Shown: piece by piece, positions 1 to 64,000 of the stretch | Layout of the letters: each line of letters starts with the position of its first letter | How positions within the stretch are numbered: position 1 is the first letter of the stretch | Source: Phycisphaerae bacterium | GTDB lineage: Bacteria; Planctomycetota; Phycisphaerae; UBA1845; UTPLA1 | Reading direction: 5' to 3' | Assembly: GCA_023150615.1 (NCBI GenBank) | Contig: JAKLKO010000002.1 | Coordinates: forward strand, 62,001 to 126,000 | DNA: 64,000 nt | Made by a program: the position numbers and the translations under genes | Notes under the pieces: model-generated | Database searches by the model: none | Told to the model about the DNA's origin: nothing | What the model saw: the letters and a program-made list of their open reading frames with translations, nothing else

Positions 1-224
1 GCGAACTGGTTGAACAGAGCCTCGCGATGTGCACGAGCCTCGCGCCGGTGATCGGCTACGACAAGGCGGCCGAGATCGCCAAGGAGGCGCACGCGAGCGG
101 CAAGACGGTGCGCCAGGTCTGCATCGATGAGAAGGTCCTGCCAGCCGAGCGCCTGAATGAGCTGCTGGATCCGTTTGCCATGACGATGCCGAACGAGAAA
201 AACGTCGGGTCCGGCGGCGGGTAG
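1..224 (+). CDS. fumC: Fumarate hydratase class II, C-terminal end (partial)
   Basis: This is the 3' end of a gene cut by the window edge, read from base 3. The roughly 73 visible residues form the class II fumarase C-terminus: a segment with IGYDKAAEIAKEAH, then GKTVRQV, and an end containing LLDPFAMTMP. The enzyme interconverts fumarate and malate in the TCA cycle in the cytoplasm. Aspartase and argininosuccinate lyase belong to the same superfamily, but the tail pattern fits FumC better. It converges with fliM, leaving only 18 bases between the stops. Confidence 0.85.
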   Translation, partial: ELVEQSLAMCTSLAPVIGYDKAAEIAKEAHASGKTVRQVCIDEKVLPAERLNELLDPFAMTMPNEKNVGSGGG

Positions 225-242
225 TCCCGGCGCACGTCGGGG

Positions 243-1250
243 TTAGATGTGATCGTCCGGACCGGCCGGACGCGTGATCCGCAGGGCGCGATGCTGCCGG
301 TGCTGTCCGAGCTGCGCGCGGAACTTCGGGCGCCCCTCGACCAGCAGGATCAGATCGCTGTGGGCGCTCTTGTCCGTCATGATGATGTCACCCGGGCTGA
401 GCGAGAGCAGCTCGCTGCACGTGATGGTCGCCTCCGCGAGGTGGGCACAGAGGTTGACGCGGGCGCGCGTGAGGCTGCTCGTGACGCGGCGGATCTGATC
501 GTGGCTCGATCCGCGGCGGCTGTACGCCAGCCAGCTCTGCGCTGCCAGCTTGGCCATCACCGGTTCGATGACATTGAAGGGCAGGCAGAGGCTCATCGTC
601 CCGCCGCGCGGTCCCATCTTGATCTCGAACCCGACGACGACGACGACCTCGTTCGGCGCGACGATCTGCACGAGATGCGGATTGCTCTCCGTCTCGCCCA
701 GCTCGAACTTCACCTCGGCCAACTCGGACCAGACCTCTGACAGCGTTGTGAGCGCGCGGCCGGTGATGCGCTCGACGAGGCGCTGCTCGAGCGGCGTCAT
801 CGGTCGTTGCGGAATGAAGACCTCCGCCTTGCTGCCGCCGAGGAGCCGGTCGATGATCGGGTAGACGATCAGCGGGCTGAGCTCGAGGCACATCTGACCT
901 TCGAGCGGGGGGGCGCGAAGCACGTTGAAGCACGTGGGGCTGGGCAGCGAGTGGATGAACTCGCTGTAGGTCAGTTGTTCGGTCGTCGCGACGCGGACTT
1001 CGACGATGGTCCGCAGAAAGGCCGACAGCGATGCGCCGAAGTTGCGGGCAAACGTCTCGTGGATCGTCTCGAGCGCCCGCATCTGGTCCTTGCTGACGCG
1101 CTCGGGCCGCTTGAAGTCGTAGTCTTGGACGACGAACTGGCTTTCCGTGCCGAGGTCGTTCCGGCTGGACGAATCGTCGGCGTCGCCATCCCGGTCGGAA
1201 ACCGCCGACAACAGGGCGTCGACCTCGCGTTGGTCCAGGACTTCCGCCAC
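243..1250 (-). CDS. fliM: Flagellar motor switch protein FliM
   Basis: 335 residues, the usual FliM length. The N-terminus (VLDQREVDALLSAV) matches the family segment that binds CheY-P. The middle is the CheC-like FliM domain, including LLGGSK, and the C-terminal part (about residues 250-330) is the SpoA/FliN-like domain. FliM is part of the cytoplasmic C-ring and controls rotation direction. The start is a GTG at 1250 with no clear ribosome site. No other switch gene (fliN, fliG) lies beside it in the window. The next flagellar genes are 56 kb away. Confidence 0.93.
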   Translation of the reverse strand: MAEVLDQREVDALLSAVSDRDGDADDSSSRNDLGTESQFVVQDYDFKRPERVSKDQMRALETIHETFARNFGASLSAFLRTIVEVRVATTEQLTYSEFIHSLPSPTCFNVLRAPPLEGQMCLELSPLIVYPIIDRLLGGSKAEVFIPQRPMTPLEQRLVERITGRALTTLSEVWSELAEVKFELGETESNPHLVQIVAPNEVVVVVGFEIKMGPRGGTMSLCLPFNVIEPVMAKLAAQSWLAYSRRGSSHDQIRRVTSSLTRARVNLCAHLAEATITCSELLSLSPGDIIMTDKSAHSDLILLVEGRPKFRAQLGQHRQHRALRITRPAGPDDHI

Positions 1251-1439
1251 GATAACTATTTTCCAAACAAGAAGTTATGGTCGGCCACCGATCGGCCGGC
1301 TATCGGTTTATCGGACAGCCTCTGCGGCCCGCTTGAACCGACCGGTCGAGCCGGTGGGGCGACCCAGGAATAAACGGCGCCCGGCGGCCAATATCAGGCT
1401 GTCCGCGAGAAGTCGCGGCTCGAGAACGGGAGTCGATCC

Positions 1440-2090
1440 ATGAGAGAGCAATATCACTACGGTTCGCAGCGGATGTCCTTCCTGACGGCAATCGTCCTCG
1501 GCGGTTCAGCCACGCTGATCACCGCGATCCTGTGCGGAACCGCCTTGGTCGGCCTCGGCCTTCGCACGCTCGACAAGAAGACCCGTGATGCGGGCGGGTT
1601 CGTCAAGGCGGTCGTCGAGAGTTTGCCCGAAATACGCGACTCTCTCCCGGCGGTCCTGGCCGACGTGATCAGCGATGAGCGCCGGCCGGATTACGTCTCA
1701 AACGTCAAGGTTTCCGCGCGGCTCGTGGCGGATGACGGCGAGCGTGGCTGGTACCAGCCCGTGATCGAGATTCGCAACGAAGGCACGGAAGTGATCTCCA
1801 TGCTGGCACTGCGCACCGTGCTCGTGAACAAGAATGGTGATCCGATCAGCGAATGGACGGAGTACGCGGCGACGCCGTTCGCGGCGCCGGATAAGGACCT
1901 TCGCGGGCCGTTGATGCCCGGAGCGGTGCGACACGTTCTCACGCGACGTGCGAGCCGAAGCGGCGATCGATCGGTCAACTGCGAAGTCGCCGAGCTACGC
2001 GTGTGGCAGAACACGCGACCGGCGTCTCCGTCGAGCGCCCGGGCGGACGGCCTCGACGACGGCGAACACACAATGGCGCGTTCACAATAA
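1440..2090 (+). CDS. Hypothetical protein with N-terminal membrane anchor
   Basis: 216 residues, not recognised. A hydrophobic helix at about residues 12-37 (starting MSFLTAIVLGG) is followed by a charged stretch (LDKKTRD). The soluble remainder has a beta-rich segment around VIEIRNEGTEVISMLALR that resembles a FxLYD/immunoglobulin-like extracellular fold. I keep the first ATG because CGGGAG lies just upstream, but Met12 at 1473 would also leave an intact anchor. Likely a membrane-anchored envelope protein. The gene starts 189 bases from the divergent fliM start. Confidence 0.6.
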   Translation: MREQYHYGSQRMSFLTAIVLGGSATLITAILCGTALVGLGLRTLDKKTRDAGGFVKAVVESLPEIRDSLPAVLADVISDERRPDYVSNVKVSARLVADDGERGWYQPVIEIRNEGTEVISMLALRTVLVNKNGDPISEWTEYAATPFAAPDKDLRGPLMPGAVRHVLTRRASRSGDRSVNCEVAELRVWQNTRPASPSSARADGLDDGEHTMARSQ

Positions 2091-2137
2091 TGACGAATTG
2101 CTGATCTCCTTTTCGACAGCAGCGCCGACGCGTCGCA

Positions 2138-2166
2138 TTGACGCGTTCGGCCTGCTCCGTTACAGT
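2138..2166 (+). promoter_or_regulatory. Candidate sigma70-type promoter
   Basis: TTGACG at 2138-2143 and TACAGT at 2161-2166 are separated by 17 bases (5/6 and 4/6 matches to consensus). Transcription would begin near 2173, upstream of the pseudopilin-like gene. This is sequence matching only. Confidence 0.4.
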
Positions 2167-2266
2167 CCCTCGCATGAATCGGGCTCCGGATCGGGAGAGT
2201 GCTCCGCCGGGGCCCGTTTGCGTTTCGGAGCCGCGGCCTTTGATGCGCCGATGCGAAGTCGCTGAT

Positions 2267-2866
2267 ATGCGTGGCCGCCGAATCGCCCGCGCAATCGCAA
2301 AGGTCGAGATCGTCGCGCTCATCGCCGCGATCGCGGCCATCGCCTGGCTGCTTGTGCCCGGCTGGATGTCGCAGCGCCGCGAGTCGCGGCGCGTCGAATG
2401 CCTCGCGAACCTCGAGCGGATCGGGCAGGGCCTCGAGCGCTACATACAGCACTCGGGCGGGCGCTGGCCGCACGTCGCGAAACTCCCGTCGGCCGAGTAT
2501 CACGCACCCCCGTGGCCGGGATTGCCCGCGGTGCTCGGTCCATACGTCGGCGGCGATTCGTCGCTATTTCGTTGTCCCGCCGATTCGCGCCTGCTTGCGG
2601 AGATCAGCCCGTTGCGCAAGAAGTTTGCGGCGCGAACGACGTACTTCGAGACGGAGGGAACGAGCTACGAGTGGGTGTTGCAGGAGCTTTATGCCGGCCA
2701 GCCCGTCGGCAAGGATGTGCTGAGCCGCGCGGGGAGCCTCGGGCTGGGGCCGGCGGATCAGCCGGTCATCTGGGAGTTCGAGCCGTTTCATGCGGCCGCG
2801 GATAATCGGGACGCACTGAATATCCTCTACGCGGATTTCAAGGCCCGCGCAGGCCGGCGTCGATAG
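2267..2866 (+). CDS. Degenerate type II pseudopilin-like protein
   Basis: About 199 residues from the ATG at 2267. The open frame continues upstream to 2138, but a good promoter overlaps that part, so the longer start is unlikely; ATG 2174 is another option. The N-terminal hydrophobic helix (IAKVEIVALIAAIAAIAWLL) aligns with the pseudopilin pattern FTLIE with the conserved Glu at +5, but the processing Gly and Phe are replaced by Ala and Ile. After the helix comes a short basic stretch with RRVECLANLERIGQGL, as in planctomycete DUF1559/type II secretion-like proteins, where small residues are derived from serial prepilin domains. A CPADS motif occurs near the middle. Probably membrane-anchored; function unknown. 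Confidence 0.6.
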   Translation: MRGRRIARAIAKVEIVALIAAIAAIAWLLVPGWMSQRRESRRVECLANLERIGQGLERYIQHSGGRWPHVAKLPSAEYHAPPWPGLPAVLGPYVGGDSSLFRCPADSRLLAEISPLRKKFAARTTYFETEGTSYEWVLQELYAGQPVGKDVLSRAGSLGLGPADQPVIWEFEPFHAAADNRDALNILYADFKARAGRRR

Positions 2867-2928
2867 ACCGGATGCGGATTGGGGCCCGTCCAGGGCAACG
2901 CAATCGTGATGTCGGAAGCGAGGAGACG

Positions 2929-3639
2929 TTGACTCAGAGCGATTCGGCAAGTGGGGTCCGTTCGGCGTCGTCGGCCGGTCGTCACCGCGCGCGTCGGGTC
3001 GGGACGTCGCTGGGGATCCTCCTGGTCTTCAGCGCGTGCGGATACTGGGTTTTCGATCGGACGATGACGCCCGCCGTGCCGCGACTCGACTCGGCGTCGG
3101 TGGCGGAGGTGGTGTCGTTTGTCGTCGATCGGCGAGGCCTGATGCGGATGTCGCGGTATGAGCAGGAGGAGTTCCTCGATTCGTGGAAGAAGTACTATTC
3201 CGACGATGCGCGGCAACGGGCGCTCAAGCAGCACCTGGATCAGTGCGATGAATCGACACTACGCGACCTGCGAGACGTCCTGTTCCGAGTCTCAAAGCGC
3301 ATGTTCCTCACGGACGCGCAGGAGTACCTGCGCATCAAGCACGATTCGACCCGGGCGTACGCGTTTCTCGCGGACCGGCTGGCGCGCTTTGCGGCGGAGG
3401 CGGCCTGGCTGAAGGGCTATGGCGATCCGGCGAAGGACTTGTCGGTCGCGATTGGGACGGGCGCGCCCCGGAACCCCGAGGAATGGTCGAACTGGATCGT
3501 CCGCGAGACGACGCCGGAGGAGCGCGTGCTCGGAGAGCAGTACCTCGAGGCGATCAAAAACGTCCGCGAGCAGGAGAAGCGGCGGCGCAGCGCCGCGGCG
3601 CCGGCCTCCGGACCGGCGGCCAGTGCGCGCGGCCCGTAG
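2929..3639 (+). CDS. Hypothetical single-pass membrane protein
   Basis: 236 residues from a TTG at 2929, chosen because AGGAG ends 3 bases before it. The frame can be extended to an ATG at 2872, which lacks a ribosome site. A Ser/Arg-rich start precedes one hydrophobic helix (VGTSLGILLVFSACGYWVF). The remaining part is charged and probably helical, and ends in an Ala/Pro/Arg-rich tail. No catalytic motif is visible and I do not recognise the family. It follows the pseudopilin-like gene by about 60 bases on the same strand, so the two may be co-transcribed. Confidence 0.5.
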   Translation: MTQSDSASGVRSASSAGRHRARRVGTSLGILLVFSACGYWVFDRTMTPAVPRLDSASVAEVVSFVVDRRGLMRMSRYEQEEFLDSWKKYYSDDARQRALKQHLDQCDESTLRDLRDVLFRVSKRMFLTDAQEYLRIKHDSTRAYAFLADRLARFAAEAAWLKGYGDPAKDLSVAIGTGAPRNPEEWSNWIVRETTPEERVLGEQYLEAIKNVREQEKRRRSAAAPASGPAASARGP

Positions 3640-3702
3640 GGGCTGTGCGGGCGCGTCGCACGCAAGCCGAAGTACCCTCAATCCGCGCGTCGAAATCGGA
3701 CG

Positions 3703-4656
3703 ATGACGATCGGGGGATCGGAACGATCCGAGATGGCGTCTGCTGCGATTTCCACCGCTGACACCGTGCGACAAATGCCTGGCGCGGCCGCGCCGCGGCA
3801 TCGTGCGACCGGATGCTCGTTGGTCGAGAATTCGCGTACCCACGCCTTGACCGTCGATCTCGAAGATTGGGGTGTCGCCGTCATGGGACCGGACCGGCCC
3901 GTGACGGATCGCGTCGTAAGGAACACGCACGTCGTGCTCGATCTGCTGGCGTCGCACGGCATTCGCGCGACGTTCTTCGTGCTCGGCCGGGTTGCCGAGG
4001 CCTTTCCATCGTTGATACGTACTGTGCACGCGGAAGGGCACGAAATCGCCAGCCACGGATACGGCCATGAGTCGCTCGGCCGCCTCACGCCGCAGTCGTT
4101 CCGGGAGGACGTTGCTCGCAGCGCCGCCGTCCTCGCAGACGTCGTCGGCGAACGGCCCGTGGGTTATCGCGCGCCCGCGTTTTCCATTGTCGATTCCACG
4201 CGCTGGGCCGGACCGATCATGGCGGAATTGGGTTTTCGCTACAGCTCGAGCATCTTTCCGTTTCGCGGCTCACGTTACGGTATCGCGGATGAGCCGCCCG
4301 GGATTCACCGCTGGCGGGAGTGCGATCTGATCGAGGTTCCGCCGGCCACGGTGGTCGCGCTGGGGCGCCGCTGGCCGGTCGCGGGCGGCGGGTATTTTCG
4401 ACTGTTGCCGGGCGCGGTGGTACGCGCGGCCGTCCGTCGGGCCCAACGCGAACGACGGTCGTTCGTCGCGTACCTCCATCCGTATGAATTGGATCCGCCC
4501 GAGATGGTCGATTTGCGCGCGGCGGGCTGGCACATCCCCTGGAAGCGTCGCGTGACGCAGGCGATGTTCCGCACGCGGATGTATCGCCGACTCGCGGCGC
4601 TTCTGAAGGCGCACCGATTTGCGCCGATTCGGGACGTGATTGCCGATTGGCTATAA
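3703..4656 (+). CDS. Polysaccharide deacetylase (NodB homology domain)
   Basis: Up to 317 residues. NodB motifs are present in order: the catalytic Asp in LTVDLEDWG, the metal-binding HxxxH as SHGYGH, the RAPAFS motif, and a late YLHPYELD. The layout, with a short N-terminus and the DxEDW motif, is closest to the PEP-CTERM/XrtA-locus and DUF3473-type deacetylases that act on exported polysaccharide. No signal peptide is seen, so it may act in the cytoplasm or at the membrane. The start is uncertain: ATG 3703 or ATG 3733, neither with a clear ribosome site. A NusG paralogue follows after 9 bases. Confidence 0.82.
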   Translation: MTIGGSERSEMASAAISTADTVRQMPGAAAPRHRATGCSLVENSRTHALTVDLEDWGVAVMGPDRPVTDRVVRNTHVVLDLLASHGIRATFFVLGRVAEAFPSLIRTVHAEGHEIASHGYGHESLGRLTPQSFREDVARSAAVLADVVGERPVGYRAPAFSIVDSTRWAGPIMAELGFRYSSSIFPFRGSRYGIADEPPGIHRWRECDLIEVPPATVVALGRRWPVAGGGYFRLLPGAVVRAAVRRAQRERRSFVAYLHPYELDPPEMVDLRAAGWHIPWKRRVTQAMFRTRMYRRLAALLKAHRFAPIRDVIADWL

Positions 4657-4665
4657 TGCCGCCGA

Positions 4666-5220
4666 ATGTTCAACGCGTCGCCGATCACCGAACCGGTCCG
4701 CGAGTTTGAACGGATCATCGCGGTCCGGCCCGCTGGGCGTTGGTGGGTGGCGCACACGCGCTCGCGCCACGAGAAAGTCCTCGCCGAGCACCTCGACCGG
4801 CTCGGGATCGCGTGCTACCTGCCGCTGTGCCGGCGCGTCACGCGGAGTCGCCGGACCCGACGCATCTCGCGCTCCGAGGTTCCCGTCTTTCCGGGATACC
4901 TTTTCTTCGTCGGGGACGACGAGCAGCGCCACCGCGCGATGTCGACCAACCACATCGCCCAGACGATCGCCGTATCCGATCAGACGACTCTGATTCACCA
5001 GTTGCTTCAGGTCGATCGGGCGCTGCGATCGGGTGAGCCCATCACGCGAAGCGCTCGGCTGGCCGCAGGCGACGCGGTGCGGGTCATCGCCGGCCCCCTT
5101 CACGGTCTGGAAGGCGTCGTGGTCCGCTGGCGATCACGCGTAAGAGTCGTGCTGAACGTCGAAACGCTGGGACAGTCCGTTTCGATCGAGGTCGATGCCG
5201 ATACGGTGGAGCGTGTCTGA
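4666..5220 (+). CDS. NusG-family specialised antiterminator (UpxY/RfaH-like)
   Basis: 184 residues. The N-terminal NGN domain carries the WWVAHTRSRHE and VPVFPGYLFF signatures of NusG/RfaH proteins. The C-terminal KOW segment reads GDAVRVIAGPLHGLEGVVV. It binds RNA polymerase and modifies elongation. Paralogues of this type usually control long polysaccharide or secondary-metabolite operons, which fits the deacetylase immediately upstream. A perfect TATAAT overlaps the end of the deacetylase (4652-4657), eight bases before the ATG, so a leaderless transcript is possible. Housekeeping nusG normally sits beside secE and rplK, which are absent here. Confidence 0.83.
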   Translation: MFNASPITEPVREFERIIAVRPAGRWWVAHTRSRHEKVLAEHLDRLGIACYLPLCRRVTRSRRTRRISRSEVPVFPGYLFFVGDDEQRHRAMSTNHIAQTIAVSDQTTLIHQLLQVDRALRSGEPITRSARLAAGDAVRVIAGPLHGLEGVVVRWRSRVRVVLNVETLGQSVSIEVDADTVERV

Positions 5221-5394
5221 GTCAGCGCGGACGACGCGCACTTGCGTAGTCGCCATCATCGCGGTGGTTTGCGAACTCAGCGGATGCCGTCCAACAACGC
5301 TGGGCGTCCGAAGCAATATGGACATCAATGGCGCGACTTGGTTGCGGCTCGCGGATGCCGGGTGGGATCGCGAGGTGGGCGCCGGGCCGGCGAA
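5213..5394 (+). pseudogene. Out-of-frame lipoprotein leader of the L,D-transpeptidase
   Basis: In the frame starting with GTG 5213 there is a typical lipoprotein signal: CVVAIIAVVCELSGC, ending in an LSGC lipobox. It is followed by MDINGATWLRLADAG, which resembles the stretch just before the catalytic domain in this L,D-transpeptidase family. Similarity then stops and continues in the +1 frame (next entry). I read this as the 5' part of the same gene, separated by a one-base frameshift between about 5360 and 5395. A sequencing error in a G run is also possible. The end coordinate is approximate. Confidence 0.5.
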
Positions 5395-5807
5395 TCGAGT
5401 CGGAGTTTCCGTGTTCCACCGCCGCGAACGGGCCGGGCCAGCGCGATGGCTCGAACTGCACGCCGCTGGGATGGCATCGCATCGCGGAGCGAATCGGCGA
5501 CGGCCTGCCGGTCGGCGCGGTGCTGAAGGACCGCCGGTTCACCGGCGAGGTGTGGCGGCCGGCCGACGGCGAATCGCGCGAGATGATCCTGACGCGAATC
5601 CTCTGGTTGCGCGGCTGTGCACCGGGCTTCAATGCGGGGTCGGGTATCGATTCGTACGAGCGCTACATCTACATTCACGGGACGCCGGCCGAGTCGCGGC
5701 TCGGAACTCCGGCGTCATACGGTTGCGTCCGGCTTGCAAATCGCGACGTGATCCGAGTTTTCGATCGTGCAGCGGTCGGCACACCGGTCCTGATTACGTC
5801 CTGGTAA
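5328..5807 (+). CDS. L,D-transpeptidase catalytic domain (YkuD family)
   Basis: From ATG 5328, 159 residues. Family signatures are strong: FPCSTAANGPGQRDGSNCTP, then PLGWHRI near the start of the domain, a conserved ILTRILWLRG stretch, and the catalytic block with His in YIYIHGTPAE and Cys in SYGCVRLAN. The enzyme makes or anchors peptidoglycan cross-links outside the cytoplasm, so an export signal is expected. None is present in this frame, and there is no other in-frame start after the TAG at 5247. The missing signal is found in the overlapping frame upstream, hence the frameshift interpretation. Confidence 0.75.
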   Translation: MARLGCGSRMPGGIARWAPGRRIESEFPCSTAANGPGQRDGSNCTPLGWHRIAERIGDGLPVGAVLKDRRFTGEVWRPADGESREMILTRILWLRGCAPGFNAGSGIDSYERYIYIHGTPAESRLGTPASYGCVRLANRDVIRVFDRAAVGTPVLITSW

Positions 5808-5828
5808 CGTACGATCGCAATCATCGCG

Positions 5829-6761
5829 TCACAATCGGATGCCCGAGAGCTGCGCCGTGTAGAGGATTGTCCCGCCGGCGTCGGTGAATTCCACCGTTCC
5901 GGAGATCGTATCCGCGTTGACGACGAGGCGGGCGCTCACGAAGCCGATTTCGACGGCGAAGGTCGTCCGGGCCGTGGGCCGAAAGACACCCGCGGCGCCG
6001 CTCGCGATGGCCAGACCGTGCCCATCGCCGAGAATCGAGATTTCGTTGATCAACTGCCGCACCGTGACGATGTCGGTTGGGATCCCGGCACGGGTCGCGG
6101 CGGTCTGGAACTGAAGCGCTCCCGTCGCGCGGGTGTTCATCGTTGGAAGCGCATCCGTCGCCATCGTGACCACCAGCGCGTTGGTGCCGGAGTACACTGC
6201 CGGCCGCGGCGCGATCTCGATCGTCGCCGGCTGTGCGAAGCTTTCCGAGCCCGAGGCGTCAATCACTTGGCCGGTGATCGTTACGTCGAAGCGACCGACG
6301 ACGAGATTGTCGGGCGTCCCTGTGCCGGGATTCGTCGAGGGATCGATGGGCGGCGGGGGCGGCGTCGTGACGGTTCGAGTGACGCGGACGTCGGAGTAGA
6401 AAAAGCCGTCGCTGGCGATGATCCGAAACGCGTACGTGCCGTCGGACGGAATGTCGAGGAGGATGTTCATCGCGCCGCCAACGCGGAACGACGATCGTTC
6501 GACGGCCACGGGGCCGGACACCTGCTCGTACGTAATCACCAAACCGTTGCCGTCGAGGTCGATGGCGTTCGCCTGAAGCTGGAGCTGCCGCAGGCTGTTC
6601 TGTAGCAGGGCGTAGGCAACGAAGACCGGAGGGCGGTTCGCCCCCGGCCCGCCGAACCCAGGAATCGTCAGGCTCGGCAACGCGCCGGGCGTGCCACAGC
6701 CGACGTGCAGCAGTAACAGCATCGCAAGCACGGCGCTCGCGCGTGGCTTTCCCCGCCTCAT
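5829..6761 (-). CDS. Hypothetical lipoprotein with cadherin/Ig-like segment
   Basis: 310 residues from ATG 6761, chosen because a GA/GGGG-rich ribosome-site-like stretch precedes it; an in-frame GTG at 6782 is the alternative. A signal segment (AVLAMLLLLHVGC) ends in a lipobox-like Cys. Next comes a segment like Ig or PKD-type domains (NRPPVFVAY, DLDGNGLVITYEQVSGP, and DGTYAFRIIASDGFFYSD). A Pro-rich linker leads to a C-terminal beta-rich part. Likely exported and lipid-anchored. No enzyme motif is visible. Confidence 0.65.
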   Translation of the reverse strand: MRRGKPRASAVLAMLLLLHVGCGTPGALPSLTIPGFGGPGANRPPVFVAYALLQNSLRQLQLQANAIDLDGNGLVITYEQVSGPVAVERSSFRVGGAMNILLDIPSDGTYAFRIIASDGFFYSDVRVTRTVTTPPPPPIDPSTNPGTGTPDNLVVGRFDVTITGQVIDASGSESFAQPATIEIAPRPAVYSGTNALVVTMATDALPTMNTRATGALQFQTAATRAGIPTDIVTVRQLINEISILGDGHGLAIASGAAGVFRPTARTTFAVEIGFVSARLVVNADTISGTVEFTDAGGTILYTAQLSGIRL

Positions 6762-6966
6762 TTCCCCGCCCTCGCCGATCACAGGGGATCGGCCCCCGAA
6801 TCAATTGTACGCAGGGTGACTCGCGGACGGCAGGCAGATCCGGAGCCGCACGGCCGATAATCGGGCCGGGGTCATCGGGAGTTGGAATCGTGCTTGCGCC
6901 TCGCGTCGGCGCAGGGGGTTGGGGCCAGGGCAGGGGTTTTCGTCTTGCGGTCGTCCGGCATCGCAA

Positions 6967-9123
6967 TTATGCCGTCGCGCCCATCGCCAGCCGGTCCTTG
7001 AATCGTTGCGCCAGCGCGCGGCGCAGCGCATCGTGTTCGGACGCCGACAGGTCCGGGTCGGCGCGCAGGATGTGGACGGCGTCGCGACGCGCCAGGCGCA
7101 ATACCTCGCCATCCGCGGCCAGGTCGGTGAATCGGAACTCCGGAAGTCCGTGCTGCCGGGCGCCGAGCACCTCGCCCGGACCGCGCAATCTCAGGTCCTC
7201 GTCGGCGATGCGGAAGCCGTCTGAGACGCGCGTGAGTATCGACAGGCGCTCGTGCTCCGCACCGCTCGCCCGATCGGTCATCAGGAAGCAATATCCTGGC
7301 CGCTGTCCGCGACCGACTCGACCGCGGAGCTGATGCAACTGCGCCAGTCCGTAGCGCTCCGCATGCTGGATCACCATGATCGTGGCGGCCGGCACGTCGA
7401 TTCCGACTTCGACGACCGTGGTTCCGACGAGCACGGCGATTCGGCCGGCGGCGAAATCTGACATGATGCGTTGTCGGGCGTCGGACTTCAGCCGCCCGTG
7501 AACAAGCCCGATGGAGACGCCCACCAGCGGACCGCTTCGCAGGCGTTCGAACTCCGCCGTCGCCGCCCGAAGTCGGCTCTGGTCCGATTCGGCCACGAGC
7601 GGGCAAATCACGTACGCCTGCTCGCCGGATGCGACGCGAGCGCGGACGAAACTCCAAAGTTCATCCACCTTCAGCGGCGGAACGACTCGCGTGCGGATTG
7701 GCGAACGGCCGGCCGGTTTGTCGAAGAGCGTCGTCACGTCCAAATCGCCGAAGACGGTCATCGCGAGCGTGCGCGGGATGGGGGTCGCCGACATGACGAG
7801 GTAGTGGGGGGCCGTGCCCTTGCAGCGAATGAGCGTCCGCTGCCGGACACCGAATCGATGCTGCTCATCAACGATGACAAGGCCGAGCCTTGAGAACGAA
7901 AGGTCACGCTCGATGAGCGCCTGCGTGCCGACGACGAAGTCCAGCTCGCCGGAGGCGATCCGTTCGAGCGTTGCCGCGCGGTCCCGGCGACTTGTCGAAC
8001 CCGTCAGTATCGTCCGCCGGACCCGGCTGCCGGCCAGGTAGCGATCGGCGTTCCGGAACAACTGCTCTGCCAGCAGCTCGGTCGGCGCCATGATCGCGAC
8101 CTGCGCGCGATTTGCAATCGCCACGAGCGCGGCGAAGATCGCGACGAGTGTCTTTCCGCTTCCGACGTCGCCCTGAAGGAGCCGCATCATGGGCACCGGC
8201 CGGGCCATGTCGGCGGAGATCTCGCGGACGGCTTCCTCCTGGCCTTTCGTCAGATCAAACGGCAGCCGCTGGCGTATCCGTTTTTCGATCTGCGGCGTCA
8301 GCGTCAGCGAGGGCGCGCTGGCGTGCGATCGCGCGGCACGGCGATGACCGAGCACGGCCAGTTGAAGTAGTAGAAGTTCGTCGTAGGCCAACCGGCGGCG
8401 CGCGGACGCAACGTCAGTTTCCCGGTCGGGTACATGCAGCAATTGGAATGCCCGCGCTCGCGGCAGCAACTCGCGCGCGCCGCGATACGCGGGCGTGTGC
8501 CACTCCTCGATCTGATCCAGAACGAGCGGAAGGGCCCGACGGATGATCCGCGAGATAGCGGCGGACGGGATCTCCGCCGTTGCGGGATAGACAGGTTCGA
8601 GCGATGGCGGCTTCGACGGGTCGATGGGTTCCGCGTCGTCATCAAGAGGCTCGATCGCAGGGTTGACGAACTGCGGCAGCCCGCCAAATTCGGAGACGCG
8701 GCCGGTTACGCGGAGGATGGCACCCATCCGCACCTGACGCGTGACGTACGGTGCATTGAACCACTGCAGCGAGCAGCGGCCCGTGTTGTCGATCACCGTT
8801 GCGGTCAGCGACGGGCCGCCGCCTCGACCGCGCCGCCTGCCGGCCCACGCGTTTCGGACCCGAACCGCCTCGATGCGTCCGACGATCGTCGCCGTCTGCC
8901 CGGGTTCGAGCAGCTCGATCGTGCTCCGAAAGTGCCTTTCGTGACGAAACGGCGCATGCTCCAGCAGATCGGAGATCGTCTGGATGCCGAGCTTCTTGAG
9001 GGCGGCCGCTCGCCGCGGGCCGACTCCCGCGACGTATTGCACCGGATCGCTCAGCGACGGCCTGCGTGCCTTCAGGCTTGCGGGAAGGCGCGACAAAGCG
9101 GTCACCGGCCCGGCGCGGCTCAT
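6967..9123 (-). CDS. recG: ATP-dependent DNA helicase RecG
   Basis: 718 residues from ATG 9123; the open frame runs on to 9810, but that part is shadow of neighbouring genes. The N-terminal wedge/OB region contains VAGVGPRRAAALKKLGI. The Walker A motif GDVGSGKT has its Lys near residue 324, followed by VDEQHRFGVRQR, a SATPIPRTLAM motif, and the helicase C domain with QLRGRVGRG. RecG remodels stalled replication forks and Holliday junctions. The start ATG overlaps the stop of the LysM gene as ATGA, so the two are probably translationally coupled. Confidence 0.95.
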   Translation of the reverse strand: MSRAGPVTALSRLPASLKARRPSLSDPVQYVAGVGPRRAAALKKLGIQTISDLLEHAPFRHERHFRSTIELLEPGQTATIVGRIEAVRVRNAWAGRRRGRGGGPSLTATVIDNTGRCSLQWFNAPYVTRQVRMGAILRVTGRVSEFGGLPQFVNPAIEPLDDDAEPIDPSKPPSLEPVYPATAEIPSAAISRIIRRALPLVLDQIEEWHTPAYRGARELLPRARAFQLLHVPDRETDVASARRRLAYDELLLLQLAVLGHRRAARSHASAPSLTLTPQIEKRIRQRLPFDLTKGQEEAVREISADMARPVPMMRLLQGDVGSGKTLVAIFAALVAIANRAQVAIMAPTELLAEQLFRNADRYLAGSRVRRTILTGSTSRRDRAATLERIASGELDFVVGTQALIERDLSFSRLGLVIVDEQHRFGVRQRTLIRCKGTAPHYLVMSATPIPRTLAMTVFGDLDVTTLFDKPAGRSPIRTRVVPPLKVDELWSFVRARVASGEQAYVICPLVAESDQSRLRAATAEFERLRSGPLVGVSIGLVHGRLKSDARQRIMSDFAAGRIAVLVGTTVVEVGIDVPAATIMVIQHAERYGLAQLHQLRGRVGRGQRPGYCFLMTDRASGAEHERLSILTRVSDGFRIADEDLRLRGPGEVLGARQHGLPEFRFTDLAADGEVLRLARRDAVHILRADPDLSASEHDALRRALAQRFKDRLAMGATA

Positions 9124-9542
9124 GGGATGATCAGCTTGATTCCGACTGGCAGGTCCTTCGGGTCCTTGATGCGGTTCTGGTTCGCCTTGTAGATTCGCTG
9201 CCATTGGCGGCCGTTGCCGTAGTACTTCGCGGCGATCGACCAGAGCGTGTCTCCGCGCTGGACCACGTGCGTTCGGGCATCCATGTCCGGCTCCGGTTCC
9301 GCGGGAACCGGTTCGCCGTATTCGCGGGTCGGCATCGACTCCTCGGACGCCTCGGCGTCGTACGCGGCCGGAGGGGAGCTTGGTTCGCTGCGAACGGGTT
9401 CGAGGACGGGTGGATTGCCGGTGCTCGACGGAGGCGAAGCGGGCGCTGAGTCGTTTTTCTGGCTGCACGCAACGCCGGCGGCGGTCAGACAGAGGCCGGT
9501 CAGCGCGAGCCCGAGCATGGGACCGTGCATGAGACGATTCAC
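9120..9542 (-). CDS. LysM-domain lipoprotein
   Basis: 140 residues. A signal peptide (LGLALTGLCLTAAGVAC) ends in a plausible lipobox, followed by a Pro/Ser/Glu-rich linker of about 55 residues. A single C-terminal LysM domain runs from THVVQRGDTLWSIAAKYYG to GIKLIIP. LysM binds peptidoglycan glycan chains, so this is a wall-binding envelope lipoprotein. It sits directly upstream of recG with a four-base overlap. There is no catalytic domain, so it probably acts as a scaffold or targeting protein. Confidence 0.85.
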   Translation of the reverse strand: MNRLMHGPMLGLALTGLCLTAAGVACSQKNDSAPASPPSSTGNPPVLEPVRSEPSSPPAAYDAEASEESMPTREYGEPVPAEPEPDMDARTHVVQRGDTLWSIAAKYYGNGRQWQRIYKANQNRIKDPKDLPVGIKLIIP

Positions 9543-9598
9543 GCCAACGAACGGTACGGGCGCTGCGTCCGCGTGTCAATCGCGGACCGGCGGACAGG

Positions 9599-10456
9599 GT
9601 GGCGATGCGCTCGGATGAGTCCGGAAGGACGGAGCGATTGCAGAAAGTGCTCGCGGCCGCGGGTCTGGGATCTCGCCGCGCCTGCGAGCGTCTGATCAGC
9701 GATGGGCGGGTGACCGTCAACGGCGAGCCGGTGATGACGCTTCCGGTGATCGTCGATCCCCTCCGCGACCGGATCGCAGTCGATGGGAAGTTGCTCCGTC
9801 CCGAGCGCAAGGTTTATTTCGTGCTGAACAAGCCGCCGGGGGTTGTCTCCACGAACGCGGATCCGTCTGGGCGCAAGCGCGCGGTCGACCTGCTGGCCGG
9901 CGTCCGCGAGCGCGTGTTCGCCGTCGGGCGACTCGACGCGGAATCGAGCGGACTGCTCCTGATGACGAATGATGGCGAGTTTGCGCTGCGCATGACGCAT
10001 CCGCGCTTTGGCGTCGCGAAGACCTATCGCGCCGAGGTGGCGGGCCGGTTGGAGGAATCGGCCATCGCGAGAGTCCGCGAGGGCGTGTGGCTTTCGGAAG
10101 GCAAGACGTCGCCTGCGAAGATCCGCGTGGTTCACCGCCAGCCGAAGTCCACGATCGTCGAGATCACGCTCCGCGAGGGTCGCAATCGGGAAGTGCGTCG
10201 CATCTTCGCCAAGCTCGGGCACAAGGTCTACCGGTTGCATCGCGTGATGATCGGCCCCGTGTCGCTTCGGGGGTTGCCGATGGGCGCATTTCGCGTACTG
10301 CGGCCCGAAGAAGTGGCGTCGCTGCGGCGCGCGGCTCAGTCCGTCAGCCCTCCGCCCCCGTCGATCCGTCGGCACCCGTGGCCTCGCCATCGAGGCGCAG
10401 TGCGCCGATCAGGTCGCGGACGCGACTCAGGCCGCGACGGGCGAGGTAATCGCTGA
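9599..10456 (+). CDS. rluB: rRNA pseudouridine synthase (RsuA/RluB family)
   Basis: 285 residues. An N-terminal S4 RNA-binding domain (RLQKVLAAAGLGSRRACE) is followed by the pseudouridine synthase domain with the catalytic Asp (near residue 113) in GRLDAESSGLLL and a later EGRNREVRRIF motif. It isomerises uridine in large- or small-subunit rRNA. The start is GTG 9599, with ATG 9605 as an alternative. After about residue 245 the tail becomes Arg/Pro/Gly-rich and overlaps the 3' end of pyrD on the other strand by 113 bases. That tail may be non-conserved read-through. Confidence 0.9.
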   Translation: MAMRSDESGRTERLQKVLAAAGLGSRRACERLISDGRVTVNGEPVMTLPVIVDPLRDRIAVDGKLLRPERKVYFVLNKPPGVVSTNADPSGRKRAVDLLAGVRERVFAVGRLDAESSGLLLMTNDGEFALRMTHPRFGVAKTYRAEVAGRLEESAIARVREGVWLSEGKTSPAKIRVVHRQPKSTIVEITLREGRNREVRRIFAKLGHKVYRLHRVMIGPVSLRGLPMGAFRVLRPEEVASLRRAAQSVSPPPPSIRRHPWPRHRGAVRRSGRGRDSGRDGRGNR

Positions 10457-11333
10457 TTCCCTCGCGGATCTTCTGCGGCGCGGCGGGATCGACGAACAGC
10501 GCCGTCCCGACGCCGACTGCCGTCGCGCCGGCCAGCATCAACTCGACCGCGTCGCGCCACGTCTGGACGCCGCCCATGCCGATGATCGGGATGCCCGCAT
10601 CGCGCGCCACGTCGCGATAGACGCGGTGGACCATCTGGACGGCGACCGGCCGGATCGCCGGACCGGACAGGCCGCCCGTGCCGTTGGCGAGCATCGGCCG
10701 CCACGTGTCGATGTCGATGGCCATGCCGAGCAGCGTGTTGATGACCGACAGCGCTTCGGCGCCGCCGTCGATCGCGGCGCGGGCCATGGCCGAGATGTCG
10801 GTGACGTTGGGCGAGAGCTTGACCATGAGCACGCATCGCAGGACCTCGCGGCGGACGGCGGAAACCAGGTCGCGCAGCAGGGCGGCGTCGGTCCCGAAGG
10901 TCAGCCCGTTGTGGACGTTTGGACACGAAACGTTGAGTTCGAGCGCGGAGATTTCGGGCAGCGGATCGAGCGTGCGGCACACGGTTGCGTATTCGTCGAT
11001 ACTCCGTCCGGCGACGTTGACGATGACCGGGCAGCCGAGCCGGCGAAGCGCCGGCACCTTCTCCTCGACGAAGCGCTGCAGTCCGACGTTGGCGAGCCCG
11101 ATCGCATTGAGCATCCCCGCGCGGACCTCGACGATCCGCTGAGGCGCGTTGCCGGATCGAGGCTCGACGGTGATCGACTTGGTCGTGAAGGCCCCGAGCC
11201 GGCTCAGGTCGCACAGCGTCGACAGCTCTTCGCCATAACCGCATGTCCCGGAAGCGGTTACGACGGGGCAGCTCAACACGAGCCGTCCGATCGTGACGGA
11301 GAGGTCGACCGATTCTCGCGTGGGGTTTGCCAT
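10344..11333 (-). CDS. pyrD: Dihydroorotate dehydrogenase, class 1B catalytic subunit
   Basis: 329 residues, slightly longer than usual because of a charged C-terminal tail. Motifs include VVTASGTCGYG, the active-site Cys (near 137) in LNVSCPNVHNG, KLSPNVTD, and the FMN phosphate-binding region IIGMGGVQTW. Cys as catalytic base and the NVSCPNV signature mark class 1B, which oxidises dihydroorotate in pyrimidine synthesis. Class 1B normally works with the iron-sulphur subunit PyrK, which is not in this window. The gene lies 88 bases downstream of sdhA on the same strand. Confidence 0.92.
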   Translation of the reverse strand: MANPTRESVDLSVTIGRLVLSCPVVTASGTCGYGEELSTLCDLSRLGAFTTKSITVEPRSGNAPQRIVEVRAGMLNAIGLANVGLQRFVEEKVPALRRLGCPVIVNVAGRSIDEYATVCRTLDPLPEISALELNVSCPNVHNGLTFGTDAALLRDLVSAVRREVLRCVLMVKLSPNVTDISAMARAAIDGGAEALSVINTLLGMAIDIDTWRPMLANGTGGLSGPAIRPVAVQMVHRVYRDVARDAGIPIIGMGGVQTWRDAVELMLAGATAVGVGTALFVDPAAPQKIREGISDYLARRGLSRVRDLIGALRLDGEATGADGSTGAEG

Positions 11334-11421
11334 CGAGACGCCTGTCGCGGGCGATTCTGGTGCAGCGGCGGCGTCGGATCAACCGGCTTGCAGCGATTCG
11401 GCTGCCGGACCCGTCGGGGGA

Positions 11422-13431
11422 TTACGCATTCGCTGCGGCGGTTGTCGGCTCGACGACCATGCGGCGCTCCGTCTCGCTTTTCCTCGCGGCCGCCATTTCG
11501 ATCCAGGTCTTGGTAATTTCGTCAGCGCCCTTCAGGCCGTACGTCCGCGGGCGAACCGGGATGAGGCTGGTGTCCACCGGCTCGGTCGAGAAGCGCGGCC
11601 CTGCCGGCGTGTGTTCGGCGATCGTCGTCTTGAGCCACTTCTCGTTGCGCGCCTTGAAGGCCTCGCACCACGCGATGGCCTGGCGCTTGAGATCGCCTTT
11701 ATCCGGGTCCAGCCCGGGGATGTCGAATTGTGGCTTGTAGTGCGCGCCACGGCATTCATCGCGGAGCAGCGCGCCCTGCGCGATGACGCGGGCCAGGATC
11801 AGCATGTCGCCGAGCGCGCGCGTGAAGCCGAAGTTCTGGTTCGCCCATTCGCCGCTGTCGGCGAGCGGTGCGCGGCCGTAGCGCTCCGAAAGCTCGTCGA
11901 GCTTGCTCAGCGTGGCGCGAAGGTCGTCGTTCTCACGGATAACGGTGCAGTTTCGGGTCATGATCTGGCCGAGCTCGGTGTGGATCTGATAGGGGTTCTG
12001 ATTGCCGCTCCGCGCGACCAGCGCATCGGCCTCGTCCCGATGCTTGCGCTCCGCCTTCGCGAACAACTCTGCCGAGCAGTCGGCCGCAGGCTTCTTGAGC
12101 GACTTGAAGTAAGACTCGATGGCCGGTCCGACGATCAGCCCCGCGAAAATGCAGCTCAGCAGCGAATTGGCTCCGAGTCGGTTCGCCCCGTGATACTGGT
12201 AGTCTGCCTCGCCGATGGCGTAGAGACCCGGGATGTTCGTCATCTGCGTGCGCGGATGACCCGGAACGAGTCCTCCCGTCTTTTCATCCTTGACGTAATC
12301 CACCCAGAGGCCGCCCATCGAGTAGTGCACCGCGGGGAAGATCTTCATTGGGACGTCGAGCGGATCGACGCCGCAGAACTTCTCGTAGATTTCGAGGATT
12401 CCGCCGAGCTTCCTGGCGAGGACGGAGCGTTCGATGCCGCAGGTCTTGGCCGTCAGGTCGAGATAGACGCAGTAGTTGGTCGGATCGACCGAGTACCCCT
12501 CGCGGCAGACGGCGAAGATCTCGCGCGTCGCGATGTCCCGTGGGACGAGGTTGCCGTACAGCGGGTAGCGCTCTTCGAGGAAGTAATACCGCTCCGACTC
12601 CGGGATCGTCCACGGATCGCGCGGATCGTTCTTCTTGCGCGGCACCCAGACTCGACCGCCCTCGCCGCGGGCCGACTCGCTCATCAGCCGGAGCTTGTCC
12701 GCGCCCGGAATGGCCGTCGGGTGGACCTGGATGAACTCACCGTTGGCGTATTTCGCGCCGGCCTGGTAGACGCGCGCCGCCGCGGCGCCGGTGCAGATGA
12801 CCGACATGGTCGACTTGCCGAAGATCAGCCCACAGCCGCCGCTGGCGATCACGACCGCGTCGGCGCGGAACGCGCGGATCTCCATGTTGACCATGTTCTG
12901 CGCCACGCAGCCGCGGCAAGTGCCGTGGTCGTCGAGGATCGGGCCGAGGAACTCACAAAACTCAAATTTCTCAATCAGCCCTTCCGCTTCCCAGCGACGA
13001 ACCTGCTCGTCGAGGGCGTAGAGGAGTTGCTGGCCGGTCGTGGCGCCGGCGAAGGCCGTTCTCTTGTAGAGCGTTCCGCCGAAGCGGCGCTGGTCGAGCG
13101 TCCCCTCCGGAGTGCGATTGAAGGGCACGCCGAGCCGATCGAGCAGGTCGATGATCCGCGGGCCCCAGTCGCACATCTCCTTGACCGGAGGCTGATTGTT
13201 GAGAAAGTCGCCGCCGTAGACCGAGTCGTCAAAGTGCTTCCATTCCGAGTCGCCCTGGGCGCGTGTGATCTTGTTGACGCTGTTGATCCCGCCCTGGGCG
13301 CAGACCGAGTGCGACCGCTTGACGGGCACGATGGAAATCAGATCGACCGGGATGCCCGATTCGGCGAGCTTCATCGCGCCCGCCAGCCCGGCGAGGCCTC
13401 CTCCGACGACGACCACCTTGTTCTTCGCCAT
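11422..13431 (-). CDS. sdhA: Succinate dehydrogenase/fumarate reductase flavoprotein subunit
   Basis: 669 residues. An N-terminal FAD-binding motif VVVGGGLAGLAGAM is followed by the flavinylation-site His in SHSVCAQGGIN, the HPTAIPGADKL segment, and the active-site SESARGEGGRVWVP. The long form with this N-terminus is the Bacillus subtilis type. It oxidises succinate (or reduces fumarate) at the cytoplasmic membrane face, docked to SdhC. It follows sdhC by 37 bases. The expected next gene, sdhB (iron-sulphur subunit), is absent; pyrD follows instead. Confidence 0.95.
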   Translation of the reverse strand: MAKNKVVVVGGGLAGLAGAMKLAESGIPVDLISIVPVKRSHSVCAQGGINSVNKITRAQGDSEWKHFDDSVYGGDFLNNQPPVKEMCDWGPRIIDLLDRLGVPFNRTPEGTLDQRRFGGTLYKRTAFAGATTGQQLLYALDEQVRRWEAEGLIEKFEFCEFLGPILDDHGTCRGCVAQNMVNMEIRAFRADAVVIASGGCGLIFGKSTMSVICTGAAAARVYQAGAKYANGEFIQVHPTAIPGADKLRLMSESARGEGGRVWVPRKKNDPRDPWTIPESERYYFLEERYPLYGNLVPRDIATREIFAVCREGYSVDPTNYCVYLDLTAKTCGIERSVLARKLGGILEIYEKFCGVDPLDVPMKIFPAVHYSMGGLWVDYVKDEKTGGLVPGHPRTQMTNIPGLYAIGEADYQYHGANRLGANSLLSCIFAGLIVGPAIESYFKSLKKPAADCSAELFAKAERKHRDEADALVARSGNQNPYQIHTELGQIMTRNCTVIRENDDLRATLSKLDELSERYGRAPLADSGEWANQNFGFTRALGDMLILARVIAQGALLRDECRGAHYKPQFDIPGLDPDKGDLKRQAIAWCEAFKARNEKWLKTTIAEHTPAGPRFSTEPVDTSLIPVRPRTYGLKGADEITKTWIEMAAARKSETERRMVVEPTTAAANA

Positions 13432-13468
13432 GATGCTGCGATGACTCCTGCCTGCCGAAAGGCGCTTC

Positions 13469-14218
13469 TCAGGGGCCGGTGCCGGTGCTCGACGGCGCCT
13501 GACCCGGCGCGACGCCGTGTGCGACGGCGCGACTGACGCCGGGTTTCGCGGTGGCGAAGGCGGTCAGGCTCAGCATACCCCAGACCATCAGGAACAGGCC
13601 GAGCGCCGTGGCCGCCAGCCCGACGCGGCGCTGCGCCCGCTCGCCGATCGTGATGCCCCAACTGACGCAGAAACTCCAGATGCCGTTGCAGAAATGGAAG
13701 ACGGACGCAGACAAACCGAGCACGTAGAACGCGAGCGTCCAGCCCGCGGGGACAACAAGGCCGAACGGGCGCCATTCCATCAGACCCTTCCGGGTGATCT
13801 CGAAGTAGTCGTTGCCTTCGTGGATGAACGGCGGACCCCACCCGATCACGTGCGCGAAGCGGAACTTGAACAGGTGGATGACGATGAACACGAGCGCGAC
13901 GTAGCCCGTTACGCGCTGAAGCGTGTAGCGCCAGTTGGCGAGGTAGGGATAGACGCTCGCGTTCGGCTCGGCGGTCAGGGCGATCTTAACGCCGTAGGCC
14001 GCATGGAACGCGATCGGCAGAAAGATCCCGAACAGCTCGAGGAAGAACAGGTACGGCAGCCCGTGCAGAAACCGAACGTCCCTGTTGAACTCCTCGGGGC
14101 CCTGAAAGGCCATCGAGTTGGTCAGGAGATGTTCGATCAGGAACACGCCGATGGGGACGATTCCGGTGAGCGAGTGGAGCTTACGCAGGAGAAAGTGGTA
14201 CTTCTTGTCGAGATCCAT
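13469..14218 (-). CDS. sdhC: Succinate dehydrogenase cytochrome b558 subunit
   Basis: 249 residues with five membrane helices, matching the di-haem b558 family. Candidate haem ligands are the His residues in RKLHSLTG, LIEHLLTN, AFHAAYG, VIHLFKF and VFHFCNG. This subunit anchors SdhA/SdhB and passes electrons to quinone. The start ATG 14218 gives the expected MDLDKKYHFLLRKLHS N-terminus. It is the first gene of the sdhC-sdhA pair; the divergent sensor kinase starts 112 bases away. Confidence 0.92.
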   Translation of the reverse strand: MDLDKKYHFLLRKLHSLTGIVPIGVFLIEHLLTNSMAFQGPEEFNRDVRFLHGLPYLFFLELFGIFLPIAFHAAYGVKIALTAEPNASVYPYLANWRYTLQRVTGYVALVFIVIHLFKFRFAHVIGWGPPFIHEGNDYFEITRKGLMEWRPFGLVVPAGWTLAFYVLGLSASVFHFCNGIWSFCVSWGITIGERAQRRVGLAATALGLFLMVWGMLSLTAFATAKPGVSRAVAHGVAPGQAPSSTGTGP

Positions 14219-14330
14219 GGCGTCCGTACTGGGATGATGCGTTCACCGCGTCGGGTGCCGGTGCGACCCTGGAACTTGATCGTCGCACTGCTCGACGGGA
14301 GCATAATGACGGGACATCGGGGCGTCAAGA

Positions 14331-17300
14331 ATGCGCGGACAGATGCCGGGTCGCGATTTCACCGCCGCCATCCGCGGAACCGTCGTTGGTGCAGCGGCGC
14401 ACGGCGGCGTGCGCAGCGCGCGAGTTCGGCTCGCCGCCGCTGTCGTCGTCGCGCTGAGTAGCGCATGGCCCGCGTCCGCGAGCCCCGACTTCGCATTCTT
14501 CCGTCCATTTCACACGGTTCCCGGCTCCGGCGGGCACATCATCCGCGCGCTGCTGCAGGATCGCACGGGCATCCTCTGGATGCTCTCGGATCTGAACCTG
14601 TTTCGGTTCGAAGGGACCGAACTGGTTCCGATGTCGCGGCTGCTCGGACCCTGCCGGCGCGGCGAGGCCATGCTCGAGGATTCGTTCGGTCATATCTGGT
14701 GCGCCGGAGAGGAGCGGCTCGTGCGGTTTGATCCGGTCAGCCTGCGCGTCCTGGAGACGCCGCCGGACTTGCCGGCGACGTTGGTCTACGGGCTGCTGGA
14801 ACGTCGGCGCGCGGACATCTGGGTCGCATCGCAGCACGGCGTCTTTCGCAGCATCGACGGCGCGGCATTCGAGCCGGTCGCCGGACCGGCGAGCACGACC
14901 AGGGTGCCGGCGTACGCGCTCGCGTGCGACCGGGAGGGTCGGGTCTACATCGGGGCGACGGCGGGCCTCTTGCGGTGGGAGAATGACCGCGTCGAGATGC
15001 TCTGGAAACTCCCCCCGAAGCCGCCCGGCGAGCGCCACCAGCCGATGCTCCGCGGCGTGGCCGTCGACGAGGCCGGCGCGATCTGGTTCGGTTGCCGATA
15101 TCCGGGTGGCCTGTACCGCATGGACGCGGCGGGCGTGCGGCGATTCGGACTCGACGACGGAATGCCAAGCGACGAGATCAACGCGATCATCGCGCTGCCA
15201 GACGGCTCTGTCTGGTTTGCAACTGAGCGCGGCGCCATGAGCTGGAAGGACGGCCGATTCGAGGCATTCGTCGATGATCGCGAGGCGGCCAGCCAGGACG
15301 TTCACTCGCTGCTGGTCGACGACGCCGGACGGTTGTGGCTCGGGACATTTGCCGGCGGTCTCGTGATGCTTCGATCGAGGGCGGTATACGGCGTGGATCA
15401 TCGGAGTGGCCTGAGCCACCCGACCGTACTGTCCGCGGCCCGGGATCGTTCGGGCAATCTATGGGTCGGCACGCAGGCGGGATTGTGCCGTCGTGCGGAG
15501 TCCGGCAACTTCGAGATTGTCGATCATGTTGCGCGGCGGGTCAGCGCGATCGCCGTCGCGACCGACGGCGCCCTCTGGTACGCCGACCAGCTCGATCTGG
15601 TTCGCCGCGCCGGCGCGACGCGGGAGTCGGTCCGGTTACCCGCGGAGATCGAGGTGATTCATTCGATCCATGCTCGACCCGACGGCGGATGCAGCGTGGG
15701 TACGAATTACGGTCGGCTGAACGTCACGCGGACCGTCGGCGGCTGGCAGGTCTCGCGCGTGGATGAGCGGGCGTTCTTCGATTCATGCGTGGCGGCGGAT
15801 GGCTCATACTGGATCGCTACTCAGAGCGGGGTGCTGCATCTTCGAGGCGACGAGGTCGTCGAGTCCGCGCTGACGGACATCGGCGTGCATTGCGTGGCGG
15901 CCCTGTCCGACGGGCGGGTCGCGGCGTCGAGCGGCGGGGTACTTCTGGTCCGGGGGCGGGACGGACGCTGGAATAGGGCCCAACTCGGCGACACAAACGA
16001 GACGATCTCCGGCATCGCCGAGGACGCCGACGGTCGAGTCTGGGTGGGCTGCACGGGCGGGGTGATCCGCATCGACGGCGAGCGAGCGTACCGGTTCAAC
16101 GAGACCGACGGCCTTGTCTCGCGGATCGTGACCACGCTGCTCCCGATAGATGATGACACGCTCTTCGTCGGGACGGTGGCGGGGGCATCGTGGGTCGATG
16201 TCCGAAACTGGCGGCCGAACCTCGGTCCGCCTCGCGTGGGGCTGCGCGAGGCCGTCGCGGGAACGGCCCGGTTCCGGCCTGGGGAACCTATTCGCGTCGA
16301 ACACGACCATCCGACGATCGCGTTGTTCCTGTACGGCGTGGACCAGCGCGATTCGGCGGCGGTCCGTTTCGCGCATCGCATCGAGCCGATCGACACCGAG
16401 TGGTCCAGCCCGACGTTGGAGAAGGTCATTCATGCCACGCGCCTGCCGCGCGGTCGATACCAGGTCTGGGTCCGGGCGATCGGGTCGAACGGCGTGAGTT
16501 CCGCGCCGCGCGCCGTCGCCACGATCGACGTCGCGGCACCATGGTGGCTGCGGGCCGAGGCCGCCGGCACCGCGTCGGTCCTGACCGCGGCGTTGCTGGC
16601 GGCCGGCCTGGGCGTGCGTCGTCGCATCCGGTCCGCGCGTGCCGCGTGGGCCGTGCAGCGTTCGGAATTCAACGCGCTCAAGCAGGCCGAGGCGTTCTAT
16701 CGCGGCATCTTCGCCGGCGTCAGCGACGCAGCCTACATCATCGACGAATCCGGCCGGATCTGCGAAGTAAACGACGTTGCGTGCCGCATGCTCGGGTACA
16801 CCCGCGACGAGCTGCTGAACCTGTATGTCTGGGACGTGCAGCCGTACCTCTCGCGCGAGAAGGTCGAGTCGGATCTTCGAAGCTCGCTCAGCGGCGACGT
16901 GGTCCTTACCGAGGGGTTCAACCGAACCAAGGATGGTCGGCGAATTCCGGTCACGGTGAACGCACGGCGATTGGACCTGCCAGGCCGTCCGGCGGTGCTG
17001 GCGCTGGCACGCGACAACACGATGCAGAAGCGCCATGAACTGCTGCTCGAGCGGATGGCGGAGCGCTACGTCCAGACGCTTGAGGCGGAGCGCGCCGCCA
17101 TCGCGCGCGAACTGCACGATGCGCTGGGACAGGCCCTGACGGCGATCAAGATCGACGCGGCGTCGATCCAGTCGGCGGCGACGCCGAACTCGCCGATGCG
17201 CGAGCGGGCCGACGAGATCTCGCGGCTTGCCGACCAGATGTTCGCGAACATCCGCACGCTCGCGCACGAGCTTCGCCCGCCGGCCCTCGATGAGCTGGGG

Positions 17301-17741
17301 TTGACCGCCGCGATCACCGGCTATTGCGAGCATTTCACGCGGCGAACGGGCATTGTCTGCGAGCTTCAGACGCCGGAGATCGGCCGCGCGCTGCCGGGCG
17401 AGGCGGTCACGCACGCGTTCCGCATTGTGCAGGAAGCGCTCACGAACGTGGCCCGTCACTCGATGGCGACACGCGTCCGGGTCCGGATGGATGCCAGCGA
17501 TACCTGGCTGGAGGTCGAGGTCAGCGACAACGGTATCGGTTTCGAGTCCCGGCAGGAGCCTAACGATGGCACGCTCGGCATTGTCGGGATGCGCGAGCGC
17601 GTTCGCAGCGTTCGCGGTCGGTTCGAGATCAGTTCGCGACCCGGCGAGGGAACGCGTGTAAGCGCCAAGCTGCCGCTTTCGGACGTCTCCGCGCCCCCCG
17701 TCGCCGACCGGGACGCGGAGTTCCCCCCGCCGTTCATGTAG
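14331..17741 (+). CDS. Two-component sensor: beta-propeller, PAS, HisKA_3 histidine kinase
   Basis: 1136 residues. A signal peptide ends near residue 50 (AWPASA). About 600 residues of repeated WxxT/GxLW-type blades follow (for example GAIWFGCRYPGGLYR and GRVWVGCTGGVIRIDG), typical of Reg_prop propellers. A Y_Y_Y domain precedes one membrane helix at about 742-765. The cytoplasmic part has a PAS domain (about 789-905), a dimerisation domain with the phospho-His (near 929) in RELHDALGQALTAIK, and a HATPase_c domain with DNGIGF. The architecture resembles the hybrid two-component sensors that read polysaccharide breakdown products, but it lacks the receiver and AraC-type regulator. No response regulator gene is adjacent. 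Confidence 0.88.
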   Translation: MRGQMPGRDFTAAIRGTVVGAAAHGGVRSARVRLAAAVVVALSSAWPASASPDFAFFRPFHTVPGSGGHIIRALLQDRTGILWMLSDLNLFRFEGTELVPMSRLLGPCRRGEAMLEDSFGHIWCAGEERLVRFDPVSLRVLETPPDLPATLVYGLLERRRADIWVASQHGVFRSIDGAAFEPVAGPASTTRVPAYALACDREGRVYIGATAGLLRWENDRVEMLWKLPPKPPGERHQPMLRGVAVDEAGAIWFGCRYPGGLYRMDAAGVRRFGLDDGMPSDEINAIIALPDGSVWFATERGAMSWKDGRFEAFVDDREAASQDVHSLLVDDAGRLWLGTFAGGLVMLRSRAVYGVDHRSGLSHPTVLSAARDRSGNLWVGTQAGLCRRAESGNFEIVDHVARRVSAIAVATDGALWYADQLDLVRRAGATRESVRLPAEIEVIHSIHARPDGGCSVGTNYGRLNVTRTVGGWQVSRVDERAFFDSCVAADGSYWIATQSGVLHLRGDEVVESALTDIGVHCVAALSDGRVAASSGGVLLVRGRDGRWNRAQLGDTNETISGIAEDADGRVWVGCTGGVIRIDGERAYRFNETDGLVSRIVTTLLPIDDDTLFVGTVAGASWVDVRNWRPNLGPPRVGLREAVAGTARFRPGEPIRVEHDHPTIALFLYGVDQRDSAAVRFAHRIEPIDTEWSSPTLEKVIHATRLPRGRYQVWVRAIGSNGVSSAPRAVATIDVAAPWWLRAEAAGTASVLTAALLAAGLGVRRRIRSARAAWAVQRSEFNALKQAEAFYRGIFAGVSDAAYIIDESGRICEVNDVACRMLGYTRDELLNLYVWDVQPYLSREKVESDLRSSLSGDVVLTEGFNRTKDGRRIPVTVNARRLDLPGRPAVLALARDNTMQKRHELLLERMAERYVQTLEAERAAIARELHDALGQALTAIKIDAASIQSAATPNSPMRERADEISRLADQMFANIRTLAHELRPPALDELGLTAAITGYCEHFTRRTGIVCELQTPEIGRALPGEAVTHAFRIVQEALTNVARHSMATRVRVRMDASDTWLEVEVSDNGIGFESRQEPNDGTLGIVGMRERVRSVRGRFEISSRPGEGTRVSAKLPLSDVSAPPVADRDAEFPPPFM

Positions 17742-19089
17742 CCCGCTTTGGGGGAGGGGGATTGGCGGAGGCCAACGAGCGATGGTAAACGTCGGGCCGT
17801 CGCTGCTCGAAGATGTCCGTTCGCGGCGTGACGCGCTTGTCATCGGCATCCGCGAGCCGAAGGTCCGCCATTGCAATCCGCGTGCTTCTGTCCGCGGTTG
17901 CGAGGAGGCGCCCGTCGGGTCCGATGATGACGGCCAACTCGCTCCCGCTGGCGGCGAGGAAGACACGATTCTCCGCGGCACGTGCCCTGAGAAGGGCGAG
18001 ATCGTTCGGCGCATCGCGGACGCAGAGAAGTCGCACGCCATCCATCGCCGCCTCGCGGGCCTGTCGATAGCGGCGAACCTCGCCACCGCTCAGTAGTCGG
18101 ACCGATTCGGCCCATTGCGGATCGAGAGTGGGAAAGCCCGCGTCGGACGGCGGACCTAGGAACAGCTCGGTTCGTTCGGATGTGTCGCGCGATCCGACGA
18201 CCGCGGGCAAGCGGTTCCCGGATGTCGAGATGCGGACTCGGAGTATGGGCGGGGTGGCGCGCGGCACCTTACGATACTCGCGAAACTCGGCGAGCGGCGA
18301 TGGCGGCGAGTTTTCATGAGATGTTGGTCGATCGCGACCGGTCTCGAATTCACCTGCGATGACCTCGGGTTGCGTCGTTCCCGCCGAGGTGATGAGGCGC
18401 CCGTCCGCGCCGACGATACGGGAACAGCCGACGTAGGATAAGGGCGGCTCCGAACCAACCTTGTCTGCGCAGACAAACGGCACGCCGAACTCCCGGGCTC
18501 GCGCCTCGATGAGAAACTCCGGCTGGATATTCTCGCACGCCCCGGGCGTCGCGGCGCTGTTGACCCACGCCGTCGGGACGGCGATCCACTCGGCCCCGCG
18601 CCGCACGAGCGTGTCGATCACCTCCGGCGCGCGAACGTCGGCACAGATCGCGATCCCGACTCGGCCGAGCTCGCTCTCGTACGCATCGATCGTCTCGGCC
18701 GGGGAAAACCAGTCGTTGTCGCAATCCCAGAGAAACGACTTCCGATGCACGCCAAGCACGTCGCCGTGCCGACTCATGAACAGCGCCGAGTTGTACAGCG
18801 CGCGGCCAGTATCCTCCGCGACGCCGACGAGGAGCGCGATGTCCTGGCGTCGCGCCAGTTCGCGGAGTCGCGCGACGATCTCCCGCCAGGGAAGTATGTC
18901 GGGTTCACGAATTCGGTTTGCCGAGCCGAGGACGTATCCCGGATAGGTACACTCGGGCAGGACCGCGATGTCGGCGCCCGCCTGCCGGGCGTTGGCGATC
19001 GATCGCTCGATCCGTTCCCAGGTGTCGGCGGACTGCTCGATGAGCGTCGCGGAAAGCTGAACCGCCGCGACTCGAACGACGCTGCCCAT
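17734..19089 (-). CDS. Carbon-nitrogen hydrolase (nitrilase superfamily), apparent tandem domain
   Basis: 451 residues from ATG 19089; the open frame extends to 19257 but without family similarity. The catalytic triad is visible: Glu46 in LPECTYPG, Lys117 in HRKSFLWD, and Cys149 in AICADVR. The fold ends near residue 265. The remaining 180 residues include RAAENRVFLAASG and IIGPDGRLLA, which read like the C-terminal half of a second nitrilase domain without its catalytic residues. Substrate unknown (amide or carbamoyl). Its stop overlaps the convergent sensor gene by 8 bases. Confidence 0.82.
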   Translation of the reverse strand: MGSVVRVAAVQLSATLIEQSADTWERIERSIANARQAGADIAVLPECTYPGYVLGSANRIREPDILPWREIVARLRELARRQDIALLVGVAEDTGRALYNSALFMSRHGDVLGVHRKSFLWDCDNDWFSPAETIDAYESELGRVGIAICADVRAPEVIDTLVRRGAEWIAVPTAWVNSAATPGACENIQPEFLIEARAREFGVPFVCADKVGSEPPLSYVGCSRIVGADGRLITSAGTTQPEVIAGEFETGRDRPTSHENSPPSPLAEFREYRKVPRATPPILRVRISTSGNRLPAVVGSRDTSERTELFLGPPSDAGFPTLDPQWAESVRLLSGGEVRRYRQAREAAMDGVRLLCVRDAPNDLALLRARAAENRVFLAASGSELAVIIGPDGRLLATADRSTRIAMADLRLADADDKRVTPRTDIFEQRRPDVYHRSLASANPPPPKRAT

Positions 19090-19160
19090 CGCGAGACAGT
19101 TTATCGCGCCAACGCCTAAACGTCGCCCGCGGTGAGCCGACGGCGTATTCGCCGTTGAGT

Positions 19161-19189
19161 TTGCGAGCCGCGGACGCCGCAAATAGAAT
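19161..19189 (+). promoter_or_regulatory. Candidate sigma70-type promoter for dnaJ
   Basis: TTGCGA at 19161-19166 and TAGAAT at 19184-19189 with a 17-base spacer. This predicts a leader of about 75 bases before dnaJ. A short inverted repeat (ACGGCG...CGCCGT) lies just upstream at about 19139-19154. I saw no CIRCE heat-shock operator. Confidence 0.4.
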
Positions 19190-19272
19190 CCCGGGGTAGA
19201 ACATGACTGGCTTGGTAAACTCCCGGCTGCCCGTGCGGACGCCGCTCGGCCGGCCATGACCTCAGATCATTC

Positions 19273-20238
19273 ATGTCAAAACGTGATTATTACGAAGTCC
19301 TCGGTGTTTCGCGCAGCGCAGGCGAGGACGAGATCAAGAAGGCCTATCGTCGTCTGGCAAAGAAGCTCCACCCGGACAGCAATCGCGCCGACCCGAACGC
19401 CGCTCGCAAGTTCGCGGAATTGCAGGAGGCCTACGACGTGCTCTCCGACCGCGACAAACGCGCGATGTACGATCGTTTCGGCCACGCGACGCCGACGGGT
19501 GCGGCGCCGGGGGGCAGCCGTGTCCATACCTGGTCGAGTCGCGGCAACACGGCGGACTTCGACCTGGGCGATCTCGCGGAAATCCTCGACTTCGATTTCG
19601 GCCGCACGGGGGGACCGTCCCGGTCCGTCTTCGAAGGCATCTTCGGTCGCGGCCGTCGCGTTCACGTTAATGAAGTCGGTGAGCCAACGTCGACCGAGCT
19701 GGATGTCGAAAAAGAAATCACCCTCACTCTTGAGCAGGCCGGCCACGGCGACTCCGTCGAGCTGAAAATCGATGAAGGTCCCATGGCGGGCCAGACCGTC
19801 AGCGTGCAGATCCCGCCGGCGATCGACGACGGTCAGCGGATCCGACTGAAGGGCAAGGGCCGGTCGGCGCGTCGCGGCCGATCGGTCGGCGATCTGTATA
19901 TCGTCTGTCGCATCCAGCCTCATCGCCTGTTTCGGCGGAGCGGGCTGGACATCTACCTCGAGGTTCCGATCACGGTCTCCGAGGCGACGCTGGGTACAAA
20001 GCTCGAGATGCCGACGCTTCACGGTCCGACGACGGTGACCGTACCCCCGGGCACGGCCAGCGGAACGAAACTGCGACTGTCCGGGCGGGGCATCGAGAAT
20101 CCGCGCTCGGGCACGCGCGGCGATCAGTACGCGGTCATCAAGATCGTCCCGCCGAAAAGGCTCACGGCTCGACAGGAGCGACTGTTGACGGAGTTCCGCG
20201 CCGACGAGCGCGAAAATCCTCGGTCGGGATTGTGGTGA
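19273..20238 (+). CDS. dnaJ: DnaJ-class co-chaperone (CbpA-like, no zinc finger)
   Basis: 321 residues. The J domain starts at residue 1 ([13 protein letters not shown]) with the HPD motif at 33-35, which stimulates DnaK ATPase. A Gly-poor linker with EILDFDFGR follows. The C-terminal substrate-binding domains contain [21 protein letters not shown] and the later [17 protein letters not shown]. The CxxCxGxG zinc repeats of canonical DnaJ are missing, so it is a type II J protein like CbpA. dnaK and grpE are not in the window. A small membrane protein follows after 7 bases. Confidence 0.92.
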
Positions 20239-20245
20239 GTGACGC

Positions 20246-20521
20246 ATGACGTGCGAACTGATGCGGCGGATCGCCTTCTCGGTTGCTGTCGGACAATCGA
20301 CGCAGCCGGGCGGAGCCGCGGTTCGCGCGGAGACGGTGTACGAGGCGGTGTTCTGGACCGGGATCATCGTGTTGGTTTTTCTCGCCGGCTCGTACGCGAT
20401 CGTGCGGTTTTCAAGGCGCTTCCGGCAGTTCCTGCTGCGGCGGACGGAGCCGCCGACGCACAGCGAAGACGTATGGTCCCAGCATCGCGTCCCGCCGACG
20501 CTCGAGGACGAAGAACCGTGA
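20246..20521 (+). CDS. Small single-pass membrane protein
   Basis: 91 residues. One hydrophobic helix (VFWTGIIVLVFLAGSYAIV) is followed by an Arg-rich cytoplasmic stretch (RFSRRFRQFLLRR) and an acidic tail. Not recognised by family. It is 7 bases after dnaJ and probably co-transcribed with it and with the following reductase, whose start lies about 50 bases downstream of this stop. Confidence 0.6.
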   Translation: MTCELMRRIAFSVAVGQSTQPGGAAVRAETVYEAVFWTGIIVLVFLAGSYAIVRFSRRFRQFLLRRTEPPTHSEDVWSQHRVPPTLEDEEP

Positions 20522-20570
20522 ACACGACCTGGATTCAACGGCATGTGCGCGTCATGCAGCGGGGGCGCCA

Positions 20571-21320
20571 TTGAGCGATGTTGTGCGGGGCGGACTGGCG
20601 GGAAAGGCCGCGCTTATCACCGGCGCAGCACGCCGCATCGGCCGGGCCACCGCTTTGGAGCTCGCCCGCGCGGGGTGCGACGTGGCCGTTCACTATCGTA
20701 CGTCGAAGGCTGATGCCGAGCGCCTCGCCGCGGCCATTCACGAGTCAGGTCACCGGGCGATCCTGCTGTGTGCCGATCTCGCGGATCCGGAGCAGGTCCG
20801 CACGCTGCCGGGCCGGGTTCTTTCGGAGTGGGGCCGACTCGACATCCTCGTCAACAACGCGTCGGTATTCAACCGCATGACATTGGCGGAATTCGACCTG
20901 ACCGAATGGAACCACACGATGATGGTCAACCTCGCGGCGCCCGTACTCCTGTCGCATACCGCGGCGCCGCACATGCAGGCGGGCGGCACCATCGTCAACC
21001 TGTGCGACATCGCCTCGGAGCGTCCATGGCCGAGTTCTCTCGCCTACTGCGCGTCCAAGGCGGGGCTGGTTGCGATGACGCGGGCCCTCGCGCGCGAACT
21101 CGCGCCGCGGATTCGCGTCAACGCCGTTTCGCCCGGCGTGGCCGAGTGGCCGGAGGACTTTTCCGAGACGCAGAAAGCCGCGCTGCTGGCGCGGATTCCC
21201 GCGCGACGCGCCGGCACGGCCGAGGACATTGCCGCAGCGGTGACGTTTCTCGCGCGGGACGCTTCGTACCTGACCGGCGTGGTGCTCGGAGTCGACGGGG
21301 GGCGCGGCATCGCGTGGTAG
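20571..21320 (+). CDS. Short-chain dehydrogenase/reductase, pteridine-reductase-like
   Basis: About 249 residues from TTG 20571 (GTG 20583 is an alternative); the open frame extends to 20283 but only as a shadow of the previous gene. The nucleotide-binding motif TGAARRIGRA, the NNASVFNR motif and the catalytic YCASK are all present. The TGxxRRIG variant and the NNAS motif are typical of pteridine reductases such as FolM/PTR1, which reduce dihydrobiopterin or dihydromonapterin using NADPH. Other SDR substrates cannot be excluded. Confidence 0.82.
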   Translation: MSDVVRGGLAGKAALITGAARRIGRATALELARAGCDVAVHYRTSKADAERLAAAIHESGHRAILLCADLADPEQVRTLPGRVLSEWGRLDILVNNASVFNRMTLAEFDLTEWNHTMMVNLAAPVLLSHTAAPHMQAGGTIVNLCDIASERPWPSSLAYCASKAGLVAMTRALARELAPRIRVNAVSPGVAEWPEDFSETQKAALLARIPARRAGTAEDIAAAVTFLARDASYLTGVVLGVDGGRGIAW

Positions 21321-21356
21321 GGATGGTTTGCCGCCGGGAGGTGTCGCGCGCGGTCG

Positions 21357-22295
21357 CTACGGCCGCGGGTGGAAGCGTTGATGCACGTCCTGGAGGCGCG
21401 ACGTGTCCACGTGGGTATAGATCTGCGTCGTCGACACATCCGCGTGGCCGAGCAGTTCTTGCACGATTCGAAGGTCGGCCCCGCCGTGCAGCAGGTGTGT
21501 GGCGAAACAGTGCCGCAGCGTGTGCGGTCCGACCGATCGTGAAATGCCCGCGCGGCGCGCGTACGCAACGACGAGCCGCCAGACGGCGGTGCGGTCCATG
21601 CGGCGACCGGCCCGCGTGACGAACAGCGAGGTTTCGTCCGGCCGCCGGCGTGTGAGCATCGGGCGGGCGTCGTCCAAATAGGCGCGAAGCGACTCGATCG
21701 CGGCCGTACCCACCGGCACGATTCGTTCACGGCGGCCCTTGCCGATGCATCGCAGGTATCCCACGTGGAGGTTCACGTCGCCGACGCTGAGCGACGCAAG
21801 CTCCGAGACGCGCAGCCCGGTCGCATAGAGCAACTCGAGGATCGCGCGGTCCCGTTGATAGAACCGCTCGTCGGGTCGCGGCGCGGCAAGGAGCTTCTCC
21901 ACGTCCGGCAGCGACAACGTGTCCGGCAGTCGCCGCCAGCGCGCCGTGGATTCGAGCAACCCGGCCAGGTCGTGCGAAAGCAACCCGACGAGGTGCAGAT
22001 AGCGCAGGAAGATCCGGATCGAAACGGTGTGCCTCGCAATCGACGGCAGCGCCAGCCCGCGTTGCTGCAGCACGATCAGGTGTGCCTGCACATGCGCGGG
22101 GTGAAGTGCGTCGGGCCGGTCCAGTCCACGACCGAGCATCGTCGCGATGAACTCGCGGATGTCGCGAGAATACGCCTCCAGCGTGTTCCGCGCCAGGCCG
22201 CACTCCGACGCCAGGTAGTCCTCAAACTGTGCCGAGGCCTCGCGCCAGGCGCGCTCGGCGGTGGAAAGTTGGGGGCTTGTGCTCGTCGAGGCCAT
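21357..22295 (-). CDS. xerD: Tyrosine recombinase XerD
   Basis: 312 residues from ATG 22295, the usual XerC/D length; the longer frame to 22412 is not similar. The N-terminal SAM-like domain contains FEDYLASECGLARNTLEAY. The catalytic residues are in place: Arg near 162 in TGLRVSEL, Lys in IGKGRRERIVPVG, His and Arg near 258-261 in HTLRHCFATHLL, His near 284 in LLGHADVSTTQIYTH, and the nucleophilic Tyr near 293. The GYLRCIGKG and ADLRIVQELLGHADVSTTQIY signatures favour XerD over XerC. It resolves chromosome dimers at dif. No integrase-type neighbours are seen. Confidence 0.92.
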   Translation of the reverse strand: MASTSTSPQLSTAERAWREASAQFEDYLASECGLARNTLEAYSRDIREFIATMLGRGLDRPDALHPAHVQAHLIVLQQRGLALPSIARHTVSIRIFLRYLHLVGLLSHDLAGLLESTARWRRLPDTLSLPDVEKLLAAPRPDERFYQRDRAILELLYATGLRVSELASLSVGDVNLHVGYLRCIGKGRRERIVPVGTAAIESLRAYLDDARPMLTRRRPDETSLFVTRAGRRMDRTAVWRLVVAYARRAGISRSVGPHTLRHCFATHLLHGGADLRIVQELLGHADVSTTQIYTHVDTSRLQDVHQRFHPRP

Positions 22296-22444
22296 CGCGC
22301 ACCGGACCACGGCCCATGAAGGCCGGTAGTCAGCGTATCGGCCAATCGTCGGCGACCGGTCGAGTGCGTCGCGCGGCGTGTTGCCTACGGGTTGCTCCAG
22401 GAGGCGCGGCAACGCGGAGTCGGGCCGATGGAGTCGGCGGCGCT

Positions 22445-23191
22445 TTATCCCGCGATTTCGGCCGCGGCGGCGTCCGTCAGCTCCAGATTCGTGTGCACCT
22501 TCTGGACGTCGTCGTTTTCGTCAAGGACGTCGATCATCGCCATGACAGCGCGGGCCTTTTCGGCATCGACCGCGACGGTGGTGTCCGGGACCCTTGTCAG
22601 CTCGGCGAACTGCGCGGGGATCTGACGTGCGGCGATGGCCGCACGGACGGCCTCATAACTCGTCGGCTCGCACGTGATCTGAAAGACGTCGTCCTGACGC
22701 TGGACATCCTCCGCACCGGATTCGAGCGCGATTTCCATCAGCGTGTCCTCGTCCGTAGCGGACGCCGACACGTGGATGACGCCGCGCGGCTTAAACATCC
22801 ACGCGACGCAGTTCATTGTGCCGAGATTGCCGCCGTGACGCTCAAACGCCTTGCGAATCTCGGGCGCCGTTCGGGTGGGATTGTCGGTCAGCGCCTCCAC
22901 GAGGACCGCGACGCCGCCCGGGGCGTACCCTTCGTAGACGACCGGCACGTACTCCGCGCCGCCGAGCTCCCCGGATCCCTTCTTGATCGCCTTGTCGATC
23001 GTATCGACGGGCATGTTCTCGGCCCGCGCGGCCTCGATCGCGTAACGCAGCGCGAGATTGTCGGCGGGGTCCGCGCCCTTCTTGGCCGCGACGATGATAT
23101 TGCGCGCAAGCTTGCTCCAGAGCCGTCCGCGCCGCTGGTCGGTGACCGCCTTCTTTCGCTTGATCTTCGCCCAGTGAGAATGCCCGGCCAA
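22445..23191 (-). CDS. yebC: YebC/PmpR family regulatory protein (TACO1 homologue)
   Basis: 248 residues, full length. The N-terminus AGHSHWAKIKRKKAVTDQRR and the YEGYAPGGVAVLVE segment are diagnostic. Family members were first described as transcription regulators and are now linked to relieving ribosome stalling at proline tracts. It begins 13 bases after the stop of the long TPR lipoprotein, so the two share a transcript. Confidence 0.94.
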   Translation of the reverse strand: MAGHSHWAKIKRKKAVTDQRRGRLWSKLARNIIVAAKKGADPADNLALRYAIEAARAENMPVDTIDKAIKKGSGELGGAEYVPVVYEGYAPGGVAVLVEALTDNPTRTAPEIRKAFERHGGNLGTMNCVAWMFKPRGVIHVSASATDEDTLMEIALESGAEDVQRQDDVFQITCEPTSYEAVRAAIAARQIPAQFAELTRVPDTTVAVDAEKARAVMAMIDVLDENDDVQKVHTNLELTDAAAAEIAG

Positions 23192-23204
23192 CGAATTCCG
23201 CTCC

Positions 23205-26200
23205 TTACGGCTTCGATGCTGCCGCGTTCGAGGCGTCGGTGCCCGGAACGTCCTGCGGCCGCAAATCGGGCTTGGCCAGTGGCGCGATGCCGCACGGCTC
23301 GCCGCGTTCCAGCGACTTCAGTTTCGCCGTGGCGCGCTCGAGCACGTCGTCGTCCTCGGCCGAGAGCGATCGACGGTTGTCGCGTGCGATTTCGACGGCC
23401 CTCTGCCACTGCTTGCGGGCCGCATCCCGATCGCCCGAGCGGTAGAGCGCGTCGCCGTAGTGGTCGTGGATGACCGCATCGGTCGCGTCGGACCGCCGGA
23501 TCGCCTTCCGCAGGAAGCGAATCGACTCGTCAAGCCGGCCCTGTTTATAGAGCACCCAGCCGAAACTGTCGAGGAACGCGGCATTGCGAGGCTCTTCACC
23601 GACGGCGAACCGGACCATCACCTCAGCGCGCTCGATGTTTCGCCCCGCGTCGGCAAGCGTGTAGCCGAGATCGTTGTTGATTCCCGGATCGTTCGGCAGG
23701 AATTCGTAGATCTTCTCGAGCATCTCGATGCACTGATCGAGCCGTCCGGTGCTCTGGTAGATCGTCGCGAGTTGACGATAGAGGATCGACAGCTCGTTCA
23801 CGTCGAATGGCACGTTCGCGTTCATCCGCGCCTGGTGCGGCGCGATCAGCCGCTCCGCGACTCGCTCGGCCTCGCCAAAGCGCTTAGCGCGGATGAGGAC
23901 CCGCAGCAGATCGAGCTCGAGCGCCGACTCGCGTCGGCCGCGGGTGATCCGCTGCATCTCGTCGACCGCGTCCTCGAAGCGCTCCGCCAGTTCATAGACT
24001 CGCACCAGGATCTGTTCGTAGTCCTCACGGAGGGACGGCACCTCCATCGACGCCTGCACCAGTTCCAGCGCTGCATCCCAGTCCTTCGCCGCCAGCAGAG
24101 TCGAGATCAGCAGCCGCTGGAGTCCCTCGTCGGTCGGGTTGTCGCGCATCCAGTCAAGGATGCGGGCCTGCGCATCGGCGTGCCGCATCGTTTCTTCGAG
24201 CAGATCGATCAGCAGGCGTCGCAGCCCCGCGTCGGTCGGGGCGTCTTTCAGCCAGCGCTCGATCGTCGCAATCGCATCGTCGGTGCGGCCGGCCCGCTGA
24301 AGCTCGCGTACATAGACGGAGCGCGCCCGTCCGTCGGTTCGATCGGCTTCATACCATTCGCGCGCCGCCGCGAGCGCCGCGTCCGCGTCTTCGGACTGCT
24401 CCAGCGCGTTGATCAGCGCCAGTCGCAGCCGCGGATGCTCCTCGGACAGGTCATCGCGTCGCAGCAGCGTGCGGTACGACTCGGCGGCGAGGGCGAAGTC
24501 GTCCGAGTCCATCGCCAGTTCCGCCAACTGATGAAGCCAGCGCGAGGTGCGCGGCCGCTCGGACAGCAATGACTGCACGAGCGCGATCGCCTCGTCAAAT
24601 CGCAGCAGCTTTGCCAGCAACTTCGACTTCAACTCGCGAAGGCGGATGTCCTCCGGCCGCGAAGCCAGGACGCGATCGAGCACGCGAACGGCCTCGTCGT
24701 AGTCCTGCGTGGCTTCGTGGCTGTGCGCCAGGTCGATGGCAGTCAGAACATCGGTCGGCCGCTCGGAAAGCAATTGGGTCAGCGCGTCGCGATAGGTCCG
24801 AAGCCGGATGGGCCCCGGCGTGCTGCCATCGGTCGCCAGCCGGAGCAGCGCAGCGATCCGCGCGCCGGCGTTCGGATCGCCGGTGACGCGGCGCAACTCG
24901 GTCAGCTCGAGCTGCGCGGCGCCGACGTTCTGCCCGACGAGGTAGGCGCGGATCAGCGCCTCCCGCGCTTCAACATTCTTCGGGTTTGCCTCGCGCGTGA
25001 TCCGCAGGAGCACCGGTATCGCGAGGTTGTTCTTTCCACGTTCCATGAGGAGCTGCGCGTACTCGAACAGCAGCGCGTCGTTTCGCGGCGCGAGTCGGAT
25101 CGCCTCGTTGTAGGCCTTCTCCGATTCAGTCTTCTCATCCATCGCTTCGTGGGCGCGGGCCTTGATGGCGTACAGCGCCGCCTCGCGGACCCCGGCGCGC
25201 AGCGCCTTCTCGCATGCGGCGATGGCCGGCTGCCACATCCGGCGCGACAGGCGCACCTCTGCCAGGTTGACGTGCGCCGCCCCAAGGGTCGGATCGGCTT
25301 CGGCCGATTCCTCCAGTACCCGCGCCGCCTCGTCGATCTGCCCGTCGAGCATCAGCAAGCGGCCGAGCACCAGCAGCGCCGCGGCCTTCGGCCGGTCTTC
25401 ACCCGAGGCGCACTCGCGCGCAAGGGCGATGAGCTTTCGGCGCTCGGCAGTGTCGCTCGCGATTCCGGTGATCAGCGCGTCCGTGCGCTCGAATCCATCC
25501 TTGTGGACCGAGATGACATCGATGATTCCATCGAGAAACTCGCGGTCGTTACCGAGCTTTCTTGAAAGCTCGGCCAGCCGCGTCCGGGCCTCGGAATTCG
25601 TTGGCTGGAGTTCGACGACGCGTCGCAATACTGTTGCCGTCTCGCGATCGAGCTTCATGGCCGCCAGCCGTTCTGCGATGTGAAGCAAAAGTCCCGGATG
25701 CCGCGAGGCCTCGGACAGACGCATCAGTTCAGTCGCGACACAGCGCGGTCCGCCCGAACGCTCCGCCACGTCTGCCAGCAGCTCCAATCCGGCGGACGCA
25801 TCGTCATCCGACAGGCACATTTCGCGGGCCAGTTGCAGTGCCTCGCCGGACTGCCCGCCCCGCGCTAGCACACGCGCCAGGCGAACGCGCAATTCGCGGT
25901 CGCCGGGCGCGAGCGCGATGCCTCGGCGAAGCGTTGCGACGGCCTCCGCCGTCCGTCCGAGGACGTCGTAGATCTCGCCGAGCGACGTCAGAACGCGCGA
26001 GCGATAGAGGTTTGCCATCTGGCGCAGCTCGGGTTGTCCGCGGGACGGCGGCGGTGTCTTCTCGATGGCGGTCAAAAACGCCTGAAGCTGATCGGCCGCA
26101 GCGCGGAGGTATCCCGCTTCGTGAAGCGCCAGGCCGAGCACGAGGTGCGCCACGATCGTCTCGGGCCGATCCGGCGTTGCGTTCGGACACATCAGGGCCC

Positions 26201-26777
26201 GTCGGAGCGAGAGGATGGCCTCGTCGACCTGTCGGCTTTGCCACGCGATGTCGCCGAGCAACTGATGGATCGCCACATCGCGCGGCCGCACCTTGAGCAG
26301 CTCCTCAAGGTGGGTTCGTGCGAGCGGGATGTTGCCCTGTAGCAGGCTGGCTCGGGAGAGAAGTATTCGCGCTTCGACGAAATCGGGCGCGATTTGCAGG
26401 GCCTTGGAGAGCTCATTGATCGCCTCGCCCCACAGTTCATCCTCGAAGCGGTCCCGCCCGGTCCGCAGGTATCGCTCCGCCGCGGCGGGGATCGTCGGCA
26501 GGCTCGTCACGGCCGGTGGTTCATCGGGAAGCGCAACCGCCGGCGGAATCTGTTCCAGCGTCAGGTGGGCCTTTCGCTCGTCGATCCTCGGAGCATCGGG
26601 AGCGGGCCGTGCCGGGCCGGCGCAGCCGCCGGAGATCAGGGCGAGCGCGAGCGTCGCCGCGACCGTGACGTGGAGATTCGTGGTTCGACGGTCGCGTCGA
26701 ATACCAAGAGGGAGCGTCCGACGCGATGCCATGGAGTGCCGCGGATTCATGTTCATCAGCTTCATTCTAGGCCCCAT
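23205..26777 (-). CDS. Giant TPR-repeat lipoprotein
   Basis: 1190 residues; the start is uncertain among several in-frame ATGs (26777, 26765, 26756, 26732). A signal segment (HVTVAATLALALISGGC) ends in a lipobox Cys. Almost all of the remainder is tetratricopeptide and related helical repeats: about 30 helix pairs, for example WGEAINELSKALQIAPDFVEA and YNEAIRLAPRNDALLFEYA. The C-terminal block (NNDLGYTLADAGRNIERAE, then FLDSFGWVLYKQGRLDESI) resembles TPR lipoproteins seen in other bacteria. TPR arrays mediate protein-protein contacts, so an envelope scaffold is likely. Confidence 0.8.
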   Translation of the reverse strand: MGPRMKLMNMNPRHSMASRRTLPLGIRRDRRTTNLHVTVAATLALALISGGCAGPARPAPDAPRIDERKAHLTLEQIPPAVALPDEPPAVTSLPTIPAAAERYLRTGRDRFEDELWGEAINELSKALQIAPDFVEARILLSRASLLQGNIPLARTHLEELLKVRPRDVAIHQLLGDIAWQSRQVDEAILSLRRALMCPNATPDRPETIVAHLVLGLALHEAGYLRAAADQLQAFLTAIEKTPPPSRGQPELRQMANLYRSRVLTSLGEIYDVLGRTAEAVATLRRGIALAPGDRELRVRLARVLARGGQSGEALQLAREMCLSDDDASAGLELLADVAERSGGPRCVATELMRLSEASRHPGLLLHIAERLAAMKLDRETATVLRRVVELQPTNSEARTRLAELSRKLGNDREFLDGIIDVISVHKDGFERTDALITGIASDTAERRKLIALARECASGEDRPKAAALLVLGRLLMLDGQIDEAARVLEESAEADPTLGAAHVNLAEVRLSRRMWQPAIAACEKALRAGVREAALYAIKARAHEAMDEKTESEKAYNEAIRLAPRNDALLFEYAQLLMERGKNNLAIPVLLRITREANPKNVEAREALIRAYLVGQNVGAAQLELTELRRVTGDPNAGARIAALLRLATDGSTPGPIRLRTYRDALTQLLSERPTDVLTAIDLAHSHEATQDYDEAVRVLDRVLASRPEDIRLRELKSKLLAKLLRFDEAIALVQSLLSERPRTSRWLHQLAELAMDSDDFALAAESYRTLLRRDDLSEEHPRLRLALINALEQSEDADAALAAAREWYEADRTDGRARSVYVRELQRAGRTDDAIATIERWLKDAPTDAGLRRLLIDLLEETMRHADAQARILDWMRDNPTDEGLQRLLISTLLAAKDWDAALELVQASMEVPSLREDYEQILVRVYELAERFEDAVDEMQRITRGRRESALELDLLRVLIRAKRFGEAERVAERLIAPHQARMNANVPFDVNELSILYRQLATIYQSTGRLDQCIEMLEKIYEFLPNDPGINNDLGYTLADAGRNIERAEVMVRFAVGEEPRNAAFLDSFGWVLYKQGRLDESIRFLRKAIRRSDATDAVIHDHYGDALYRSGDRDAARKQWQRAVEIARDNRRSLSAEDDDVLERATAKLKSLERGEPCGIAPLAKPDLRPQDVPGTDASNAAASKP

Positions 26778-26947
26778 CGGCGGTTTGCTGAATGGCGATG
26801 GATACGGATGCCTCGGCAGTACAGTCGGACGCCGTTGGGGGACGATTCACAAGTCCCTGACCGCCGTTGCAGCACTGAAAAGGCTGATTCCGCACCGATC
26901 GGTCGGCCGACACCACTTCCGCCAGCGCGTGGCGCGGCGGCGACGCG

Positions 26948-27361
26948 CTATTCGTCGGACTCGGAATCGCCGTCGTTCGGCAGTTTGGTCTCGCTGGAAG
27001 GGGGCGTCTGAGCCGTTCGCTCGGCCTGCAGCCGATCGAGCTCGCGGATGATCTCGAAGCCCTTCTTGATTCCCGTGTCGAGCTCGAATCGAAGCACCGG
27101 GCAGCGCCGCAGATCGAGACGTTCGGCGACGAGCTTCTGCACGAGTCCCCGCGCGCTGTGCAGGCCGCTCATCGTCCGGCGCGCGACGCTGTCATCCGCC
27201 ATGACGCTGACGAACACCGCCGCGTACATGAGGTCGGGCGTGACTTCCACGCGCGTCACGCTCGTCAGGCGGTGAATCCGCGGATCGGAAAGCCGATTCG
27301 TGATCGCATCGCTGACGACGTCACGAATGACGTGCGCCACACGTTCGACTCGGTAGCTCAT
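26948..27361 (-). CDS. rbfA: Ribosome-binding factor A
   Basis: 137 residues from ATG 27361. The family signatures are RVAHVIRDVVSDAITNRLSD at the start, the VTRVEVTPDL segment, and a central AVFVSVM strand, in a KH-like fold. RbfA binds the 30S subunit during late maturation. It ends the nusA-infB-ylxP-rbfA cluster and has a Ser/Glu/Asp-rich tail. The spacing to ylxP is 31 bases. Confidence 0.92.
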   Translation of the reverse strand: MSYRVERVAHVIRDVVSDAITNRLSDPRIHRLTSVTRVEVTPDLMYAAVFVSVMADDSVARRTMSGLHSARGLVQKLVAERLDLRRCPVLRFELDTGIKKGFEIIRELDRLQAERTAQTPPSSETKLPNDGDSESDE

Positions 27362-27392
27362 CGGAGTTCCTGAGAATTGCCGTACGGGCGGA

Positions 27393-27674
27393 TCAGGCCC
27401 ATTCGATCTCGTAGTCGATCAGCGACACGTGGCGCGCGACGCGGACTTCATCGACGATCTTGCTCAGGCAGCTCTCCACAAAACGCGCGTCGTTCGCGAC
27501 CATCGCGATCCCAAGCTCCGCGCGTCGATGTTCGTCCTGCCAGTCCGTCTCGGCGATCGAGATGTTGTGCCGATGCGCGAGGCGATCCTTGACGCTGCGC
27601 AGGGCACGACGCTTGTCTTTCAGCGACATCGCGTCTCCGATGGCGAGCTCGAGACGGAGGACTCCAACGACCAT
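27393..27674 (-). CDS. ylxP: DUF503 family protein (YlxP homologue)
   Basis: 93 residues from ATG 27674; the open frame extends to 27791 without similarity. The start MVVGVLRLELAI, the SLKDKRRALRSVKDRLAHRHN segment and the final IDYEIEW match the DUF503 family. Its role is poorly defined, but it is repeatedly found between infB and rbfA, as here, suggesting a role linked to ribosome assembly. The ribosome-site region overlaps the end of infB (26-base gap). Confidence 0.9.
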   Translation of the reverse strand: MVVGVLRLELAIGDAMSLKDKRRALRSVKDRLAHRHNISIAETDWQDEHRRAELGIAMVANDARFVESCLSKIVDEVRVARHVSLIDYEIEWA

Positions 27675-27700
27675 CCGAAGCCCCCTGGCCGGACGCGCCG

Positions 27701-30454
27701 CTAGAGCGTCCGCGCGACCTTCGTTACTTCGTAGGATTCGATCACGTCGCCCGGCTTCACGTCGTCGAATCCCTCGATGCGAATGCCGCATTCCAGCCCC
27801 GCGCGGACCTCGCGCGCGTCGTCCTTGAATCGCTTGAGAGACGCCAGCGCGGCGCCCTCCCGAACCGGAACACCGTCGCGAAGCACGCGCACCGTATGGT
27901 TCCGCGCGATGACCCCGTCGACGATGTAGCAGCCGGCCACAGTGCCCGCGCGCGTGATTTTGAAGACCTGTCGCACTTCGGCCCGACCGCGGGACTCGAT
28001 CTTCTCGGTTGGCGTGAGCAGCCCCTCCAGGGCGTTGCGGATCTCGTCGGTCACGTTGTAGATGATCTTGTAAAGTCGGATATCGACTCCGCGTTCGTCG
28101 GCAAGCCGCTGAATTGCCGGATCGGGCGCCACGTGGAAGCCGATCACGATTGCCTGGCTCGCCGCGGCCAGCGTGATGTCCGACTCGTTCACGTTCCCGA
28201 CCCCCGCGTGCAGGATGTTCAGCTTGACCTCCGACGTCGGTATCTCGCTTAGCGCCTTCTTGAGTACGTCGACCGATCCCTGCACGTCTGCCTTGACAAT
28301 GACGTTCAGCTCCGGGACCTCGCCCTCTGTGCGCTCGGCGAGCAGCGATTCAAGCGTCGTCGGCTTGGCGACCTTGATCAGCGAGGCCTCGCGCCGCTCG
28401 TTCGCGGTTTCGAGCGCGATCTCCTTCGCCTGGGCCAGGTTGCCGACCACGTAGAGACTGTCGCCCGCCTCCGGAACGTCGTCGAGGCCGAGGACCTCGA
28501 CGGGCATCGCGGGTTCGGCCTTCTGGACCGGCCGCCCGGCGTCATCACGCATCGCCCGAATCCGTCCGTGGGCACCGCCGCAGACCACGACATCGCCCGT
28601 CTTGAGCGTGCCGTCCTGAATGAGAATCCGCGCGATCGGACCCTGCCGGTCGTCGCGCTGGGCCTCGACCACGACGCCCATGGCCGGCAGCGTTGGATCG
28701 GCTTTCAGATCGAGAAGTTCGCTGAGCGCCGCAAGGTGCCTCAGCAATTCATCGATGCCTTCGCCGGTCGTCGCGCTCGTGGGAATAACGTCGGTATCGC
28801 CGCCCCATTGCTGCGGAATGAGCTGCTGTTCGGCGAGCTGGCCGAACACCTTGTTCGGGTCCGACTGCGGCAGGTCGATCTTGTTGAGCGCAACGACAAT
28901 CGGCACTCCGGCGGCGCGAGCATGATTGATCGCCTCGATCGTCTGCGGCATGACACCGTCGTCCGCCGCGACGACGAGCACGGCTACGTCCGTCATTCTC
29001 GCGCCGCGGGCGCGCATCGCCGTAAACGCCGCGTGGCCGGGCGTGTCGAGAAACGTCACATACCGGTCTTCGACCCGGGCGCGGTATGCACCGATGTGTT
29101 GAGTAATGCCGCCCGCCTCTCCCGAGACGACGTTGGCCGATCGGATACGGTCGAGCAGGCTGGTCTTGCCGTGGTCGACGTGGCCGAGCACGGTCACCAC
29201 CGGCGGCCGCGGCTTGAGATGCTTGCGCGGCCGCTCGGCGAACGCCTCGCGGAGCCGGTCCAGAGCGCTCTTCGCCTTGATGATCTCGATCTCGAGGCCA
29301 TGCTCCATCGCCATGAGCTGGGCCGTCTCGGACTCGATCGCCTGATTGAGCGACGCGAGGATGCCGAACTCCTGCAACTTGCGGAAGACCTGGCTGAAGG
29401 CAATCCCGGTTGCGGCGCAGAACTGCTTGATCAGGATCGGTTCGGTCAATTGGATCTTGTCGCGACGAACGGTCTTGGGACGCGGCGCCGACACGCCGCG
29501 CGGCGTCTTTGTGGTCTCATCGGCGCGCATGCCGCTGATTCCGCGGCCACTGACGTGATCAAGGCGCTCTCGGCGCTCGATCAGGTCGCGATCGCGCCAC
29601 TCGCGCAGCAGTTCGCCCACGATCGCCGGCGAACCCGTGGTTCGTCGCGGATTGGCGGTCCGGTGTCGGGAGCCGCCCGTGCCCGGTCCACGTGATTTCG
29701 CGCGCTCAGCCGCGTCCTCCTCGTCGTCACGGCCTCGTCCCGGAACTCCGCGAGGGCGTCGGACATCCGTACCACCGGGCGGAAGGCCCGGCGACGGCGG
29801 CGCGCCCCACGGACCGCGCGCGGCCGGCCGCGGGCGATCCACGGTCTCCGGTCGGTCAATCCGAACGACGCGCGGGCCCTGCAATTGTGCCGGTGCGGGG
29901 ATGTTCTGCGGACCGGCGACGACGACTTTTTCCCTGGTCGGCGGGGCGGGGGCGACCGGTCCCATCTGCGCTGCGGCTGCCGGAGCCTCCGCGGCGACGA
30001 GCGGCGGAGCGATCGGTTCCGCCGTTTCGGGAGTCGCTTCGGCGGCGGCTTCGAGCACTCCGACCGACGGCGGGGCCTCCACCAACGCCGCCGGACGCAG
30101 CTCTTCCGCAGGTGGGGCGCCGACCGGGGCCGCCTCTTCGGCGACCGCGGTGACGCCGGCTTCGGCCGCCAGTGCCGGCTCGGCCGCCTTGGCACTCTTC
30201 TTGGTCTTACGCACCGATGATCGCTTCGCACGGACCTTGCCGAGATCAACGGGTCCGGCGTCTTCGATCGCGGTATGCGCCTGCTGCGCTGCCTCGCTGA
30301 ACCACTCTCGAATCGTGGCCTCCAGCCCGGCCGAGAGCACGTGCATGTGGTTCTTGATCGAGATGCCTTCCGCCGCACACTTGTCGATGATCGCCTTGCT
30401 TGTGACGCAAAGCTCCTTCGCCAGCGTGTGCACGCGAACCTTCGTGTCAGACAA
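27701..30454 (-). CDS. infB: Translation initiation factor IF-2
   Basis: 917 residues. The N-terminal IF2 domain begins at residue 1 ([19 protein letters not shown]). It is followed by a long Ala/Pro/Arg-rich linker of about 250 residues. The G domain contains GHVDHGKTS, the DTPGHAAFT switch region and NKIDLPQ. The C-terminal domains bind fMet-tRNA. IF-2 places initiator tRNA on the 30S subunit. The gene is transcribed with nusA upstream (77-base gap) and ylxP downstream. Confidence 0.96.
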
Positions 30455-30531
30455 CGTTGATCTCCTGCACTCGCCCGCATCGCACGCGGCGTCCTGCCGC
30501 GCGCTCCCTCATGCTCCGTTGTGCGGCTGCA

Positions 30532-31923
30532 TCAGGTCGTCTCGATCGGCGCGGCCCCTTCGGCCGAATGCTCCGACGATCCCGCCGCCACTTCGGCGTT
30601 CTGCGCGGCGGTCGTAGGTTCGCCCGACTCCGAACCCGGGGTGGCCGGCGCGCCGACCGCTTCCTCGTCCTTGGCACTCGCCGATCGGAACGCATCGACC
30701 GCCGCCTCGTCGATCGGCGGGGCCTGCGCCGCGGCCAGCTTCGCCGCTTCGGCGGCGGCCTGTTCGGCTTCCAGTTCGGCCTGGACCTTCTTCGCTTCTT
30801 CGGCGCAGATGTTGACGATCCGCTCCGCCAGCTCGGGGGCGACCTTCAGTTCCTCGACGAGCGTCTCGGCGCCGACTTCCTCCACATCCATGACGCTGAT
30901 CATGCCGAGAAGCGTGATCTTCTCGGCGATCACGTCGTCGACGCCCTCGACCGTCCGCAGCGTCGTCGCCAGCCGATCCAGACCGCGGTTGTATTCCCTC
31001 GGCGTCAGGATGTCGATGTCCCAGCCGGTCAGGCGCGCGGCCAGACGCACGTTTTGACCGCGCTTTCCGATGGCCAGCGAGAGCTGATCCTCGGGGACAA
31101 CGACGGTCGCGCGTCCCAGCTCGAAACACAAGGCGATGTCCTGAATCTCGGCCGGCTTGAGTGCATTCGAAATCAGAATCTGCGACGACTCGTTCCAGCG
31201 GACGATGTCAATCTTCTCGCCGCCCAGCTCCTCGACGATGTTCTTGATGCGGCTGCCGCGCACGCCGACGCACGCGCCCACCGCGTCCACCTTCGAGTCG
31301 ATCGACGTGACCGCGACCTTCGTGCGATAGCCCGCCTCGCGCGCCAGCGCCTTGATCTCGATGATCCGCTCCGCGACCTCCGGCACCTCCAGCTCGAACA
31401 GCCGGCGGATGAAGTCCGGGTGCGCCCGCGACAGGACGATCTTCACTTGATGCGGCGCCTCCCGGACCTCGAGAATCAGCGCCCGCACGCGCTCGCCCGG
31501 CTGGTGCGTCTCGCCGGGGATTTGCTGGCTCTTGGGCAGGAAACCCTCGGTCCGGCCGATGTTGACCACCAGCGCGCCGCCCTCAAACCGCGCGACCGTT
31601 CCCGTCACGATCGTGCCCTTGCGATCCGAGAATTCCTCGAAGATGCTCCCACGCTCCGCCTCGCGGATCCGCTGGATCATCACCTGCTTGGCCGTCTGCG
31701 CCGCGATCCGGCCCAGCTCGGCCATCGCGATCGGCGCGCCGTCCATCGTGGCCGCGATCGCGCCGCTCAGCCGGTCGATCGTGACGGTCGCGTCGCGCTC
31801 GGCGCCGTAGGCCTTACGGATGGCCGACACCATCGCCGTCTCGAGGTCCGCGAGGACCCCTTCCTTGTCGATGTTCTTGTCGCGCGAGATCGCGTCGACG
31901 ATTCGTAGAAGTTCCGAGCTCAC
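30532..31923 (-). CDS. nusA: Transcription termination/antitermination factor NusA
   Basis: 463 residues from GTG 31923, chosen because AGGAAG lies about 7 bases upstream and because MSSELLRIVDAISRDKNI is the family N-terminus; the open frame runs on to 32100. The N-terminal RNAP-binding domain, an S1 domain (GTIVTGTVARFEGGALVVN), and two KH domains (GVRGSRIKNIVEELGGEKID and QLSLAIGKRGQNVRLAARL) are visible. The tail contains a helix-hairpin-like segment followed by a low-complexity Ala/Glu/Ser stretch. rimP, which usually precedes nusA, is absent. Confidence 0.95.
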   Translation of the reverse strand: MSSELLRIVDAISRDKNIDKEGVLADLETAMVSAIRKAYGAERDATVTIDRLSGAIAATMDGAPIAMAELGRIAAQTAKQVMIQRIREAERGSIFEEFSDRKGTIVTGTVARFEGGALVVNIGRTEGFLPKSQQIPGETHQPGERVRALILEVREAPHQVKIVLSRAHPDFIRRLFELEVPEVAERIIEIKALAREAGYRTKVAVTSIDSKVDAVGACVGVRGSRIKNIVEELGGEKIDIVRWNESSQILISNALKPAEIQDIALCFELGRATVVVPEDQLSLAIGKRGQNVRLAARLTGWDIDILTPREYNRGLDRLATTLRTVEGVDDVIAEKITLLGMISVMDVEEVGAETLVEELKVAPELAERIVNICAEEAKKVQAELEAEQAAAEAAKLAAAQAPPIDEAAVDAFRSASAKDEEAVGAPATPGSESGEPTTAAQNAEVAAGSSEHSAEGAAPIETT

Positions 31924-32043
31924 GAATACTCTTCCTGTCGTTTCTGTACTCGACGCCGCACGGCGGGCCGCAAGCGCAGCACGCGACCTGCGTCGCCGAA
32001 TATCTCGTTTTCCATCGCCCGCCCGGCGCCACCGCCGGTCGAA

Positions 32044-32075
32044 CAAAAAAGCGGGCGCTTCGCAGGTGCCCGCTT
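32044..32075 (-). terminator. Intrinsic terminator between the ABC ATPase gene and nusA
   Basis: On the minus strand an 8-base stem (AAGCGGGC paired with GCCCGCTT) encloses an 11-base loop and is followed by a run of T (the genomic strand has six A at 32045-32050). It lies about 130 bases after the ABC ATPase stop and about 120 bases before the nusA start. It can end transcription of the ATPase gene, or act as an attenuator in a nusA leader. The rest of 31924-32204 shows no gene. Confidence 0.75.
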
Positions 32076-32204
32076 CGTCCGGCCGCGGGCAGTCCGTCAC
32101 TGCCCCGGCGATTCCGACGGAGCTGTGGCGGTCACGCGGTCATCCGCGTACTCCCGACGTCGGTACGGCCAGGCACGGCGCCACGTCCGGCGAACTGGTG
32201 GATT

Positions 32205-33437
32205 CTAGTTCGCACCGACCGCGGCTCCGTTGCGTCGCACGCTGACGTTTCGACCCGGCGCGTCAGGCTCGAACAGATGCCCGCCGCTCAGGTCGATGTA
32301 CATCCGCAGCGACTCGCCTTCTCGCACCCGCACATGCGAATCCATGCGTCCGACCAACCCGTCATGGGTCGACGTCGCCATGTGAACGTCCTTCACCTCG
32401 CCCAGCGGCTCGACGAGCGTCACGCGAACGTCCAGCCACGCCGGCCGGGCCGTGCCCTCCGGAGCGGAGCGTCCGCACTGGTGGCAGAACCGGCCTTGCA
32501 GGGTCGCACCGCAGGACGCACAGCGTACCGCGCTTTGCCCCGGTTCCGCCACCGAAAAAGCCTCGGGCCGGACGCCCAGAACCATCGTCTGCCCCGCCCG
32601 TTCCGACGCCGCCTCGCCCAGCCGTCCCGACAGCGGCAGCCGGTTCGACCCCTCGTCAAACGACAGCAGGCCGTTCTCGGCCACGATCCGGCCGGTCAGA
32701 AAGTTCATCGGTGGTGTCCCGATGAAGCCGCCGACGAAACGATTGACCGGGTGGTCGTAAATCTCCAGCGGCGGACCGACCTGCTGCACGCGGCCGTCCC
32801 GCATGACAACGATCAGGTCGCCCAGCGTCATCGCCTCTTCCTGATCGTGCGTCACGTAGAGCGTCGTCGTCTGCAGCCGGCGATGCAACCGCTTCAGCTC
32901 GGCCCGCATCTCGACGCGCATCTTCGCATCGACGTTCGACAGCGGTTCGTCGAACAGGAACGCCTTTGGGTTCCGAACGATGGCGCGACCGACGGCCACA
33001 CGCTGACGCTGTCCGCCGGACAGGGCCTTCGGCTTTCGATCCAGCAGGTCCTCAATGCCGAGGATGCGCGCCGCATCGCGGACGCGCTGCTCGATCTGTC
33101 GCTTTGACAGTCTCAGTTCCCGACGACGCAACTCCAAACCAAAGGCCATGTTCTTCTGCACGCTCATGTGCGGGTAGAGCGCGTAATTCTGGAACACCAT
33201 GGCGATGTCGCGGTCCTTCGGCGCAACATCGTTCACCACACGGCCGCCGATTTCGATCAGTCCGGAGGAGATCTCCTCCAATCCGGCGACCATGCGCAGC
33301 GTCGTGCTCTTGCCGCAGCCCGACGGCCCGACCAGCACGACGAACTGCTCGTCCGCGATGTCCAGATTGACCCGATCGACGGCCGTGACGCCGCCAGGAT
33401 AGATCTTGCAGACTTCACGTAACGTGACGCGTGCCAT
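32205..33437 (-). CDS. ABC transporter ATP-binding protein (MalK/UgpC type) with zinc-ribbon insert
   Basis: 410 residues. Walker [10 protein letters not shown], the Q-loop [10 protein letters not shown], the [16 protein letters not shown] signature and Walker [12 protein letters not shown] are all intact. This N-terminal half belongs to the carbohydrate-import ATPases, whose C-terminal OB/TOBE domain binds regulators. In that C-terminal part there is an unusual insertion with CASC and CHQC (about residues 310-330) that can form a zinc ribbon. No permease or binding-protein gene is adjacent, so the transported substrate is unknown. Confidence 0.88.
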
Positions 33438-33718
33438 GCGGTTAGATGCGCGGCGAGCGCGATCCGCCGCCGGACAACATGTGGATTATACGTCGCCCCG
33501 GGGATGTGTCAACGCTCGCGGCTGATCGGAACGGGCGCCGAAAGCGGTGCTTTCGGCGCGGATCGTCCGCGTGCGGGAGCGTGTTGAAGCCGCCCGAGTT
33601 CGCCATCCCGCGCCGGTACTCCGTACATTCTCATGCGAGGTGGCGTCCGCCGTGTTTTCGCGAAAGAATGCACGCGCTGCGGTCTTCGGTCCGAAACGGA
33701 TCCCCGAGGCATCATGAG

Positions 33719-34219
33719 ATGTTCGTCTACCTTGTCCGACACGCCATCGCCGTCGCACGCGGCGCCGGTACCGAGTTCGCCGACGCCAATCGTCCACTGA
33801 CATCCGAAGGGATCAAGAAGATGCGGCGCTGCACCGCCGCGCTGCAGCAGGTCGGCGTTCGCCTGACCGAGGTCTGGACCAGCCCGTACGTCCGCGCAGT
33901 GCAAACCGCCGAGATTCTGCTCGGTGGCTTCGGCAATGCAGTCCCGATACGCGTGGTGGAGCACCTCGCGCCGGCAGGGGAGTTCGACCTGCTGGTCGAG
34001 GAACTCAGCCGCCAGCCGATGTCCGCCGGGATCGCGCTCGTCGGGCATGAGCCGTTTTTAGGGGAGTTTGCGACGTACCTGCTGACCGGGCTGCGGAGCG
34101 GGCGGGTGCGATTCAAGAAGGGCGGCGTCGCGTGCTTCGAGATCACCGACCTTGAACGTCCGATTCGGGGCGATCTTCGGTGGATGCTGACGCCGCGGCA
34201 GATGATGCGGATTGCCTGA
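33719..34219 (+). CDS. sixA: SixA-type phosphohistidine phosphatase
   Basis: 166 residues from ATG 33719; the open frame extends upstream to 33446 without similarity. The histidine phosphatase signature LVRHAIA has its catalytic His at 8. TSPYVRAVQTAEIL and the second His in LVGHEP follow. SixA removes phosphate from histidine residues such as phosphotransfer domains or PTS-type proteins. It lies 278 bases upstream of the CHAD/Ppx operon on the same strand, and may be functionally linked. The 281 bases before it, back to the divergent ABC ATPase start, show no other gene. Confidence 0.88.
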   Translation: MFVYLVRHAIAVARGAGTEFADANRPLTSEGIKKMRRCTAALQQVGVRLTEVWTSPYVRAVQTAEILLGGFGNAVPIRVVEHLAPAGEFDLLVEELSRQPMSAGIALVGHEPFLGEFATYLLTGLRSGRVRFKKGGVACFEITDLERPIRGDLRWMLTPRQMMRIA

Positions 34220-34497
34220 TCCGCGGAGTTCCGCGCCCCGAATCAGCACGTGAAGTCTGCGCTAAGCCGCGGCGCGGGAGTTCACCGAGTTGTCAGGCGA
34301 TAACCCTCGCGGAGCCAGCGGCTTCAAGTGACGCGGGTCAGGAAATCACAAATTCCGACACCGCGGCTCTTGTTGCAATTTTGCGTTTCGATGGGGAATC
34401 TCCGCCCCAACTAGAATCTGCATGGGTATGATGCGACCGCGCGGTCAGCGCTGTCGTGTTCTTGCCAGGAATCTCAGGGATCGTCAGGAGGTGCGAG

Positions 34498-35436
34498 ATG
34501 CCGGAAGTCCAGGATCCGGGTACGTCGGCGCACCTGGTCGGATACATTCGCAAGCAGCTTAAGCGCTTCGAGTCCAATCTCCGCATCGTGATGGACACCG
34601 CGGACGTCGAGGCGGTACATGATCTGCGCGTTGCGTCGCGCCGGCTCGGCGAGCCGTTGATGCTCCTCGAGGAGTGGATCGGACGGAAGGCGAGCCGCCG
34701 CGCACGTCGCACCCTCCGAAAAGTGCGTGCCGCGTTTCGGGACGTTCGCGATCTGGACGTGATGCAGCACGCACTGGTTCAGGGCGGGAACGGGGATTTC
34801 TTCGAAACGGATGAGCTCGCGAGCCTTGAGGGACTTCTGACGCGCAGGCGGCAGCGGGCGATGGAGAAGGCCCGGCGGCGATGCGAGCGCCTCGAACCGA
34901 TCGTGCTTCCCGAGCGGATCCTGCGGGCGTGTGCGCCTCTCGACGAGCCGTGCGAATCGCGGGATCGGCAGTTGGCGGACGTGATCCACGAGCAGGTCGA
35001 GCGGCGTGTCGGGACCGTGCTCGGGCAGGACGCGCGAAAGAACGATCGCGGCGACCTCCACGAGTTGCGCATTGCTGTCAAGCGTCTGCGCTACACGTTG
35101 GAACTAAGCGAACGCGTCTTCGCACGCTCCGAGGCCGACGCCATCGATCGACTCGCCGAAGCGCAGGACGTGCTCGGCCACTGGAATGACTGCGTCACCG
35201 CCGCGGCCGCGGTGGCCCGAATCTCCGTCCGGCGAACGCGACTCGCGACGGATCATCACTGGTCATCGCGCCTGCTCCGCTACGCGGCGCGACAGGCCGA
35301 GGCCGCCGGCGATGCGCGACGGAAGATCATCGATCTCTGGCCGCAACTCGACGCCGCGCTCCGGCCGCTGTCTAATCATGGGGCGCTCGACCCGGATCGA
35401 GGCGAACCGGACGCCGCGTCGATCCGCATGTCGTGA
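34498..35436 (+). CDS. CHAD-domain protein (polyphosphate-binding)
   Basis: 312 residues from ATG 34498, which has AGGAGG 6 bases upstream; the open frame extends to 34456. Characteristic CHAD features are VHDLRVASRRLGEPLMLL, RDVRDLDVMQHAL, and LHELRIAVKRLRYTLEL: conserved His plus basic residues on helices. CHAD domains bind inorganic polyphosphate. The protein is cytoplasmic and consists of CHAD alone, without the CYTH domain that often accompanies it. The next gene, Ppx/GppA, begins 22 bases downstream. Confidence 0.88.
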   Translation: MPEVQDPGTSAHLVGYIRKQLKRFESNLRIVMDTADVEAVHDLRVASRRLGEPLMLLEEWIGRKASRRARRTLRKVRAAFRDVRDLDVMQHALVQGGNGDFFETDELASLEGLLTRRRQRAMEKARRRCERLEPIVLPERILRACAPLDEPCESRDRQLADVIHEQVERRVGTVLGQDARKNDRGDLHELRIAVKRLRYTLELSERVFARSEADAIDRLAEAQDVLGHWNDCVTAAAAVARISVRRTRLATDHHWSSRLLRYAARQAEAAGDARRKIIDLWPQLDAALRPLSNHGALDPDRGEPDAASIRMS

Positions 35437-35458
35437 CCGCTGTACAGGGGCGGCGGGA

Positions 35459-37186
35459 GTGAGCCAACCTCAATCGGATCAACCGGACGATCGGAATCGA
35501 GCGTCCTTCGCAGCGTCGTCGCCTTGGACACCGGTCGACGCCGCGGCCGCGCACAGCGAGTCGCGCCGGTCGCTGCTGGAGCTCCGCGACGAGGTCGTGC
35601 GGCGGCCGCCGCCGGCCAAGTTCGCCGCGATCGACGTCGGCACGAACAGCATTCACCTGGTGATGGTCGAGATCACGCCCGACGGGGATTTCCGCATCCT
35701 CGGTCGCGACAAGGAGATGGTCCAGCTCGGCAAGGGCGGATTCGTGGATCACGTCCTGACCGCTCCGGCGCAGGACGCCGGCGTCGCGGCGTTGAAACGT
35801 TTCACGAAGATGGCGCGGCTGAAGGGGATCGCGAGGCTCCGCGGCGTGACGACGAGCGCGGTTCGCGAGGCGCATAACGGCGGCGACTTCGTCGAACGCG
35901 TCCGATCGCAAGTCGGCCTCGACCTGCATGTCCTCAGCGCCGAGGAGGAAGCGCGATTGATCTACCTCGCGGTCCGGCACGCCGTCGACCTGGGCGCCGC
36001 CGACACGCTGATCGTCGATATCGGCGGCGGCAGCGTGGAGCTGATCGTCGGCAACGCCGAGCGCCCGAGGCTGATTACCAGCCACAAGCTCGGCGCACTG
36101 CGCCTGGCGGAACTCTACCTGCACGCCGACCCGCCGACGATGGGCGAACTCAAGACGCTGCGGCGGGCCATCGAGCGCGAATTGCGCCCGGTGGCAGAGC
36201 AGTTCGCCGAGACGGAATTCCCGCGGTGCATCGCCACGAGCGGAACGTTTGAGAATCTCGCGACCGTGTGCGCCTACCGTCGTGGCGCCCGTGACCTCGA
36301 GCCGGGCATGCAGCTCCGCGCATCGCGCGCGGAACTGAAGTCGCTTGTCGCCGACCTGGCTCGCATGACGCGCGACCAGCGCTCGAAGGTCGCCGGCATC
36401 GACGCCCGCCGCTGCGAATCGATCCTTCCCGGCGGAGTCTTGCTGCTGGCCATCGGAAGGCTCTTCGAAGTGGGCGAGTTCGAGTACTGCGAAATGGCGT
36501 TGCGTGAGGGGATCATCCTCGATCACATCGCCGCCCAGAAGGCGTACCTGCGGGCACGTGCGGCCTGGCCGGACCCGCGCACGCGAAGCGTCGTGCAGCT
36601 CGCGGAGCGCTTCGGCGCATCGCGCGAACACGGCGAGCAGGTTGCCCGCCTGGCGCTGGTGCTGTTCGACCAGCTCGCGTCGCTGCACCGACTGGACACG
36701 CGGTATCGCGATCTGCTTCACGCGGCCTGCCTGCTGCACGACGTCGGCTACGCGGTCAGCCAGCGGAGCCACCACAAGCATTCGTATTATCTGATCCGCA
36801 ACGGCGGCTTGCAGGGTTTCCGGGACTCTGAAATCGAGATCATCGCCAATATCGCGCGCTATCATCGAAAGGGACGGCCGCGTCGCAGTCATTACAGCTG
36901 GGAGCATCTGGACAAGGCCGTTCGCCCGGCCGTCCGCATGCTGATCGTGCTGTTGCGGCTGGCCAATGCCCTCGATCGCACGCATTATTCGGTCGTCCGC
37001 AGCCTCGGGTGTCGCATCCTTGACGATCGCGTGATCGTCCGGGTGAATACGAATACCGAGGCCGAGCTTGAATTGTGGATGGCGCGTCGCATCGCGCCGA
37101 TGTTTGAACGGGAGTTCGGGCGGACGTTGGCGATCGAGGCCTCGCAGTCGTCGCCCGATCGCGCGTCCGAAACCGCTCGCGAGTAG
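35459..37186 (+). CDS. ppx: Exopolyphosphatase/pppGpp phosphatase family protein with HD domain
   Basis: 575 residues from GTG 35459 (GGGA just upstream); the frame continues upstream to 35186 but only inside the CHAD gene. The N-terminal actin-like Ppx/GppA domain contains FAAIDVGTNSIHLVMVE (about residue 55) and the DIGGGSVELIVG motif. A C-terminal HD domain has the metal-binding His-Asp near 427-428 in LLHDVGYAV and a later AIARYHRKG-type segment. The enzyme removes terminal phosphate from polyphosphate or from pppGpp. A CHAD gene precedes and two kinase-like genes follow, all in one tight operon. Confidence 0.9.
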   Translation: MSQPQSDQPDDRNRASFAASSPWTPVDAAAAHSESRRSLLELRDEVVRRPPPAKFAAIDVGTNSIHLVMVEITPDGDFRILGRDKEMVQLGKGGFVDHVLTAPAQDAGVAALKRFTKMARLKGIARLRGVTTSAVREAHNGGDFVERVRSQVGLDLHVLSAEEEARLIYLAVRHAVDLGAADTLIVDIGGGSVELIVGNAERPRLITSHKLGALRLAELYLHADPPTMGELKTLRRAIERELRPVAEQFAETEFPRCIATSGTFENLATVCAYRRGARDLEPGMQLRASRAELKSLVADLARMTRDQRSKVAGIDARRCESILPGGVLLLAIGRLFEVGEFEYCEMALREGIILDHIAAQKAYLRARAAWPDPRTRSVVQLAERFGASREHGEQVARLALVLFDQLASLHRLDTRYRDLLHAACLLHDVGYAVSQRSHHKHSYYLIRNGGLQGFRDSEIEIIANIARYHRKGRPRRSHYSWEHLDKAVRPAVRMLIVLLRLANALDRTHYSVVRSLGCRILDDRVIVRVNTNTEAELELWMARRIAPMFEREFGRTLAIEASQSSPDRASETARE

Positions 37187-37192
37187 TCTGCC

Positions 37193-37873
37193 ATGTTGTC
37201 GCCGCATCACTTCCCCGGTCGGCTGATCATCGTCGAAGGCATCGACGGTTCGGGGAAGAGCACGCAGTTGCAGCTCGTCCGGCGCTGGCTGGAATCGATG
37301 GGCTACAGCGTCGTCTTCACGGAATGGAATTCCGCGGACCTCGTTCGCAAGACGACCAAGAAGGGCAAGAAGAATCGCAGCCTGACCCCGACGACGTTCA
37401 GTCTCCTCCACGCGACCGACTTCGCCCACCGCCTCGTCAGCAACATCCTCCCGCCGCTCAAGGCCGGGATGATCGTCCTCGCCGACCGGTACGTCTTCAC
37501 CGCGTTCGCCCGGGACGTGGTCCGGGGTTGCGATCGCGACTGGGTCCGGAGGGTCTACGGCTTCGCGCCGCGGCCTGACATCTCGTTCTACTTCCGGGTT
37601 CCGATCGACGTAGCGCTCCGCCGGATCACGATGGCACGGCAGGTGCTCAAGGACTTCGAGGCCGGCATGGACCTGAATCTGTCGCCGGATCCGATGGAGA
37701 GTTTCAAGTTGTTCCAGGGTCGCATCCTTCACGAATACGACGCGATGGCCGACGAGAACGACTTCGCCGTGATGGACGCGACGGGCAGCATCTCGGAACA
37801 GCAGCGGCTGGTCCGCGCCATCGTCGAGGATCGCCTGCTCAGCGGATACCGAAAGAAGCCGAGGATTGCATGA
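37193..37873 (+). CDS. Thymidylate-kinase-like P-loop protein, paralogue 1
   Basis: 226 residues, close to dTMP kinase length. Walker A is canonical (EGIDGSGKST, Lys22). The DRYVFTAFARD segment matches the DRY motif of thymidylate kinases, and VPIDVALRRI aligns with their late helix. A strongly basic stretch at 51-61 (RKTTKKGKKNR) replaces the usual TREPGG motif and is not expected in housekeeping Tmk. Six bases separate it from ppx. Either a divergent nucleotide kinase or a phosphate-transfer enzyme that uses another phosphate donor or acceptor. The paralogue overlaps its stop by four bases. Confidence 0.75.
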   Translation: MLSPHHFPGRLIIVEGIDGSGKSTQLQLVRRWLESMGYSVVFTEWNSADLVRKTTKKGKKNRSLTPTTFSLLHATDFAHRLVSNILPPLKAGMIVLADRYVFTAFARDVVRGCDRDWVRRVYGFAPRPDISFYFRVPIDVALRRITMARQVLKDFEAGMDLNLSPDPMESFKLFQGRILHEYDAMADENDFAVMDATGSISEQQRLVRAIVEDRLLSGYRKKPRIA

Positions 37874-38640
37874 ATCCGCTCCAGTTCTTCGGAAAAGGAC
37901 TGCCGTACCTGCCGCCCGCGGATTACCCCGGCGTCTTGATCACGATTGAGGGGACGGACGGCGTGGGGCGGTCCACGCAGATGACGATGCTCCGACAGTG
38001 GCTCGAAGTGCAGGGCTTCGGCGTCGTCGAGACCGGCTGGACGCGCAGCCCGCTGATCGGCCGGACGATCGCCGAGGCGAAGCAGGGCCGGGCGCTGAAT
38101 CGCTTCACCTACGCGCTACTCTATGCCGCGGACTTCGCGGATCGGCTGGAGAAGGAGATCATCCCCGCGCTCCGCAATGGGTTCGTGGTCCTGGCGGACC
38201 GTTACGTCTTCACTGCGTTCGCGCGGGATGTCGTTCGCGGCGCGGATCGGCAGTGGGTCCGTGACCTCTACGGCTTCGCTCCGATTCCGCATCTGGTGCT
38301 CTATCTGAAAACCGACATTGCGACGCTGATCCGCCGCGTCATTCCGCGCGGCGTGATCGACTATTTCGAGTCGGGAATGGACCTCGCCCTCGGCGACGAT
38401 CCGTACGACAGCTTCAAGCGCTACCAGACGCTGCTCATGCGCGAGTACGACAAGATGGCCAGGGAGTTCGGCTTCACCGTGCTCAACGCGCGTCAACACC
38501 CCGATCGCATCCAGCGGCAGCTGCGCGACGCGGTGTCGGAGCTCTTCGCGTCGCGCGGGTTCTGGCAGTCGCCGACACGCGTGGAGATCCCCGTGGAGGC
38601 GCCGTCGGCGGCCACCGCGCCGCAGGTCGCCCGTCGCTGA
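37870..38640 (+). CDS. Thymidylate-kinase-like P-loop protein, paralogue 2 with altered Walker A
   Basis: 256 residues, clearly homologous to paralogue 1 (shared DRYVFTAFARDVVRG and the following WVR-LYGFAP segment). The P-loop reads EGTDGVGRST, with Arg34 at the position of the catalytic Lys, so ATP hydrolysis may be lost or altered. The basic 51-61 stretch of paralogue 1 is absent, and the N-terminus is longer by about 16 residues. It starts inside the previous gene (ATGA overlap), so the two are probably made together and may form a heterodimer. The C-terminus is Ala/Pro-rich. Confidence 0.75.
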   Translation: MNPLQFFGKGLPYLPPADYPGVLITIEGTDGVGRSTQMTMLRQWLEVQGFGVVETGWTRSPLIGRTIAEAKQGRALNRFTYALLYAADFADRLEKEIIPALRNGFVVLADRYVFTAFARDVVRGADRQWVRDLYGFAPIPHLVLYLKTDIATLIRRVIPRGVIDYFESGMDLALGDDPYDSFKRYQTLLMREYDKMAREFGFTVLNARQHPDRIQRQLRDAVSELFASRGFWQSPTRVEIPVEAPSAATAPQVARR

Positions 38641-38673
38641 TTCCCATTGCGGGGTGTCCGTGGAATGAAAGCA

Positions 38674-38703
38674 GCCCGGCGGCGCCTTTCGACGCGGCCG
38701 GGC
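38674..38703 (-). terminator. GC-rich hairpin after sod
   Basis: GCCCGGC at 38674-38680 pairs with GCCGGGC at 38697-38703. On the minus strand it is 28 bases after the superoxide dismutase stop and is followed by TGCTTTC, a short U-poor tail. It also lies 34 bases after the kinase operon, so it may serve both convergent units. Weak for a classical terminator. Confidence 0.4.
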
Positions 38704-38730
38704 GGCATCCGCTTCCGGATCGTCCACTCG

Positions 38731-39345
38731 CTAGAACGCGCACTTCGACGCCTTGGCGAATCGCGCCTCGACGTCCTTCCAGTTCACGACGTTCCACCAC
38801 GCCTCGACGTACGCAGCCCGCTTGTTCTGATACTTCAGATAGTACGCATGCTCCCAGACATCGAGCAGCAGCAGCGGAATGCTGCCGAGGATCGTCAGGT
38901 TCTGCTGGTTCATCATCGTCTGGATCGTCAGGCTGCCCAGGGCCGGCTGCCACGCCAGAACGCCCCAGCCGTTCCCCTCGACCGCGGTCGAGGCGGCGCT
39001 GAAGTGCGCCTTGAACTTGGCGAAGTCACCGAAGTCCTTGCGAATCGCCGCCGCCAGGTCCCCGGTCGGCTCGCCGCCTCCGCCCTTGCCCGCGGGCGCC
39101 ATGTTGTTCCAGAAGATCGTGTGATTGCTGTGCCCGCCACCGTGGAAAGCGACGAGCCGTGAGAGTTGCTGAACAGCCGCGAAGTCGTTCGATTCGCGCG
39201 CTTTGGCCAGCCCTTCCAGCGCCTTGTTCAGACCATCGACGTAGGCCTTGTGGTGCAGGTCGTGGTGGATCTGCATCGTCTTCGCGTCGATGTGCGGCTC
39301 GAGGGCCTCGTAGGGATAGGGCAGCGGCGGAAGTTCGTAAGGCAT
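38731..39345 (-). CDS. sod: Superoxide dismutase (Mn/Fe family)
   Basis: 204 residues from ATG 39345, with AGGAGA 6 bases upstream. Metal ligands are His27 in [13 protein letters not shown], His in [10 protein letters not shown], and the Asp and His of [12 protein letters not shown]. The Gln in the NQQNLTILG segment fits the Mn-type pattern rather than Fe, although the metal cannot be settled by sequence alone. It converts superoxide to peroxide. No export signal is seen, so it is cytoplasmic. Confidence 0.93.
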
Positions 39346-39561
39346 GATCGGTCTCCTGATTGAATCGTCCGGTATATCGCTCGAAAACCGTCGTCGCAGG
39401 ATAGTCAGGGCGGACGCGCGAATCAAGATGATCCACCCGGCGCCGCGGCGGCGGCCTCGGGCGCATTGTCGCACCGATCTCGGAACACGGGCGCGGAATT
39501 CTCGTTCGGACCGCGGACGACTACAATCGCGTCCCGGCGACTCGGAAAAGGCGAGGAATCG

Positions 39562-41199
39562 ATGCCACGGATTCAACTGGCCAGACGCCCGCTGATGCTG
39601 ATCGTCCGCGATGGCTGGGGACACAACCCCTCTCCCCAGTGGAATCACGCCAACGCGGTGCACCTGGCCCGCACGCCCGTCGATGATCGGCTCATGCGCG
39701 AGTATCCGAATGTCCTGATCCACACGAGCGGCGAGGACGTTGGCCTTCCGGACGGCGTCATGGGCAATTCCGAGGTGGGGCACCAGAACATCGGCGCCGG
39801 CCGGATCGTGGATCAGGAGATCATGCGCATCTCTCGCCGAATCCGCGACGGCTCGTTCTTCCAGAATTCGGCGCTGGTCAACGCGGTGAACCAGGTCATT
39901 CGGACCGGTGGTCGCCTGCACGTCGCTGGTCTCTGCTCCGACGCGGGCGTCCATAGCACGCTGGAACACGCGTACGCCGTGCTGCGGCTGGCGGCGGACC
40001 GCAATCTTGCGGCGGACCGCGTTTGTTTCCACGCCTTCGGCGACGGACGCGATACGCCGCCGCATTCGGGGGTCGAGTACATCCGTCAAGTCGAGTCAAG
40101 GATGCGAGAGATCGGCGTCGGCCGCGTGTGCTCCGTGGTGGGGCGCTACTACGCAATGGACCGCGACCAGCGCTGGGATCGCGTGGAAAGGGCGTATCGA
40201 CTCCTGACGCGCGGTGATGGGGTCGCGGTGCGCTCTGCGGAAGAGGCGTTTCGGCGGTATTACGAACATCCGACCGAGCCATCGCGCAACGGCGACGAGT
40301 TCATCGAGCCGTCGGTCGTCTGCGATGACGGGCGTACGCCGCGCGGAATCATCCGATCGGGCGACGCGGTCGTGTTGTTCAACTTCCGCGGGGACCGTCC
40401 GCGCGAGCTGGTCAAGGCGTTCGTCAGCGCGCACTTCCCGTTTGAGGCGATGGACAAGGATGGCAGCGTCCGCCTGATGGGCTTCAACCGCGGCGAACGC
40501 ATCCCCGATCTGTACTTCTGCACGATGTGCGAGTACGAATCGGGCCTGCCGGTACACGTCGCGTTTCCGAAACCGGCGAAGATGGCGAACATCCTCGGCG
40601 CGTATTGGGCCGACGGCGGACTGACGCAATTCCGCTGCGCCGAGACCGAGAAGTACCCGCACGTCACCTATTTCTTCAACGACTACCGCGAAGAACCGTT
40701 CGACGGCGAAGACCGTCAGATCATCCCATCGCCGCGCGACGTGACCACGTACGATCAGAAGCCCGAGATGTCCGCGCCTGAGGTCACCGCAGAGATGCTC
40801 CGGCGCATCGCGTCGGATCGCTACGACCTGTACGTCCTCAACTATGCGAACGGCGACATGGTCGGCCACACCGGCGTCCTCGATGCCGCCATCCGCGCGG
40901 TCGAGGTCGTCGACCAGTGCGTCGGTCGAGTGGTCGACGCCGTCGTGCAGCGCGGCGGGGCGGCCATCGTCACGGCGGACCATGGCAATTGCGAGCAGAT
41001 GATCGACCCGGCGACGGGCGGTCCGCACACCGCGCACACGACGTACGACGTGCCGCTGATCGTGGTCGATGATCGCTTTCGCGGTCGAACCCTCCGAACC
41101 GGCGGGCGATTGGCGGATATCGCGCCGACGCTGCTCGAGATCGCCGGACTGGCGCGACCCGGCGAGATGACAGGCGAATCGCTCCTTGCGAGGGCATGA
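39562..41199 (+). CDS. gpmI: 2,3-bisphosphoglycerate-independent phosphoglycerate mutase
   Basis: 545 residues from ATG 39562, with GAGGA just upstream; the frame extends to 39466 without similarity. The metal-binding Asp of VRDGWGHNP and the phosphoserine nucleophile (near Ser70) in GNSEVGHQNIGAGR are present, as are FHAFGDGRDTPP, NFRGDRPRE, and the late metal sites NGDMVGHTG and TADHGNCE. It interconverts 3- and 2-phosphoglycerate in glycolysis and needs divalent metal. A TACAAT box at 39522-39527 could be a -10 element, but no convincing -35 is seen. Confidence 0.94.
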   Translation: MPRIQLARRPLMLIVRDGWGHNPSPQWNHANAVHLARTPVDDRLMREYPNVLIHTSGEDVGLPDGVMGNSEVGHQNIGAGRIVDQEIMRISRRIRDGSFFQNSALVNAVNQVIRTGGRLHVAGLCSDAGVHSTLEHAYAVLRLAADRNLAADRVCFHAFGDGRDTPPHSGVEYIRQVESRMREIGVGRVCSVVGRYYAMDRDQRWDRVERAYRLLTRGDGVAVRSAEEAFRRYYEHPTEPSRNGDEFIEPSVVCDDGRTPRGIIRSGDAVVLFNFRGDRPRELVKAFVSAHFPFEAMDKDGSVRLMGFNRGERIPDLYFCTMCEYESGLPVHVAFPKPAKMANILGAYWADGGLTQFRCAETEKYPHVTYFFNDYREEPFDGEDRQIIPSPRDVTTYDQKPEMSAPEVTAEMLRRIASDRYDLYVLNYANGDMVGHTGVLDAAIRAVEVVDQCVGRVVDAVVQRGGAAIVTADHGNCEQMIDPATGGPHTAHTTYDVPLIVVDDRFRGRTLRTGGRLADIAPTLLEIAGLARPGEMTGESLLARA

Positions 41200-41427
41200 G
41201 CGGATGCGGCGGCCAATCCCGGCGGACTCCATCGCCCCCCGCGGGATTGTTCGTCCAGCGCGAAGCTTACGTTCGTCGGACCGCCGACGACGCGCGAATA
41301 ATCACAAGCGACGCGTCCGCGTGGCACGTCGCGGCACCCTCCGCGATCGCGGGACCTCGTTTCGAACGTCGCGCGGTCGGACTCAGCCGTTATGATGCGA
41401 TCCACCGACCCGGTTGAAGGAGCAGGG

Positions 41428-42207
41428 ATGACGAAGATCGTGCGAGAACCGCGTGTTTACCTCGTCGGACGACAGACGATCAATGACGCCGAGCTGGAGC
41501 GGTTCCTCGCCGACCACGCCGTTGCGAGCTGGAACACCGACACGGACGTCGCCGGCCAAAAGCTGTGCGAAGTCGCCGGTCGCGTCTGCTATATGTCGTT
41601 CGCCCGGCCGCGACCGGGCGGCAACGCAACGTACCTCCATCACATCCTCGAGGTCGGCCACGGCAGCGTGCTCGAGCACGCGGTCTGGAATTTCATCATC
41701 GCCGGCGTGTCGCGCAGTTTCACGCACGAGTTGATCCGTCACCGCGCCGGGTTCGGCTACTCGCAACTCTCACAGCGCTACGTGGATGAGAGCACCGCCG
41801 ACTTCGTCGAGCCGGACATCATCGCCGATGACCCCGAGTGTCACGCCGTCTTTGAGGCGGCCATGGCCGACGCACACGCCGCCTACACCAAGCTGGTCGA
41901 GCGTCTGACGGCGCGGCTCGCCGACATCGAGGACAAGACCATGCGGCGGAAGATGGCGCGTCAGGCGGCGCGATGCGTCCTGCCGAACGCGACGGAGACG
42001 AAGATCTTCGTCACCGCCAACGCCCGCGCGCTGCGGCACTTCATCGAGCTGCGCTGCAACGAGTTCGCCGAGCCGGAGATCCGAAAAGTCGCCGGGCTGG
42101 TGTGCGAAATCCTCCAGAACGACGCGCCGCACGTCTTCGGCGACTACCGGTTCCGGACGCTGCCGGATGGCTCACGCGTGGCGGAGACGGAGTTCCGAAA
42201 AGTCTGA
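41428..42207 (+). CDS. thyX: Flavin-dependent thymidylate synthase ThyX
   Basis: 259 residues from ATG 41428, with GGAG upstream; ATG 41392 would give an N-terminal extension. The ThyX motif reads RHRAGFGYSQLSQRY: RHR is followed by eight residues and then Ser, one more than the commonest RHR-X7-S form. HGSVLEH and the late RALRHFIELRC segment are also typical. It makes dTMP from dUMP using FAD and methylene-tetrahydrofolate. Its product is the substrate for dTMP kinases, but the two kinase-like paralogues 3 kb upstream are unlikely to be the housekeeping enzyme. Confidence 0.92.
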   Translation: MTKIVREPRVYLVGRQTINDAELERFLADHAVASWNTDTDVAGQKLCEVAGRVCYMSFARPRPGGNATYLHHILEVGHGSVLEHAVWNFIIAGVSRSFTHELIRHRAGFGYSQLSQRYVDESTADFVEPDIIADDPECHAVFEAAMADAHAAYTKLVERLTARLADIEDKTMRRKMARQAARCVLPNATETKIFVTANARALRHFIELRCNEFAEPEIRKVAGLVCEILQNDAPHVFGDYRFRTLPDGSRVAETEFRKV

Positions 42208-42262
42208 TCCGCGCTGTCCGCAAACCGCACGCTCCCCCCGTTCCGTCGGCTGCCCCCTTTTT

Positions 42263-42292
42263 TTGACTGTCCGATCGCGACGGTCGTAAGAT
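42263..42292 (+). promoter_or_regulatory. Candidate sigma70-type promoter
   Basis: TTGACT at 42263-42268 and TAAGAT at 42287-42292 with an 18-base spacer, preceded by a run of seven to eight T that may belong to the thyX 3' end. It predicts transcription beginning about 40 bases upstream of the GTG at 42339. Confidence 0.4.
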
Positions 42293-42338
42293 CTATGGAC
42301 CGGGCCGGGGCCGAATCTCCGCGAGGGGCAGAAGACGC

Positions 42339-43880
42339 GTGTCGCCGCGACTATCGACGATCGTCGCATTCCTGCTGGGAGCCATGTCGACGGTTGCCGC
42401 CTCGGCGGCAATCTCCGGCCAACAGGTGCTGGTCGTCTACAACTCCGCGTCGCCGGATGGAACCGCGCTCAAGGACCACTACCTCGCCGCGCACCCCGAC
42501 ATCCCATCGTCGAACGTGTGCGATCTGAACAACCCGGTCCTGCTCACCCCCGATCTGCCGTACGGGTTCTTCATCAGTCTGGTTCGTGATCCGATCCGCG
42601 CCTTCATCAATGCCCCCGGATTCCCCGACGCCCCTGATATCGTGGCCGTCGTGCTGATTCGACCGTTTCCGCATCGCGTCTATGACAACACCAACCAGGT
42701 CGCCGGCGACTCGCCGACGAATGCCTCCAACCAGTTCGGCGCGGGCGACGCGATCTTTGCTTCCGTGGATGCCGAACTGGTCCTGCTCTGGCAGGACCTC
42801 GATTCCGGCGAGGCCGGCGGCTCGATGGACAGCCATGCCGACAACATGATCGTGAATCCCTACCGGTTCAGCCCCGACCCGATCGATTCGTTCCCGCGCG
42901 GCAACATCACGACGCGGAAGACGCTACTCGCCAACGGCGGCGTCTGGCGACTCTTCGGCAGCGGTGCGACGCGCCTGACGGCCGGCGATCTTGTCCTCGT
43001 GACGCGGATCGACGGAAACACGCTGAGCGATGCGCGTGCGATCATCGACCGCGCGCAAGACCTCGTCATTAACAAGGCCCGCGTGAAACTGCTCTTCGAC
43101 GAGTATGACCTGACGATCGCCGAAGACATCGACGACGAAATGCTCTTCAGCACCGGCGATCCGTTCTTCGGCGGCGATGATTACGAGGAGGCCCGCGACG
43201 CGGCGATCGCCGATGGCTGGACCGTTCGTTACGACGCAACGTTCGACTTCATCACCGCCGACGAAGAGCCGTCGCCACTGATTCTCTACGCCTCCTACGG
43301 AGAAAACCACAAGCTCTTCGGCGCCGGCGCCGATCCGCCCGGTGACGGAACCTACATCGTTGGATTCGATTTCCCGCGCGGCGCGATCTTTAACACGATC
43401 GAGTCCTACAACGCCCGCGGCCTGAACGGGCACTCGACGCTGTTTCAGCAGGAACAGGTCGCGGATTTCATTGCGGCGGGCGGCACGTTCGCCGTCGGAC
43501 ACGTCTGGGAGCCGTTCGCATTCACCGTGCCCGACAACGAATTCCTGGTGAAGAACTTCCTCATCGCGCGCCGGACCTGGGCCGAGGCGGCGTGGACGGC
43601 CATCTCATCGCTGAGCTGGCAGCACGTTGTGATCGGCGATGCGCTCGCAGTGCCGATGATCGCGAACGATCCCGCGCCGGTGCTCGGCGATCTGGATGGC
43701 AACGGAACCATTGACGGCCATGATATCGACGACATGACGGAACTGCTGCTGGACGGCGTGGCGGCCTATGTCGCGGCTCATCCGGATCTCGATCCGTACG
43801 CCCGCGCGGACTTCAACGGCGATGGACGGATCACGCCCGCCGACCTCACGGGCTTCGAGGCCGCGCTGCTGTCGCCCTGA
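42339..43880 (+). CDS. TIGR03790-family exported protein with dockerin-like repeats
   Basis: 513 residues from GTG 42339. A signal peptide (VAFLLGAMSTVAASA) precedes a large domain containing QQVLVVYNSASPDG, an Asp/Pro-rich region with LFFGGDDYEEA-like and YASYGENH segments, and a late FAVGHVWEPF, as in TIGR03790 proteins of unknown function. The C-terminus has two EF-hand-like loops (GDLDGNGTIDGHDI and DFNGDGRITPADL), a dockerin type I-like pair that binds calcium. Such tails are frequent in planctomycete secreted proteins, where they may mediate attachment rather than cellulosome assembly. Confidence 0.72.
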   Translation: MSPRLSTIVAFLLGAMSTVAASAAISGQQVLVVYNSASPDGTALKDHYLAAHPDIPSSNVCDLNNPVLLTPDLPYGFFISLVRDPIRAFINAPGFPDAPDIVAVVLIRPFPHRVYDNTNQVAGDSPTNASNQFGAGDAIFASVDAELVLLWQDLDSGEAGGSMDSHADNMIVNPYRFSPDPIDSFPRGNITTRKTLLANGGVWRLFGSGATRLTAGDLVLVTRIDGNTLSDARAIIDRAQDLVINKARVKLLFDEYDLTIAEDIDDEMLFSTGDPFFGGDDYEEARDAAIADGWTVRYDATFDFITADEEPSPLILYASYGENHKLFGAGADPPGDGTYIVGFDFPRGAIFNTIESYNARGLNGHSTLFQQEQVADFIAAGGTFAVGHVWEPFAFTVPDNEFLVKNFLIARRTWAEAAWTAISSLSWQHVVIGDALAVPMIANDPAPVLGDLDGNGTIDGHDIDDMTELLLDGVAAYVAAHPDLDPYARADFNGDGRITPADLTGFEAALLSP

Positions 43881-43905
43881 TGCGCGGCTTGCGAGCGCGG
43901 CCCGA

Positions 43906-44520
43906 TCATGGGTACAGCCGCACGTAGATCGCCTTCGGCGTGGTGGGGCAGTAGAACTGGCATACGCCACAGCCGACGCATCCGATGCCGTGGTGCTTCG
44001 CCGGGTCGATCACGTCGACCCTGCCGTCGTCGCCGATCCGGATGGCGTCACCCCCGAGCGGACAGCGCTCCACGCAGATCCGACAATCATCACCGCGGCT
44101 GCGAACGCACGTCTGCTCGCGCACGATCGCCAGCCCCATGCGGATCGCGTGCTTTCCGACCAGCGAAAGCGCGCCGCTCGGACAGGCCCGCATGCACGCC
44201 AGTTCCTCGCACACGACGCAGGCCGCGAGATCGGGGTCGATCAACGGCGTTCCGCGCGTCTCCTCATCGTCGCCCTGAACGAGTCGGATGCACTTCGCTG
44301 GACAGACGTCCGCGCATGCGCCGCTGCGATAGCACGTATCGAGAAACTCCCGCTCCGGAAGAGCCCCCGGCGGGCGCAACACGTCACGGCCCTGCGGCAG
44401 CGGGAACGGCAGTCTCTTTTCGAGGTATTCGGCGAGCGGTCGAATGACGCGCCCGAACCCCGCCGCGAAGAAGCGTCGACGATCGTGCGGCGGCAGGTCG
44501 TCGATCGGTCGGTCAGGCAT
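43906..44520 (-). CDS. Polyferredoxin-like 4Fe-4S protein (NapG/MauM-like)
   Basis: 204 residues from ATG 44520; the frame continues to 44571. The N-terminus has a degenerate twin-Arg-like DRRRFFAAG with no long hydrophobic stretch. Several Cys clusters follow: CYRSGACADVCPAKC, CVVCEELACMRACP, CRICVERCP, and the canonical CVGCGVCQFYCP near the end. The first cluster lacks the second Cys of the usual CxxCxxC, so its iron-sulphur centre may be altered. Likely electron transfer. The ATG overlaps the stop of the zinc-ribbon gene by 8 bases, so the two are coupled. Confidence 0.8.
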   Translation of the reverse strand: MPDRPIDDLPPHDRRRFFAAGFGRVIRPLAEYLEKRLPFPLPQGRDVLRPPGALPEREFLDTCYRSGACADVCPAKCIRLVQGDDEETRGTPLIDPDLAACVVCEELACMRACPSGALSLVGKHAIRMGLAIVREQTCVRSRGDDCRICVERCPLGGDAIRIGDDGRVDVIDPAKHHGIGCVGCGVCQFYCPTTPKAIYVRLYP

Positions 44521-44731
44521 GGGGCTTTCGAGCCGCGACGCGTCCCGACGCCGCGCGCTCCAGTTCCACAACTCGTCTCGTGAGCCGCTCGAAGACCGCG
44601 CGGACCGTAGTCGGCAGTTGCGCGCAGAGTTCGCAGTAGAACCGCTGCGCCGGGCTGTGCTTCACCGGGTAGCGGTACTTCTCGCCGCACGCACGGCAGA
44701 CGCGCGTCTGAACCTCGTCATCTCCGTTCAT
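44513..44731 (-). CDS. Small zinc-ribbon protein
   Basis: 72 residues from ATG 44731, in the sigma-factor/ferredoxin operon. Two Cys pairs (CRACGEKYRYP and FYCELC) about 20 residues apart make a likely zinc ribbon, followed by an Arg-rich helix (VFERLTRRVVELERAA). Small zinc-ribbon proteins can bind nucleic acid or act as an anti-sigma or adaptor, but no specific family is recognised. The start is 34 bases after the sigma factor stop. Confidence 0.65.
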   Translation of the reverse strand: MNGDDEVQTRVCRACGEKYRYPVKHSPAQRFYCELCAQLPTTVRAVFERLTRRVVELERAASGRVAARKPHA

Positions 44732-44765
44732 GTGTCTTCGCCGTTGTGCATCCCGCGGCGCGCGC

Positions 44766-45398
44766 TCAGGCCTCGTCGGACGACAGGCCCATTTGCTCAA
44801 ACTGCCGCCGCAATTGCGCCAAAGCCCGATGGCAGATCATATGGATGCTCCCGACGCTCCGCCGCATGCGCTCCGCGACCTCTCCGACCGGCAGGCCGTG
44901 AATGAACCGCAGGCGAATCACCTCCTGGTAATGCTCCGGCAGCGCCGCCAGGCACGTGTGCAGCGTGCCGACGGCCTCGCGCGACCGCAGCACGCGGCTC
45001 GGCGTACCCGTCTCCGCCTGGAGGCGCCCGATCAGGTCGATGTAGCCACTCCGCTGGTTGTCGCCCGAGACGGACTTCGTCTCCCGCCGCACGTCGCGCC
45101 GCTCGGCATGGAGTGCCCGGTGCTCATCGATCAGCTTTCGATCCAGGATCGTGAACAGCCACCTGAGAAACGAGTCCTTCCCGAGATAGTTGAATTGCCC
45201 GATGGCCTTAAACGCCTCGAGATAGACCTGCTGGAGGATGTCCTCAGGCTCAATCCGCGCTTTCATCGTGGCATCCATCTGACGCATCAGCCGCGCGCGA
45301 AGCCGCGGGTGATACATGACGAGCAAGCGCTTGAAGGCCTGCTCGTCGCCGCCTCCGGCCTTGCGAATCAGAACCAGGGTATGCTGCGGGTCGTCCAT
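44766..45398 (-). CDS. RNA polymerase ECF-type sigma factor
   Basis: 210 residues. Region 2 contains LLVMYHPRLRARLMRQM and EDILQQVYLEAFKAI. Region 4 has LPEHYQEVIRLRFIHGLPVGEVAERM and the helix-turn-helix end GSIHMICHRALAQLRR. This planctomycete-type ECF is often encoded next to a Ser/Thr kinase, as here: a kinase gene diverges with a spacer of 231 bases. The sigma factor may be controlled by that kinase. Confidence 0.88.
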   Translation of the reverse strand: MDDPQHTLVLIRKAGGGDEQAFKRLLVMYHPRLRARLMRQMDATMKARIEPEDILQQVYLEAFKAIGQFNYLGKDSFLRWLFTILDRKLIDEHRALHAERRDVRRETKSVSGDNQRSGYIDLIGRLQAETGTPSRVLRSREAVGTLHTCLAALPEHYQEVIRLRFIHGLPVGEVAERMRRSVGSIHMICHRALAQLRRQFEQMGLSSDEA

Positions 45399-45629
45399 TC
45401 ATCCGCCGCGCGGTGTTTCCGTCCGCCAGTACCTTTCGACGCCGGCTCCAGCGATCCAAAGCCCGTTGCAGATTGTAATCGACGCCTGGCGCAGCCACGC
45501 TATCCTTCGCGTGCGACCGGGGGTAGAATGGCGTTCACCGTTTCGGCGACAACCCAAGTATCGGCAGAGACTTGGAGGCATTGTCGTCGGCCGGGACGGG
45601 AACGGTCGTCACCCTGCGGGCCCGACGGT

Positions 45630-47297
45630 ATGGCCATGAGCGACAAGGGCGCGGAATCCAATCTGGACGGCTTCGCCGAGGGTGATGACCCGCGCGAACA
45701 GCGCGTCGGGGAGCTCCTCAACGAGTTCCTCGACCGCCGCCTGCGCGGCGAGGCTGTGTCCGAGGACCAGTTTCTCGCCGCGAATCCCGACGTCGCCGAC
45801 GAGCTTCGCCGCCACCTCGACGGCCTGGCGATGATCGACCGGCTGGGGGCGCAGGCCGACGACGCGACGGTCGCGCTCGGTACGCCGCGCGCCGGCAGCT
45901 CGGACCTGCGCGAACGCCTGGAAGAGGAGCCCATCGGTCTGCCGGAGATCGAGGGCTACGACCTCATCCGCGAGATCGGCCGCGGCGGCATGGGAATCGT
46001 CTTCAAGGCGGTTCAGCGCTCCACGAAGCGACCGGTGGCGCTCAAGGTGCTTCTCGAAGGCCCGTTCGCATCGGAGCAGGCCCGCCGCCGCTTCGAGCGC
46101 GAGATCGAGCTGGCCGCGCAACTGCGCCACCCCTGCATCGTCCCGATCTACGACAGCGGACGCTCCGGCGGCCGCATGTACTACGCGATGGAGTATGTCC
46201 ACGGCCAGGCGCTCAGCGAGTACGTGCGGACGCACGCGCTGCCGCAGCGCGATCGGCTGAAGTTGTTCCTGAGGATCTGTGGCGCGGTGAGCTACGCAAA
46301 CCTGCGCGGCGTCGTTCATCGCGACCTGAAACCCGCGAATATCCTCGTTGACGCGGACGGCGAGCCGCGCGTCCACGACTTCGGGCTTGCCAAAATGGGC
46401 GGCGCGCAGGACATGACCACGTCGGTCACCGCCCAGATCATCGGCACGCCGGCCTACATGGCGCCGGAGCAGGTGACCGGCGATCCCACTGCCGTTGACC
46501 CGCGGACCGATGTCTACTCGCTCGGCATCATCCTTTACGAACTGGTCACCGGCCGAATGCCCTATCCGACGACCGGCGCACTGGGCCAAGTGCTGAACCA
46601 CATCACGCAGACTGATCCGGAACGGCCATCGCGGCTCGATCGCGACGTCTCGTCGGAGTTGGAGGCGATCCTGCTTAAGGCGCTCGCCAAACGGAAGGAC
46701 GATCGCTACCAGTCGGTCTCAGCGCTGGCCGACGATGTTTCGCGTTACCTCGCCGGTGAGCCGATACAGGCCCGGCCCGCCGGCGCGCTCTACCTGCTCG
46801 GAAAAGCGCTCTGGCCGCATCGGCACCTCGTGGCCGTCGTGTCGCTGATGATCGTCCTCGGCGGCGTCGGACTGGTCATCGTTTTTCAGGCGCGCGGCGC
46901 GGCGGACTCGCAGCGGCGTGAGCGGCAGCAGCTCGAGATGCAGCTCGCCGCGGAGCGACTTCGGGCCAAGGAGGCCGAACTCGAAGCGGAGCGCAAGCGG
47001 CAGGAGGAGCTTCGGCTTCGCGACCAGCAGTGGGCCGAGTTGATCACGCGTCGATTGCAGGAGCTGCAATTGCCGCCCGACGCGGGCGATCGCCTCGCGA
47101 AACGCACCGACGGTCTGCTACAGGGACTGGCGCCGAAAAACCCGAGCATGCTCCTGACCCGCACGCTCGGCCAGGGGCTTGAAGCTCTGGGTCAGGCGAT
47201 GCAGGACCCGGCCGCCCAATCCGCGGCGACACAACCGGCGACGCAGCCCGCGGCCGCGGAACCAAATGCCTCAACGACTCAGCAAAGCGGCGAGTGA
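45630..47297 (+). CDS. Membrane Ser/Thr protein kinase
   Basis: 555 residues from ATG 45630 (ATG 45636 is an alternative); the frame extends to 44730 as a shadow. After about 110 residues without known domain (Asp/Glu/Arg-rich), the kinase domain runs from IGRGGMGIVFKAVQ. The catalytic loop HRDLKPAN has its Asp near 232, followed by DFGLAKMG and APEQVTGD. One membrane helix (about 400-420, VSLMIVLGGVGLVIVF) is followed by an outer part with a Gln/Glu/Arg-rich helix of about 70 residues, likely coiled coil, and a low-complexity Ala/Gln/Pro tail. Unlike PASTA kinases it has no peptidoglycan-binding domain. Confidence 0.9.
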   Translation: MAMSDKGAESNLDGFAEGDDPREQRVGELLNEFLDRRLRGEAVSEDQFLAANPDVADELRRHLDGLAMIDRLGAQADDATVALGTPRAGSSDLRERLEEEPIGLPEIEGYDLIREIGRGGMGIVFKAVQRSTKRPVALKVLLEGPFASEQARRRFEREIELAAQLRHPCIVPIYDSGRSGGRMYYAMEYVHGQALSEYVRTHALPQRDRLKLFLRICGAVSYANLRGVVHRDLKPANILVDADGEPRVHDFGLAKMGGAQDMTTSVTAQIIGTPAYMAPEQVTGDPTAVDPRTDVYSLGIILYELVTGRMPYPTTGALGQVLNHITQTDPERPSRLDRDVSSELEAILLKALAKRKDDRYQSVSALADDVSRYLAGEPIQARPAGALYLLGKALWPHRHLVAVVSLMIVLGGVGLVIVFQARGAADSQRRERQQLEMQLAAERLRAKEAELEAERKRQEELRLRDQQWAELITRRLQELQLPPDAGDRLAKRTDGLLQGLAPKNPSMLLTRTLGQGLEALGQAMQDPAAQSAATQPATQPAAAEPNASTTQQSGE

Positions 47298-47891
47298 CCG
47301 TGCCGCGTCTAGATCGGCGCTGAAATCCGTCGTCGCCGCGGACTGCGGACGCCAACCCGCGACGAGACCCTCACGAGCTTCCCAGGTCGTTCCATTCGAC
47401 CGGTGCTCGTCAAGCCACGCTTCGAACACAGACCACCGCTCCTCGAGCCACGTCGGGTCGTCGCAGACCCAGAACCGCTCCGACGCCTTTCGCTGATGGA
47501 ACGGTGGCCGCATGGCCGCGTGCGCAAACAGCGGATCGGGCGACGTCAAAAGGAAGCACGTCGCCGCCGGAGCAAGACACCCGAAAACGTAGAATGGGTG
47601 CGTCTTTCGCCGCTCCGCAAAGCCCGTCTCGAACGCGTAGTCGACGACGAAGGCCGAGTCCGCCTCGTCCGCGACGAACGCCGCGCGGATACGTCCGCTG
47701 TGACCGACGCGAACCAGCGTCAGGTCGCGGATCGGGATGGGGAGTGACGCGTCTGGATCGTCGATCGGCGTCCACCGGGCGACCGCCATCGCCGCGCGAC
47801 GCAGGTGGCGCCGCCGGCGCGCGCGCTGAACGGCCGCCGCGATCACGATGGCGGCGACGGCGATTCCGAGCGTCGTCGCCAGGTCCGTCAC
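47271..47891 (-). CDS. Hypothetical protein with N-terminal membrane helix
   Basis: 206 residues. An N-terminal hydrophobic helix (TLGIAVAAIVIAAAV) is followed by an Arg-rich stretch (RARRRRHLRR), so it is likely membrane-anchored with the rest in the cytoplasm. No catalytic motif is visible and the family is not recognised. The start overlaps the stop of the upstream haem-like gene by 4 bases, and the stop overlaps the convergent kinase gene by 27 bases. Confidence 0.55.
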   Translation of the reverse strand: MTDLATTLGIAVAAIVIAAAVQRARRRRHLRRAAMAVARWTPIDDPDASLPIPIRDLTLVRVGHSGRIRAAFVADEADSAFVVDYAFETGFAERRKTHPFYVFGCLAPAATCFLLTSPDPLFAHAAMRPPFHQRKASERFWVCDDPTWLEERWSVFEAWLDEHRSNGTTWEAREGLVAGWRPQSAATTDFSADLDAARSLAALLSR

Positions 47892-48811
47892 GGGGTGTCG
47901 CCCGACGGATCGGCGGGCGCCGAATCGGCGTCAGCCTCGGCCGCCGGTCCGGTGGCGGTTCCCATCGGCGGAAGAAGTCGAAAGCCGTACCCTTCGTCGA
48001 CGGGCAGTTGCCGAAGCGACGCGATCCAGTCGCGAATCAGCACGTACCCCGGCGCAGCGCGATTCTGGAAGACGGGCTTGATGGACTGCCCGGGATGGCG
48101 GAGCTTGGTCTCGTCCTCCCGGAGCATGTAGTTGAGCAGCAGCGAATCCTCGGGGTACGTCGGCTCGATCAATCGGAAATCCCGCCGACCGGAACCGGTC
48201 GGTATTTCGTGCGAGACCGTCCACTCGCGGAGCGTCACGAAGTTCCCGTACGTCGTCCGGTCCGAACGCTTGGGATCGTTGTAAAGTCGCATCTTCGTTT
48301 CACTCACGTCCGTCCGGCCGTGACACGCTGAGGTTGCGCAGTTGTTGAGCACGATGGGCATGACGCGGCGACGAAACTCGACCATTGCTTCCGGGTCGGT
48401 CTTGATCTGCACCAGGTCGGCGAAGACCCTTTCGTCCGGTGTATCGTAAGTGGCGAACGCGATCTCGGCGAGCTTCTCCGGCGGGGAAAGCCGCATGAAC
48501 TGCCGGCGTGCCGCGTCTCCCTGGAACCCGGGCGATCCTTGCCGTCGCTCCAGAAACTTGTTGATTGCCGCCTTCGGCACCGTGACGACGACGCGATCCG
48601 CCGACCGCTGGCGCAGCCGCGACGCCCGCAGCTCCATGAACCGGATGCGGTTGATTTGCTCCTTCGTGATCCGATCGGCCACGTCGCTTCTCGGATCGGG
48701 CTTCGGCTCATCTGCCGCGCCGGCCGGCGCGGGGATGCGAAGCACGATCGCGATGATCAACACCACCGGCACAACGGCAGAACCGACCGTAACGGCGTGC
48801 AACCGGGGCAT
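47888..48811 (-). CDS. Exported protein with CX4CH haem-binding motif
   Basis: 307 residues. A signal peptide (VVPVVLIIAIVLRIPAPAGAA) precedes a region with VVVTVPKAAINKFLERR and a central NNCATSACHGRT. This CX4CH arrangement, instead of the usual CxxCH, can covalently bind a c-type haem in some multihaem cytochromes. A probable axial ligand is not identified. The remaining part contains YPEDSLLLNYMLRE, similar in style to planctomycete PSCyt proteins. Probably exported across the cytoplasmic membrane. It is translated together with the following hypothetical gene. Confidence 0.65.
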   Translation of the reverse strand: MPRLHAVTVGSAVVPVVLIIAIVLRIPAPAGAADEPKPDPRSDVADRITKEQINRIRFMELRASRLRQRSADRVVVTVPKAAINKFLERRQGSPGFQGDAARRQFMRLSPPEKLAEIAFATYDTPDERVFADLVQIKTDPEAMVEFRRRVMPIVLNNCATSACHGRTDVSETKMRLYNDPKRSDRTTYGNFVTLREWTVSHEIPTGSGRRDFRLIEPTYPEDSLLLNYMLREDETKLRHPGQSIKPVFQNRAAPGYVLIRDWIASLRQLPVDEGYGFRLLPPMGTATGPAAEADADSAPADPSGDTP

Positions 48812-48896
48812 GAGGGTTTTAACTCCTGTCGAGGGAAGGTCTCGTGACCGCGGTGTTCATTGACGTTCGCCGCGCGGCGTTTCTACTATATCCACC

Positions 48897-49223
48897 GTGT
48901 GCGCCGAGCAGCAAGACGAACACACGTCCAGCAGCGGCGACCCGGACCGCGCCGATGATTCGTTCCTCGCCCTGACCGGCGAGACGATTGTACTCGACAC
49001 GGCCGGGCCGATCCTCTTCATCGGCACGTTGCGAGAGGTGCGGCCGGACGGCTTCTGGCTCGACAACGCCGATGTGCATGATTGTTCCGAGGGCCACGCG
49101 AACAAGGAACTCTACGTGTGCGAAGCACGGCAGACCGGCGTTCGGCCCAATCGCCGCAGCGTGTTCGTTGTGCGGCAGGCGGTCATCAGCGCATCGCGCT
49201 TGTCCGACGCAATTGTTGATTGA
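48897..49223 (+). CDS. Small protein with possible LSm (Sm-like) fold
   Basis: 108 residues from GTG 48897. The core (GETIVLDTAGPILFIGTLRE and FWLDNADVHD) resembles the Sm1 motif, and the part with SVFVVRQAVISASRL resembles the Sm2 region. Such proteins assemble into RNA-binding rings like Hfq. The N-terminus is acidic and disordered. This is a pattern reading by eye without a family match, so the fold assignment is a guess. The gene diverges from the haem-like gene by 85 bases. Confidence 0.5.
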   Translation: MCAEQQDEHTSSSGDPDRADDSFLALTGETIVLDTAGPILFIGTLREVRPDGFWLDNADVHDCSEGHANKELYVCEARQTGVRPNRRSVFVVRQAVISASRLSDAIVD

Positions 49224-49251
49224 CCCGCCGCGTCCGTGCAGACGTCCCGGC

Positions 49252-50355
49252 CTACGGCCCGACCAGCACGACGTCGCTGCCGCCGGCTCGCGACGGCGGG
49301 GCATACTTCGCCAGGAGCGACTTCAGTCGCGGCTGATTGGAGTCCAGCTCGAGCGACCGGTGCCAGTGGTCCAGCGCCTGCGTGCGGAGCTCCAGACGCG
49401 ACTTGTTCCGCAGGTACATCGTCATGAAGACCACGCCGCGGCCGGCGTGCGCCTCGGCGCTTTTGGCATCCAGCTCGATTGATCGTCCGTACGCGGCCAG
49501 CGCCTGATCGAACGCCCCGTTGCGGTAGTAGCAGTATCCCAAACGCTGGTGCGCGATCGCCAGCGTCGGCTCAATCTGGATCGCCCGCCGGAACGCGGCC
49601 ACGCCGGCGTTGATGCGGCCCTGCTTGAGGTACGTCGTCCCCAGGTTCACGAGCACCATCGGCTGGTTGTCTTCAAGCTCCAACGCCCGCTTGTACGCGT
49701 TGATTGCGTCGTAGTAGCGGCCCTTCGTGTCGTATGCCGCGCCCAGGTTGGCCAGCGCGAACGCATTCGATGGATCGATCTTGATCGCGGCGCGATAGAA
49801 GCTGATCGCCTGGTCCAGGTCGCCCATCTGGTGATAGCAGACTCCGGCGTTGAGGTGTGCCTCGAAGTGCTCCGGACGTAATTCGCACGCGTGCAAGTAG
49901 GCGCGCACGGCCTGCCGCAGCTTGTCCAGCCGGTCGATCGCCGTCTCCGCCAGCTTCTGATACGTCTCGGCCAGCGACAGCGTCGATGGGAAGTCCGCGG
50001 GGTCGAGCCGGACCGCCTCGGCGAAGTGTCGCGCCGCCTCCGACAGATCGCCGCGCTTTCGATACACCTGACCGAGCCCCGAGTGCGCGGACGCCAGTTG
50101 CGGGCTTAACCGCAGCGCTTCGTCGAATTCCCGGATCGCCGCGTTGAGGTGCTCATGCTCCATCAGGCTGTGGCCGCGCTGAACGCGCGTCTCCGCAACG
50201 CTGCGGCGCATCTGCTCGAACAGGTTGACGTTCGGATCGTTACAACCGGAACCCGTCGCCAGGATCAGCGCGGCGCCAGCGCCGCGGCCGATCGCGCGCA
50301 GAATGGACGCCGCGCGCGCCGCACGGCGCTGTACGCTGATCCGCCGCCCCGTCAT
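49252..50355 (-). CDS. TPR-repeat lipoprotein
   Basis: 367 residues from ATG 50355, which has GAGAGGAG about 11 bases upstream; the frame extends to 50463. A signal segment (GAGAALILATGSGC) ends in a lipobox. At least eight TPR motifs follow, for example AHSGLGQVYRKRGDLSEAARH, then VLVNLGTTYLKQGRINAGV and HQRLGYCYYRNGAFDQALA. Like the larger TPR lipoprotein it is likely an envelope scaffold. It diverges from the glycosyltransferase gene, leaving about 200 bases without a gene between them. Confidence 0.8.
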   Translation of the reverse strand: MTGRRISVQRRAARAASILRAIGRGAGAALILATGSGCNDPNVNLFEQMRRSVAETRVQRGHSLMEHEHLNAAIREFDEALRLSPQLASAHSGLGQVYRKRGDLSEAARHFAEAVRLDPADFPSTLSLAETYQKLAETAIDRLDKLRQAVRAYLHACELRPEHFEAHLNAGVCYHQMGDLDQAISFYRAAIKIDPSNAFALANLGAAYDTKGRYYDAINAYKRALELEDNQPMVLVNLGTTYLKQGRINAGVAAFRRAIQIEPTLAIAHQRLGYCYYRNGAFDQALAAYGRSIELDAKSAEAHAGRGVVFMTMYLRNKSRLELRTQALDHWHRSLELDSNQPRLKSLLAKYAPPSRAGGSDVVLVGP

Positions 50356-50556
50356 TCGTCGCCGGCTCCTCTCATCGCAATTCCGGCAGTCCCGGTGATT
50401 TATCGGCATTTCGCCGCGAGCGAGCGCCGCGATTCCGGACCGTCGTATGGTTCGCAACCGCACGGATTTGACTTCGCCGCCGTGGCATCTAACATGCGCT
50501 CATCGCGATGCGTCGGATCGTGGCCGACGGTGGTAGGGGACAGTCCGAAGCGGGTC

Positions 50557-51318
50557 ATGCGCGTCCTACTGGCCATACCGGTTTTCAACGAGGCGCGGTA
50601 TTTGCCGGAAGTCCTCGCCCGGGTCCGCCGCTACGTCTCCGATCTGCTGGTCGTCGATGATGGCTCGACCGATGCCACGCCCGACCAGCTGCGCCGCGCC
50701 GCACCGATGGCCGTCATCCGGCACCGTCGCAACGAAGGCTACGGTCAGAGCCTGATCGATGCCTTCGGCTTTGCACAGGCCCGCGGCTACGACTGGGTCA
50801 TCACCATGGACTGCGATGCGCAGCACGAGCCGGCGCACCTGCCGGAGTTCATCGCCGCTGCGCACCGCGGCTGTGCTGACATCATCTCGGGCTCGCGCTA
50901 CCTCGCCGCGCTCGATGGCAACGACGATCCGCCGCCGGACCGCCGCCGGATCAACAGCACGATCACTTGGCTCCTGAACGAGACGCTCTCATTCTCCCTC
51001 ACCGACGCCTTCTGCGGCTTCAAGGCGCACCGCGTCGCGGCCCTGCGCGACCTCACGCTCGACGTGCCGGGGTATGCGATTCCGCTGCAATTCTGGACGC
51101 AGGTCGCCGCGGCCGGACTGCGCGTCCGGGAGCTTCCCGTGCGGCTGATCTACAAGGACACGTCGCGCCATTTCGGCGGACTGCTTGACGATCCGGACGC
51201 CCGCCTGCGTCATTACATGGACGTCTTCCAGCGCGAGATGCGCCGCGTCGGTCGATGGTCCGCCGAGGTCGAGACTGCGGCCCGATCGCTGCTGGCGGAA
51301 TGCGGCTCGACGACCTGA
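50557..51318 (+). CDS. Family 2 glycosyltransferase (polyprenyl-phosphate type)
   Basis: 253 residues from ATG 50557; the open frame begins at 50149 without similarity. The GT-A fold motifs are visible: LLAIPVFNEARYLPEVL at the start, VVDDGSTD, the metal-binding MDCDAQHEP, and a late TDAFCGFKAHR. This sub-type transfers a sugar from a nucleotide donor to a polyprenyl phosphate or similar carrier in the cytoplasm. There is no C-terminal membrane helix pair. The following gene starts 37 bases on. Confidence 0.85.
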   Translation: MRVLLAIPVFNEARYLPEVLARVRRYVSDLLVVDDGSTDATPDQLRRAAPMAVIRHRRNEGYGQSLIDAFGFAQARGYDWVITMDCDAQHEPAHLPEFIAAAHRGCADIISGSRYLAALDGNDDPPPDRRRINSTITWLLNETLSFSLTDAFCGFKAHRVAALRDLTLDVPGYAIPLQFWTQVAAAGLRVRELPVRLIYKDTSRHFGGLLDDPDARLRHYMDVFQREMRRVGRWSAEVETAARSLLAECGSTT

Positions 51319-51354
51319 CCGCGTCGCCGTTCTGATGGCACGGATCGATCCACC

Positions 51355-52923
51355 TTGAACTCCGAGACCCCACATCCGCAGCCGGACGACTCCGCGTGGA
51401 TTGTCCCGCCGGGTGACGGTCAACGGCTGGTCGATCCTCCGTTTGATGCGCTCGCCCGACTCGTTGAGCACAACCGGCGCGAGCGGACCGAACGGCACGT
51501 CACGCTGCTCGGTGAAGACATCACGCTCATCGATCCTGCGCTGCGTCAATCGCCGCCGATCATCCTGAGCGGCCACCAGGTGGAGTTCATTCACCCCGGG
51601 GTGTGGTTCAAAAACGTCGTGGCGACGAGGCTTGCGGAACGCCTGGGCGGTCGCGCGACGTTCTGGGCCGTGGACAACGATGTCTGCGACGACGTTGAAC
51701 TGCGATGGCCGGAGAAGGCGGGCGCGCGCTGGATCACGCGCCGATGGAAGCCGTTCGAGGCGAACCGCGGACTCGTCGTCGCCGCGGCCGTTGCATCGCA
51801 CGAACAATGGGCGGCGGGCGTGGATCAGGTGCCGGAGCGGCTCCGGCGTGGCTCGGACGGTGTCTGGGACGCGTTTGAAACCGCGTTTCTCGATCGCGCG
51901 CAGCGCACCGGCCGCGCCGGATTTGTCGACTGCTGGTCGGACGGGCTGGCTGCGGTCGATTGCACGATTGGCGTCCCGACAGCCGGTCTCTTCCGAACCA
52001 GCGAACTGGCCGAGGGCGATCTTGCGGAGACTTGGGCGCGGTTTGTCGCACACTGCATCGAGCACGCGCGGCACGTCGCCGCCGCCTACAACCGGGCCCT
52101 GGGGGACTACCGACAGCGAAACGGCATCGTCGGCGACCGTCACCCGATCCCGGATCTGCGCATCGAGGCCGACCGCGTCGAGCTACCGTTCTGGGTGATC
52201 CCGGCGTCCGGCCAGCGGAGCCGGCTGGGGATACGTTTCGCGCATGCGAACGGCATCGAGTTGCTCGCGGATGACCGGGCCATGATGGCGTGCTCGAGGT
52301 CGGAACTGAACGGCAACCCGCGCGGACTGCTGTGCTCGCCTGAAAAGACCGGCGCCATCTGGCCCCGCGCATTGACCCTGACGCTTTTCGCCCGGCTCTT
52401 CGCGTGTGACCTGTTCATCCACGGGCTCGGCGGTGCGAAGTACGATCGCATCACCGACGCGTTCTCGCGACACCTCTTCGGTTTCGCGCCGCCGCCGTAC
52501 GCATGCGCGACTGCGACGCTCCGCCTTCCGCTCGATGGTGATGACGCGTCCGAGGCGGACCTCCGCGTCTTGCGCCGGCAGCTTCGCCAGATGCGATACA
52601 ACCCGGAACGCTACACGGCCGCCGATGCGGCCGACGCGGAACGGGCGCGCCTCGTCCAGGCCAAGTCCGATGCCGTGCAAACGGCCTCCCGCCTCGCACG
52701 TGAGGCGCCGTCCGACCGCCGCGCCCGCCGCGCCGCGTTCGATCGCATCCACGAGCTGAACCGGACCCTGTATGACCGGATTCCGGGCCGGGAATCACTC
52801 CTCCGGCGCCTGGAGGCCCTGGAGCGCCGGCTGGAAGATCAGCGGACGACCGCCTCGCGCGAGTGGTTCGTGGCCCTGTTTCCAGTCCGAAAACTGCAAG
52901 CCCTTGCCGAGTTCCTCGGATAA
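51355..52923 (+). CDS. Conserved hypothetical protein, BshC-like
   Basis: 522 residues from TTG 51355; no clear ribosome site is seen. A segment around SGHQVEFIHPGVWFKNVVA, then a stretch with FWAVDNDVCDDVEL, and a late RLFACDLFIHGLGGAKYD with a C-terminal charged helical stretch, are reminiscent of BshC, the enzyme that adds cysteine to glucosaminyl-malate in bacillithiol synthesis. Key residues cannot be compared by eye, and no BshA/BshB is adjacent, although a glycosyltransferase is directly upstream. I would not call it BshC without a database search. Confidence 0.45.
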   Translation: MNSETPHPQPDDSAWIVPPGDGQRLVDPPFDALARLVEHNRRERTERHVTLLGEDITLIDPALRQSPPIILSGHQVEFIHPGVWFKNVVATRLAERLGGRATFWAVDNDVCDDVELRWPEKAGARWITRRWKPFEANRGLVVAAAVASHEQWAAGVDQVPERLRRGSDGVWDAFETAFLDRAQRTGRAGFVDCWSDGLAAVDCTIGVPTAGLFRTSELAEGDLAETWARFVAHCIEHARHVAAAYNRALGDYRQRNGIVGDRHPIPDLRIEADRVELPFWVIPASGQRSRLGIRFAHANGIELLADDRAMMACSRSELNGNPRGLLCSPEKTGAIWPRALTLTLFARLFACDLFIHGLGGAKYDRITDAFSRHLFGFAPPPYACATATLRLPLDGDDASEADLRVLRRQLRQMRYNPERYTAADAADAERARLVQAKSDAVQTASRLAREAPSDRRARRAAFDRIHELNRTLYDRIPGRESLLRRLEALERRLEDQRTTASREWFVALFPVRKLQALAEFLG

Positions 52924-53061
52924 TGGGCGGCCGGCTCCGCGGAATCGAAGCGCCGACACGCGCCGTCGGGAGCAAGCCGATCAACCCGTTCGATCGGCGA
53001 TGCCGATGACAAGACGGAAGTACGCGCCGATCGTCGGTGCCGCCGTTCCGAGGGCCCAGCG

Positions 53062-53799
53062 ATGGTCTATCTCGCCGCCGCCGTCTGGCTTACCGTCGTG
53101 ATCGTCCTCGCGTGGGGGGTTCGGTACCTGGTCAGCAGCCTGGTCCGACCGCGCGTGCTGAACGGCCTGCTGCTGCCCGGAACGATCCTCGCCCAACTCG
53201 GATATGTGGTGGCGCTGCTGATCACCGGCGTCAGTGTGCGGAATGTCTCCTTTGTCGGCGCCGAAGAGGACGAGCGCAAGGACGACGATCCGCCCGAGCG
53301 GCTGCCGATGCTCGTGACGACCATCCTCGGTCTGTTGCCGATGCTCTTCGTCGGTGGGGCGCTCTATCTCTTCGTTCGATACTACGGCGACGCGTTTGCC
53401 GCCCGCATCACCTACGCCCGGCTCGCAGTCGAGATTCCTGCGACCTGGCCCGCGTTCTGGGAGCAATTGCGCCAGTTGATCTCGCTGGCGGAGGAGACGC
53501 TCGATACGCTGCGAACGACGGACTGGGCCGTCTGGAAGAACGGGATCGTGGCCTACGTGCTCGTCTGCCTGACCGTGCGCATGGCGCCGATCGGCGGCAA
53601 TGCGCGCGGCCATTTCCTCGCCATCGGGGCGCTCGCGACGCTCGCTTCGCTGCTCGGCACGATCATCCCGAATCTGCCCGAGATCGTCGGCACGACCTGG
53701 CCCGCACTGGCCCTGAGTGTCGGCGTCTTGCTCGTGCTCACGATGGGGGCCTTCGTCGTCCGCGGAACGGTCGGCGTCTACCGCATGCTCATCTATTAG
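53062..53799 (+). CDS. Hypothetical polytopic membrane protein
   Basis: 245 residues with about six hydrophobic helices. The first two cover residues 2-60. A charged loop (EEDERKDDDPPERLP) follows, then further helices including TTILGLLPMLFVGGALYL and ALALSVGVLLVLTMGAFV. A soluble loop of about 45 residues lies between helices 3 and 4. The family is not recognised. It precedes the sugar-nucleotide gene by 60 bases, so it may belong to the same envelope-sugar unit. Confidence 0.6.
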   Translation: MVYLAAAVWLTVVIVLAWGVRYLVSSLVRPRVLNGLLLPGTILAQLGYVVALLITGVSVRNVSFVGAEEDERKDDDPPERLPMLVTTILGLLPMLFVGGALYLFVRYYGDAFAARITYARLAVEIPATWPAFWEQLRQLISLAEETLDTLRTTDWAVWKNGIVAYVLVCLTVRMAPIGGNARGHFLAIGALATLASLLGTIIPNLPEIVGTTWPALALSVGVLLVLTMGAFVVRGTVGVYRMLIY

Positions 53800-53859
53800 C
53801 GATTCAGGCCCGACGGCAGCGTTCATCCATCCCGCGCCGGTCTGCCGATATTCCCCTAC

Positions 53860-55515
53860 ATGCCCCTCGACGACTCCGACACTGCCAGTGCCGGCCGGAC
53901 GGACTATCGACGGAAGATCGTTCCCCTCGACGCGCTGCTGCCGCGCCTGGAGGCCGCGCGCCGTGCCGGTCGGACGATTGTGCAGTGCCACGGCTGCTTC
54001 GACCTCGTCCACCCCGGCCACGTCCGCTACCTCCAATTCGCGCGAAACCAGGGCGACGTGCTCGTCGTCTCGATCACCGGCGACGCGGCGATCGACAAGG
54101 GCGACCAGCGTCCGTACATCCCGCAGGAACTCCGCGCTGAGAATCTCGCGGCGCTGGCGTTTGTCGACTACGTCGTCATCGACCCCAATCCATCGGCGTG
54201 CCAGCTCCTCGTCACGATTCGACCGGATGTGTATGTCAAAGGTCAGGAATACGCGACGAGCAACCACGCCGGGTTCCTCGCCGAACGCGCCGCCGTCGAG
54301 GCGAACGGCGGCCGCGTCGTCTTTTCGAGCGGTGACGTGGTCTTCTCGTCCAGCCGGCTCATCGACGCAGTGCGGCCCGACCTGGAGCTGGAACAACGTC
54401 GTCTCGCCGCCGTGTGTCAACGGCATGCGCTTTCGGTCGAATCAACGCGCCGGTATCTGTCGGCGCTGCGCCGAAAGCGGCTGCTTGTCGTCGGTGACTC
54501 GGTCGTCGATCGCTACATCCTGTGCGAGGCCGACTCGATCGCCGGCGATGCGCCGGTCATGTCGCTGCGCTCGCTCGACCGCAAGAACTTCCTCGGCGCG
54601 GCGGCGGCCGTTGCGGCGCAGGTGCGGGCGCTTGGCGCCGCGACGACGTTTGTGACCGCCGTTGCGGAGGACGAGCCGTCCCACTGGCTCATCGAACAAC
54701 TCGAATTGGCCGGCGTCGATGTCGTTTCGGTCCCGGGCCGCACGAACGTGGCCATCCGCACGCGCTACCTCGTCGATGAACAGAAGCTCTTTCGCGTGGA
54801 CGACGGCGCCACCTGCCCGCTCGACTCCATCACCGAGCGTCGCGCGGCCGACGCGATCCTGGATCACGTCCGCCGTGCGGATGGCGCGATCCTCTGCGAC
54901 GCCGGCTACGGCACGATGACCTCGGGCCTGCTCCAGCGGCTCGGCGGGACGTTTCATCAGCGCTGCCCGCTGCTCGTCGGGGCCGTCAGCGATCATCGCG
55001 GCGACCTGACCATCCTGCGGCACCTTTCGCTCTGCGTCGCGTCCGAACGACGCCTCCGCTCGGCCCTCGGCGATTCGGCCACCGGCCTGTCCGCCGTCGT
55101 GCACCGACTGCTTCAAGTCACGCAGTCCCACCGCGCGATGATCACCCTCGGAAAGCGCGGAACCGTCACGTTCGATCGCCCGAGTCAGGACCCGTCGTCC
55201 TCCGAATGGTCCGGGCGACTCCGCTCTGAATATGTGCCGGCCCTGGCGGACCGGCCGCGCGACCGCCTCGGCAGCCTCGAATCGGTCGTTGCCGCCGGCG
55301 CGGCCGCGCTGACGGTCGGGGCGACCCTGATGCAGGCGGCGTATCTCGCCATGGCGACCGCCGCGATCCAGGTTGAGCGCCTCGGCACCTCGTCCATCGA
55401 GGCGACCACGCTCGAGCGCTGGCTCGCGACACGCCGCGAGTTGATCCGAGACGAAGGAGAGGAACCACCCCCGGCCGGCTGGGCCGCGGCGGAGTCAACG
55501 TATGCGAAGCACTAG
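53860..55515 (+). CDS. Bifunctional HldE-like: cytidylyltransferase plus PfkB-type kinase domain
   Basis: 551 residues with domains in reverse order to E. coli HldE. The N-terminal nucleotidyltransferase (about 30-165) has the HxGH site as HPGH at 51-54 and the GQEYATSNHAGF segment near the end, as in ADP-heptose or CDP-glycerol cytidylyltransferases. The C-terminal half (about 205-500) has the PfkB fold, with GDSVVDRYI and FLGAAAAVAAQVRALGA. The signature DxxGAGD is changed to DRLGSLE (residues 468-474), so the catalytic Asp is replaced by Glu and the glycine pair is lost. The second domain may no longer be an active kinase. It overlaps the next glycosyltransferase by 14 bases. Confidence 0.8.
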   Translation: MPLDDSDTASAGRTDYRRKIVPLDALLPRLEAARRAGRTIVQCHGCFDLVHPGHVRYLQFARNQGDVLVVSITGDAAIDKGDQRPYIPQELRAENLAALAFVDYVVIDPNPSACQLLVTIRPDVYVKGQEYATSNHAGFLAERAAVEANGGRVVFSSGDVVFSSSRLIDAVRPDLELEQRRLAAVCQRHALSVESTRRYLSALRRKRLLVVGDSVVDRYILCEADSIAGDAPVMSLRSLDRKNFLGAAAAVAAQVRALGAATTFVTAVAEDEPSHWLIEQLELAGVDVVSVPGRTNVAIRTRYLVDEQKLFRVDDGATCPLDSITERRAADAILDHVRRADGAILCDAGYGTMTSGLLQRLGGTFHQRCPLLVGAVSDHRGDLTILRHLSLCVASERRLRSALGDSATGLSAVVHRLLQVTQSHRAMITLGKRGTVTFDRPSQDPSSSEWSGRLRSEYVPALADRPRDRLGSLESVVAAGAAALTVGATLMQAAYLAMATAAIQVERLGTSSIEATTLERWLATRRELIRDEGEEPPPAGWAAAESTYAKH

Positions 55516-56707
55516 AGGCGATTCAAACGGCGCGATCAGTTTCATTATTCCGACGCGGAACCGTCGGGAGATCCTCGAACGCACCCTCGGACGACTTCAT
55601 TCGATCGTCGCTGCCGACGACGAGATCATCGTGGTCGACAACGCGTCGCGCGACGGAACCGCCGAACTGCTCCGCACACGGTTCCCCGATGTCCGGTCCA
55701 TCACGCTCGAAAGCAACATCTCCGCCGCGGCCCGAAACGTCGCGGCCGGCGCGGCGAGCGGCGCGATCCTCTTCATGCTCGACGATGACAGCGTGCCCGA
55801 GCCCGACGCGGTGCGCGGCGTCCGCTGGGCGTTTGCAGATGACCCGCGCCTGGGCGCGATCGCGTGCCGCATCCGCCGCGCGACGGATCCGCAGCGCCAC
55901 GACGTCGGCGGACTGGCCGGGGTCATCGTCAATTGCGGTGCCGCCGTCCGTCGGCGGGCGTTTCTCGACGTGGGGGGCTACCCCGTGGATTTCGAATACT
56001 ACGCTGAGGAGTACGATCTCTGCTGCCGCCTCTGGCGGGGCGGCTGGCGCGTCGAGCCGCGCGGCGATCTTGGCGTCGTTCACGAACGCGCCGCCGTCAA
56101 CCGCGACGCCAATGCGATGCTGCGCCGCCTGGTCCGTAACAACCTCCGCGTCTGGTGGCGGTATTCACCGCCGGCGCTGCGCGACCGCCTCCTCGAAGAA
56201 ACGGTTGACCATTATCGGCGCATCGCGCGGCGGGAGCGGGCCGTCGAAGGCTTCGAGACCGGCTTGGCACTCGCGCGGTCCGACGCGCTGCGGCATCCAG
56301 TCCGCTCGTCACCGCTCACCATGCCGCAGTTCGAGGGGCTTTTCGGACTCGATGCCGCGCGCGACCGCCTGCGACGGCAGAAGGACCGGCTGGCGCTGCG
56401 ACGCGTCGGAATCTGGCGGCGGGGAAAGGGCTGCGCCCAGCTCATCGATCTGCTCCGCGAACTTCGCCTCGACGTGGTCCGCATATACGAGCCGGACGCC
56501 AGCGACGGCGGCGAGTGGCTCGGAATTCCGATTCGGTCAAAAATCGACGAGCGTGATCGTCGCCCCGACGCACTGGTTCCGGGAACGCTCTCGCTCGGCG
56601 CGGCCGAGGATCAGGTCCGTGAACTCCGCACGCTCGACGCCGGCATGCCGATCATTATCGCGCTGAACTGGACCGCGACCGTTTCGGCTCACGCCGCGTC
56701 CGCATAG
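55502..56707 (+). CDS. Family 2 glycosyltransferase with C-terminal extra domain
   Basis: 401 residues. The GT-A domain carries ISFIIPTRNRREILERTL, VVDNASRDGTAEL, and the metal-binding LDDDSVPEPD; a late NCGAAVRRRAF with YAEEYDLCCRL is typical of rhamnosyl-type family members. The last 120 residues form an extra Rossmann-like segment (GCAQLIDLLRELRLDVVRIYE, then PIIIALNW) whose role is unknown. It starts within the HldE-like gene and ends 200 bases before the first flagellin, so it may glycosylate flagellin or make a sugar precursor. Confidence 0.82.
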   Translation: MRSTRGDSNGAISFIIPTRNRREILERTLGRLHSIVAADDEIIVVDNASRDGTAELLRTRFPDVRSITLESNISAAARNVAAGAASGAILFMLDDDSVPEPDAVRGVRWAFADDPRLGAIACRIRRATDPQRHDVGGLAGVIVNCGAAVRRRAFLDVGGYPVDFEYYAEEYDLCCRLWRGGWRVEPRGDLGVVHERAAVNRDANAMLRRLVRNNLRVWWRYSPPALRDRLLEETVDHYRRIARRERAVEGFETGLALARSDALRHPVRSSPLTMPQFEGLFGLDAARDRLRRQKDRLALRRVGIWRRGKGCAQLIDLLRELRLDVVRIYEPDASDGGEWLGIPIRSKIDERDRRPDALVPGTLSLGAAEDQVRELRTLDAGMPIIIALNWTATVSAHAASA

Positions 56708-56906
56708 GCGCGCCGCGTCGAATCCTGCTTTGCGGAATCTCGACATCTAATTTCTAAATTCACGGGATGGTCGGGACGATGCCTGTTCCGTCGGCACCGT
56801 CGGCGCACGACGATCCGTGCGGCGGTGCGTGATCCTGGGGGACCCGCGGGGGACCGCGCAGTAGAATCGGCCTTCGCACAACTGATTTGCCCAAGGAGGC
56901 AAATTC

Positions 56907-58334
56907 ATGAGTCGCATCAACACAAACATCCCGTCACTGATTGCCACGCGAATCCTCGGTCAGCAGACGCTGTCGCTCAGCCAGTCGCTCGAACGGCTCA
57001 GCACCGGCTTGCGTATCAACAGCGGCAAGGACGATCCGGCCGGCCTCATTGCCTCCGAATCGCTCCGCGCCGAGGCGACGAGCATCAACGCCGCCATCGA
57101 GAATGCGAGTCGCGCGGGTACCGTGGTCGCCACGGCCGAAGGCGCCCTCGACGAGGTCAGCTCCCTGCTCACCGAACTGCAGGACCTCGTGGTCCGCTCG
57201 GCGAACGAAGCGGGCCTCTCGTCCGATGAACTCGCGGCGAATCAGCTTCAGATCGACTCGATCCTCGATTCCATCACGCGCGTCGCCAACACGACGCAGT
57301 TCAACGGCAAGAAGCTCCTCGATGGTTCGCTCGCCTACACGCTCTCCGGCGTGGATGGCGCCGATCTCACGTCGGCTCGCGTTAACGCGGCCAAGCTGGC
57401 CGACGGCGGCTCCAAGACCGTCGTCGTTCAGGTGACCACCGCGGCCGAGACCGGACGGCTCTACCTCAGCGCCGCCGGACTTGCGGCCAATAACGCCGTC
57501 ACCATCGAGGTCGCCGGCCGATACGGCAGCGACGTCTTCAGCTTCGCCGGCAGCACGGCCAACGCGGCGATCGCTCAGGCCGTCAATCAATCGCGGGAAC
57601 TCACGGGCGTTTCGGCCACTGCAAGCGCGAACGGACGCCTGTATTTCAACAGCACCGACTTCGGCTCCAACGCCTTCGTCTCGGTCGAGGCCCTCTCCGG
57701 CACGTTCTCCGTCAAGGATTCGGGCGGAACGGTCACGACCCGCGACGCCGGCGCCGATGCGGCCGTGACCGTCAACGGCACGTCGGCGACGGTCGATGGT
57801 CTGCTCGCCACGGTGCAGTCGTCCGGGTTGAGCGCGACGTTCCGCCTGAGCTCGACATTCGGCACGACGCCGGGCTCCACGACTTTCTCCGTCACCGGCG
57901 GCGGTGCGAACTTCGCCATCTCGCCGACGCTGACGCTGGCCGGCCGAGAGAGCCTGGGCTTCAGCTCCATCGCGACGAGCAGTCTCGGCGACCAGTCGAT
58001 CGGCGTGTTGTCGACACTCGGCAGCGGGCAGGCCAACGCACTGTCCGCGTCGAACTTCGCCACGGCACAGCGCGTCGTTCGCGAGGCGATCTCGCAGGTC
58101 GCCACGCTGCGCGGCCGACTGGGCGCATTCCAGAAGAACACGGTTGAAACAACGATCGCCTCGTTGCAGGTGGCGAGCGAAAACGTGCTCGCGGCCGAGA
58201 GCGCGATCCGCGATACCGACTTCGCGCAGGAAACGAGCCGCCTGACGAGGGCGCAGATTCTGCTCGCCGCCGCAACACAGACGTTGCGCCTGGCGAACCA
58301 GGCGCCGCAGTCGGTTCTCGCGCTGCTGAGCTAG
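56907..58334 (+). CDS. fliC: Flagellin, paralogue 1
   Basis: 475 residues, with AAGGAGG 7 bases before ATG 56907. The conserved N-terminal D0/D1 core (SRINTNIPSLIATRILGQQT and RLSTGLRINSGKDDPAGL) and the C-terminal core (about 385-475, with ENVLAAESAIRDTDFAQE and a Gln/Ala/Leu-rich last 30) build the filament core. The middle domain (about 170-370) is Ser/Thr/Gly-rich, variable, and exposed on the filament surface. A TAAA at 56756-56759 with GACGATGC 16 bases on loosely resembles a sigma28 promoter, weak evidence. Sugar genes precede directly. Confidence 0.95.
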   Translation: MSRINTNIPSLIATRILGQQTLSLSQSLERLSTGLRINSGKDDPAGLIASESLRAEATSINAAIENASRAGTVVATAEGALDEVSSLLTELQDLVVRSANEAGLSSDELAANQLQIDSILDSITRVANTTQFNGKKLLDGSLAYTLSGVDGADLTSARVNAAKLADGGSKTVVVQVTTAAETGRLYLSAAGLAANNAVTIEVAGRYGSDVFSFAGSTANAAIAQAVNQSRELTGVSATASANGRLYFNSTDFGSNAFVSVEALSGTFSVKDSGGTVTTRDAGADAAVTVNGTSATVDGLLATVQSSGLSATFRLSSTFGTTPGSTTFSVTGGGANFAISPTLTLAGRESLGFSSIATSSLGDQSIGVLSTLGSGQANALSASNFATAQRVVREAISQVATLRGRLGAFQKNTVETTIASLQVASENVLAAESAIRDTDFAQETSRLTRAQILLAAATQTLRLANQAPQSVLALLS

Positions 58335-58442
58335 TCCGCCGGAAGCGCAAGTCGTCCGATAAGGCGAACTGATTCTCGCGGGGGGAAATAGCTCAAGGGG
58401 GGGTTTGGAGTCGGACGAACAAGGCGGTAAGTGACATACTCC

Positions 58443-58512
58443 CGGACGCTGCGGCGCGGGGCAACCGCGCCGCACCGTCCGATTCGAGATCCCCCGGCCC
58501 GGAGGGTCGGGG
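58443..58512 (+). repeat. Two strong hairpins in the flagellin spacer
   Basis: First hairpin: CGGAC at 58443-58447 and GTCCG at 58477-58481 flank a 3/3 internal loop and a perfect 9-bp stem (58451-58459 with 58465-58473, loop GGCAA). Second hairpin: 58492-58500 pairs with 58504-58512 through a 3-base loop, with one G-U pair, followed by CTTTCA. The spacer between flagellins (58335-58733) has no gene. The second hairpin can end the first flagellin transcript. The whole arrangement also resembles an IS200/IS605-type end (see findings). Confidence 0.6.
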
Positions 58513-58660
58513 CTTTCAGGGGTGGAAGCCGAGGCGCGAGCGCGTAACGCGACGCGCGCCCACGGACGAACCGGCTTCGAGGATGCGACGGCGGAGCCAA
58601 CGCCGAAGCGGTTCGATGGGCCAGGGTTTGGCCGAAGGACGCGGCCGAACTCCGACCTTC

Positions 58661-58682
58661 CGGTGCACATGGCCGTGCACCG
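58661..58682 (+). promoter_or_regulatory. Inverted repeat upstream of flagellin 2
   Basis: CGGTGCAC and GTGCACCG form a perfect 8-bp inverted repeat around a 6-base spacer, ending 51 bases before the flagellin 2 ATG. It may be a protein operator or a hairpin in the mRNA leader; there is no evidence yet for either. Confidence 0.4.
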
Positions 58683-58733
58683 AGCCACGACGCGGCCAAC
58701 GGACGGTCGTCGTGGTGTTTCAGGGAGGAATCC

Positions 58734-60182
58734 ATGAGTCGCATCAATACCAACATCTCGTCGCTTCAGGCCATCCATCGACTGGTCGCGAACCAGGACG
58801 ACCTGTCCACGCGCCTCGAACGTCTGAGTTCCGGTCTGCGCATCAATCGCGGCAAGGACGATCCCGCCGGACTGATCGCCTCGCAGTCGCTCCGCTCCGA
58901 GCTTCGCGGGATCGGCCAGGCGATCGAGAACTCCAGCCGCGCGATCAACGTCATTGCTACCGCCGACGCGGCGCTCTCCGAAGTCTCCGCACTTCTGCTC
59001 GAGGTCCGTGGCCTGATCAACAAGTCCGCCAACGAGGGCGCGCTCTCCGACGCCGAGATCCAGGCCAATCAGCTTCAGATCGATTCGTTGCTCGAGAGCA
59101 TTGATCGAATCGCCAACACCACGCAGTTCAACGGCAAGAAGCTGCTCAACGGCGAACTGGCTTACAACCTTTCGGGCATCGATTCCGGGAGCCTCGCGCG
59201 TGCGCAGATCTTCGGCGCGCGGGTCCCGGCCGGATCCTCGCTGTCCGTCATCGTCGACGTCACGCAGTCCGCGCAGACCGCGCAGCTCAATCTGGCCGCC
59301 GGCGGCGGGACCGGGCTCTCGGCATCCGGGTTCCTCTCATCGACCAACAATGTCACGATTCAGATCGGCGGCGCGCTGGGCACTGAGACGTTCAGCTTCT
59401 CCGGGGGCACAGTCAATTCAGCCATTCGCGACAACATCAACGCCTTTACCAGCCTGACCGGCGTCTCGGCCTCGCTCAGCGGGCAATCGCTCGTCTTCCA
59501 CAGCACCGAGTACGGGAGCGATGCGTTCGTCTCAGTCGCCCCCACAACCGGCAACTTCACCGTCAGCGGCGGCGACGTGAACGCGACGCGCGACAACGGC
59601 CGCGACGCCGGCGTGCAAATCAACGGCCAGGCGGCCTCGGTCAGGGGCCTTTCCGCCTCAATCCGGACCAACGGTCTCGACCTCGCCCTCGATCTGTCGG
59701 AGTCGTTCGGAACCGCGGTTGGTTCGACCAGTTTCGAGATCACCGGCGGCGGCGCGCAGTTCCAGATCGGACCGACGGTCAACGCCGACGGTCTCGTCAG
59801 CGTCGGGGTGGCCTCGGTCAACACGACGAACCTCGGCAGCGCCACTGCCGGCTACCTGAACACGATCAAGACCGGACAGGCCAACGCGATCGTCAGCGGC
59901 AACTACACGGCCGCGGAGCGGATCGTCAACGCCGCGATCGAGCAGATCGCCGTGCTGTCCGGACGATTGGGCGGGTTCCAGGCGAATCAGCTCGAAACCA
60001 ATATCAACAGCCGCCAGATCGCCTACGAGAACGTCCAGGCGTCTGAGTCGGCGATCCGCGATACGGACTACGCATCCGAGGTCGCCCGTCTGACGCGGGC
60101 GCAGATCCTCGTGCAGGCAACGACGCAGATCCTGTCGATTGCGAACGCCGCGCCGCAGAACGTGCTGGCGCTGCTGCGGTAG
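58734..60182 (+). CDS. fliC: Flagellin, paralogue 2
   Basis: 482 residues, with GGGAGGAA 3 to 10 bases before ATG 58734. It shares the core ends with paralogue 1 (RLSSGLRINRGKDDPAGLIA; TTQFNGKKLL; a final segment with ASESAIRDTDYASEVARL), but the middle is clearly different, so the duplication is not recent. Both have similar length and middle-domain style. Co-assembly or alternate filaments are possible. A long, structured leader of up to 400 bases separates it from paralogue 1, so it probably has separate regulation. Confidence 0.95.
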   Translation: MSRINTNISSLQAIHRLVANQDDLSTRLERLSSGLRINRGKDDPAGLIASQSLRSELRGIGQAIENSSRAINVIATADAALSEVSALLLEVRGLINKSANEGALSDAEIQANQLQIDSLLESIDRIANTTQFNGKKLLNGELAYNLSGIDSGSLARAQIFGARVPAGSSLSVIVDVTQSAQTAQLNLAAGGGTGLSASGFLSSTNNVTIQIGGALGTETFSFSGGTVNSAIRDNINAFTSLTGVSASLSGQSLVFHSTEYGSDAFVSVAPTTGNFTVSGGDVNATRDNGRDAGVQINGQAASVRGLSASIRTNGLDLALDLSESFGTAVGSTSFEITGGGAQFQIGPTVNADGLVSVGVASVNTTNLGSATAGYLNTIKTGQANAIVSGNYTAAERIVNAAIEQIAVLSGRLGGFQANQLETNINSRQIAYENVQASESAIRDTDYASEVARLTRAQILVQATTQILSIANAAPQNVLALLR

Positions 60183-60346
60183 GGCGGTCGGCAATTTCCG
60201 CGCGTTCGCAAACCGACGCCCCGCGCGAACCGCGCCGACGACGTGAAGTCGCCGCCGGGCCGATCCGATAGAACCGTTGTGGGACCGACCGCTCGATCGG
60301 CGGTTTCGCGCGGGACGATTCACGGTCGCCGTATCAGGACTCGGTC

Positions 60347-60526
60347 ATGAGCTGCCCCTCCGTCTCCTCGGACGCCTGTCGCCAGAGCGGCGTGGTCCTG
60401 ACCTGCTACGTTAACGGTCGCAAGCTGTTTCGCGCCATCCGGTTCGACCTGCCGCCGGCGCGAACCGTCGGCGATGCGCATGCGCCGATCCCTGCCGCGG
60501 CGCGGCGGCGGTCTGCCGGGCACTGA
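60347..60526 (+). CDS. Possible small protein between flagellin and fliD
   Basis: A 59-residue open frame from ATG 60347 with internal VVLTCYVNGRKLFRAIRFDLPPA split by a short polar segment, and an Arg/Ala-rich end. No ribosome site stands out. It is the only plausible coding stretch in the 395-base spacer between the second flagellin and fliD. The 164 bases before it hold nothing else that I can support; GCCGATCC at about 60258 is faintly sigma28-like. It could be chance. Confidence 0.3.
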   Translation: MSCPSVSSDACRQSGVVLTCYVNGRKLFRAIRFDLPPARTVGDAHAPIPAAARRRSAGH

Positions 60527-60577
60527 CGACGACGCCATACGACGATCAGAAGGGCGTCGTCCGGGAGGCGTCGCGTC

Positions 60578-63500
60578 ATGGGGACCATCTCAAGCGGTAC
60601 GGGCCTGATCTCCGGTCTGCCGATCCAGGACCTCGTCAATCAGCTCATCTCGATCCAATCGCGTCCGCTCACCCTGCTGAAGTCGCGCATCGACCAGACT
60701 AACGCGGTCCGAACCGCGTACCTCGACCTCTCCGCCCGACTGCTTTCCCTTCAGACCGCGGTCGCCAGGCTGAAATCGAGTGACGTCTTTCGTTCCACCG
60801 CCGCGACGAGTTCGAACGACTCCGTCCTGACCGCGATCTCCACCAGCTCCGCCGCACCCGGCAGCTATTCATTCACGGTGCGGCGGCTCGCCTCGACCCG
60901 CCAGATCGTCTCCACCGGCTTCGCCTCGCCAGATTCCGTCGCGCTTGGCTCCGGCACGATCACAATTGAATCGGACGCAGCGCAGCTCGACCGCGCGACG
61001 GCGCTGCCGTTGCTGAACGGCGGCGCAGGCGTGCGGCTCGGTCGCATTCGCATCACGGATCGCGCCGGCGGCGCGGCGGAGATCGACTTGTCCATCGCGC
61101 GGACCGTTGCGGATGTCGTGGACGCGGTGAATCGTCAGTCGTCCGCGCGTGTGCGGCTTGATGTTCGAGGCGACCGACTCATCCTGACCGACCTGTCGGG
61201 CGGATCGTCCGGGACCCTGACGATCGAGGACGTCGCCGGCGGAAACACGGCGCTCGATCTCGGTATTCGCGGCGCCGCGAGCAGCGCGGAGCTGGTCGGC
61301 AACGACGTGGTTCGGCTCGATCCGCGACTCGCGCTATCGGCGCTGAACGATGGGCTTGGGATTCGACGCAACGGAATCGTCGACGACTTTCGGATCACCA
61401 CCGCCGATGGTTCAACGATCGATGTCACGCTCTCCGATCGACTCTCGACATCCACGCCGCTGGCCATCCTCAACGGCGGAACGGGCGTTCCGCAGGGCGA
61501 GATCACACTGACTAACCGCGCCGGCCAGTCGGCGACGGTCGACCTGTCCGCCGCGCAGACCGTCGGCGACGTCGTCGATGCGATCAACGCGGCCGGGATC
61601 AACGTCACGGCATCGCTGGTCGGTTCGCATCTCGTGCTCACCGATGGCTCGAACGGCACGGGCACGCTTTCCGCGGCCGAAGTCAACGGAGGCCACACGG
61701 CCGCGTCGCTCGGGCTGGACGTGACATCGACGACGAACACGCTGACGGGTCGCGACATCTACCGAGTCACGACGCTCGGCGACGTGCTCCGCGCGATCAA
61801 CCTCGACGCGGAAAACGGCGGGCGGGTCATCGCCGAGATCGCGCCGGACGGTGATCGGATCCGGCTGCTGGATCAGACCACTGGCGCTGGATCGCTCGCG
61901 GTGGCGTCGCTGAATGACTCGCTCGCCGCGAAAGACCTGGGGCTGTCTACCTCGGCAACGGGAGCGGTCCTGAACTCGCGCCGTCTCCTGTCAGGCTTGA
62001 ACGGCGTCCTGCTCCCGGCCCTCAACGGTGGCTCGGGCGTAGCAGCGGGCACGATCCGACTGACGGATCGAAGCGGGGCCAGCGTGGACATCGACCTGGG
62101 CGGCGCCGAGACGCTCGGCGATGTGATCGACGCCGTCAACGCCGCGGGCGCGGCCATTCGCGCCCGCGTCAGCGCTTCCGGTCTCGGTCTCGATCTGATC
62201 GACGAGTCGGGCGGAAGCGGCAATCTCATCGTCGAAGACGTCTCCGGCACGCTCGCGGCCGATCTCGGCATTGCGGTAAACGCCGCAGTATCGAGCGTCT
62301 CCAATCGAAACCTCCAGCGGCAATACCTGTCCGAAAGCACGCGGCTGGATTCGTTCAGATCAACGTCGCCCTTTGTGCGCGGCAAGTTTCGCATCACCAG
62401 CAGTGCCGGCGTTTCGGCGGTCGTCGATCTGACACAAGGCAATGAGCAGACGCTCGGCGATGTCATCGCCGAGATCAACAGCCGCGGGATCTCCGTCGTG
62501 GCCTCGATCAATGCGACCGGCGACGGACTGCTGCTTGTCGACACCGCCGGCGGCGGGGGGCGGCTGACGGTTGCAGAGGAGGGGGGCGGCTCCACGGCCC
62601 GAAGCCTCGGCCTCCTCGGCTCGGCCGCCGTCGGTCAAACGCAGATCGACGGCACGCTCGAAACACGGATCGAACTTACGGCCGGCGATACGCTCAATAC
62701 GCTCGTCAGCCGGCTGCGCGCGTCGCGCGCTCCTGTCGCCGCATCCATCATCAACGACGGCACCGGCACGGCGCCCTATCGCCTGAACCTGACCAGCCTG
62801 GCCGGCGGCGCGGCCGGCAACTTCGCCATCGACGCGGGTGCGACCGGCCTGACCTTCGCGACGGTCTCCGAAGGCCGCGATGCGGCGTTGCTCTTCGGTC
62901 CTTCTGATGCGACCACGCCACTGCTGCTGACCAGTTCGACGAATACGTTCAGCGACGTCATTCCCGGCGTGACCATCGCGGCGCGATCGGCTTCAGCCAC
63001 GCCGGTCACAATCGACGTTGCGACCAACGTGGAAGCGGCCGTCACGGCGATTCAGGATTTTGTCGAGGCGTTCAACGGCGTGGTCGAGAGAATCGACCAG
63101 CTCACGGAATTCGACTCCACGACGAACAAGCGCGGCCTGCTGCTCGGCGACGCGACCGTCCAGCGCATCGAGTCGCGCCTCTACCGGCTCGTGTCGCAGA
63201 CCGTGGTCGAAGACAACGGTGTCATTAGTCGTTTCGCGTCAGTCGGCATCCGGCTCGGCTCAGGCGGCGAACTGACTTTCGACGAGGATCGCTTCCGCGC
63301 TGCGGCCGAGGACGATCCCGCCGCCGTGGAGTCGGTCTTCACGCGTGCGACGACGGGGCTTGCCGTGATCTTTGAGGAGCAACTCAAGACGCTGACCGAT
63401 TCGACGACGGGGCTTTTGCAGACCCGCAGCGACACCCTGTCCCGGACCGTCGATACGCTTTCCGTACGGGCGGCCCAATTGCAGACCCTGCTCGACAAGC

Positions 63501-63628
63501 AGCGGGAGCGCCTGACCGCGCGTTTCCAGGCCACCGAGCGGGCATTGGCGCAACTTCAATCCCAGCAGACGGCCCTCGGTGGCTTGTCGAGCCTCGGCTC
63601 GATCTCGTCCCTGAGCATCAGGTCGTAG
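60578..63628 (+). CDS. fliD: Flagellar filament capping protein FliD, expanded
   Basis: 1016 residues, about twice the usual 450-600, with GGGAGG upstream of ATG 60578. The N-terminal FliD_N domain starts GTGLISGLPIQDLVNQLI. The C-terminal domain (about 760-1016) has VTIDVATNVEAAVTAIQDFVEAF in two adjoining segments and ends in helical Leu/Gln repeats. Between them are at least four tandem hook-IN-type repeats, each with a strand like GEITLTNRAGQSATVDLS followed by TVGDVVDAINAAG and a loop. The cap stays at the filament tip and folds flagellin monomers. It is next to fliS, as usual. Confidence 0.93.
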   Translation: MGTISSGTGLISGLPIQDLVNQLISIQSRPLTLLKSRIDQTNAVRTAYLDLSARLLSLQTAVARLKSSDVFRSTAATSSNDSVLTAISTSSAAPGSYSFTVRRLASTRQIVSTGFASPDSVALGSGTITIESDAAQLDRATALPLLNGGAGVRLGRIRITDRAGGAAEIDLSIARTVADVVDAVNRQSSARVRLDVRGDRLILTDLSGGSSGTLTIEDVAGGNTALDLGIRGAASSAELVGNDVVRLDPRLALSALNDGLGIRRNGIVDDFRITTADGSTIDVTLSDRLSTSTPLAILNGGTGVPQGEITLTNRAGQSATVDLSAAQTVGDVVDAINAAGINVTASLVGSHLVLTDGSNGTGTLSAAEVNGGHTAASLGLDVTSTTNTLTGRDIYRVTTLGDVLRAINLDAENGGRVIAEIAPDGDRIRLLDQTTGAGSLAVASLNDSLAAKDLGLSTSATGAVLNSRRLLSGLNGVLLPALNGGSGVAAGTIRLTDRSGASVDIDLGGAETLGDVIDAVNAAGAAIRARVSASGLGLDLIDESGGSGNLIVEDVSGTLAADLGIAVNAAVSSVSNRNLQRQYLSESTRLDSFRSTSPFVRGKFRITSSAGVSAVVDLTQGNEQTLGDVIAEINSRGISVVASINATGDGLLLVDTAGGGGRLTVAEEGGGSTARSLGLLGSAAVGQTQIDGTLETRIELTAGDTLNTLVSRLRASRAPVAASIINDGTGTAPYRLNLTSLAGGAAGNFAIDAGATGLTFATVSEGRDAALLFGPSDATTPLLLTSSTNTFSDVIPGVTIAARSASATPVTIDVATNVEAAVTAIQDFVEAFNGVVERIDQLTEFDSTTNKRGLLLGDATVQRIESRLYRLVSQTVVEDNGVISRFASVGIRLGSGGELTFDEDRFRAAAEDDPAAVESVFTRATTGLAVIFEEQLKTLTDSTTGLLQTRSDTLSRTVDTLSVRAAQLQTLLDKQRERLTARFQATERALAQLQSQQTALGGLSSLGSISSLSIRS

Positions 63629-63748
63629 GGCTGATCGCCGCACGGTTTTTAGCTCAATCGGCCCGCCGTCCGGGTCGATTCGCCAAAGGTCCGACGTCCG
63701 CCCACGTTCCGTCCGGGTGGTCGGCGTCGCGGACCGAGAGCGAGAGAC

Positions 63749-64000
63749 ATGAGCCAGACCGCGTCCTCCGAGTACCTTCGCAACGCCGTGCTCACGGCGC
63801 GACCCGAGCAATTGCAGCTCATGCTGTACGACGGGGCGATTCGATTCGCCACGACGGCGCGCGAGGCCCTCACACGCAATGACCTCGAATCGAGCTGCGA
63901 GGCGCTGCTCCGGGCCCAGCGGATCGTGGTCGAGCTGGAAAGCGGCCTGCGTCACGACGTGAATCCGAACCTGTGCTCCCAGATGGCGGCGCTGTATCAG
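63749..64000 (+). CDS. fliS: Flagellar chaperone FliS (partial)
   Basis: The first 84 residues are visible, cut at the window end, from ATG 63749 with GAGAG upstream. ASSEYLRNAVLTARPEQLQLM and a segment with LYDGAIRFATTAREAL are the N-terminal helices of FliS, which keeps flagellin unfolded in the cytoplasm and blocks early polymerisation. Its position 3' of fliD matches the usual order. A 120-base gap to fliD holds no other gene. Confidence 0.92.
   Translation, partial: MSQTASSEYLRNAVLTARPEQLQLMLYDGAIRFATTAREALTRNDLESSCEALLRAQRIVVELESGLRHDVNPNLCSQMAALYQ

Follow-up and report, generated by a model that had tools for sequence, protein, structure and literature searches.

The closest described systems are the ECF43 pairs EcfP/PknT of Vibrio parahaemolyticus and EcfK/PknS of Xanthomonas citri, in which an ECF sigma factor is encoded beside a transmembrane Hanks-type kinase. 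According to the accessible parts of the two reports, EcfP is phosphorylated directly by PknT at a threonine in a motif that replaces the acidic DAED, and PknS phosphorylates EcfK directly, with the sigma2-sigma4 linker, where the Thr106 site lies, among the targets (PMC8999054, PMC13147305). Moreover, ECF59, ECF61, ECF62 and ECF217 are listed in a table of the former paper as kinase-linked groups with planctomycete representatives, and its accessible text describes the remaining groups, ECF43 apart, as retaining DAED or a similar motif (PMC8999054).

The window, a stretch of 64,000 nucleotides that is part of contig C22 in a 4.1 Mb genome of a Phycisphaerae bacterium, carries an ECF sigma gene beside a Ser/Thr kinase gene, as do ECF59, ECF61, ECF62 and ECF217, a likeness to planctomycete-type sigma factors drawn at the level of that table. 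A zinc-ribbon protein and a ferredoxin are encoded behind the sigma factor, and the locus probably represents two independent units that have come to lie side by side, namely a kinase-linked ECF sigma system and an electron-transfer pair moved in by rearrangement. The features of the locus are as follows.

43906 to 44520, minus strand: MauM/NapG-like four-cluster ferredoxin, 204 aa, with an ATG start.
44513 to 44731, minus strand: small zinc-ribbon protein, 72 aa, with an ATG start; member of the ferredoxin unit.
44766 to 45398, minus strand: ECF sigma factor, 210 aa, with an acidic EPED motif in region 2.2 and TPS in the sigma2-sigma4 linker.
45455 to 45481, plus strand: promoter-like bipartite motif TNNAAW-N11-WTTSTAATNG, reading towards the kinase.
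45630 to 47297, plus strand: Ser/Thr kinase, 555 aa, divergent from the sigma factor.
47271 to 47891, minus strand: protein of 206 aa whose N-terminus carries a hydrophobic segment, a kinase-side companion that on alignment resembles the c8 group of the relatives.
47888 to 48811, minus strand: CX4CH protein of 307 aa, likewise with a hydrophobic segment at its N-terminus, in which C158, C163 and H164 are invariant; a conserved kinase-side companion.
48897 to 49223, plus strand: 108-aa protein without a Pfam match, a conserved kinase-side companion.

The open frames of the sigma factor, the zinc ribbon and the multi-cluster ferredoxin were found where the initial annotation had placed them, with a gap of 34 bases between the first two and an overlap of 8 bases between the last two, and the divergent kinase was likewise confirmed as an open frame with a Pkinase domain and a single hydrophobic segment. 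The sigma and kinase starts are separated by a spacer of 231 bases, and no terminator-like site was called between 43700 and 49000, where shuffled sequences gave a mean of 3.1. The four-gene arrangement is in itself ordinary.

The sigma factor scores above the Pfam cut-offs for Sigma70_r2, Sigma70_r4 and Sigma70_ECF, which identifies it as an ECF sigma factor, while its best NCBIfam match, TIGR02984 (planctomycete sigma subfamily 1), reaches 145.8 bits and stays below the cut-off of 183.75. As in the ECF43 pairs, its surroundings showed no recognisable anti-sigma factor. In contrast to ECF43, where DAED is replaced by mostly uncharged, threonine-containing residues (STTA or QTTA-type with the phospho-threonine, as given in the accessible parts of the reports), region 2.2 carries the acidic EPED here, and the motif [ED][PA]ED is present in all 15 aligned sigma sequences of the family, an alignment that omits the near-copy L156 of G006. 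An ECF43-type phospho-threonine switch was therefore rejected, because the acidic motif is intact in all of these sequences.

The kinase has a Pfam Pkinase match of 177 bits and is built of a conserved N-terminal stretch, the kinase domain, a hydrophobic segment near residue 400, a charged stretch that appears coiled-coil-like by eye, and a low-complexity tail; the family kinases are without the long C-terminal extension found in three of four aligned out-of-family kinases. Pfam detected no sensor domain behind the hydrophobic segment, so that of the annotated 'outer sensor region' the segment with its charged stretch and tail stands, but a recognisable domain in that place does not.

The ECF sigma factor and its divergent one-pass Ser/Thr kinase are a conserved unit across the family. 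Among the best-ranking candidates per genome (up to 30 for the sigma factor at E <= 1e-35 and up to 14 for the kinase at E <= 1e-100, so that lower-ranking copies may be absent), the sigma gene was found in 15 of the 16 family genomes besides that of the window, with 60-70% identity within the family, and the kinase in all 16. By their coordinates, the two genes are adjacent and divergent in 15/15 other genomes with the sigma gene, each of which thus has the conserved neighbouring kinase gene of an STK-ECF system; in the sixteenth, G004, the sigma factor was not matched and the kinase lies at a contig end. The conserved companions of the pair are on the kinase side, and none such was found on the ferredoxin side. 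The CX4CH protein occurs in 17/17 family genomes, the window's included, and adjoins the kinase in 14 of them, being encoded elsewhere in G003 and G009, while the kinase of G006 is at a contig end. As well, the membrane-protein companion is present at nine loci, where it falls into two sequence groups, and the 108-aa companion at 11 loci, the window among them.

The motif CX4CH occurs as a variant haem-attachment motif. Its two cysteines and histidine do not vary across 16 aligned sequences, which include one out-of-family member, and weaker matches to the protein were found in 38 of 84 genomes beyond the family. No profile was found that would support the protein as a cytochrome, relatives of solved structure were absent up to E 1, and Pfam gave a single weak match below its cut-off and no family. 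From their conserved position, the CX4CH protein and the adjoining membrane protein may be the foremost candidates at this locus for bringing in the signal.

T132 and S134 of the linker motif TPS are invariant in 15/15 family sigma sequences and are therefore candidate phosphorylation sites, and TPS lies in the same region as Thr106 of EcfK, as the accessible parts of the reports place that site. In a set of 46 sigma factors, drawn from four family genomes plus the pair member of G010 after 16 of 62 stretches had been dropped (14 without a sigma match at threshold and two without a usable frame), [TS]PS is present in the linker of 25/26 sigma factors that have a kinase no more than 1.5 kb away and of 1/20 that do not. 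The kinase-linked sigma factors are nearly one clade, with three changes on the tree, two or three independent pairs and a median p of 1 in a sign test; thus, the count is not evidence of phosphorylation, and descent can explain why TPS tracks kinase linkage. A second set of 41 loci, after three of 44 had been dropped, overlaps the first and holds the repeats L333/L126 and L335/L127, with L311 being L263. In this set [TS]PS is present at five of the six loci without a detected kinase (L332, L336 and L128, together with L119 and L129, which have short flanks); L311 has neither a detected kinase nor the motif, and L322 has a kinase without the motif.

The sigma/kinase spacers, compared without the near-copy L156, share TNNAAW, 11 bases and WTTSTAATNG, oriented towards the kinase. 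The exact motif has 33 sites in the 17 family genomes, compared with three for the reversed motif as a control, and 30 of the 33 also fit a stricter end with SG for NG. Thirteen sites lie in sigma/kinase spacers (of 16), a count that is circular because the motif was derived from these spacers, and 20 lie elsewhere. When the spacer is lengthened to 12 bases and the stricter end is used, the pattern has six sites, compared with two for its control, and serves as a rough control of spacing, as three of the six also fit the 11-base pattern. Among the other sites, 17 were seen with flanks, and nine of these have a gene start on the same strand within 300 bases downstream, L198 and L226 being one orthologous pair; the rest are within genes or have no near start ahead. 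Several of the nine downstream genes have hydrophobic, membrane-like products as judged by eye. The sole exact copy in the window genome is at 45455-45481, and none was found there ahead of the zinc ribbon or the ferredoxin. We read the motif as the putative promoter type of the sigma factor itself, feeding back on the kinase; alternatively, an activator site is possible.

The zinc ribbon and the ferredoxin form a separately conserved unit. The zinc ribbon carries a CxxC-x17-CxxC motif, gave no family match above cut-off, and is without Hx3CxxC, the signature of ZAS anti-sigma factors, and therefore does not belong with the zinc-binding anti-sigma factors. As an anti-sigma factor it was rejected, since both this signature and co-conservation with the sigma factor are lacking. 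The ferredoxin has 4Fe-4S domains with sixteen cysteine positions for four clusters and, like MauM/NapG (TIGR00397), its nearest NCBIfam model, which it matches over residues 45-200, four 4Fe-4S cluster motifs. It differs from MauM/NapG in scoring 106.7 bits, below the family cut-off of 178.85, in having no strongly hydrophobic stretch in its first 45 residues, and in its partner, a role taken by a zinc ribbon or, in a number of relatives, by a divergent Fur gene. In addition, the window ferredoxin has serine at C66 of a 22-sequence alignment, the almost invariant cysteine that is ligand two of the first cluster, and an extra cysteine, also present in G010, stands four residues beyond the final ligand of this cluster, which may be altered in the window.

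Together with weaker paralogues (E <= 1e-20), the ferredoxin was found in 59 of 101 genomes; the seven matches with a taxon name are from Planctomycetota, Phycisphaerae or Phycisphaerales. The zinc ribbon was matched in 12 of the 101 genomes at E <= 0.01, with 11 strong matches (E <= 1e-6), and in all 11 of these genomes, the window's included, it is directly upstream of the ferredoxin on the same strand. The weak matches in G022 (E 3.5e-4, with an internal stop) and the second one in G054 (E 0.009) have no adjoining ferredoxin and are probably chance. Among 397 genomes drawn from the class, nine have the zinc ribbon (E <= 1e-5), eight of them among the 11 and the ninth being G390. No sigma factor or kinase of this kind was found at E <= 1e-3 in the fetched stretches around the other ten zinc ribbon/ferredoxin pairs, two of which are on contigs of about 4 kb. 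Among the 11 genomes, this sigma/kinase pair is beside the zinc ribbon and ferredoxin only in the window. Gene starts and gaps in the stretches of the relatives come from a simple gene caller, through which nine of 40 fetched ferredoxin stretches showed no ferredoxin. In the remaining 31, a divergent Fur-family gene, a family assigned from one member, adjoins the ferredoxin in eight, and three more have one or two genes between; a single Fur match, at 75% identity, lies on another contig of the window genome. From the families involved, the zinc ribbon and the MauM/NapG-like ferredoxin would form an electron-transfer pair of their own.

The join of the two units was compared with the relatives, which are of other genera than the window and many of whose genomes are in pieces, so that distances between contigs are not readable. 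On the sigma+kinase tree the sister of the window is G010 (support 100 for the pair), which keeps the order thyX, TIGR03790 gene, ferredoxin and zinc ribbon on contig C28, where 352 bases precede the zinc ribbon, and has the sigma factor, the kinase and their companions on C30, apart from that unit. Because these units are on different contigs, the sigma-zinc ribbon join is not common to G010, and the zinc ribbon and ferredoxin appear to have been brought beside the pair by rearrangement in the window genome. The ferredoxin is away from the pair in 13 of the 14 family genomes, besides that of the window, in which it has a clear orthologue, a set outside which are G004 (no match) and G016 (weaker relatives only). 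The exception is G009, where the kinase, a methyltransferase-like gene (named by eye) and the ferredoxin follow each other on one strand with gaps of 6 and 51 bases, and which groups with G001, G015 and G012 (support 99), apart from the window. In G015 a single contig carries both the pair and the ferredoxin, about 39 kb from each other, and because their order and orientation are those of G009, the arrangement in G009 may be the collapse of an older regional linkage; the proximity there could be a real link.

The initial annotation had proposed that the zinc and iron-sulphur proteins may sense redox state alongside the kinase and the sigma factor, and a single redox circuit in which they pass their signal to the kinase or the sigma factor would be in keeping with the 34-base gap, the 8-base overlap and the ferredoxin near the pair in G009. 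It is nevertheless very unlikely, as each half, the zinc ribbon with the ferredoxin and the sigma factor with the kinase, is conserved in the absence of the other, and the zinc ribbon has no anti-sigma signature. Co-occurrence thus holds within each half, for the sigma factor with the kinase (15/15) and for the zinc ribbon with the ferredoxin (11/11), but all four genes meet only in the window; both the zinc and the iron-sulphur genes are conserved in places where no sigma/kinase pair adjoins them, which is the very finding named beforehand as telling against a redox-sensing role in a four-gene unit. A different relation would have arisen if the ferredoxin had been captured more than once into an ancestrally unlinked sigma/kinase locus because regulation through the sigma/kinase pathway is of advantage, following the sigma factor in the window and following the kinase in G009. 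In favour of this, the two arrangements belong to separate subclades of the sigma+kinase tree and both have short gaps, and the chance of another such case at a distance of up to about 3.6 kb in 14 genomes is about 0.02 by a rough hand estimate under random placement. The linkage in G015, a member of the subclade of G009, allows for collapse instead, and the commoner neighbour of the ferredoxin is the Fur-family gene, which leaves repeated capture rather unlikely.

The kinase might also have no action on the sigma factor, the two genes being merely co-inherited and the sigma factor controlled otherwise. With its acidic region 2.2 motif intact, the sigma factor could indeed be active unphosphorylated, but adjacency has been retained in 15/15 genomes, and there is published precedent for such pairs in EcfP/PknT and EcfK/PknS, as described in the accessible parts of the reports (PMC8999054, PMC13147305); the initial suggestion that the kinase may control the sigma factor is strengthened by both, and a kinase without such action seems improbable. 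A fuller STK-ECF scheme, in which the kinase would act through the linker TPS instead of region 2.2, the kinase gene would be driven in a positive loop, the exported CX4CH protein would provide the signal, and the ferredoxin would have come under either arm in two lineages, is likewise doubtful when taken as a whole.

The reading of two juxtaposed units is preferred as the probable one. The membrane kinase would, on a signal, phosphorylate the divergently encoded sigma factor, which would subsequently activate few promoters; the clearest candidate among these is the kinase-directed motif, and positive feedback on the kinase is suggested because this motif is conserved and reads towards it. The zinc ribbon and ferredoxin would have been placed by rearrangement behind the sigma stop codon and, because of this close placement, are probably co-transcribed with the sigma factor here, while they would not be an ancestral part of the circuit. 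The analysis tells a conserved regulatory pair apart from a neighbour whose conservation lies elsewhere, and offers handles on the kinase-linked sigma factors of planctomycete relatives in the form of candidates for a promoter, for a site of phosphorylation and for a sensor protein.

The genome that holds the window (G000) also encodes a paralogue of the ECF sigma factor, a single locus that carries both labels L263 and L311:

contig C44, about 3954-4619, sigma factor paralogue

No kinase was detected near this gene within the fetched flanks, and the linker between its sigma2 and sigma4 regions reads TPD. Among its 27 parsed relatives (L312-L340), a kinase lies 360-864 bases from the sigma gene in 25, and TPS or SPS is present in the linker of 26. 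The paralogue looks like a copy that has lost its kinase and undergone a Ser-to-Asp change in the linker.

The gene 3' of sigma differs among same-family genomes, being the zinc ribbon in the window and a small acidic gene, lipoprotein-like as judged by eye, in G009 (L167), G015 (L211) and G001 (L221). Two tandem pairs are present in the window:

37193-37873 and 37870-38640, + strand, thymidylate-kinase-family genes, 4-base overlap
56907-58334 and 58734-60182, + strand, flagellin-like frames with matching starts, named from how the sequence begins

The window ferredoxin (43906-44520, - strand) has Ser at residue 66, where the first 4Fe-4S cluster would normally have its second Cys ligand; this ligand is near-invariant across the ferredoxin alignment (n = 22), and Ser likewise occupies the position in the L093 ferredoxin from a different family. 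A Fur-family regulator gene, its family named from one member, is divergent from the ferredoxin in 8 of the 31 parsed stretches of relatives (L063, L065, L068, L074, L075, L082, L086 and L093), which suggests that the ferredoxin in those relatives is under iron or peroxide control.
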